Assembly: GCA_017561825.1 (NCBI GenBank)
Contig: JAFZBK010000042.1
Location: 74,524 to 107,922 of the forward strand
Source: Prevotella sp.
GTDB taxonomy: Bacteria > Bacteroidota > Bacteroidia > Bacteroidales > Bacteroidaceae
Length of the DNA stretch: 33,399 nt
Reading direction: 5' to 3'
The position numbers and the translations under genes are program-made. This document shows positions 1 through 33,399 of this stretch, piece by piece. How positions within the stretch are numbered: the first letter of the stretch is position 1; every line of letters begins with the position of its first letter. The notes below the pieces were generated by a model. It saw nothing but the letters and a program-made list of their open reading frames with translations, made no database searches and had not been told where the DNA came from.

Positions 1-46
1 TTCGCATCAACGAGAGCAGGGTAGTGTCGCAGGATAGCGTGTCCAT
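1..46 (-). CDS. start of a downstream operon gene, cut by the window edge
   Basis: An ATG at 46-44 on the minus strand opens a frame that stays open to the window edge and reads MDTLSCDTTLLSLMR. It lies 47 bp downstream of the stop of the preceding membrane-protein gene, in the same direction, so it is probably the next gene of that operon. In other Bacteroidales, SpoIIM-type genes are followed by DUF4129/DUF4350, MoxR and DUF58 genes, so one of these is possible. Only 15 codons are visible, so no family can be assigned. Confidence 0.45.
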   Translation of the reverse strand, partial: MDTLSCDTTLLSLMR

Positions 47-53
47 GACAAAT

Positions 54-95
54 AAAGGTTAAAAGTCAAAAGTCAAAGGTCAAAGGTTAAAGGTC
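54..95. repeat. heptad tandem repeat (AAARGTY x6)
   Basis: Six head-to-tail 7-bp units of the form AAA(A/G)GT(T/C) run from 54 to 95. The array fills the gap between two minus-strand genes and overlaps two bases of the stop codon (94-96) of the upstream one. It is one of seven heptad arrays in the window. Confidence 0.85.
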
Positions 96-1071
96 AAAGA
101 GTCTCGAAGTGTTCAATATCGTTCTCTACGGTAACACGGTCGATCTTTTCACTGGCATGACCGTATTGATAGGCGTTACCGATGAAGAGGATAGCATATA
201 CCAGATAAGCACCATAGCACTGTATGACACCTAAGATGTAGGTCAGGAAACTGTAGCCTACCGATGAGGTGATGGCATTCTCTGCATCAGCCGCACCGAA
301 CATGTTCTTAAAGAGCATCGCTATCTCCCACGGCATCGTGGTGATCATCTGAAGCACAGTGGCTATCAGACTGAGTACGATGAAAACGGCAAGCACACCT
401 CCCCAGGTCTTGAAGCCCAGACGGATGGCCTTGAAGTATGCCTCCAACACATTCACATTCTCAAAGAGATAGATAGGTGCTGCCAGACTGATCGGGACAA
501 GGATTACCAGTGCACCGATATACGTTATGAAGAACAGATAAGGCGAAGCCATGACCATCAGGATGAACAAAGCCACCAAGATACCAACGAAAATGATTCC
601 GATGAGTACCAGGATGACGAATCGTTTGATGTTGCGCATGAGCAGGTTACGGATCTCGTTGAACGTGATGTCGCACAGACGACCCTCGCGGTGCTCGTAC
701 AGGTACATCAGGGCATACACCAGACTGCCCAGTATCATGCTTCCCACACCGTAGAACAAGATGGAAGCCACGCCATAGCCTATCATGTCCTGCAGTCCTC
801 CAGATGACAAGATATCTGCGTTGTCAGAGAGTCCTCCCGCCATCTTACCTATCGTTGAGAAATACTGTCCCATCAATCCGTTGAACGCCAACGCCTGGAA
901 CAGGCACAAGGGCAGCAGCAGATAGGTGATGAACTTGAACAGCGGTCGTATATTCTCGCTGATGAACGAGAACGTATCGCTGATCTTCTCTCCAAACTTC
1001 CGTACCTTGTACAAAGGTATCAGGGGTCTTTGCATCCGCTGGCGACCCTCACCATCCACAATAATCTCCAT
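94..1071 (-). CDS. polytopic membrane protein of unknown function, SpoIIM/RDD neighbourhood
   Basis: This 325-residue protein is dominated by hydrophobic stretches. I see about six likely membrane segments, near residues 42-62, 97-122, 148-172, 175-205, 225-248 and 270-298. The N-terminal 40 residues are charged and likely cytoplasmic, with no signal peptide. It follows the SpoIIM-family gene in the same direction with a gap of 38 bp occupied largely by a heptad repeat, so the two are probably co-transcribed. No catalytic motif is visible and I do not recognise a named family. By context it belongs to the membrane-protein cluster (SpoIIM, RDD, MoxR-type ATPase) common in Bacteroidales, whose role is unsettled; this is inference. 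Confidence 0.8.
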   Translation of the reverse strand: MEIIVDGEGRQRMQRPLIPLYKVRKFGEKISDTFSFISENIRPLFKFITYLLLPLCLFQALAFNGLMGQYFSTIGKMAGGLSDNADILSSGGLQDMIGYGVASILFYGVGSMILGSLVYALMYLYEHREGRLCDITFNEIRNLLMRNIKRFVILVLIGIIFVGILVALFILMVMASPYLFFITYIGALVILVPISLAAPIYLFENVNVLEAYFKAIRLGFKTWGGVLAVFIVLSLIATVLQMITTMPWEIAMLFKNMFGAADAENAITSSVGYSFLTYILGVIQCYGAYLVYAILFIGNAYQYGHASEKIDRVTVENDIEHFETL

Positions 1072-1091
1072 TTATCTTATCTTCTTTTTAA

Positions 1092-1126
1092 ATTCTTCAT
1101 TCTTAACTCTTAATTCTTAATTTTAC
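1092..1126. repeat. heptad tandem repeat (ATTCTTA x5)
   Basis: Five 7-bp units, ATTCTTC, ATTCTTA, ACTCTTA, ATTCTTA and ATTTTAC, run from 1092 to 1126. The stop codon of the SpoIIM-family gene (1110-1112) is inside the array, so its last residues (KIKN) are encoded by repeat units. Confidence 0.8.
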
Positions 1127-2057
1127 GTGGTAGCCAAATGTAGTAGAAAAGCACAAACGCCAGCGAGCACAGTATCACGATGAGTCTTACCGCTGTCGGC
1201 CATTCCGTATGCCGTGTAAAGAAACCCTCGATGAAACCGGCGATTATGAACATCGGCACGGTTCCGATAATGATCTTCAGACCACGCATTGCACTGCGAC
1301 GGAAAGAGGTCAGTCGTGAGTAAGTACCTGGGAAAAGCCATCCGTTACCCATGGCAATACCTGCTGCTCCCGCCACGATGATGGCAGAGATCTCCAAGGT
1401 TCCATGCAGCCAGATGGCGAGCATCGACTCAGGTCCTACCCCTTGCTGGAAGAAGAAGGTCTGGAAAGAGCCGAGCATCACGCCGTTCTGAAACAGATAA
1501 AAACCAGTCATGATACTGGTGAGAACACCCATTACGAAGGTGACGAACGATACGTACACATTGTTCACAGTAATGCCGAGGAACATCATTGCCTCGTCCC
1601 CACCGTTATACACCGCCATGGGTTCCCCATTCTCAATGTTCTGCAACGTCATATCCACATAGTCATTACCTAAGATCAGTCGTGAGAAATCCACATCATG
1701 ATACTGCGACACAGCACCAATCAACACGCTCACGGCAAAGATCAGGAACGAATAGAGCAGCTCCTTGCGGGCCTCGTACATGGTATGCGGCACCTCACGC
1801 GTCCAATAGGTAATGATGCGCGACCATTTCTCGCGCTTGTTCCTGTATATCTCATTGTGTAAAGCTGAAGAGAGGTTGTTCAGATAGACGGTGATGCGCG
1901 ACTGCGGATAGTGCGTCTGGGCAAAAGCGAGATCGCTGGTGATATCCGTATAGGCATCAGCCAGCACATCAGGCGAAGTGGTGGCAGCATTCTCCACTAC
2001 CATCTCCATCTCACGCCATTTGTCAATATGCTGTCTGATGAATGACACTTCTTTCAT
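1110..2057 (-). CDS. stage II sporulation protein M (SpoIIM) family membrane protein
   Basis: The product is a 315-residue integral membrane protein. The C-terminal two thirds hold several membrane helices and the family-typical stretch HGTLEISAIIVAGAAG (residues about 211-226), found in SpoIIM-like proteins outside spore formers. The first 100 residues are soluble and helical. I chose the ATG at 2057 (MKEVSFIRQ) because a good promoter lies at 2095-2125, inside the longer open frame, so an upstream start would not be transcribed. In Bacteroidales this family sits beside RDD proteins and MoxR/DUF58 genes, as here: the RDD gene is divergent and shares the promoter region. SpoIIM is part of an engulfment complex in Bacillus; the role in non-sporulating Bacteroidetes is unknown. 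Confidence 0.87.
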   Translation of the reverse strand: MKEVSFIRQHIDKWREMEMVVENAATTSPDVLADAYTDITSDLAFAQTHYPQSRITVYLNNLSSALHNEIYRNKREKWSRIITYWTREVPHTMYEARKELLYSFLIFAVSVLIGAVSQYHDVDFSRLILGNDYVDMTLQNIENGEPMAVYNGGDEAMMFLGITVNNVYVSFVTFVMGVLTSIMTGFYLFQNGVMLGSFQTFFFQQGVGPESMLAIWLHGTLEISAIIVAGAAGIAMGNGWLFPGTYSRLTSFRRSAMRGLKIIIGTVPMFIIAGFIEGFFTRHTEWPTAVRLIVILCSLAFVLFYYIWLPRKIKN

Positions 2058-2090
2058 GGAACACTCGTTTTGCAATAAATAGCTGAATAT

Positions 2091-2125
2091 TTTGCAAAAA
2101 TAGGAACTTTTTTTTACTTTTGCAA
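2091..2125. promoter_or_regulatory. two interlocked divergent promoters (RDD and SpoIIM genes)
   Basis: For the plus strand, -33 TTTG (2091-2094), a 20-bp spacer and -7 TACTTTTG (2115-2122) lead to the RDD gene. For the minus strand, -33 TTG (complement of 2123-2125), a 20-bp spacer and -7 TATTTTTG (complement of 2095-2102) lead to the SpoIIM gene. Each -7 box abuts the -33 box of the other promoter, so the two occupy the same 35 bp. Both match the Bacteroidetes housekeeping consensus TTTG-N19/20-TAnnTTTG. Confidence 0.75.
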
Positions 2126-2149
2126 CAAAAACAAGGAAATTATTACCAA

Positions 2150-2881
2150 ATGGCATCTTCAGACATTGTAACTGGTCAATATGTACAAATCCAACAAACA
2201 CCTGCCAGCGTAGGCGAACGCATTGGTGCTCAGCTCATTGACTGGCTGATTCAGGGTATCTTTGCCTTCACCCTTCTCTATCTGATCGATGAGATAGGTG
2301 ACTATGTGGGATTTATCGGTAACAACTCACGACCGCTTCTTTTCATCTCCGTGCTGATCATCATACTCTATTGTCCACTGTGCGAGATCTTCAACCACGG
2401 TCAGACAATTGGAAAGAAAATACTGAAGATGCGGGTGGTGAAGAAAGACGGTTCCACACCCAGCGTGGGTGCCTACTTGATGCGCTGGCTCCTGATGCTT
2501 GTTGACGGACCTACGTTGAGCGGACTGGGTATTCTCGTGATGCTGCTCAATCAGGACAACCAGCGTATCGGCGACATCGCTGCTGGCACGATGGTCATCA
2601 AACTCAACAGCTACCATCAAATACAGGTAAGTCTCGATGAATTCAACCATTTGAGCAAAAACTACCGTCCTGTCTATCCGCAGGTAACCGACCTCTCCTT
2701 GGAACAGATCAACCTGATTACCCGCACGCTGGAACTACCTGATGACGACCCGCGTATCCATGCCCTGGCAGAGAAGGCCAAGCAGATACTACACATCAGC
2801 ACACCCCACGAACGCAGTGACGACACGTTCCTGTGGCGCCTTGTGAAAGACTACCAATACTATGCCCTGGAAGAAATTTAA
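2150..2881 (+). CDS. RDD family integral membrane protein
   Basis: The product is a 243-residue membrane protein. The RDD-domain pattern is clear: the first helix contains GERIGAQLIDWLIQ with the conserved R and D, and later come NHGQTIGKKILKMRVV and NQDNQRIGDIAAGTMVI, typical family blocks. Membrane segments are near residues 28-48, 62-82 and 115-145. The C-terminal 75 residues are soluble. I chose the ATG at 2150 because the -7 box ends at 2122, which leaves a leader of about 20 nt. The stop is separated by only 3 bp from the convergent stop of the DUF6377 regulator, so there is no room for a separate terminator. RDD proteins are membrane proteins of mostly unknown function; some are linked to ion transport. 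Confidence 0.88.
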   Translation: MASSDIVTGQYVQIQQTPASVGERIGAQLIDWLIQGIFAFTLLYLIDEIGDYVGFIGNNSRPLLFISVLIIILYCPLCEIFNHGQTIGKKILKMRVVKKDGSTPSVGAYLMRWLLMLVDGPTLSGLGILVMLLNQDNQRIGDIAAGTMVIKLNSYHQIQVSLDEFNHLSKNYRPVYPQVTDLSLEQINLITRTLELPDDDPRIHALAEKAKQILHISTPHERSDDTFLWRLVKDYQYYALEEI

Positions 2882-2884
2882 TTT

Positions 2885-4501
2885 TTACCTTTCAATCCCA
2901 ATTTCCCTCACCTGTCGCTCAAAATCCTCGCGGTTACCTAAGGCGGCATTCTTCACTCGTGCCCGATAGTTATAGATCGTGTTCACGGAATAATGCAGGA
3001 ACTCCGCAATCTTCCCGCTGTCATCCACCCCTAAGCGGATCAGGGCGAAGATACGCAGGATGGTATTCATCCGCTCGTTCTTTTGTAAGGTAACACGTTC
3101 CTCAGGCACTAGCAGGGCATTGAAACGCTCTACAAAGGTGGGGAAGAGATGGAGGAAGGCCGCATCGAAACTCTCATAGAGCTCTTCCAATTCCTTGTCC
3201 TTGAACTCCTGACTGCGGGTGGCCTGGTAGAGATCCTCATAGTCGCGGTTCTTTACCATCTTGTTCACCCGCTTGCGGAAATTGTCCATTTTATCGATGT
3301 ATATGGAACATAAACGCAGGAACCGTCCTACATATTCCTCCTTGACCTTGTTCGACTCAAACAGCTGGGCGTTGAGCATCGACAGCTGACGGTTGGCCTC
3401 CGACAACTCCTTGTTGGCTACCTTCATCTGCTTCTGCGCTACCGACAACCGTTTGCGCTGCCGGTTTACATAGAGCAGTGAACCGATCAAACACAGGGCA
3501 AGCACACTGGTGGCCACCAACATCAGACGGAGCTTGTTCGTAACCTCCTCGTTCTCTTCCTTGTACTGGTTGGCAATGCTCGACAGCAAGGGCGCTATCT
3601 GCCAACTACGCTGACGGGAACCATAGATACTGGCACATTCGCTGGTGAAACTGATATAGCGGTAGGAACGATCCACATCACCTTGCAGCATCAGCTGGTT
3701 GGCAATCTCCCACATCGAGCCCTGGTCCATCACGCCGTTGCGCACATCCGCCAAAGCCGACTCCGCCAGCCAGTACATCATCTGCACTGAATCCTCCTGC
3801 GCCTTGAACTCCAGATAGCGGTAGAGCGCCACTAAGGCATAGCGGTGCGACCCGCGCTCCGTCATGGCCAGCCACTCATCATTCACCTTCATCGATGCTT
3901 TCAGTTGGTGACTGTTCAGCAATCGCATCTCACGCGCCAACATCACGGCATCATCATCGGCAGGAAGCGATTCCAACATCAGATTCTCGTAGTAGTCGGC
4001 CTGCTTCCTGTATTTCTCGCGCATCTCATCCAGATGCGTGTAGTAAGCCAGCTCGTTATATACATGTGCGTAAGCCCTGTAGTACGTCCCGGAATGGTCG
4101 TTCACCTCCGAGAGGATATTCAGTGCCTCGTCGTACATACCCGTATTCGAGCACCGCAGTGCCATCAGCGAGGCACACAGATCCACCTTCTCGGGCTGGT
4201 TCATACGATTGGCCAGATCCATGCATTTCCGAAGGTAGAAGATGGCTGAGTCGTTCTTAAACGGGTAGTATTTCTCGTACAGTTGGAAGTTCAGGGCATA
4301 TCTTCCCTCATCGTCAACGGTTGTCGTTAGCTTCGACAGCAGGTCGGCCACCTCCTGATCATGCCGCGCCACATACTGCGGAAACTTGGTAATCTCCTTG
4401 TCAAGACAACGGTATAGGGAATCGAGGTTCTGCGCAGGCAATATCATGCAAATACACGACAGCCAGCACAAACACAATAATCGTAAATAGCTTTTTCTCA
4501 T
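2885..4501 (-). CDS. DUF6377-type sensor/regulator: TPR domain, membrane helix, coiled coil, HTH
   Basis: A 538-residue protein. Residues 1-24 are an export signal ending near LPAQN. Residues 25-320 are helical with TPR-like hairpins and presumably lie in the periplasm. A membrane helix spans about 326-345 (MLVATSVLALCLIGSLLYV), a coiled coil about 346-390, and the C-terminus has a helix-turn-helix at about 483-520 (ILRIFALIRLGVDDSGKIAE, then SVNTIYNYRARVKN). This architecture is the one I know as DUF6377 in Bacteroidales, regarded as a one-protein membrane sensor and transcription factor. I chose the ATG at 4501 because the promoter (4525-4556) lies just upstream. No regulator adjoins the glucan locus at 7.3-19.4 kb, so this one could serve it, but that is inference. 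Confidence 0.85.
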   Translation of the reverse strand: MRKSYLRLLCLCWLSCICMILPAQNLDSLYRCLDKEITKFPQYVARHDQEVADLLSKLTTTVDDEGRYALNFQLYEKYYPFKNDSAIFYLRKCMDLANRMNQPEKVDLCASLMALRCSNTGMYDEALNILSEVNDHSGTYYRAYAHVYNELAYYTHLDEMREKYRKQADYYENLMLESLPADDDAVMLAREMRLLNSHQLKASMKVNDEWLAMTERGSHRYALVALYRYLEFKAQEDSVQMMYWLAESALADVRNGVMDQGSMWEIANQLMLQGDVDRSYRYISFTSECASIYGSRQRSWQIAPLLSSIANQYKEENEEVTNKLRLMLVATSVLALCLIGSLLYVNRQRKRLSVAQKQMKVANKELSEANRQLSMLNAQLFESNKVKEEYVGRFLRLCSIYIDKMDNFRKRVNKMVKNRDYEDLYQATRSQEFKDKELEELYESFDAAFLHLFPTFVERFNALLVPEERVTLQKNERMNTILRIFALIRLGVDDSGKIAEFLHYSVNTIYNYRARVKNAALGNREDFERQVREIGIER

Positions 4502-4524
4502 GGTTACATGCTTGATTTTAGGTA

Positions 4525-4556
4525 CAAAGATACGATTTAACGAGCACAATGCAAAA
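4525..4556 (-). promoter_or_regulatory. promoter of the DUF6377-type regulator
   Basis: On the minus strand, -33 TTTTG (complement of 4552-4556), a 19-bp spacer and -7 TATCTTTG (complement of 4525-4532) precede the ATG at 4501, leaving a leader of about 18 nt. Full Bacteroidetes consensus. Confidence 0.75.
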
Positions 4557-4671
4557 GAAAAATTAATTTTTCTTTTCATTGTCGAGTGCAAGTATCTTCG
4601 ACGAAGTCAATGATACAAAATAATATACAACTAACCAAATATCATCCCCACAGTATGCAAAAAACCTAAGA

Positions 4672-5772
4672 TCATCCGTTGTTCTTACACAAATCCAAAG
4701 CCATTAGGTTCAGTTCCATACATTGTTGTGCGGTAATTGTTTTCTTCTCATTATGATGCTCCCAAGGCGAGAGCATGAGCAAGTGTCCTTTGGCGCATGC
4801 ATAGAACTGTTCACCATGAGGCTTCGACAGTGGTGTAAATCCGTTTTCCAACAATACGATTGTAGGCAGACCGGCATTGAAGGCCGCTCTCATCACACAC
4901 TTCTCACCAGGGGAGATAGCTGGGGAAATGAGCACCGTTCCTTGTCTTGCTGCTTCAAGGTATCGCTTTATTTCCATTTCTATATCGCTTTTGCTAAGTC
5001 GGCGCGACAAGCGGACGGCTATGCGCCTGGGGGCGGATAATAGCCGACGGTTCCCGATGCCGTTATATATATGAGAGCCAATATGCAAATTGAAGAAAGG
5101 GCGCAGATTTTCTGGGTTAGCTCGTTTCATCATCAACCGTCGTGGATTGTCACGTAGGTAGTTCTTCCATGCAGGCAGTTCGTCATAGGAACGAAGAATC
5201 AAATCGTTGTAGCCCTTGGCAAAAAGCTGGATAGATATCCCATTATCTTGCGACGGCAAAGCCGCCACCTGCAGAGAATCGCCTTTCCTCGTAGGCTGTG
5301 GCTCTGCCGCAGCTAAAGCCCTCTGCGCCCTCCTGCATCCAGCCTTAAACCCCGAGATCACCTGCCCAAGATGCACGGGCAGTGGAGCTTTGACGAAGAG
5401 GATACCATGCATGTGGTCGGGCATCATCTGAACAGCCACCACTTCTATCTGTGGGTAATAACCGTGTATGCCCATCCATTCGCTTTGCACGGCACTGCCA
5501 AGTTCCGACAATTCAATGCGCGGCTCGTGCTCACTTCCTGCAGGAGCAAAAGCATCACCAACAAGATGACCGAAGAGCGGGCGCCGCCCTTCCACCTCTA
5601 AAGTGATCATATACATACGCCGTTCCGTGTAGTCGTGATGGTCATCACGCCGTTTCATCGACGCTTTCTTTTCCCCAGCGTATAGTTTCTTTCTCGCCAG
5701 TCGTACCATCTCTTCTACACCATTTCTTTTGGTGTCTTTGTTTGTGGAAACGAAACATCCTTTATTCTTCAT
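4672..5772 (-). CDS. RAYT-like (REP-associated tyrosine) transposase fused to a SLOG/DprA-like C-terminal domain
   Basis: A 366-residue protein. Residues about 48-215 form a Y1/HUH transposase domain of the RAYT branch: the metal-binding HUH motif is in MMPDHMHGILF (H120, H122), and WKNYLRDNP near residue 205 carries the probable catalytic tyrosine. Residues about 240-366 are a second domain with GTVLISPAISPGEKCVMRAA (278-297), LPTIVLLENGF (302-312) and LLMLSPWEHH (331-340), which looks like the nucleotide-binding Rossmann fold of SLOG/DprA proteins. RAYTs cleave and join single-stranded REP hairpins; the appended domain is not part of the classic family. There are no IS-like ends in view, so this looks like a resident single-copy gene. 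The start at 5772 fits a -7 box at 5810-5817; an inner start at residue 39 is possible. Confidence 0.75.
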   Translation of the reverse strand: MKNKGCFVSTNKDTKRNGVEEMVRLARKKLYAGEKKASMKRRDDHHDYTERRMYMITLEVEGRRPLFGHLVGDAFAPAGSEHEPRIELSELGSAVQSEWMGIHGYYPQIEVVAVQMMPDHMHGILFVKAPLPVHLGQVISGFKAGCRRAQRALAAAEPQPTRKGDSLQVAALPSQDNGISIQLFAKGYNDLILRSYDELPAWKNYLRDNPRRLMMKRANPENLRPFFNLHIGSHIYNGIGNRRLLSAPRRIAVRLSRRLSKSDIEMEIKRYLEAARQGTVLISPAISPGEKCVMRAAFNAGLPTIVLLENGFTPLSKPHGEQFYACAKGHLLMLSPWEHHNEKKTITAQQCMELNLMALDLCKNNG

Positions 5773-5809
5773 AATCTCAGAAATTAAGAGTTATCCAATA
5801 ATGATGGTG

Positions 5810-5817
5810 CAAAGGTA
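5810..5817 (-). promoter_or_regulatory. -7 box upstream of the RAYT gene
   Basis: TACCTTTG on the minus strand (complement of 5810-5817), 38 bp before the ATG. I see no TTG at the right distance for a -33 element, so the promoter is probably weak or activated. Confidence 0.45.
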
Positions 5818-5916
5818 CGAAAAAACTGATTAAGTGAGAAGTAAACAAATGAATATTTTTACTCGAACCGATGGAGCAGCGAATGCCATCAAGCTTGCTT
5901 TTCAGTATTTGTCACC

Positions 5917-6022
5917 ACCGAACAGTTGAACAGTTTCTGTGTGCGAGCTGAAAAAATTATAATATATATATTATCTCCTATTGCTGTCCTCTTGAAAAAA
6001 CTGTTCGAACTGTTCGTTCGGT
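5917..6022. repeat. inverted arrays of AACAGTT-type repeats around an AT-rich core
   Basis: The left arm at 5917-5936 holds two direct copies of AACAGTT (AACAGTTGAACAGTTT). The right arm at 5998-6022 holds their reverse complement (AAACTGTTCGAACTGTTCG and onward), with one extra base between copies. The 61 bp between the arms include an almost pure A/T stretch at 5951-5975. The element lies 145 bp upstream of the RAYT gene within a 472-bp gene-free interval (5773-6244). Confidence 0.75.
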
Positions 6023-6095
6023 CTTACACTGATAAAAACGTCGTGTACTGATTGTCTTGCTCACTGGTAGCGTTTGCCTTGATCTCGATGAGAGA

Positions 6096-6128
6096 GAACG
6101 TCACTCTCTGGGAGCGAGTGACGCGTTC
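6096..6128. repeat. imperfect hairpin, possible REP-like element
   Basis: GAACGTCACTC (6096-6106) and GAGTGACGCGTTC (6116-6128) are inverted copies with a two-base bulge and a 9-nt loop. It lies in the same gene-free interval as the RAYT gene. A REP-like role is a guess from position. Confidence 0.45.
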
Positions 6129-6191
6129 AATGTTTTTTAACGGTATTTCGTGGTTTCCTTAACAGATTTTCACGAGCTACAGGGGTTGAAA

Positions 6192-6223
6192 TTTGGAGGC
6201 TGCTTCAAATTGTTGTACCTTTG
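6192..6223 (+). promoter_or_regulatory. promoter of the TlpA-like gene
   Basis: -33 TTTG (6192-6195), 20-bp spacer, -7 TACCTTTG (6216-6223), then ATG at 6245. Full consensus with a leader of about 15 nt. Confidence 0.75.
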
Positions 6224-6244
6224 CACCACTAATCATATAGTAAA

Positions 6245-7324
6245 ATGAGAAAACAAAGATTTATAGCATTCATCCTCGCCACCATCGTATCACTCGGGGC
6301 GATAGCACAAGAAAGAGAGTACACCATCAGTGGCGTTGTTCCTGATGGAATGGGAAAGGTCTATCTTTACAAGAGTGAGGGATTGAGCGATCGTGTTTAT
6401 CTGGACAGTGCAATCATTGTTGATGGGAAGTTTGCTATGAAAGGGAAACAACCTGCCTATGAGCTTTTGAGTATAGGCGACAAGGGAGGGCACAGCTTTA
6501 TGTTCTTCGTTGACGGTGAACCGATAACGGTGGATTTCGTTCATGACACCTTCAGCGCATCGAAGCTGAACGAAAAACTCCAAGTCTGTATGGATGAAGA
6601 CAATGTATATACCGAAAACTTTTATCGTTTGTTCATGGCAACAAAGAAAGCTGAAAGCGAGGCGGAGAAACGCAAGATTGAACAGCAGATAGCTGCTAAC
6701 AACGAGGCCATGAACGAGCGGGCACGACACATGATCCAAGAAAACCACGACAACGTGATTGCGGCCTATTATCTGAATTCGGTAAGTGGCTATATGGACT
6801 ATGAGGAACTGTCAGCAGCCATCGATAGCACCACCTACTATTTCAACCACCCCTTGATGAACGAGGCAAAGCAACGGTTACAAGTATTGCAACTCCGTCA
6901 AGTGGGAAAGCCTTTGACCGATGCGGTATTGGCAGAGCCCAACGGTAAGAACCATCAGCTCAGTGAATGGTGTGGGAAGGGCAAGTACGTACTCATCGAC
7001 TTCTGGGCCAGCTGGTGCCGTCCTTGTCGGATGGAGATGCCGAATGTGATTCAAAACTATGAGCGCTTTCGTGACCGTGGCTTCATGGTGCTGGCTGTTT
7101 CCATAGACGATAAAAAGAGTGCCTGGCTTCGGGGTATCAAAGACTTCGGCACTCCTTTTATTCAACTATCTGAACTGAAAGGCAGGAATTCAGAACTAGC
7201 TGCCACCTACGGCATCACTACCATTCCCGCCAATCTCCTGATCGACCCACAGGGTAGAATCATTGCCGCCGACCTGCGCGGCAAGGCGCTGACAAGAAAG
7301 TTAGAAAGCCTATTTGAGCAATAG
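6245..7324 (+). CDS. TlpA-like periplasmic thioredoxin with N-terminal DUF4369-like domain
   Basis: A 359-residue exported protein. Residues 1-21 are a signal peptide ending in AIAQ. Residues about 24-130 form a beta-rich DUF4369-like domain (YTISGVVPDGMGKVYLYKS), and residues about 225-355 are a thioredoxin fold of the AhpC/TSA-TlpA type with the redox motif CRPC (C258, C261) in FWASWCRPCRMEMP and the cis-proline in TTIPAN (P328). Such proteins reduce or shuffle disulfides in the Bacteroidetes envelope. It has its own promoter and converges on the GH3 gene with an 11-bp gap, so the end of the glucan operon may run antisense into it. There is no visible functional link to that locus. Confidence 0.88.
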   Translation: MRKQRFIAFILATIVSLGAIAQEREYTISGVVPDGMGKVYLYKSEGLSDRVYLDSAIIVDGKFAMKGKQPAYELLSIGDKGGHSFMFFVDGEPITVDFVHDTFSASKLNEKLQVCMDEDNVYTENFYRLFMATKKAESEAEKRKIEQQIAANNEAMNERARHMIQENHDNVIAAYYLNSVSGYMDYEELSAAIDSTTYYFNHPLMNEAKQRLQVLQLRQVGKPLTDAVLAEPNGKNHQLSEWCGKGKYVLIDFWASWCRPCRMEMPNVIQNYERFRDRGFMVLAVSIDDKKSAWLRGIKDFGTPFIQLSELKGRNSELAATYGITTIPANLLIDPQGRIIAADLRGKALTRKLESLFEQ

Positions 7325-7335
7325 GATGACTTTCT

Positions 7336-9672
7336 TTATTTGACGAGTTTGAAGCTCACGCTTGTGGAGATATGATCTGACGCATTGCCGATCAAGGCTT
7401 TGAACTCACCTGGCTCGGCCACCCAATCCCCTACTCTGTCGTCGTAGAAGCTGAGGGCTGACTTATCGATGGTCAGGGTTACATCCTTGCTCTCGCCTGG
7501 CTGCAGATAGACCTTCTGGAACGTCTTGAGCTCCTTAACGGGACGGGGCAACGATGATTTTAGGTCGCTGATGTACAGCTGCACCACTTCGGCACCTGCC
7601 CTACTGCCTGTGTTCTTTACCTTGACGGTGAACGAGATGGTCTCGTCGGCGGTGAGCGTTTTCTTGTTAGCCACAGCCTTACCAATCTCGAAGGATGTAT
7701 AGCTCAAACCATGACCAAAGGCGTACATCGGTTTCTCTTTCTTCAGACGATCCGTCCAGCGGTAACCCACAAAGATTCCTTCCTTGTATTCTTCATCGAT
7801 AATGGCCCCCTGCTGATCTCCCTCCGTAGAGCGCCATGTGCCCGGATAACTGCCTGTGGCATGCGCCCCGCACTGTCCGAGAGAGGCATACCAAGTATAG
7901 GGCAGTTTACCTGAAGGGTTCACGTCGCCAAAGAGTACGGAGGCAATGGCGGTGCCTGCCTCAGAACCGAGGAACCAAGCCTGAACGACAGCTGGTATCT
8001 TGTCGAGACAAGGTATAGGCACAGGGTTACCAGAGATATTGACATACACGAGGCGCGGGTTCACCTCCAGTAGCGCCTTGATGAGTCCGTGCTGACCATA
8101 GGGCAGATCATACTGCTTACGGTCGTGACCCTCGCTGTCTTGATAGCCTGCCTTGTTAAGACCACCGAAGAAGATAACCACATCGGCCTGCTTGGCCTTT
8201 TCCACCGCCTCGGCAGTAAGTTGACTGGCAGTGCGGGTGTCGTTCAATGGACGTCCCACTGACACGCCGTCGAAACTCTGGATGGTGTCGCCAACGTAGC
8301 CGCGAGCGTAGTCGAGCCTCACCCCCTGCCCCTCTCCAAGGGGAGAGGGGAGTTTAGAGTTGATAGCATCCAAGGGCAAAATTTCGCGTTGGACCTTCAG
8401 TGAGGAGGAGCCGCCACCGACTGTCATCATCTTGATCGCGTTCTCGCCAACAACTAACACACGATTCAGCTTAGAAGCATCAAGAGGCAATAAGGGGGCC
8501 TTCTCTCCCCTCCCTATGGAGGGGTTGGGGGTGGCCTCGTTTTTCAACAGCACGATTCCTTCTTCTGCAATCTTCCTAGCTGCATCGTAATGACTCTCCG
8601 AGCAGAGGAAGCCATAGGGTTTGTTGCGGTTCATCGTGGTGCGGAAATGGAGGCGCAGCACGCGGCGCACCTTCTCATCCAGTTCACGCGTGGTATATTT
8701 ACCCTCAAGGATCAGTTGCTTGTAGGCCTCAGCCAAATAATAGCTGTCGTAAGCATTGGTCTTACCCATGGTGAGACCGTCAGTCCAGGTGCCGAACTCC
8801 AGATCAAGACCGTTGGTGATGGCCTGCTCGGTATCATGACAGCCGCCCCAGTCGGAAATGACCACCCCGTCGAAGCCCCAATCGTGCTTCAGAATCTTGT
8901 TCAGCAGGATCTCGTTATGACAGTTATGCTGGTTCTTATAGAGGTTATACGCTCCCATGATGCTCCATGCCCCACCCTGCTGCACAGCCGCGCGGAAGGC
9001 AGGCAGGTAGATCTCGTGCAGGGCACGGTCGGACACAACCACATTCACCTGATGACGATATTCCTCGTCGTTGTTCAGGGCGTAGTGCTTGACACAGGCG
9101 GCCACGCCTTTCGACTGCAATCCTTGCACGTACGGTACCACCATCTGCGAAGCCAGATAGGGATCTTCGCCCATATACTCGAAGTTGCGTCCTCCGAGCG
9201 GGGTACGGAAGATGTTCACGCCAGGACCGAGGATGACACTCTTCTTACGGTACAAGGCCTCCTCGCCCAGACTCTCGCCATAGAGGCGCGCCATCGAGGG
9301 ATTCCATGTGGCTGCCAAGCAGGTGAGGGCAGGAAAGGCCACACAGGAGTCGTTGGTCTGTCCAGCCTGCACCCACTCATCCCAGAGCACGTCAGGTCGC
9401 ACCCCATGAGGACCATCGTCGGTCCACAGATCAGGAATGCCGAGACGCTTCACGCCAGGACTCGAGAACTTCGACTGTGCATGGATGATGGCGATCTTCT
9501 CGTTGAGCGTCATCCTGCTGAGCGCATCTTCTACACGCTGCTCCAAAGGTTTGCTCTCATCGAGATATACGGGTAAGGATCTGTCTTGTCCCTTAACTTG
9601 TAAAGCACTGATGATGAGCAATGCTCCTGCAAGAGCGAAGGTCCTTACGAATGCGGAGATGAACTGTTTCAT
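7336..9672 (-). CDS. GH3 family beta-glucosidase (BglX-like), periplasmic
   Basis: A 778-residue glycoside hydrolase family 3 enzyme with a signal peptide (1-29). The N-terminal TIM barrel (about 45-345) has KH at 195-196 and the nucleophile D274 in GVVISDWGG. The alpha/beta sandwich (about 365-655) has SEGHDR (513-518), whose glutamate is the likely acid/base. A fibronectin III-like domain spans about 680-770. It should remove glucose from the non-reducing end of imported beta-glucan oligosaccharides. Two short in-frame insertions, TPNPSIGRGEKAP (381-393) and PSPLGEGQGVR (442-452), are encoded by GC-rich palindromes and interrupt the start of the second domain. The start overlaps the CotH-like stop as ATGA, implying translational coupling. 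It is the last gene of the operon. Confidence 0.93.
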   Translation of the reverse strand: MKQFISAFVRTFALAGALLIISALQVKGQDRSLPVYLDESKPLEQRVEDALSRMTLNEKIAIIHAQSKFSSPGVKRLGIPDLWTDDGPHGVRPDVLWDEWVQAGQTNDSCVAFPALTCLAATWNPSMARLYGESLGEEALYRKKSVILGPGVNIFRTPLGGRNFEYMGEDPYLASQMVVPYVQGLQSKGVAACVKHYALNNDEEYRHQVNVVVSDRALHEIYLPAFRAAVQQGGAWSIMGAYNLYKNQHNCHNEILLNKILKHDWGFDGVVISDWGGCHDTEQAITNGLDLEFGTWTDGLTMGKTNAYDSYYLAEAYKQLILEGKYTTRELDEKVRRVLRLHFRTTMNRNKPYGFLCSESHYDAARKIAEEGIVLLKNEATPNPSIGRGEKAPLLPLDASKLNRVLVVGENAIKMMTVGGGSSSLKVQREILPLDAINSKLPSPLGEGQGVRLDYARGYVGDTIQSFDGVSVGRPLNDTRTASQLTAEAVEKAKQADVVIFFGGLNKAGYQDSEGHDRKQYDLPYGQHGLIKALLEVNPRLVYVNISGNPVPIPCLDKIPAVVQAWFLGSEAGTAIASVLFGDVNPSGKLPYTWYASLGQCGAHATGSYPGTWRSTEGDQQGAIIDEEYKEGIFVGYRWTDRLKKEKPMYAFGHGLSYTSFEIGKAVANKKTLTADETISFTVKVKNTGSRAGAEVVQLYISDLKSSLPRPVKELKTFQKVYLQPGESKDVTLTIDKSALSFYDDRVGDWVAEPGEFKALIGNASDHISTSVSFKLVK
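8316..8350. repeat. GC-rich palindromic insertion inside the GH3 gene (copy 1)
   Basis: CCCCTCTCC (8329-8337) and GGAGAGGGG (8342-8350) form a perfect 9-bp stem with loop AAGG, preceded by a C-rich tail (8317-8328). Translated in frame on the minus strand as PSPLGEGQGVR. Base composition differs sharply from the surrounding gene. Confidence 0.8.
8505..8537. repeat. GC-rich palindromic insertion inside the GH3 gene (copy 2, opposite orientation)
   Basis: CCCCTCC (8507-8513) and GGAGGGG (8518-8524) form a 7-bp stem with loop CTAT, followed by a G-rich tail TTGGGGGTGGCCTC. Its reverse complement aligns with copy 1 (tail, then stem), so it is the same element type inverted. Translated as NPSIGRGEK. 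Confidence 0.78.
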
Positions 9673-11042
9673 TTCTTGATGATTTTTTGATGATTCTGGA
9701 TATAGATTCCCTTTCGTGGCGGTGTGAGGATACGACGACCGTGGAGGTCGTACATGGCTCCCTCACCACTGTTCTCCATAAGAGTGCTGCGGATACTACT
9801 GGTGAGTCGTGCAGCAAACGCCTGCTGGAGATAGGGGATATGGATATTGATAAAACTTTTCAGATCAGCAATATAACTGTCGTAATTGTTGTAATAACTA
9901 TGTTTCTCCCAATCATACACCTGACGGTTGATAGGCCAGATCTTGAAGTTCTGCGCCTGTGTTTGGCGGACAACCTCCTTCAGACTATCGACATGATCGA
10001 GGAGATACTGCTGCAAGCCATCGGCCACAAGCGTGTTCAGACGGTCGTTACAGGCCTTGGCGAACCACGGATCCTGCCACATGCGCTGGAGGATCTTCTC
10101 GAACGGACGGTTCCATAAGCCGAGATAGGCTTCCATGTTGCGCAGCAGACTGCGTTCCGAGCTGTTGTCGTAGCCGAGGTCGAGATCCCATAGCGGACCG
10201 AAGTGCATCTTCTCTTCTTCGTCCTCTTTGTACATATAGATGCTGTAAAGCGCATCGATATTACCCGTGATCTCCGCCCCCACATACCAGTTGATGAAAT
10301 CCTCCTCATCGATATAGGCGCGGTAACCTTTGTGAGGATCCATGAAATCGTCGGAGCTGACAGCGTTCTCGAAGGCCTGTAGCCACTGTCCGATGGCAAT
10401 GCGCTTGCTTACAGTCAGGAACTCATCCTCAGGGTTCTTGATGTTATAGGTGATACCATAGCGCGAGGAGGTGATATAGGGGTCTTCCCTGGAGTTCTCG
10501 TTGGCCACCTCCAGCAGCCAGCCGTTGTCCTCGTTCACCTCCACACGTTTCTTATGCACCTGCACCTGATCGGTTATCTGGTAAGTGCCGCGGTAGGTGC
10601 CATTCATGTAGAGATCCACGAACTTGGCGCCAGGACAGAATTTCATCCCCATGAACCGTCCGAGGTCGTAGGTCAGGGCATTGCGGATCATGGTCTTGTC
10701 ACCATGGTTGGCCAGCAACGGCCAGCTCTTGGCATTCGCAAAGCCCTCACCCAGCATACGCTTTTTCTTCTCGAACTTCACACGGTAGGATTTCTTCTCG
10801 CAGTTCCACCATGTGGAATTGCCGCGACCACGGATCTGGGTGTTCTCGAAACGACCAATGCTGTCTCCATCCACATAGATGAATGTGCAATAGATATAGT
10901 TCTCCTTACTGGTTATGCTTTGGTGGTTTTCTGTCTCGACATACACCGTTGGCACATCGGTTAATTGCTTATATTGCTGCGGCAGCACGGGGCAAACCGC
11001 AGCAATACAAAGCATGAAAGTAAGGAAGGATCTCTTTTTCAT
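9669..11042 (-). CDS. CotH-like kinase family secreted protein in the glucan operon
   Basis: A 457-residue protein with a signal peptide (about 1-22). CotH-family blocks are present in order: RGRGNSTW (71-78), SWPLLANHGDKTMIRN (106-121), YRGTYQITDQV (150-160), EITGNIDALYSIYMYKE (257-273) and GPLWDLDLGYDN (282-293). The last residues, MYDLHGRRI then RKGIYIQ and KIIKK, resemble the short Por/T9SS-type sorting tail of Prevotella. CotH of Bacillus is an atypical protein kinase of the spore coat; CotH-like proteins in Bacteroidetes are uncharacterised to my knowledge. The start overlaps the GH16 stop (ATGA) and its stop overlaps the GH3 start (ATGA), so it is embedded in the glucanase operon. The role in glucan use is unknown. 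Confidence 0.85.
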   Translation of the reverse strand: MKKRSFLTFMLCIAAVCPVLPQQYKQLTDVPTVYVETENHQSITSKENYIYCTFIYVDGDSIGRFENTQIRGRGNSTWWNCEKKSYRVKFEKKKRMLGEGFANAKSWPLLANHGDKTMIRNALTYDLGRFMGMKFCPGAKFVDLYMNGTYRGTYQITDQVQVHKKRVEVNEDNGWLLEVANENSREDPYITSSRYGITYNIKNPEDEFLTVSKRIAIGQWLQAFENAVSSDDFMDPHKGYRAYIDEEDFINWYVGAEITGNIDALYSIYMYKEDEEEKMHFGPLWDLDLGYDNSSERSLLRNMEAYLGLWNRPFEKILQRMWQDPWFAKACNDRLNTLVADGLQQYLLDHVDSLKEVVRQTQAQNFKIWPINRQVYDWEKHSYYNNYDSYIADLKSFINIHIPYLQQAFAARLTSSIRSTLMENSGEGAMYDLHGRRILTPPRKGIYIQNHQKIIKK

Positions 11043-12163
11043 TTCTTCTGGAATACGCGGACGTAATCGACTTCCATGGTGACGGGTAATGCAGTCTCGT
11101 CAACACCCTGAGCACCACCCCAGTCACCACCCCAAGCGAGGTTGAAGATGATGTAGAACGGATCGTTGTAGGGCCAGTCGTCACGACCCAGTCCGCGGTT
11201 GTCGTATGAGAGCTGTTTCTTCCCATCCACATAGGTGGTGATATTCTGTGCCGTCCACTCCATCGCATAGGTATGGAACTCACCTTCGGCACCCTTGCAG
11301 TACATCTCGTGGGTTACCTGTGTACCATTGCTATGCACATGGGCGGTGGCATGCAGACTCGATGACACATAGTCAGGATGATAGCCCACCTCTTCCATGA
11401 TATCAATCTCGCCATCGGCTGGCCATGAACGGAAGTTCACAGGCATCATCCAGAAGGCAGGCCATGTGCCCTTACCCTTCGGCAACTTGATGCTGGCCTC
11501 GATGTAGCCGTACTTCCATCCTTCCTTCACCTTGGCATATACACGTCCTGAATAGATCTTACCGTCTTCCTTGAAGCAATGGATCTGCAGCTTGCCACCA
11601 CTGATCTCTGTGACGTAACGACCCTTCGGAGTGGTATGGTTCACGTAGTTCTGAAGCTCATGGTTCACCCAGCCACTTCCCTGCACCTCATGGGTCCAGT
11701 CGGCCTTGTTCAGCTCAGTACCTTCGTTGAACTCATCCTGCCACACCAGCTGATAGCCTTCAGGCGCGTTGTACGTGGCCTTCTCTGCAGCTGCCTGCGT
11801 AACGGTAACGATCTTCCGCGCAGCGCCCGACATCACCGTGATTAGACCCGAGCGCTCCTCAGCCATAGGGTTCGCAGGTACCATGATGGTCATTGTACCC
11901 ATCTGGGAAGATGTGTTCTCTGTTTTCACCGTGAAGAAATTCTCACCCATGGCCACACCCCACTCCTTGCCAGTGGTATTGACACTGACCGTATAGGTGC
12001 CACCGTCGGCCGAAGCATTGATCGTTTCGGGCGATACACTGAGCGAGATCTCAGTCGGCTTGGGATCATCCTCGCCCCCACCGCAGCCCATGAGGGCTAC
12101 GGCAAGAGAGAGAAAAACACTACTTAGCATAATACGTTGATGAACGTTTATAAACCGTTTCAT
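11039..12163 (-). CDS. GH16 endo-beta-1,3(4)-glucanase lipoprotein with BACON domain
   Basis: A 374-residue lipoprotein: the lipobox LMGC places the acylated cysteine at C27. Residues about 36-125 form a BACON domain (SADGGTYTVSV, ending IVTVTQAA), common in Bacteroidetes glycosidases. Residues about 130-374 are the GH16 catalytic domain with the active-site motif GEIDIMEEVG: nucleophile E252, D254 and acid/base E257. The pattern WPAFWMMP fits laminarinase-type members. It probably cuts beta-1,3 or mixed-linkage glucan at the cell surface; the exact linkage cannot be read from sequence. It lies 3 bp after the binding-protein gene and overlaps the CotH-like gene by 4 bp. Confidence 0.92.
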   Translation of the reverse strand: MKRFINVHQRIMLSSVFLSLAVALMGCGGGEDDPKPTEISLSVSPETINASADGGTYTVSVNTTGKEWGVAMGENFFTVKTENTSSQMGTMTIMVPANPMAEERSGLITVMSGAARKIVTVTQAAAEKATYNAPEGYQLVWQDEFNEGTELNKADWTHEVQGSGWVNHELQNYVNHTTPKGRYVTEISGGKLQIHCFKEDGKIYSGRVYAKVKEGWKYGYIEASIKLPKGKGTWPAFWMMPVNFRSWPADGEIDIMEEVGYHPDYVSSSLHATAHVHSNGTQVTHEMYCKGAEGEFHTYAMEWTAQNITTYVDGKKQLSYDNRGLGRDDWPYNDPFYIIFNLAWGGDWGGAQGVDETALPVTMEVDYVRVFQKK

Positions 12164-12166
12164 TTA

Positions 12167-14587
12167 TCAATTTTCCTTGAAGACGATCTTGCTGATTTTA
12201 ACCTTCGTGCCACCAGGAGAGCCACCGAAGTCGAAGAACAGACGGATGGCTGATGCGTCCTGACCCTCCTTCAGGGTTGCGCCCTTCAGGGTGAATACGA
12301 ACGGCTCGCCAGCAGGGATGTCGTGACGACCTTCGCAGAAGAAGTTCGTATCACCTGCATCCGTCAGCTTGATGGTCACACCGGGACAGTCATTGTCAAC
12401 CTCCATCTCCAGCTGGAAGTTATACGACTTCGCCGCACTGGCAGTGAGCTTGGTGTCGATATGGAACTGACCTTGCCACTGGTTCTTGCCGAGGTCGGCA
12501 GGCAACGTGAGTTCCCAAGCATTACCGCTATGAGAGGCCTCTGTGTAGTCGATACCGTGCCAGTCGTCACCAGCTGCAAAGTAATAACCTACGTCACTGA
12601 GTGCAGAGCCATCATCCACAGCTTTCCAGAGGTTGTCAGCATCATCATAGTTCATTGACACAGCCTCCTCCAGGTAGATCTTACTGATCTTGACGTGTGT
12701 ACCGCCAGGAGAACCACCGAAGTCGAAGAACAGACGGATGGCTGATGCATCCTGACCTTCCTTCAGGGTTAGACCAGTACGCTTGAAGATAAATCCGCCA
12801 GCAGGCACGTCAACACGCTCCTCAACAAAGTAGTTACTGTCGCCTGAGTCGGTAAGTTTGAAGGTTACACCCGGACAATCATTGTCGGTCTCCATGACGA
12901 GGTAGAAGTTATACGTCTTGCTTGCACTGGCTGTGAGCTTCGTGTCGATATGGAACTGTCCTTGCCACTGGTTCTTACCGAGGTCGGCAGGCAGGTTGAG
13001 CTCGTAGGTGTCACCATTGTGCGTAGCCTCCTCATAAGAGATGCCGTGCCAGTCGTCGCCAGCTGCAAAGTAATAGCCGAAGGCATCGAACATCGAACCA
13101 TCGTCAACAGCCTTCCACATGTTGGCACCAGAAGCGTAGTCCCAGTCCATTGTCGGTGTATCACCACCGCCATTGCCACCTTCATCTGGCTGACCAGCGC
13201 CATCATCGAAGGCATGGTCCTTGAGTACCATATCAGTGATCTCCACAACGGTTCCTGCCTGACAGCCACCGAAGTCGAACACGAGATCGAGACTGGCAAT
13301 GTCTTTACCATCCATATTGCTCTTATAGAGCAGATACTCCGTATCAGCCTCGAGAGGAATCACCTCGTCGAAGTAGAAGTTGGTATCGTCAGAAGAATCC
13401 GTCAGTTTCACGGTAGCATTGTTCAGATCCTGGTTAGCCTTCAGCTTGATGGAGAAGTCGTAGTTCTTACCAGCCTGTGTAGATACGCCACCGAGCTTCT
13501 GCAGCTGGAACTGTGCCTGCCAACGCTGGTTAGACTCATGAGGCAGGTTCACCACAAACTTCTTGTTACCCTCGTTGGTATAGGTGATATCCTCAGCATT
13601 GTAGCCTTCCCAACCATCGCCATGGGCATAATAGCGGGAAAGGGTCCATGTAGCATCGCGCAACATATTACCGTCGCTGTCGAACTTATAGCCCTTGAAG
13701 GCCTTCGGAGCAGTATCCTCCTTGCTGGTAAGCATAAAGCGCCAGGTGATGCCATTACCCTCGTAGAGCAGTACCATCTCAGAGTTGGTCAGCTTGGTCA
13801 CCGTGAAGACGGGGTTGTTATACTGATCATCGCTCGAGATATAGGGGAAGAAGGTCTGAGCAGGAAGCTTCAGCACGATCTTGTCGCCATCGACGTCAAA
13901 GGCGTAAGAGGCATTCTGTGTCTCTACGGGAGCCATGAAGTCCTGACCGTCGTTAGTGTTGAACTCAGAGAAGACGGAACAGCCTGTGTTGACATACATT
14001 GTTCCTCCCTCACCAGGATAATAGGTATAGTTACCATCTGCATCGAAGGTCAGACGGTCGTCATACACACCCCAGTCGGCTTTGTCGCCAGGAGCGGCAC
14101 TCCACCAGTTACTACCATCAGTACCTGGTTCGCCACAACCCATGTGTCCCTGCTCGGCATAGTTGATACGCCACTCGCGAGAGATGCGGTTGATGTACGG
14201 AGTGAGATCGATCTGCGACTTCTCGAACGTGAAAGTCTTACTGATGCTGCCCTGACTGAAGCCGTTGCGGTTACCGAGGCGCAGTTCCACATCATAGATA
14301 CCAGCCTTGTTGTTGGCCCAGTTCATGGGGTTCAGCGTGGAATACATATTCCCGTTCACATTCCAGATAGCGTATGTTCCCTTCGGCATGTTAGCCACAG
14401 AGAAGGTAGCCTGGTTCACTGTCTGATCCACATTCATGTTGATATCCACACCTGAGATGGAAGGAATGCCATTCTGGTCTGGTCCATCGAATGTTTCAGG
14501 GGAGCAGGATGTGAGCGCTACGCTAAATGATAAATGACAAATGATAAATGATAAACCTATCAAAAGTCTTCTAAATATTTTATTCAT
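12167..14587 (-). CDS. surface glycan-binding lipoprotein with three related C-terminal modules
   Basis: An 806-residue lipoprotein (lipobox ALTSC, C28) in the SusE/SGBP position after susD. Residues about 45-125 are an Ig/PKD-like domain (GVDINMNV, ending KTFTFEKS). Residues about 130-295 form a separate beta domain. Three related beta-sandwich modules of 145-160 residues follow, at about 310-456, 480-641 and 646-806; each has WxGY or WHGI, an Asn/Lys-Gln-Trp-Gln-Gly-Gln-Phe-like block, FKLTD and FFDFGG. Modules 2 and 3 are near-identical. They look like carbohydrate-binding modules of the CBM4/CBM9/CBM16 type, presumably for the glucan. I chose the ATG at 14587. Part of the signal peptide (FIICHLSF) is encoded by a heptad repeat. 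There is a Gly/Asp-rich linker at 460-479. Confidence 0.85.
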   Translation of the reverse strand: MNKIFRRLLIGLSFIICHLSFSVALTSCSPETFDGPDQNGIPSISGVDINMNVDQTVNQATFSVANMPKGTYAIWNVNGNMYSTLNPMNWANNKAGIYDVELRLGNRNGFSQGSISKTFTFEKSQIDLTPYINRISREWRINYAEQGHMGCGEPGTDGSNWWSAAPGDKADWGVYDDRLTFDADGNYTYYPGEGGTMYVNTGCSVFSEFNTNDGQDFMAPVETQNASYAFDVDGDKIVLKLPAQTFFPYISSDDQYNNPVFTVTKLTNSEMVLLYEGNGITWRFMLTSKEDTAPKAFKGYKFDSDGNMLRDATWTLSRYYAHGDGWEGYNAEDITYTNEGNKKFVVNLPHESNQRWQAQFQLQKLGGVSTQAGKNYDFSIKLKANQDLNNATVKLTDSSDDTNFYFDEVIPLEADTEYLLYKSNMDGKDIASLDLVFDFGGCQAGTVVEITDMVLKDHAFDDGAGQPDEGGNGGGDTPTMDWDYASGANMWKAVDDGSMFDAFGYYFAAGDDWHGISYEEATHNGDTYELNLPADLGKNQWQGQFHIDTKLTASASKTYNFYLVMETDNDCPGVTFKLTDSGDSNYFVEERVDVPAGGFIFKRTGLTLKEGQDASAIRLFFDFGGSPGGTHVKISKIYLEEAVSMNYDDADNLWKAVDDGSALSDVGYYFAAGDDWHGIDYTEASHSGNAWELTLPADLGKNQWQGQFHIDTKLTASAAKSYNFQLEMEVDNDCPGVTIKLTDAGDTNFFCEGRHDIPAGEPFVFTLKGATLKEGQDASAIRLFFDFGGSPGGTKVKISKIVFKEN
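14525..14552. repeat. heptad tandem repeat inside a signal-peptide sequence (AAATGAY x4)
   Basis: Four 7-bp units, AAATGAT, AAATGAC, AAATGAT and AAATGAT, are translated on the minus strand into the hydrophobic core of the binding-protein signal peptide (LSFIICHLSF). Confidence 0.85.
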
Positions 14588-14592
14588 AATTG

Positions 14593-14620
14593 TCAATTTT
14601 CAATTTTCAATTTTCAATTC
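14593..14620. repeat. heptad tandem repeat (TCAATTT x4) between susD and the binding-protein gene
   Basis: Four 7-bp units of TCAATTT/TCAATTC fill most of the 35-bp gap between the susD stop and the downstream ATG at 14587. Confidence 0.85.
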
Positions 14621-14622
14621 TT

Positions 14623-16167
14623 TTAGTAGTTTCCATTCTGCTTGAGAGTACCTTGAGCCGCATCGATATTGTCTTGCGGGATAGGCAGGTAGCGCACATC
14701 AGGTGACCAAGCCTTGGTTCTATAGCCACCGCTATCGTTAGCAGGAGTAAGCACAGAGGCAGCCTTGCCAGAGCGGACGAGGTCGAAGTAACGCTTTCCC
14801 TCACCCATGAACTCATGACGACGCTCGTTGAGGATATCATCCTCGCTGACGCTCGAAAGGGCAGCAAGACCAGCACGGGCACGCACCTCATTGACATACT
14901 GAGCAGCTGTAGCAGCACTGCCACCAGTCTTCAGCAACAGCTCGGCAGCATTCAGCAGTGTCTCAGCATAACGATAAACGCGAAGGTTGTTGTTGAAACC
15001 GAGGTCGGCATCAGCCTTCTGGTCCTTGTTGTTGCTCTTACGACACATATACTTGTAGAGGCAGTAGCCTGTATTCATCCAACCTGGATCATCAGATGTT
15101 CCGTGTGCGTTAAGGTCGAAGGCAGAGAACTCCTTGCGGATATCACCCTCTTCGAAGCTGGCCACGGAGTGCAACGGAATGGCACTGAAGCCCCATCCTG
15201 CATCCACATCCTCGTAAGGATCGCCGGCATTGGCCTTGAAGCTACGCGGACCGTGTAAGCGTGGGAACACACAACCACCAGCACCTAACTGGTTACCCCA
15301 TCCACGTACGGAGTTGTCATCGTAATAGTTGATCTCCCAGATGGACTCAGCGTTCCACTCACCACTCTCTTCCCAGATATCCTTGTAGTTGGGGGTGAGC
15401 TGGTAACGACCGCTCGTGATCAGTTCATTCATGTAGCCGAGTGCTTTGTTGTAACGGGCATTGTCGTTCTGGATCATCACCATCTCAGCATAGATCATAT
15501 AAGCCAACGGCTTGGTTACATGTCCCTTCTCGTCTGCGGGGTAATCGTTTTTCAGCTGACCGCCACCGATGATATCCTCCAATTCTTCAATCACCTTGCT
15601 ATATACCTCATCAGCGGTGAGCTGTTCAGAGATATAAGGAGAAGCGAGGTTCTCGAAGTAGCAGGGCACATTGCCGTAGAACTTCCAGAGCTGCAGGTAG
15701 TAGAACACACGGAGCAGACGGGCTTGTGCGATATAGTCAGCCTTCTCTGAGGCAGAGATATTACCAGCCTCTTCCACCCAGTCAGCATACTTGATCACAT
15801 CATTAGAGCGTTTCACGCCAGAGTAGCTGTCGCTCCACACACCCGTAAGACAAACAACAGGGGTACAGGAGTAGTTGAACATCAGCTGAAGCATCGGCTG
15901 GTCGGTATTACTACTGCCGTTGGGATACATATCATCGCTCATGAACTCAGAGATGAAGTTCAGGGCGTTATATTGCCAGGTTGACCCATAGTCATACCAG
16001 TGCAAAGGTGCATAAGCAGCCACCAGTGCCTCATCAAGGGAAGTCTTGGTGGTATAGTATTCCTCTATGAAGGTGTCGGTAGGACTGGTAACCTCCAAGA
16101 AGTCATCGCTGCAACTGTTGAGTGTCAACACAGCGAGCATTCCGAATAATATCTTATTTGCTTTCAT
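14623..16167 (-). CDS. susD: SusD/RagB-type nutrient-binding outer-membrane lipoprotein
   Basis: A 514-residue lipoprotein with lipobox TLNSC (C19) followed by SDDFLEVTSP, the usual SusD N-terminus. The TPR-like helical N-terminal half (WNALN-type YNALNFISEFMSDDM; AQARLLRVFYYLQLWKFYGNVP) and the C-terminal block ILNERRHEFMGEGKRYFDLVRSG (starting near residue 443) are diagnostic. It forms the lid of the SusC transporter and captures the oligosaccharide at the surface. The length is normal. It follows susC after 59 bp of heptad-rich spacer and precedes the surface binding protein. Confidence 0.94.
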   Translation of the reverse strand: MKANKILFGMLAVLTLNSCSDDFLEVTSPTDTFIEEYYTTKTSLDEALVAAYAPLHWYDYGSTWQYNALNFISEFMSDDMYPNGSSNTDQPMLQLMFNYSCTPVVCLTGVWSDSYSGVKRSNDVIKYADWVEEAGNISASEKADYIAQARLLRVFYYLQLWKFYGNVPCYFENLASPYISEQLTADEVYSKVIEELEDIIGGGQLKNDYPADEKGHVTKPLAYMIYAEMVMIQNDNARYNKALGYMNELITSGRYQLTPNYKDIWEESGEWNAESIWEINYYDDNSVRGWGNQLGAGGCVFPRLHGPRSFKANAGDPYEDVDAGWGFSAIPLHSVASFEEGDIRKEFSAFDLNAHGTSDDPGWMNTGYCLYKYMCRKSNNKDQKADADLGFNNNLRVYRYAETLLNAAELLLKTGGSAATAAQYVNEVRARAGLAALSSVSEDDILNERRHEFMGEGKRYFDLVRSGKAASVLTPANDSGGYRTKAWSPDVRYLPIPQDNIDAAQGTLKQNGNY

Positions 16168-16194
16168 AATTTTCTAATTCTAAATTTTTAATTG

Positions 16195-16229
16195 TCAATT
16201 TTCAATTCTCAATTTTCAATTTTCAATTA
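16195..16229. repeat. heptad tandem repeat (TCAATTY x5) over the susC stop codon
   Basis: Five 7-bp units run from 16195 to 16229, and the susC stop codon (16227-16229) is the end of the last unit. A looser AT-rich continuation reaches the susD start (16168-16194). Confidence 0.85.
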
Positions 16230-19200
16230 AAAGGTTAGGTTAAATCCTACACGAAGAATACGCGGCTGCGGATAAACACCGAAGTCAACACCACACGAGG
16301 TGGCAGATGAAGAGATTTCAGGATCGAAGCCCCAGTACTTGGTGAAGGTCAGCAGGTTCTCTGCGGCCACATAGAGGCGCAGACGACTGACGAACACTTT
16401 CTTTGTGAGATACTCAGGAAGGGTATAGCCCAACTCGATATTCTTCAGACGCAGATAACTGCCGTCGTGGATATAGAGATCAGAGGCCTGCCAGTTGGTG
16501 GCATCACCCTGGATATAGATTGGATACTTGTCGGAAGTGCCCTCACCGGTCCAACGACCAAGGAACCATGACGGTAGGTTGATGGCGGGAAGGTCGAGAC
16601 GACGGGTAGCATCAAAGATATCATTACCTGCCGTGCCCTGCCAGAACATCATGAAGTCGAAGCCTTTCCACATTGCATTGAACGTAACACCGAAGGTCCA
16701 GTCAGGTGTGCCCTTACCGATCTTCGTACGGTCAGCATCATCAATCGCACCATCACCGTTCACATCCACGAAGCGGACATATCCAGGACGAGCGTCAGGC
16801 TGAATCAACCCATTTGCTCCTGTATAGCTGTTCACCTCATCCCAGTTCTGGAAGATACCGTCGGTCTTGTAACCCCAGAAATAGGGGAAAGGCTCGCCGG
16901 CCTCAGCACGTGAGATGTTACCGAGGTTAGACACGTTGTCGTAGGTGTCGAAACCAGCAGCGTTACCAAGTCGTATCAGCTTGTTCTTCAGATAAGAGGC
17001 GTTGCCCTTGATCTGGAATTTGGCATCAGAAATATTGAACTTATAACCCAGCTCGAACTCAACACCGCTGTTCTCCATGTCACCCACATTACCGATAGGC
17101 TTTGACTCACCCACGTATGAAGGGATGTTCATGTCCTTCAGCATACCGTTGGTCTTCTTCTTGAACCAGTCAACCGTGAAGGTGAGTTTATTGTTCCAAA
17201 GACCGAAGTCAACACCGAGGTCATACTGCTCTGACTCCTCCCATTTCAGGTCAGGATTAGCCAGACCGCTGGCCTTTGAACTGGTGTATTCCTTCTCACC
17301 ACCTGCCATACCGAAGCCGTAGTTGTTACCGCCCTGTGTGAGCACGGTGTAACGGAAGTCACCAATCCTATCATTACCGTTCTTACCCCAACTGAAACGA
17401 AGCTTGAGGTTATTCAGCCAATCGTTGGTGCTCTTCAGGAAGCTCTCGTTCATCACGTTCCAACCCAAAGAGACAGAGGGGAAGGTACCGTATTTGTTGT
17501 TGGTACCAAAACGACTGGATCCGTCACGACGAACAGTTGCCTGTAACATGTAGCGCTCGTCGTAGTTGTAGCTCAGACGGGCAAAGAGGGATGACATGGT
17601 GTGCTTCACACCAGGACCGCCCCATCCGTCACGGTCGCCATCTGCTGCCAAACCAGTAGCAGCATTGATCCAAGGCTTTTCATAGTCCTTGAGGTTATTA
17701 CGAGAAGCACCCAGTGTCCAACCAGAGTTCTCGAAGGCTGACTGACCCAGCACCACATTGAAGGTGTGCTTGTCGATGGTCTTATCATAAGAGAGCACGT
17801 TCTCCAACTGCCATACTGTACCGCGGTCACTTTCCATAGAGGCAGAAGAGTAGTTGCGGTGCTTGGTGGGAGAGATCCAGTAAGGAATAGCATGACTCTC
17901 ATTACCCCAGAACGACATATCCGTACTGTAGCTTACACGGTATTTCAGTCCGTCCCAGATACCTAAGGTAGCAGAGAAGTTGCTCACGAACTTATGACTC
18001 CAGTACTTGGTGGCGGGCAGCATGAACGACATCAGCGGATTGGCCATCTCATTGAAGCCTGCACCGGGGATATTCAGTAGCTGACCGTTCTTATCATACA
18101 TCGGAACATACTCGTCAGGATAGGTAGAAGTATAGTAATCAATCTGATCCTGAGCATCCTTTCCTGTTACATAAGGTGCAATGACAGGAGGCAATGCGAG
18201 GGCTGAACCGATCTCGTTACCCCACTGGGAGTTCACATCAAGACCAGCATTCTTCACTCGTGCATAAGAGAGGTTGATGGCCACATCCAGCTTGTTCAGC
18301 CAATTGCGCTCCTTGGTCACGTCAAACACGTTAAGGTTGAAGTTACCGCGCAGTGTCAGACGCTGGTAGTTGGAGCGATCATAGTTACCACCCACGATAC
18401 CCTCCTGATCAAAGTAACCTAAAGAGAAATAGTAGTTCACCTTCTCTGAGGCACCACTCAGTGTCAGCTCATGGTTCTGTACAGGAGCATTGTCGTTGAA
18501 GAGCAAATCCTGCCAGTCGGTATTGGTGGTCACATTATACGGATCAGCATAACGCGGAGCCTGTCCTGCATTCACCAATCCTTCGTTCTGCATCACCATA
18601 TACCCTGTAGCGTCCAGCACATCACGATGCTTCCAAGCTGTTTGCCAACCCTGAGAGAAATTGTAGTTCACGGTTACGTTACCCAGCTTACCCTTCTTGG
18701 TTGTTACGAGGATCACACCGTTGGCAGCACGAGCACCGTAGATAGCACCTGATGCAGCATCCTTCAGTACCTCAATACTCTCGATGTCGCTGGGGTTGAT
18801 GTAGTCGAGACCACCTTCGATGGGCATACCGTCAACGATGTAGAGCGGGTCACTATTATTAACGGAACCCGTACCGCGTACGCGTATGCGTGAGGCAGCA
18901 CCTGGCTGACCAGATGAAGAGGTGACGTTTACACCTGCTGCGAGACCCTTTAACGCATTATCCATACGTACAGGGGCTGTACCATCCAAATCATCAGCGG
19001 AAACCTTGGCAATGGAAGCTGTCACAACACTCTTCTTCTGAACACCGTAACCGATGACGACCACGTCGTTCAGCAACTGTGTGTCATCACTCAGAACGAC
19101 ACGCATGTTGGGAGCAGCTTTCAGTTCCTGCGAAGTATAGCCAACAAATGAGATGACTAACGTTGCACCAGGTTCTGCACTAATGGTAAAATGTCCATCA

Positions 19201-19367
19201 AGATCGGTGATTGCACCGTTTGATGTACCTTTCTGCACAACGGAAGCACCAATAACCGGCTCTCCCATTGCATCAATCACAGTACCCGAGAAGTTCTGCT
19301 TCTGGGCAAAGGCTGTTACTGACATGATCAATGCCAATAACATCATTAGATACCTTTTCTGTTTCAT
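16227..19367 (-). CDS. susC: SusC/RagA-type TonB-dependent outer-membrane transporter
   Basis: A 1046-residue protein with a signal peptide (1-21, ending AFAQ). Residues about 25-105 are the carboxypeptidase-regulatory-like domain (FSGTVIDAMGEPVIGASVV; FVGYTSQEL). The family signature DVVVIGYGVQKKSVVTASI follows (near 96-115), then the plug (IRVRGTGSVNNSDPLYIVDG; IEVLKDAASGAIYGARAANG), then the 22-strand barrel ending in the aromatic FNLTF. It imports beta-glucan oligosaccharides with SusD and TonB energy. It is the first gene of the operon, with a promoter at 19417-19450. No anti-sigma-interacting N-terminal extension (STN domain) is present, so regulation is unlikely to be of the FecR/ECF type. 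Confidence 0.95.
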   Translation of the reverse strand: MKQKRYLMMLLALIMSVTAFAQKQNFSGTVIDAMGEPVIGASVVQKGTSNGAITDLDGHFTISAEPGATLVISFVGYTSQELKAAPNMRVVLSDDTQLLNDVVVIGYGVQKKSVVTASIAKVSADDLDGTAPVRMDNALKGLAAGVNVTSSSGQPGAASRIRVRGTGSVNNSDPLYIVDGMPIEGGLDYINPSDIESIEVLKDAASGAIYGARAANGVILVTTKKGKLGNVTVNYNFSQGWQTAWKHRDVLDATGYMVMQNEGLVNAGQAPRYADPYNVTTNTDWQDLLFNDNAPVQNHELTLSGASEKVNYYFSLGYFDQEGIVGGNYDRSNYQRLTLRGNFNLNVFDVTKERNWLNKLDVAINLSYARVKNAGLDVNSQWGNEIGSALALPPVIAPYVTGKDAQDQIDYYTSTYPDEYVPMYDKNGQLLNIPGAGFNEMANPLMSFMLPATKYWSHKFVSNFSATLGIWDGLKYRVSYSTDMSFWGNESHAIPYWISPTKHRNYSSASMESDRGTVWQLENVLSYDKTIDKHTFNVVLGQSAFENSGWTLGASRNNLKDYEKPWINAATGLAADGDRDGWGGPGVKHTMSSLFARLSYNYDERYMLQATVRRDGSSRFGTNNKYGTFPSVSLGWNVMNESFLKSTNDWLNNLKLRFSWGKNGNDRIGDFRYTVLTQGGNNYGFGMAGGEKEYTSSKASGLANPDLKWEESEQYDLGVDFGLWNNKLTFTVDWFKKKTNGMLKDMNIPSYVGESKPIGNVGDMENSGVEFELGYKFNISDAKFQIKGNASYLKNKLIRLGNAAGFDTYDNVSNLGNISRAEAGEPFPYFWGYKTDGIFQNWDEVNSYTGANGLIQPDARPGYVRFVDVNGDGAIDDADRTKIGKGTPDWTFGVTFNAMWKGFDFMMFWQGTAGNDIFDATRRLDLPAINLPSWFLGRWTGEGTSDKYPIYIQGDATNWQASDLYIHDGSYLRLKNIELGYTLPEYLTKKVFVSRLRLYVAAENLLTFTKYWGFDPEISSSATSCGVDFGVYPQPRILRVGFNLTF

Positions 19368-19416
19368 ACTTTGGTTTTTAATTATTAGTAAACAATAGAA
19401 TCATTCGTTTCTGATG

Positions 19417-19450
19417 CAAAGATAGAAAAAAAAGGAATCGAAAATACAAA
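19417..19450 (-). promoter_or_regulatory. promoter of the susC operon
   Basis: -7 TATCTTTG (complement of 19417-19424), 50 bp before the ATG. The nearest -33 TTTG (complement of 19447-19450) has a 22-bp spacer, longer than the usual 19-20, so activation by a regulator is likely. Confidence 0.6.
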
Positions 19451-19652
19451 ATAAAAACAAAAAGTGGATTCAGAAGAACGGTAATTGTCTGTATTTTGCT
19501 ATATATCAACGCTTTAGTTTATTTACACTTATTAAAAAGAGTGGACTGAATATAGATGTAAAAATGACACTTTTTGACTAAAAATGACCGTTTTTTGAGT
19601 GTATTTTTGCACTCTTCGTTAGGGATTTCCCCAACAGTTTTAGGAGAAATCC

Positions 19653-19684
19653 TTTGGGAGTGTGGGATTTTTTTTGTTACTTTG
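19653..19684 (+). promoter_or_regulatory. promoter of the 19729 gene
   Basis: -33 TTTG (19653-19656), 20-bp spacer, -7 TTACTTTG (19677-19684, one mismatch to TAnnTTTG). A 7-bp inverted repeat, GGATTTC (19623-19629) and GAAATCC (19646-19652), sits directly upstream of the -33 box and could be an operator. The remaining 19451-19650 interval holds nothing else I can name. Confidence 0.55.
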
Positions 19685-19728
19685 CCGTTGAATAAGAAAA
19701 ATATGTTTAACAAAATAAGATGACAGTT

Positions 19729-20502
19729 ATGAAAAAGATCATGTTGATGATGGTGATGATGGTGACGATAGTTACTTCCGCCAAGGCAATATCTTTTACG
19801 CAGGCACGTGAAGAAGCGCTGTTCCTGACCGACAAGATGGCCTATGAACTCCGACTCAGTCCTGCACAGTACGAGGCCGTGTATGAGATCAATCTCGACT
19901 ACATGCTCTCCGTAGCAGTAAATGATGATCTGTATGGCACCGCCTGGGCTCGCCGTAACAGCGACCTCTGGTTCGTGCTCTCTATCTATCAGTATGAGGC
20001 TTACCAGGACACGAACTACTTCTACCGTCCGCTGTACTGGTCAAGAAACCGTTTTGAGTTCCGCATCTACTCCATGTACACAGATCGTTCACGTTTCTAC
20101 GTGACGATGCGTCCCCACAACTACGACACCTTCCGTGGCGGTCATAACGTGGGTAACGTGAGTCACTATGCCAACAGGAACTTCGACAAGCCAGTGAATA
20201 TCCGTCCGGCTATGACTGGCAAGCCCAAGCCTACATGGCGTGATGTGCCTTCAAACAGCAGGAACGAGTATAAGCGTCCTACGACGCCTAATAATCCTCC
20301 GCGTCCTAACAACCCAGGACAGACAACTACTCGCAAGACGTACAACAACGACAACTCCATCTCGCGTACACGTACTGTAACGACAACAAGGACTACTACC
20401 ACGCGTACCCCGAGCAACAACAACAGTTCATCGCACGGAACAACAACTGCACCAGGTGCAGGTCAGAGCAAGAGCAAAGGTACGTTTGGGGGAAAGAGAT
20501 AG
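19729..20502 (+). CDS. secreted protein of unknown function with a Thr/Asn/Arg-rich low-complexity tail
   Basis: About 257 residues from MKKIMLMMVMM; a start three codons earlier (19720) is equally possible. A signal peptide ends near TSAKA. Residues about 25-135 are rich in Tyr, Arg and Phe (LTDKMAYELRLSPAQYEAVY; NFYFRPLYW-like YFYRPLYWSRNRFEFRIYSM) and should be folded. From about 150 onwards the chain is low-complexity: Pro/Asn/Arg, then repeated Thr (RTRTVTTTRTTTTRTPSNNN) and a Gly/Ser/Lys end. I know similar short proteins in Prevotella and Bacteroides only as hypothetical. It has its own promoter and ends in a bidirectional terminator shared with recQ. Confidence 0.75.
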   Translation: MKKIMLMMVMMVTIVTSAKAISFTQAREEALFLTDKMAYELRLSPAQYEAVYEINLDYMLSVAVNDDLYGTAWARRNSDLWFVLSIYQYEAYQDTNYFYRPLYWSRNRFEFRIYSMYTDRSRFYVTMRPHNYDTFRGGHNVGNVSHYANRNFDKPVNIRPAMTGKPKPTWRDVPSNSRNEYKRPTTPNNPPRPNNPGQTTTRKTYNNDNSISRTRTVTTTRTTTTRTPSNNNSSSHGTTTAPGAGQSKSKGTFGGKR

Positions 20503-20507
20503 AGAAA

Positions 20508-20524
20508 TTAATAATTAATAATTA
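20508..20524. repeat. short heptad repeat (TTAATAA x2.4)
   Basis: Two full 7-bp units TTAATAA plus a partial third lie between the stop codon at 20500-20502 and the terminator. Confidence 0.6.
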
Positions 20525-20525
20525 G

Positions 20526-20558
20526 AAAAGGGATTAAGACGCGGTCTTAATCCCTTTT
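20526..20558. terminator. bidirectional intrinsic terminator
   Basis: A perfect 15-bp stem, AAAAGGGATTAAGAC (20526-20540) paired with 20544-20558, has a 3-nt loop GCG and ends in A-run and T-run on either side. It lies between the convergent stop codons of the 19729 gene and recQ and would work in both directions. Confidence 0.9.
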
Positions 20559-20561
20559 CAT

Positions 20562-22739
20562 TTAATTCGCCATGTCACTGAGGAACTTGATGCGGACGAG
20601 TCTGACCTCATCTTCTGAGTAGTCAGTACCTAACTCTTCCATGGCTGTTTCCAGATCGTCTGTATCACTCTCACGGAAATACTCGAAGATATCATCCACA
20701 TGGTCTTCGTCCATCACTTCCTCCAAGAAATAGTCGATGTTCAGCTTGGTACCGCTATAGACGATAGCCTCCACCTCGTCGAGCAGTTCCTCGAATTCCA
20801 GTCCTTGTGCATTGGCAATATCATCGAGGGCCACCTGGCGGTCGATATTCTGGATGATCTTCACCTTGAGCATACTCTTCTTAGCAACAGTGCGTACACG
20901 AAGATCCTCCGGGCGCTCCACATCATTCTCCTCGCAGTGTTTCTTGATCAGTTCCACGAACTCCTTACCGAACTTCTTCGCCTTACCTGCTCCCACACCT
21001 TGGATGTTCTGCAGTTCCTCGAGGGTTACAGGATAAACGGTAGCCATCTGCTCCAATGAACCATCCATGAAGATGACATATGGCGGCAGGTTCAGTTGTT
21101 TAGCCACCTTCCTGCGCAGGTCTTTCAGCATGGCATAGAGCGTGGGATCAAGCGCAGAGCCCTGTCCTTCACTCATGTCATCATCATCATCGTCATTGAA
21201 CTCATTATCCTCCACGATAAAGAAAGGACTTGGATTCTTCATGAACTTCTTTCCTGCGGATGTCAGCTTCAGCAGTCCGTAGTTCTCCACATCCTTCCGC
21301 AGATAACCAGCAATGATAGCCTGACGGATAACGGGGTTCCACAATTTCTGATTCAGATCCTCTCCGGAGCCGAACTCCTCCAACTGATCATGCTTATGAG
21401 CCACGATATCATCCGTAGCCTTTCCGCTGACGAAGTCGATGACGTAGTCGGTACGGAAGTCCTCCTTGATCACTTGAACAGCCTTCAGCACAATCAGCAA
21501 CGCCTCCTCGGCCTCAATCTTGGTCTTGGGATGCAGACAGTTGTCGCAGTTCTCACAATTGTCCTTCGTATATTCCTCACCGAAGTAATGGAGCAGCATC
21601 TTACGGCGACAAACAGAAGATTCCGCATAAGCAGCCGTTTCCTGAAGAAGCTGTCTGCCTATATCCTGTTCAGCCACCGGCTTACCCTCCATGAACTTCT
21701 CGAGTTTCTGCAGGTCCTTGTAGGAGTAGAAGGCGATACATTTGCCTTCTCCGCCATCACGACCAGCTCGTCCTGTTTCCTGGTAATAACCTTCCAGACT
21801 CTTAGGAATGTCGTAATGGATCACGAAGCGCACATCCGGCTTGTCGATACCCATACCAAAGGCAATGGTAGCCACAATCACGTCGATGCTCTCCATCAGG
21901 AAATCATCCTGCGTGGCAGAACGTGTAGCACTATCCAGTCCTGCATGATAGGGAGCAGCCTTGATCTCGTTCGCACAAAGCACTGCCGCCAGCTCCTCCA
22001 CCTTCTTCCTGGAGAGACAATAGATAATACCACTCTTGCCAGGATTCTGACGGATGAACTTCACGATCTGCTTGTCAATCTCCTTCGTCTTCGGTCGTAC
22101 CTCATAATACAGGTTCGGTCGGTTGAACGAGCTCTTGAACTCCACTGCATCGAGGATGCCCAGACTCTTCTTAATGTCTGTGCGTACCTTATCCGTGGCA
22201 GTGGCTGTGAGGGCGATGATCGGTGCTTCTCCGATTTCATTGACGATAGGACGGATACGACGGTATTCAGGACGGAAATCATGTCCCCACTCCGAAATAC
22301 AGTGCGCCTCGTCAATAGCATAGAAGCTGATCTTGCAAGTTTTCAGGAAATCCACATACTCATCCTTTGTCAGCGACTCAGGTGCTACGTACAGCAGTTT
22401 GGTCTTTCCTGCCGTGATATCAGCCTTTACCTGATCGATGGCAGCCTTGTTCAGGGATGAGTTCAGATAGTGGGCCAGACCATCCTCCTCGCTCATTCCG
22501 TTGATTACATCCACCTGGTTCTTCATCAAGGCTATGAGCGGAGAGATCACGATAGCCGTTCCTTCCATGATGAGGGAAGGAAGCTGGTAGCACAGCGATT
22601 TTCCGCCACCGGTAGGCATCAGCACAAAGGTGTTCTTACCTTCCAGTACGTTGCGGATAATGGCTTCCTGATCGCCCTTGAACTTATCAAAGCCGAAATA
22701 CTGCTTCAGCTTTTGAGTAAGATTCATGTCATTGCTCAT
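20562..22739 (-). CDS. recQ: ATP-dependent DNA helicase RecQ
   Basis: A 725-residue 3'-5' helicase of the RecQ family. Walker A is MPTGGGKS (41-48) and the DEAH box lies at 143-146 in YAIDEAHCISEWGHDFRPEY. The helicase C half has the motif GMGIDKPDVRFVIH and QETGRAGRDG. A zinc-binding set of cysteines follows in CRRKMLLHYF and NCENCDNC, then the RQC wing, an acidic stretch (near residue 520, DDDDDD), and an HRDC domain (about 535-610). An extra C-terminal 100 residues are acidic; this length is usual for Bacteroidales RecQ. It functions in recombination and fork repair. It lies 48 bp after clpX in the same direction, so is probably co-transcribed. Confidence 0.95.
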   Translation of the reverse strand: MSNDMNLTQKLKQYFGFDKFKGDQEAIIRNVLEGKNTFVLMPTGGGKSLCYQLPSLIMEGTAIVISPLIALMKNQVDVINGMSEEDGLAHYLNSSLNKAAIDQVKADITAGKTKLLYVAPESLTKDEYVDFLKTCKISFYAIDEAHCISEWGHDFRPEYRRIRPIVNEIGEAPIIALTATATDKVRTDIKKSLGILDAVEFKSSFNRPNLYYEVRPKTKEIDKQIVKFIRQNPGKSGIIYCLSRKKVEELAAVLCANEIKAAPYHAGLDSATRSATQDDFLMESIDVIVATIAFGMGIDKPDVRFVIHYDIPKSLEGYYQETGRAGRDGGEGKCIAFYSYKDLQKLEKFMEGKPVAEQDIGRQLLQETAAYAESSVCRRKMLLHYFGEEYTKDNCENCDNCLHPKTKIEAEEALLIVLKAVQVIKEDFRTDYVIDFVSGKATDDIVAHKHDQLEEFGSGEDLNQKLWNPVIRQAIIAGYLRKDVENYGLLKLTSAGKKFMKNPSPFFIVEDNEFNDDDDDDMSEGQGSALDPTLYAMLKDLRRKVAKQLNLPPYVIFMDGSLEQMATVYPVTLEELQNIQGVGAGKAKKFGKEFVELIKKHCEENDVERPEDLRVRTVAKKSMLKVKIIQNIDRQVALDDIANAQGLEFEELLDEVEAIVYSGTKLNIDYFLEEVMDEDHVDDIFEYFRESDTDDLETAMEELGTDYSEDEVRLVRIKFLSDMAN

Positions 22740-22787
22740 AACGATGTAGTCTCCTTTCTTTGCTACAGGTTGATGTATTCAGTGATC

Positions 22788-24029
22788 CTATGCGCTCTCC
22801 AGTTTCTGCAGCCGAGCCTTTGCCAGCTGCCTCTTGGCATAGTCGAGAGAAACCTCGAAGGTCTTCACCTTCTTTGAGGGAATTTCGAACATCGCCTCCA
22901 TCATCACGCTTTCCACGATTGAGCGGAGGCCACGTGCTCCAAGTTTATACTCCACGGCCTGGTCAACAAGCAGATCCAGTGTTTCCTGCGGGAACACCAG
23001 TTTGATGCCGTCCATCTCGAAGAGTTTCTCATATTGTTTCACGATGGAGTTCTTCGGCTCCACGAGGATCTTGCTTAATGCTTCACGATCGAGCGGGTTC
23101 AGGTAGGTGAGAACGGGCAGACGACCGATAATCTCAGGAATCAGGCCGAACGACTTCAGGTCTTGCGGCACGATATACTGCATCATGTCCTCCTTGTCGA
23201 TATTCCTCACGTTCTGCACACTGTTATATCCCACCACATGCGTATTCAGTCGCTGGGCAATCTTGCGTTCAATACCATCAAAGGCACCACCACAGATAAA
23301 CAGGATATTCCTGGTGTCGAGATGGATGTAGTCCTGATCAGGATGCTTCCTGCCACCCTTGGGCGGTACATTCACGATGGTACCCTCCAGCAGCTTCAGC
23401 AAACCCTGCTGCACACCCTCGCCACTTACGTCGCGTGTGATACTGGGGTTGTCGCTCTTTCTGGCAATTTTATCGATTTCATCGATGAATACGATACCAT
23501 GCTGCGCTGCCTCCACATTATAGTCGGATACCTGCAGCAGTCGTGACAGAATGCTCTCCACATCCTCGCCCACATAGCCAGCCTCAGTGAACACCGTAGC
23601 ATCCACAATGGTGAAAGGTACATCGAGCATCTTGGCGATGGTACGAGCCAGCAACGTCTTACCCGTTCCTGTGCTTCCCACCATGATGATATTACTCTTC
23701 TCGATCTCCACGCCATCATCCGTTGTGGGCTGCTGCAAACGCTTATAATGGTTATATACGGCCACAGCGAGATAGCGCTTTGCCTCGTCCTGCCCGATCA
23801 CATACTGGTCGAGATAGTTCTTGATCTCAACGGGCTTAGGCACCTTCTTCAGGTCGAACGTATATTTGCCGTCCTGATTATTGCCCTGAGGGTTCAGCAA
23901 TCCTGTTGACTGTACGATCTCGTAAGCCTGCATCGAACAGTTCTCGCAGATATAGCCGTTGATACCCGTGATCAGCAGTTTTACCTCTTTCTCACTTCTT
24001 CCGCAGAAGCTACATACTTTCTTCGGCAT
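22788..24029 (-). CDS. clpX: ATP-dependent protease ATP-binding subunit ClpX
   Basis: A 413-residue AAA+ unfoldase. The N-terminal zinc-binding domain has cysteines C6, C9, C28 and C31. Walker A is GSTGTGKT (118-125), Walker B is IVFIDEID (179-186), and the pore motif GYVGED is at 151-156. The ClpP-docking loop, usually IGF, appears as VGY in THVVGYNSV. The hexamer unfolds substrates and feeds them to ClpP. The gene starts 3 bp after the clpP stop, so the two are translated from one message; the length is normal. Confidence 0.97.
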
Positions 24030-24032
24030 GAC

Positions 24033-24698
24033 TTATTTCTTCCTTTTAAGCACTTCGTCAATCATCCCGTACTCCTTAGCCTCATCAGCAGTCATCCAAT
24101 AGTTTCGGTCACTGTCGGCCCACACCTTCTCATAAGGCGTGTGCGAGTGTTCGCTAATGATGGTATAGAGTTCCTTCTTCATCTTCTGGATCTCGCGGGC
24201 CTCGATCTCGATATCAGAAGCCTGACCTTGCACGCCACCAAGAGGCTGGTGAATCATCACACGACTGTGCGGCAATGCCTGGCGTTTTCCTTCCTGACCG
24301 CTTACCAACAGTACAGCAGCCATTGAGGCGGCCATACCCGTACAGATAGTAGCTACATCAGAAGAGATGAACTGCATGGTATCGTAGATGCCCAATCCTG
24401 CCGTAACGCTTCCACCAGGAGAGTTGATATAGATAGAGATATCCTTTCCTGGATCCGTGGAATCGAGATATAGCAGCTGAGCCTGCAGCGTGTTGGCGGT
24501 ATAGTCGTCAATCTGCGTGCCCAGGAAGATGATGCGGTCCATCATCAAACGCGAGAACACATCCATCTGCGTCACATTCAGCTGGCGTTCCTCAAGGATA
24601 TACGGGTTCAGATACTGATTCTGCGCACTGATCACATCGTCAAGTGCCATTCCATCAATGCCCAAATGCTTGGTTGCATATTTCCTAAAATCATTCAT
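24033..24698 (-). CDS. clpP: ATP-dependent Clp protease proteolytic subunit ClpP
   Basis: A 221-residue serine protease subunit. The catalytic serine S125 is in GMAASMAAVL and the histidine H150 in VMIHQPLGG. In the segment ADSDRNYWMTADEA (194-207), aligned with the E. coli segment DTERDRFLSAPEA, the residue at the catalytic aspartate position is N199. Residues 1-35 include a probable propeptide. The tetradecameric ring degrades proteins delivered by ClpX. The promoter at 24763-24770 lies upstream, so clpP-clpX-recQ form a likely operon separate from tig. Confidence 0.96.
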   Translation of the reverse strand: MNDFRKYATKHLGIDGMALDDVISAQNQYLNPYILEERQLNVTQMDVFSRLMMDRIIFLGTQIDDYTANTLQAQLLYLDSTDPGKDISIYINSPGGSVTAGLGIYDTMQFISSDVATICTGMAASMAAVLLVSGQEGKRQALPHSRVMIHQPLGGVQGQASDIEIEAREIQKMKKELYTIISEHSHTPYEKVWADSDRNYWMTADEAKEYGMIDEVLKRKK

Positions 24699-24762
24699 AA
24701 TCTTTTGTATTTAGATAGACAAAAAAAGAAAGTTACCGACCTTTTTTCATCCTTGTGAGATA

Positions 24763-24770
24763 CAAAGATA
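24763..24770 (-). promoter_or_regulatory. -7 box of the clpP-clpX-recQ operon
   Basis: TATCTTTG (complement of 24763-24770), 64 bp before the clpP ATG. No clear TTG sits 19-20 bp further upstream. Confidence 0.5.
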
Positions 24771-24838
24771 CAAAAAAAGTCGATAACCTTCTCTATTAAG
24801 TGCGTCTTTTTTTTCGAAAAAAACTATTTTTAACGCAA

Positions 24839-26197
24839 TTATTTCTCCTCAAAGAGCTTGTTGAACTCGTCGAGAGTAACTGACTTCTCATTGAGTTTAA
24901 CCACCTTCTTCAGGGCCTCTGTAAGCTTCCTGTCGATGCTGCGGTCAACGAGATTGTCCACATACTCCTTCTTCTTCATCATGTCGGCGGCATAGTTCTC
25001 CAAGTACTCCTCGGGTACGTTGTTCATACCATACTGGGCAAACTGGGCACGAGCAGCCTCCTTGGCGGCATCCTTCACGTCATTCTCGTCGATCTTGATC
25101 TGGTTAGCGGCTACGAGCTGCTCCTTGATCAGGTGCCACTTCAGTTCCTTGATGCTCATCTCGAAGTTCTTCTCTACGTACTCGGCACCCTTATCCTTGT
25201 TGTTGTTCAGCATGATGCGCTTCAGCAGATCCTCAGGGAAGGTCAGGTCGCCCACTTTCTTCTCACAATATTCGCGCAGGTCGGTAATGAAACGGAAGTC
25301 GCTATCAGTCACGAACTGAGCCTTCAGTGTCTCAGCAATGCGCTCGCGGAAAGCCTTCTCATCCTTGATGCCACCCTCAGGGAACACCTGGTCGAAGAGC
25401 TCCTGGTTCACCTCAGCCTTCACATAGCGAGAGATCTCAGTGATCTGGTAGCTGAAATCAGCGGTGATATTCTCAGCCTCCTCACGACTGATCTTCAGCA
25501 GTGAAGAGATCTCACCGTTGTTCTCAGGATAAGCCTTCTTGGGGTTGAAGGTGATGATGTCGCCTAACTTGGCACCATCAAACAGTTTCTTCTGCTTGTC
25601 AACCTTGATATAGGTAGGCAGCAGCATGGCATCAGCCACGGTGATACCACCCTCTACGGTGTTACCCTTCTTATCGAGCTCGCGCAGATCACCTTTCAGC
25701 ATATCGTTCTCTGCATACTCCTCCACCTTGTCGTAATGACCAGCACGAGAAGCATACATCTCAACCTGCTGGTCGATGATCTTATCGTCAACGGTGATAT
25801 TGTAGAAGTCAACCTTGTCCTTATTGGTCAGCTCGATCTTGAACTCTGGAGCCACAGCAATATCGAAGACGAAGGTATAGGGTGCAGCACCCTCAACGTC
25901 AACAGCCTCCTGCTTGTCGCTGGGCATGGGTTCGCCGAGCATCTGGATCTTGTTCTCGTTTACATACTTGTAGATCTCCTCGCCGAGGAGCTTGTTGATC
26001 ACATCCACCTTCACGGCGGTGCCATACTGGCGCTTGATCATGCCCATGGGTACCATTCCCTGACGGAAGCCAGGCACCTGAGCCTTCTTACGGTAGTCTT
26101 TCAGTGTCTTCTCGACATCTTTCTGATAATCAGCCTCCTCTACAGTCAGCGTCATCAATCCATTCACTTTGTCTGGATTCTCAAATGTTACTTTCAT
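24839..26197 (-). CDS. tig: trigger factor, ribosome-associated chaperone
   Basis: A 452-residue protein. The N-terminal ribosome-binding domain has the signature PGFRQGMVP (residues about 42-50). The central region (about 150-250) corresponds to the PPIase domain but is strongly diverged, as in other Bacteroidetes. The C-terminal chaperone arms (about 270-440) are helical and charged. It binds nascent chains at the ribosome exit tunnel. It precedes clpP with 140 bp between, the classic tig-clpP-clpX order. The promoter is at 26237-26244. Between tig and clpP there is only an A/T palindrome (near 24810-24830) that might serve as a weak terminator. Confidence 0.95.
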   Translation of the reverse strand: MKVTFENPDKVNGLMTLTVEEADYQKDVEKTLKDYRKKAQVPGFRQGMVPMGMIKRQYGTAVKVDVINKLLGEEIYKYVNENKIQMLGEPMPSDKQEAVDVEGAAPYTFVFDIAVAPEFKIELTNKDKVDFYNITVDDKIIDQQVEMYASRAGHYDKVEEYAENDMLKGDLRELDKKGNTVEGGITVADAMLLPTYIKVDKQKKLFDGAKLGDIITFNPKKAYPENNGEISSLLKISREEAENITADFSYQITEISRYVKAEVNQELFDQVFPEGGIKDEKAFRERIAETLKAQFVTDSDFRFITDLREYCEKKVGDLTFPEDLLKRIMLNNNKDKGAEYVEKNFEMSIKELKWHLIKEQLVAANQIKIDENDVKDAAKEAARAQFAQYGMNNVPEEYLENYAADMMKKKEYVDNLVDRSIDRKLTEALKKVVKLNEKSVTLDEFNKLFEEK

Positions 26198-26236
26198 CTA
26201 TATTACCTTTAAATGTTATTTCGAAAAATCGGGGTG

Positions 26237-26244
26237 CAAAGGTA
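26237..26244 (-). promoter_or_regulatory. -7 box of tig
   Basis: TACCTTTG (complement of 26237-26244), 40 bp before the ATG. The -33 element is not clear. Confidence 0.5.
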
Positions 26245-26302
26245 CGCAATATTTTTCGAATAATAATATATAATGTGGAAAAATGTGGTAAAAATCGTTA
26301 TT

Positions 26303-27190
26303 TTACCCTATTTCCTCCTGCTTTTCCTCCTCTTCCCTCCGCTTTTTCTCTTCATCGATCAGCTGGAAATCCTTCTTTTGCAATACGAAGTTCGTACCCA
26401 GATACTTCTCTTTCACGATGCGGTTAGCCGCGAGTTCCTCAGGACTGCCTTGGAACAATATACGACCTTCGAAGAGCAGATAGGCTCGGTCGGTGATGTT
26501 CAACGTTTCGTGCACGTTATGGTCGGTAATCAGGATGCCGATATTGCGGTATTTCAGCTGCCACACGATATGCTGGATATCCTCCACAGCGATGGGGTCC
26601 ACACCTGCAAAGGGCTCGTCGAGCATGATAAACTTCGGTTCGATGGCCAGACAGCGCGCAATCTCTGTACGACGGCGTTCACCACCCGACAGCTGATCAC
26701 CTTTGTTCTTCCGTACCTTCTCCAAGCGGAACTCCTTGATAAGCGCTTCCAACTTCTCTGTCTGGTACTGCCGGGGCTTACCCGTCATCTCCAGCACCGC
26801 CATGATGTTATCCTCCACGCTCAGCTTACGGAACACGCTGGCCTCCTGCGGCAGATAGCCGATACCGGCACGTGCTCTCTTATATACAGGGAATCCTGTT
26901 ATCTCCTGGTCGTCGATGAAGATATGACCCGCATTCGGCACGATCAGACCCGTGGTCATGTAGAACGATGTGGTCTTACCTGCACCATTCGGTCCGAGCA
27001 GTCCCACAATCTCTCCTTGTCGCACATTGATGTTCACATCGTTCACCACTGTACGCTTTCCGTAACGCTTCACCAGTCCTTCAGCACGCAAGATACTGCC
27101 TGCGGATTCCGCTTGCGGTTCCAACACTTCCGTAGCCGTCTGTTCCTCCACAGCCTCGGCATTCTCGATATCATGAATCTCGTAATCCAT
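26303..27190 (-). CDS. lptB: LPS export ABC transporter ATP-binding protein LptB
   Basis: A 295-residue ABC ATPase. Walker A is GPNGAGKT (66-73), the signature is LSGGERRR (167-174), Walker B with D-loop is [10 protein letters not shown] (190-199) and the switch histidine is in [18 protein letters not shown] and [13 protein letters not shown] are specific to LptB rather than other ABC proteins. With LptFG it drives lipopolysaccharide out of the inner membrane. Residues 1-33 are an acidic N-terminal extension and residues 275-295 an acidic/basic charged tail, both beyond the 241-residue E. coli protein. The promoter at 27213-27244 overlaps nothing, but ends 10 bp from the stop of the upstream ATPase gene. 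Confidence 0.93.
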
Positions 27191-27212
27191 TCTCTTCCTT
27201 TATTTCTGGGGG

Positions 27213-27244
27213 CAAAGGTACAACGATTTTGCCCAACCACCAAA
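27213..27244 (-). promoter_or_regulatory. promoter of lptB
   Basis: -33 TTTG (complement of 27241-27244), 20-bp spacer, -7 TACCTTTG (complement of 27213-27220), with the ATG at 27190. Full consensus, lying 10 bp downstream of the ATPase stop codon. Confidence 0.75.
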
Positions 27245-27254
27245 TATTATCTAA

Positions 27255-28427
27255 TCAATATGACCTGCAGATCCACATTTTAAGGAAACGGTCGGATACG
27301 TTATATAGTTTTGTGCGTCCATCATTCTGGTAGGTCAGAAGTTGTTTGTCCAATAGGGCGCTAATGGCATACTGGACGGAACTGGGTGATTTGAGTGCAT
27401 GCTTCTTGACAAAAGCGACCGAAGTGACACCGCTGGCCTTACCTTCCTTGGCAATGGCTATCAGCGTCTCCTTTTGCTGGTAGTTAAGCTGGTTCATCAC
27501 TGAGGCAAACGAGCGGCCTTTCTCCTCCAGAATGTCACTGAGCGTCTTGCTGATATCTGCTTCGTCTATGGTTTTATCAGCATCAATATATGCGAAAGCA
27601 TTGTGGAGCACGTTGTGAACATAGTAGGTGTGTCCTTCGAAAAGGTCGTAGGCAAAGGATGCAGCTTCGGGGGTAATGTTGCGCGAGGCTTTGGTGAACT
27701 GTTCTGCAACAAAGGCTGTATAAACGTCCTTCGAGATGCAGTCCAGATAGATTTGCTCCGCACTGTTGTAGAAAGGCTTAGCGGCAGAGTTGAACATATT
27801 CTCCAGAATATGGCGGTTGCTGCCGGCATAGATGAACAGACAGTTGTTCATTTTCTGTATATACGAGCGAAGCAGAGCCTCGACGTTCTTCTCTGGATAG
27901 TTGGCTATCTGTTGGAACTCGTCGATGGCGAAGATGCAAGGTTTGCCAGCATGTTCCAGATAACGGAAAATCTCTTCCAACGTAAGTTCTGGGGAGTGGA
28001 TGTCGCCGAGTTTGATATTGAACGTAGGCGTGTTGGAAACAGGATCGTAGCCGAAACTACCCGCCAAAGAGTGCAGACCTGCCAAGAACTTATTAAGCAC
28101 GGTTTTCCCTTTGGGTACCAATACGGAGTAGATTTCCTTGCCGAGAAACAAAACAAACTCGTGGAGGCTGGTAGTAGGATAGATATCCGTATAGAAAGTG
28201 TAACAGTTGTCTTTGATGGACGGCTGTTCGAAGACGTGGCGTATCAACTGCGTCTTGCCCATTCTTCGTGGCGAGGTTAACAGGATATGCGCCTTGTTTT
28301 CAAGGGTACGTACCATCCACGATGTTTCTTTCTCTCTATCGCAGAAATAGGGTTCCGGAATAATACCGGTGATGTAGAATGGATTCTTTGACCTATGGTC
28401 TAAGTGTGGTGTAACAATCTCCATCAT
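27255..28427 (-). CDS. AAA-type ATPase with C-terminal winged helix (archaeal-ATPase-like family)
   Basis: A 390-residue cytoplasmic protein. The P-loop is SPRRMGKT (52-59) and Walker B is IFAIDEFQQI (165-174), with YAGSNRH near 200-206. This is the STAND-like ATPase type (PF01637 group) common in Bacteroidales and archaea, usually of unknown client. The final 70 residues (about 320-390) look like a winged helix: YQQKETLIAIAK, then SPSSVQYAISALLDKQLL and YNVSDRFLKMW. The start is ATG ATG at 28427/28424; either may be used. It has its own promoter. Immediately upstream begins the large repeat region (28682-29110), but no direct link is shown. Members of this family are often scattered as isolated genes. 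Confidence 0.85.
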   Translation of the reverse strand: MMEIVTPHLDHRSKNPFYITGIIPEPYFCDREKETSWMVRTLENKAHILLTSPRRMGKTQLIRHVFEQPSIKDNCYTFYTDIYPTTSLHEFVLFLGKEIYSVLVPKGKTVLNKFLAGLHSLAGSFGYDPVSNTPTFNIKLGDIHSPELTLEEIFRYLEHAGKPCIFAIDEFQQIANYPEKNVEALLRSYIQKMNNCLFIYAGSNRHILENMFNSAAKPFYNSAEQIYLDCISKDVYTAFVAEQFTKASRNITPEAASFAYDLFEGHTYYVHNVLHNAFAYIDADKTIDEADISKTLSDILEEKGRSFASVMNQLNYQQKETLIAIAKEGKASGVTSVAFVKKHALKSPSSVQYAISALLDKQLLTYQNDGRTKLYNVSDRFLKMWICRSY

Positions 28428-28456
28428 AATAGTGCACTATTTTGTTATTATGGCTG

Positions 28457-28488
28457 CAAAGATAAGCAAAATATTCTAATTATGCAAA
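28457..28488 (-). promoter_or_regulatory. promoter of the AAA-type ATPase gene
   Basis: -33 TTTG (complement of 28485-28488), 20-bp spacer, -7 TATCTTTG (complement of 28457-28464), 29 bp before the ATG. Full consensus. Confidence 0.75.
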
Positions 28489-28820
28489 TTCTATTATAGA
28501 AACTCTATAAAACTATCAAAACTATCGAAAAAAAACGAACCTGGGCGCTATATGCTGAGTAATCATTTAGTTATATTCATGATGTTTGGGGTTAATAGTT
28601 TCGGTTTTTCTGCATTATTCTAGCATGTAAAAGCCAGAATGTACTGAATAAGTTGACAATTTTTCATCGCGACATCGAACAACATACACGATTATCGTTG
28701 GAAACGCTTTGAATAAAGGGGAAATGGCCATTTATAACATACACTCAACATACACAAACATACACTATTCGGGCACCAACATACACGCAAGATACACGCA
28801 AGATTCACAAACGAATATTT

Positions 28821-28908
28821 GTTCCCAACGTGGGAATAAATTGTTCCCAACGTGGGAATAAAAAGTTCCCAACGTGGGAATAAAAAGTTCCCAACGTGGG
28901 AATACTGA
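28821..28908. repeat. 22-bp tandem repeat, four copies, each with an inverted repeat
   Basis: Four copies of GTTCCCAACGTGGGAATA plus a 4-base A/T spacer start at 28821, 28843, 28865 and 28887, an exact 22-bp period. Each copy contains TTCCCA and TGGGAA separated by ACG, a small hairpin or a dyad binding site. The array lies in the centre of the octamer mirror. Confidence 0.92.
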
Positions 28909-28910
28909 GT

Positions 28911-28998
28911 AAGTGGCCTAGTTAGTGGTTGTAATCAGCCTAGTTTCTATGAGAAAGTGGCCTAGTTTCTATACGCAAGTAGCCTACTTAGCAGTGTA
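28911..28998. repeat. second 22-bp tandem repeat, four diverged copies
   Basis: Units start at 28911, 28933, 28955 and 28977, again an exact 22-bp period. The core is AAGTGGCCTAGTTTCTAT with changes between copies. It follows the first array with a 2-bp offset and overlaps the first GTGTATGT of the right flank. Confidence 0.85.
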
Positions 28999-29173
28999 TG
29001 TTGCGTGTATGTTCTTGGGGCTATAGTGTATGTTGGTGTATGTTTAGTGTATGTTGATTTATATAGGAAACCCTTTGTTTATCGTGCTTTTCGGCATTTT
29101 GCGTGTATGTTGCGCAAGTTTTTTGTAAACCAAACACGTAATTATACAAATTGGGTGATTCCAATACAAACTA

Positions 29174-29199
29174 TTGAGGTGCCAAATTTGGCACCTCAA
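29174..29199. terminator. perfect 26-bp palindrome downstream of the GLUG-like gene
   Basis: TTGAGGTGCCAAA (29174-29186) is followed directly by its reverse complement (29187-29199), 19 bp after the stop codon of the minus-strand gene. Flanking bases add partial pairing (AATACAAAC with GTTCGTATT). There is no U-run, so it is either a non-classical terminator or a protein-binding dyad. Confidence 0.55.
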
Positions 29200-29218
29200 G
29201 TTCGTATTATTAGCTTTA

Positions 29219-31093
29219 TCACTTCAAAATGATCTTCTTACCATCGCGGATATAAATACCCTTAGCTGTTGGCTTTCCACTCAACTTCCTACCGTCAATC
29301 GAATACCAACCTACATGGGCTTTATCATTTATCATTTGTCCATTATCATTTAGAGGCAGAGCCTCGCCAGTGGTGATTCCACTCTCAGATGCAAACAACT
29401 TCAGCATCGGGGTTGTTCCGTCTTGCACCCAGATCTCTTCATCACGACCGTTTTGCAAAGCGGTGGCAATAGTGCCGTTTGCAAGTTGTTCTGCTGTAGC
29501 CTGAGTGCCTTGTGCTTCACCAAACAGATTTAGATAATAACTGTTTGTAGGTGTTAATGAGCCATGTGTCCAATGATAAGAAAACGTTCCTGCCTGGTTT
29601 GTACTATTCGAAGTATCGCTCATCGTACCGATCTGCAGACAGTTAGTGATAGTGAGATTCCCATCATAACAGCCTACGAAACCCGACATAATCTTATCCG
29701 AAGATTCCCTTTTCAAACTACCATCGAAGAGACAGTCTGTCATGGAAAGATTAGACTCCCAGCCATGTTGTGCAACAATACCTCCAATATGGTTACCAGT
29801 ATTACTGCTATTTGTACATTCGATAGATACTGAACTATAACAATTCTGAATATAACTCCATGTTCCTGTACCCACAATGGAAGCAACAATACCTCCTAAT
29901 CCACTATTACCTCCAACAATACTTCCCTTGACATGAAGATTCTTGATTGTCGCACCATAAATATGACGGATAGGCGCAATGAAGGCTTCGTTAGACACAT
30001 AGTTGATGGTTAGCGTATGTCCATTACCATCAAACACACCTTTAAAGACAACATTATTGCCACCATACCTCTCATTATCAGTACCACTACCTATCATTGT
30101 TTGATCATCACCAAGATCAATATCCGCTGTCATCTTCGCATTAGCAGATGGGGTTGTCTCAACCAGGGCTGCAAAGTTATCCCAGTCTTGTACAGAACCC
30201 AACAGATAATAACCAGCGGCATCCTGCTTCAGAGAAGTAAACTGGTTTAGTACAGGTTGATTGGTAATGGGATCCAATACCCAACCATCACCAAGAAGAC
30301 TAACAATCTCTCCGTCGGTCATATTAGAGGCATTACTTATCCCATCCAAAGAAATACTCCCATGTTTATAATAGGAATTGGTTGTTGTTTCAGTGTTTTG
30401 TTTGTCAGTGCCCTCAAACATATAAGGACTAAATTCCGAAATATTTGTATATGTACCATTTTCTAAACAGTTTATAAAAACTGGAGTACTCTTCCCCCAA
30501 CCCCAGAAAGCAGATGCTTTGCCACGATTACCGCTTACGCCTGTAAATGACCCGATGAATAAACAGTTTCTCATCACAACTTCAGAGGGACCGCCGTATG
30601 CTATTGATCCCCCGTTGCCAACAAAGCCCGCAGCATAATCAGTGCTCATGTAGATGTTTGCTGCTACGATACAATTCTCGATGCTGATCTTACCATAAGC
30701 TCTTCCAATCAACCCAGACATATGTGTATATGATGAAGAAACTGTGCCTTCAACCTTTAGATTTTTGATGGTTCCTCCATTCACATAATGGAATGGTGCA
30801 GCAAACTGAGAACTACCTGTAATAGTGACATTAAGTGTATGTGTCTGTCCGTCAAACACACCTGCATATTTCTTGCTTTCACTACCAATCATCGTTGATA
30901 CCGCTATATCTGCCGTCAACTTTGCATTGGCCGTTGGTGCTATAGTACCACAATTGATGCTAGACGCAAAGGCGTTCCAATCATCGGTAGTACCAATCAG
31001 GTAAGTACCATCAGTATCCTGATCTATTGCCCATGCGCCCACTGAGATTACTGAGAAAAGCAATATGCTGAGAAATCGTTTTAAAATATTCAT
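29219..31093 (-). CDS. secreted GLUG-like repeat protein with Por/T9SS-type C-terminal tail
   Basis: A 624-residue exported protein with a signal peptide (1-22, ending AWA). The body is an internal duplication: residues about 26-285 and 291-565 share YLIGTTDDWNAFA / YLLGSVQDWDNFA, KLTADIAV / KMTADIDL, GVFDGQTHTLNV / GVFDGNGHTLTI and GTIKNLKVEG / ATIKNLHVKG. This is a beta-helix-type pattern with GLUG-like motifs, as in adhesins and surface proteins. The tail (594-624; VGWYSIDGRKLSGKP, KGIYIRDGKKIILK) resembles the short sorting tail of Prevotella type IX cargo. A heptad repeat encodes residues about 581-592 just before the tail. The gene looks more AT-rich than its neighbours and is flanked on both sides by repeat clusters. 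No enzyme motif is visible. Confidence 0.82.
   Translation of the reverse strand: MNILKRFLSILLFSVISVGAWAIDQDTDGTYLIGTTDDWNAFASSINCGTIAPTANAKLTADIAVSTMIGSESKKYAGVFDGQTHTLNVTITGSSQFAAPFHYVNGGTIKNLKVEGTVSSSYTHMSGLIGRAYGKISIENCIVAANIYMSTDYAAGFVGNGGSIAYGGPSEVVMRNCLFIGSFTGVSGNRGKASAFWGWGKSTPVFINCLENGTYTNISEFSPYMFEGTDKQNTETTTNSYYKHGSISLDGISNASNMTDGEIVSLLGDGWVLDPITNQPVLNQFTSLKQDAAGYYLLGSVQDWDNFAALVETTPSANAKMTADIDLGDDQTMIGSGTDNERYGGNNVVFKGVFDGNGHTLTINYVSNEAFIAPIRHIYGATIKNLHVKGSIVGGNSGLGGIVASIVGTGTWSYIQNCYSSVSIECTNSSNTGNHIGGIVAQHGWESNLSMTDCLFDGSLKRESSDKIMSGFVGCYDGNLTITNCLQIGTMSDTSNSTNQAGTFSYHWTHGSLTPTNSYYLNLFGEAQGTQATAEQLANGTIATALQNGRDEEIWVQDGTTPMLKLFASESGITTGEALPLNDNGQMINDKAHVGWYSIDGRKLSGKPTAKGIYIRDGKKIILK
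29321..29355. repeat. heptad tandem repeat in coding sequence (TTTATCA x5)
   Basis: Five 7-bp units, TTTATCA, TTTATCA, TTTGTCC, ATTATCA and TTTAGAG, are translated on the minus strand as LNDNGQMINDKA, the linker before the sorting tail. The unit is the same word as in the array at 14525-14552. Confidence 0.8.
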
Positions 31094-31142
31094 GACGTAT
31101 TGGTTAAAAGATTGTTTTTGGTTAATGGTAACGTATTTTCTG

Positions 31143-31174
31143 CAAAGTTAATAAATTAACTTGAGACTACCAAA
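31143..31174 (-). promoter_or_regulatory. promoter of the GLUG-like gene
   Basis: -33 TTTG (complement of 31171-31174), 20-bp spacer, -7 TAACTTTG (complement of 31143-31150), 50 bp before the ATG. Full consensus. Confidence 0.75.
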
Positions 31175-31201
31175 TGATTTGTAAAGATACTTTGTATATT
31201 A

Positions 31202-31315
31202 TAGTGCCATTTTGGTTAAAAAACATAAAGTGCCATAGTTTGTGACAGTAAATGGCATAGTTTCTACCAGGAAGTGCCATAGTTACTACTACAAAGTATG
31301 GCAGTCTAACTAAAT
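31202..31315. repeat. 22-bp tandem repeat (AAGTGCCATAGTTTCTAC type)
   Basis: Units start at 31228, 31250, 31272 and 31294, an exact 22-bp period, with a more diverged unit at about 31202. The core AAGTGCCATAGTTTCTAC is close to the core of the array at 28911-28998 (AAGTGGCCTAGTTTCTAT). It lies just upstream of the GLUG-like gene promoter. Confidence 0.85.
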
Positions 31316-31337
31316 GATAAAGCATGGGGCTTATTTT

Positions 31338-31530
31338 GTCCCATTGTCCCAACGTCCCACCGTCCCATTAAGGTGGTTTTCATGTGGTGAAAGGACAAAG
31401 GGATAATAAATTATAGGTATATTATAATTATATTATATATATAATATCAATATTATATATAAATATAACCATTCTAGTCTGCATATTGGAAGGTGCTTAA
31501 TGGGACGTTGGGACAATGGGACAATGGGAC
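31338..31530. repeat. inverted arrays of four GTCCCANN octamers around an AT-rich core
   Basis: The left arm (31338-31369) holds four head-to-tail octamers, GTCCCATT, GTCCCAAC, GTCCCACC and GTCCCATT. The right arm (31499-31530) holds four in inverse orientation, AATGGGAC, GTTGGGAC, AATGGGAC and AATGGGAC. A 24-bp stretch (31336-31359) is perfectly repeated in inverse at 31501-31524. Between the arms, about 31400-31470 is nearly pure A/T with small palindromes. The interval 31094-31685 has no gene. Confidence 0.9.
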
Positions 31531-31537
31531 GTTTTAC

Positions 31538-31677
31538 AACAAATTTTACATTATTTGTGTTGTATTTCGCTCACTTAATCGTACCTTTAACTACGTTGAA
31601 AGTACTTGCGCTCGGAAATAAAAACAAATTTTTCATTATTTGTTTTGTATTTCGCTCACTTAATCGTACCTTTGTAA
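31538..31677 (+). repeat. direct duplication of the mlaE promoter segment
   Basis: About 53 bp at 31538-31591 recur at 31625-31677 with few changes. The shared core is TATTTCGCTCACTTAATCG followed by the -7 box. The second copy carries -33 TTTTG (31643-31647), a 19-bp spacer and -7 TACCTTTG (31667-31674). In the first copy the last base of the -7 box is changed (TACCTTTA, 31582-31589). Confidence 0.8.
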
Positions 31678-31685
31678 CGACAAAA

Positions 31686-32441
31686 ATGAAGCGTACATTA
31701 GTATATAAGTGGCTTCTTGCCCTGGGTAAGTATATCCTGCTCATGGGCAGAACGTTTTCACGACCGGAGCGGATGCGTATGTTCATGAAGAAATACGTAA
31801 CCGAGATGCAGGCATTGGGCGTGGATTCCATTGGTATTGTGCTGCTTATATCGTTCTTCATCGGAGCCGTGATCTGCATCCAGATGAAGTTGAACATCCA
31901 GAGTCCGTGGATGCCCCGATGGGTGAGCGGTTACACTACCCGTGAGATCATGTTGCTGGAGTTCTCGTCGAGTATCATGTGTCTGATATTGGCAGGTAAG
32001 GTGGGTTCGAACATCGCCTCCGAGTTAGGCACGATGCGGGTGACACAGCAGATAGATGCCTTGGAGATCATGGGTGTGAACTCAGCCGAATACCTTATTC
32101 TGCCGAAGATTACGGCTATGGTAACGATGATGCCCTTCCTCGTGATTTTCTCATCAGCCATGGGTATAGTTGGTGCTTATGCCACCGCCTATATCGGTCA
32201 TGTGCTACCTCCTGACGACCTCACCCTCGGTCTTACGCACGATTTTGTGCCGTGGTTCCTATGGATGAGTATTATCAAGAGTCTGGTGTTCGCCTTCATC
32301 ATCAGTAGCGTATCCTCCTATTGCGGCTATACCGTGGAGGGTGGCTCTGTAGAAGTGGGTAAGGCCTCAACAGATGCCGTGGTATCTTCCAGTGTGTTAA
32401 TCCTCTTCAGTGATGTCTTCCTAACGCAGTTATTGTCATGA
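31686..32441 (+). CDS. mlaE: MlaE-type phospholipid ABC transporter permease
   Basis: A 251-residue inner-membrane permease of the MlaE family. The conserved core is LAGKVGSNIASELGTMRVTQ followed by QIDALEIMGVNSAEYLILPK, diagnostic for the family. About five to six membrane segments are visible. I chose ATG 31686 (MKRTLVYKWL): the frame is open further upstream, but that stretch encodes only the octamer repeat and the promoter duplication, and the -7 box ends at 31674, so the message is nearly leaderless. It maintains outer-membrane lipid asymmetry together with MlaF, whose gene overlaps it by 4 bp (ATGA). The substrate-binding MlaD is not in the window. Confidence 0.93.
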   Translation: MKRTLVYKWLLALGKYILLMGRTFSRPERMRMFMKKYVTEMQALGVDSIGIVLLISFFIGAVICIQMKLNIQSPWMPRWVSGYTTREIMLLEFSSSIMCLILAGKVGSNIASELGTMRVTQQIDALEIMGVNSAEYLILPKITAMVTMMPFLVIFSSAMGIVGAYATAYIGHVLPPDDLTLGLTHDFVPWFLWMSIIKSLVFAFIISSVSSYCGYTVEGGSVEVGKASTDAVVSSSVLILFSDVFLTQLLS

Positions 32442-33196
32442 TCGAAATCAAAAACCTCTATAAATCGTTCGAGGACAAGGAAGTGCTGCACGACATCAAT
32501 GCCGTGTTTGAGAACGGGAAGACCAACCTGATTATCGGTCAGAGCGGTTCGGGTAAGACCGTGCTGATGAAGAATATCGTGGGATTGCTGGATCCCACTA
32601 GCGGAGAGATCCTCTATGACGGCAGAAACTTCGTGGCCATGTCGAAACACGAGAAGGTGCTGCTACGTCGCGAGATGGGCATGATCTTCCAGAGCGCAGC
32701 CTTGTTCGACTCCCTCTCGGTACTGGAAAACGTGATGTTCCCTTTGGATATGTTCTCTAACATGAACCTCCGCGAACGCACCAAACGCGCCATGGACTGT
32801 CTTGACCGTGTGGACCTTGTAGGCGCAGAGAAGAAATTCCCTGGTGAGCTCTCGGGCGGTATGCAGAAACGTGTGGCCATTGCCCGCGCCATTGCCCTGA
32901 ACCCCAAGTACTTATTCTGCGACGAGCCCAACTCGGGTTTGGATCCCAAGACGTCATTGGTGATTGACGATCTTCTGCATAGCATCACCCAGGAGTTCCA
33001 TACCACCACCATCATCAATACCCACGACATGAATTCTGTGATGGGTATCGGCGAGAACATCATCTTTATCTATCAGGGAATGGCGGCATGGAACGGGAAC
33101 AAGGATCAGATCATGACCTCCACCAACCAGAAACTCAACGATTTCATCTTCGCTTCCGATCTCTTCAAGAAAGTGAAAGAAGAAATAAAGAAGTAG
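32438..33196 (+). CDS. mlaF: MlaF-type phospholipid ABC transporter ATP-binding protein
   Basis: A 252-residue ABC ATPase. Walker A is GQSGSGKT (34-41), the Q-loop MIFQSAALFDSLSV (82-95), the signature LSGGMQKR (138-145) and Walker B with D-loop LFCDEPNSGLDP (159-170). FQSAALFDSL and GGMQKRVAIARA are typical for MlaF. It powers lipid transfer through MlaE. The start overlaps the mlaE stop (ATGA), indicating translational coupling. Length is normal. The 95 bp after the stop hold nothing recognisable before the structured element at 33292. Confidence 0.94.
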   Translation: MIEIKNLYKSFEDKEVLHDINAVFENGKTNLIIGQSGSGKTVLMKNIVGLLDPTSGEILYDGRNFVAMSKHEKVLLRREMGMIFQSAALFDSLSVLENVMFPLDMFSNMNLRERTKRAMDCLDRVDLVGAEKKFPGELSGGMQKRVAIARAIALNPKYLFCDEPNSGLDPKTSLVIDDLLHSITQEFHTTTIINTHDMNSVMGIGENIIFIYQGMAAWNGNKDQIMTSTNQKLNDFIFASDLFKKVKEEIKK

Positions 33197-33291
33197 GAAG
33201 GAGAAAGTAATTCGTAAATCAAACGACTCTTCATCAATTTAGTTAAAAGTACGCTCAGGATTTTTAAGAAAACCTTCAAAACCCTTGTTTG

Positions 33292-33399
33292 TGCTGTATG
33301 CTATTCGAGCATTCATCTATAGGTATCAGTCAAACCCTCTTTATGCAAGCATAACCATTCTTTGACTAACACCTATAGATAGCCTTCGGCTTTACAGCA
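33292..33399. other. multi-stem structured element of unknown function, reaching the window edge
   Basis: Nested and adjacent inverted repeats: outer TGCTGTA (33292-33298) with TACAGCA (33393-33399); ATGCT/AGCAT (33298-33302 with 33308-33312); a long stem ATCTATAGGT (33315-33324) with ACCTATAGAT (33371-33380), continued after a 3x3 internal loop by AGTCAAA (33328-33334) with TTTGACT (33361-33367); TTATGC/GCATAA inside its loop (33341-33354); and AGCC/GGCT (33381-33384 with 33388-33391). Together they draw a four-way, cloverleaf-like fold of 108 nt. It does not match a tRNA. It could be an RNA element, a recombination site or the end of a mobile element. Confidence 0.6.

Follow-up and report, generated by a model that had tools for sequence, protein, structure and literature searches.

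Mirrored octamer arrays in Prevotella and their association with VapE-type primase-helicase genes

Phage P4 alpha, with its octamer repeats (alpha/ori-crr), is a system comparable to the one described here. The SaPI Rep-origin modules of Staphylococcus likewise place a helicase initiator (with a primase in SaPI5 Rep) beside short repeats; according to an excerpt of PMC7581432, the C-terminal domain of SaPI Rep helicases recognises origins built of such repeats, the helicases appear to bind as two hexamers, and the C-terminal domain of the related Cch2 (SCCmec) binds repeats of this kind. Iteron plasmid origins also consist of short repeated words at 10–11 bp steps. Among dispersed non-coding repeats, the BrickBuilt MITEs of Porphyromonas gingivalis, another member of the Bacteroidales, comprise about 20 intergenic copies with a 23-nt tandem array between leader and tail and short IS5-like terminal inverted repeats (PMC4596501, in excerpt). 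PINSR, a 188-bp repeat of Prevotella intermedia and P. nigrescens, is lineage-restricted, dispersed and intergenic, with most sites common to strains; the portion of PMC4755523 that describes it gives 177–184 copies and no terminal inverted repeats.

The Prevotella array analysed here differs from each of these. SaPI origins lie downstream of rep, whereas the arrays reported below lie upstream of their gene (downstream, 0 of 10 array-type genes score 3) and have long mirror-symmetric arms, a palindromic core and scattered gene-less copies. Unlike iteron plasmid origins, which sit on a plasmid beside a rep gene, it has two opposed arms and multiple chromosomal copies, with no plasmid match and no VapE match in the window. 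In place of the short BrickBuilt termini there are arms of about 120 bp made of a repeated word, and the identity of the word tracks with a primase-helicase gene; PINSR is set apart by its lack of terminal inverted repeats and its copy number. In the literature searched we found no paper linking Prevotella VapE genes with mirrored arrays, which does not prove that none exists. The array is best read as belonging to the SaPI/P4-like initiator-iteron kind, and as new in its dispersed, multi-word lifestyle.

Anatomy of the array

The window, meaning the whole 33,399-nt stretch of DNA analysed, comes from a 2.98 Mb assembly in 69 contigs that is 88% complete. A sequence-only reading had described 11 octamers in a mirror array enclosing two 22-bp arrays, with matching inward steps, and mapping of exact octamers confirmed this arrangement. 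The five exact ACATACAC of the left arm are spaced 55-11-10-21 inward, and the six exact GTGTATGT of the right arm 56-11-10-21-11 inward from the outer end. The features, in order, are as follows.

27255..28427, minus strand: neighbouring AAA ATPase gene (ATPase_2/AAA_14), with the array 255 bp upstream of the start
28640..28658, plus strand: IS-end-like TGTACTGAATAAGTTGACA, 24 bp outside the left arm
28682..28808, plus strand: left arm, with exact ACATACAC at 28682, 28737, 28748, 28758 and 28779
28690..28736, no strand: left gap, from the outer octamer to the inner ones, 66% A+T (computed on 28691–28737)
28790 and 28801: degenerate left-arm octamers AGATACAC and AGATTCAC, respectively, after the exact copies
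28821..28903, no strand: core module A, four 22-bp units with palindrome TTCCCAACGTGGGAA
28906..28993, plus strand: core module B, four 22-bp units around GCCTAGTT/GCCTACTT
28994..29110, minus strand: right arm, with exact GTGTATGT at 28994, 29005, 29026, 29036, 29047 and 29103
29055..29102, no strand: right gap, from the inner octamers to the outer one, 63% A+T (computed on 29056–29103)
29219..31093, minus strand: neighbouring ORF of 624 aa, its end 109 bp from the array

Within the core, the palindrome TTCCCANNNTGGGAA starts at 28822, 28844, 28866 and 28888, and the second 22-bp word (GCCTAGTT/GCCTACTT) at 28915, 28937, 28959 and 28981. The inner arms (28736–28797 and 28994–29055) are 84% complementary across 62 nt. 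Because of this symmetry, the segment 28670–29120 folds as single-stranded DNA much better than its own shuffles (z −12). The suggestion that bound protein would line one face of the helix holds for the inner sites, which are one or two helical turns apart. It fails for the outer octamer, which at 55/56 bp lies about 5.3 turns away (10.5 bp per turn) and is therefore offset by roughly a quarter to a third of a turn.

The ATPase gene and the 624-aa ORF, which had no match in Pfam or NCBIfam, are not thought to be part of the element. A search of 28400–29300 against Rfam gave no match. The IS-end-like TGTACTGAATAAGTTGACA also adjoins a second copy of the array, on contig C62 (recorded at L017:6477).

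Dispersed copies and their conservation

The octamer pair ACATACACN3ACATACAC gave 24 matches on 10 contigs of the same genome, and its reversed control gave none, which exceeds chance. As far as contig ends permit, these ten loci have a common anatomy; one (C54) is cut, and the contig ends at two others (C24 and C43). Of 398 genus genomes, 6, counting the window's own, contain a close variant of the pair. Genomes with octamers include G118, G228, G315 and G285, the last with the mirror plan and arms of 55-11-11. A third variant of the pair retrieved 24 stretches from GTDB r220 contigs (9 in RUG047, 11 in RGIG9694 and one each in Tb.RUG.501, RUG11690, RUG152 and Actinotignum), and several Prevotella MAGs from the rumen contain the pair. 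The most frequent arm pattern is 56-11-10-21-11, including forms that lack a site or have an extra one; the RUG152 stretch carries a tandem array on one side only, and no array was found in that of Actinotignum. Viral contigs contained no match to the octamer pair, and the complete window element matched nothing in a phage collection or in 72,556 plasmid records. On the latter result we rejected the idea that it is a plasmid relic.

Eight pairs of loci have common flanks. Their comparison left out L055 (Actinotignum) and L062 (the one-sided tandem array), and L072 had no cluster. In five close orthologous pairs the arms are largely kept and the distance between them shifts by 21 bp (L057/L074), 21 bp (L058/L066), 45 bp (L059/L070), 0 bp (L064/L076) and 43 bp (L067/L071), so that core length varies by 0–45 bp, mostly in steps near 22. 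A further pair (L056/L065) is truncated, and the C57 locus of the window's genome shares only one flank with L058 and L066 and has different arms. Octamer spacing in orthologous intergenic regions had been proposed as a check on the sequence-only reading, and in these loci of other species arm spacing is largely conserved, with the core changing in steps near 22 bp. For the window locus itself, neither an orthologous nor an empty site appears among the matches listed for 7 genomes, where its two flanks do not occur together.

The core modules have a wider distribution than the octamers. The core palindrome has 59 paired sites in the genome, at many loci without octamers, and module B is likewise found elsewhere without them; many intergenic sites (L027–L046) carry one or both of the 22-bp modules TTCCCANNNTGGGAA and GCCTAGTT. 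A word-free scan for inverted arrays covered 334 kb of loci from the same genome, nearly all picked for holding repeats and some overlapping, and gave 19 inverted arrays after removal of duplicates, against 1 in the same-orientation control and 0 in shuffled sequence. The same scan of an unselected 400 kb yielded 2 inverted, 2 direct and 0 shuffled, from which we take arrays to be sparse outside the chosen loci. Only one of those two inverted arrays has the anatomy described above: L231:12660-13053, on contig C45, a mirrored CCCTACT array with inner AATTCTC..GAGAATT-like palindromes, on a contig without a VapE match.

Arrays upstream of VapE-type primase-helicase genes

At locus L070 an array lies directly upstream of an intact 705-aa gene, whose product has the Pfam domains BT4734-like_N, VapE-like_dom, DUF5906 and DUF3874; its orthologue L059 likewise has an array directly upstream of the gene. 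One arm type leads into a promoter-like TGTACCTTTG and then the start codon, and one arm type has an outer site that overlaps the promoter-like box. Contigs C24 and C43 of the window's genome stop a few codons into such a gene, and C7 and C27 start inside one, with 95–96% identity to L070; we infer that C24/C43 join C7/C27. When C7 is compared with C27/L070, matching ceases no more than 3 bases past the stop codon. Two of the ten octamer (family-1) copies in this genome are gene-linked, judged from contig ends, as are 2 of the 24 GTDB r220 stretches. The eight remaining family-1 copies, the window copy included, have no VapE match on their contig. C54 and C62, and the family-2 copy C59 (see below), lie at contig ends, so that a gene may follow past the end of the contig. 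The window had been described as having no replication gene nearby, which is borne out for the window itself (no VapE-type match by tblastn) but not for the sister copies L070 and L059. A candidate initiator with a VapE/D5-like AAA+ helicase and a primase accompanies the linked copies, as in SaPI/P4-type systems, and is absent from the window copy.

The helicase part is related in sequence to 7pds, annotated 'Similar to D. nodosus vapE' (E 6.9e-14), and in PADLOC the primase part matches CRISPR-associated PrimPol and a DRT-associated model. A profile of the C-terminal part found no relevant solved structure in the PDB. A single VapE protein had no match in viral contigs; an alignment of VapE proteins found five relatives there, at 32–35% identity, and the two with upstream sequence had no array. 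Next to the genes inspected we saw no integrase and no packaging or phage genes.

A full-length gene on contig C61 is 72% identical and is preceded by a different word, CTACATG, in mirrored arms around two AATTCTCTAGAGAATT palindromes. For this reason we extended the comparison to 30 PF08800 genes of the genus, of which L143 was dropped because its upstream sequence was too short. An array was scored as present if the mirrored 8-mer score was at least 3 within 800 bp upstream. Short iteron-like words adjoin the gene in 12 of the 15 that score at least 111 bits against PF08800, as mirrored upstream arrays (shuffle fraction at most 0.025), and in 0 of the 14 lower-scoring ones. The three array-less genes of the top-scoring group are L127, L130 and L132; upstream of L127 lies what we take to be a group II intron end. 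Among 136 control ORFs of at least 200 aa, 18 scored at least 3, and 11 of these are VapE genes and 2 share a neighbour's array. The non-VapE background is thus 5 of 123 ORFs, a set that excludes the two sharing a neighbour's array and retains unannotated ORFs as well as the short VapE-like genes on C8 and C29; three of the five stand at two further mirrored arrays of the window. In other genera, 1 of 20 PF08800 loci scores 4, with an A+T-rich word. Of 13 array-linked genes, 12 have TAnnTTTG, the Bacteroidota −7 box, no more than 150 bp from the start, against 3 of 17 others. PF08800 genes are present in 27 of 40 genus genomes.

The word varies from gene to gene: AACATACAC, AACTACATG/A, CCTACATG, ACTGACAT, AACCACCA, TCACCCAA and CCTTCACA. 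For AACATACAC, CTACATG and ACTGACAT, gene-less solo copies occur in a genome that also carries a gene with the same word. In the window's genome the CTACATG pair was matched 12 times, on 9 contigs; the C61 copy is linked, and the other eight, without a VapE match, mostly have common ends, C59 being cut by the contig end. Genome G007 has a gene-linked ACTGACAT array on C47 and a solo one on C15, where the 3 kb examined contain no VapE gene; the word is absent from G018, G020 and G048. ACCTAAC forms a single arm upstream of a shorter VapE-like gene on C8, with gene-less copies on C28, C58 and C13; no array accompanies the shorter VapE-like genes on C29 and C13. Four further mirrored words of this 88% complete assembly (GAACAGTT, GTCCCA, CCCACCT and CCCTACT) have no known cognate gene. 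P0001 and L160, which share a word, agree at 0.71 in the C-terminal part, compared with 0.23–0.48 for P0001 and others. Over all pairs, word similarity correlates with protein similarity about equally for every domain (Spearman 0.68–0.76), so that no single reading domain is singled out, and common descent alone could explain the correlation.

A candidate initiator site and alternative readings

Since some of its sister copies directly precede a primase-helicase gene, we read the window array as a stray copy of a start site: probably a solo, gene-less copy of an origin-like iteron array that is cognate to an initiator and forms the cis site of a one-gene replication module. The sequence-only reading had likened the 22-bp repeats to iterons of a replication origin. 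That lead gains strength for the octamers, because octamer-type words accompany the replication gene and change between vapE genes. It does not carry over to the 22-bp core repeats, which we rejected as iterons: they are widespread without octamers and are replaced by AATTCTCTAGAGAATT palindromes in other arrays. The other suggestion, of a mobile-element relic, may be partly right, as copies are dispersed, none of the 14 solo copies tested lies inside an ORF of at least 150 aa, and most lack the gene.

Where array and gene are linked, the site stands immediately before the promoter of the BT4734-like (PrimPol-type)/VapE helicase/DUF3874 gene. Each mirrored arm might gather helicase subunits through its word, acting as the iteron, and two hexamers would then be loaded facing each other around the core, a step that the mirror-image arms fit but which says nothing of how copies spread. 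The A+T-rich gap or the palindromic core could be opened and primed by the primase domain, and the promoter-adjacent sites would also allow the protein to regulate its own gene. Since words are specific to gene subtypes, a solo copy would respond to its cognate protein alone, and could be either a non-autonomous passenger or else an origin that is fired in trans. A bolder proposal, which we put forward tentatively, is a new kind of selfish element consisting of a single primase-helicase gene and a mirrored iteron array, with no transposase yet seen. Its array would spread without the gene and be fireable in trans, and mutually exclusive word families would coexist in one genome, like orthogonal origin-initiator pairs.

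The association ties a subfamily of the common and mostly unexplained PF08800 genes to a precise DNA site, and provides about ten natural gene-word pairs for direct study of origin recognition by VapE-type helicases. Should the solo copies fire, such a chromosome would contain dozens of extra, dormant origins; otherwise they represent an unusual route for the spread of non-coding repeats.

The copies are dispersed, short, non-coding and intergenic with inverted ends, as expected of MITEs, and the arms could instead be multi-site transposon ends for a transposase supplied elsewhere, with the core as cargo and vapE picked up by some copies. We consider this unlikely, even though gene-less copies with inverted arms are spread over 10 contigs (14 of 14 tested outside ORFs), family-2 copies have common ends, the boundary of a family-1 unit that carries vapE falls no more than 3 bases from the stop codon (C7 compared with C27/L070), IS-end-like sequence adjoins two copies, and BrickBuilt MITEs also contain 23-bp tandem arrays (PMC4596501, in excerpt). 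Many unrelated words upstream of one gene subfamily would not be expected from chance pick-up; moreover, the flanks inspected by eye showed no recognisable target duplication, and a non-systematic look met no transposase with these ends.

Sites for autoregulation or global regulation with no role in replication, to which VapE or an unlinked regulator binds, would account for linked arrays that end at a TAnnTTTG promoter-like box, in one arm type overlapped by the outer site, and for a window copy 255 bp upstream of the ATPase gene, if solo copies control their neighbours. Two-arm symmetry with a long palindromic core nevertheless exceeds the needs of an operator, the neighbours of solo copies vary and some copies lie between gene ends, which makes this reading quite improbable. 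That tandem repeats of 11 and 22 bp came to be inverted by chance, without function, is very improbable: core length and single arm sites do vary near 22 and 11 bp between orthologues and the genome abounds in 22-bp repeats, but slippage alone was rejected on the arm spacing conserved between species and the excess of inverted arrays in the chosen loci (19 to 1 to 0, against 2, 2 and 0 in the random sample).

The window is unusually rich in arrays, with three. A second mirrored array at 31339–31528 has four GTCCCA, an A+T-rich centre and four TGGGAC, with no VapE gene in the window. A small one at 5920–6016, between two divergent ORFs, has two GAACAGTT and two AACTGTTC around an A+T-rich centre. 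Elsewhere, a mirrored AACCCACC AACCCACC ... GGTGGGTTGGTGGGTT repeat is found at L016, L010 and L034, and adjoins the octamer array in L010 and L016. Another tandem repeat of 22 bp, CAATACCTATGxTTTxAGxCTC-like, is frequent immediately beyond one type of arm, at L011, L012, L013 and L152 and in the flanks of several GTDB loci.
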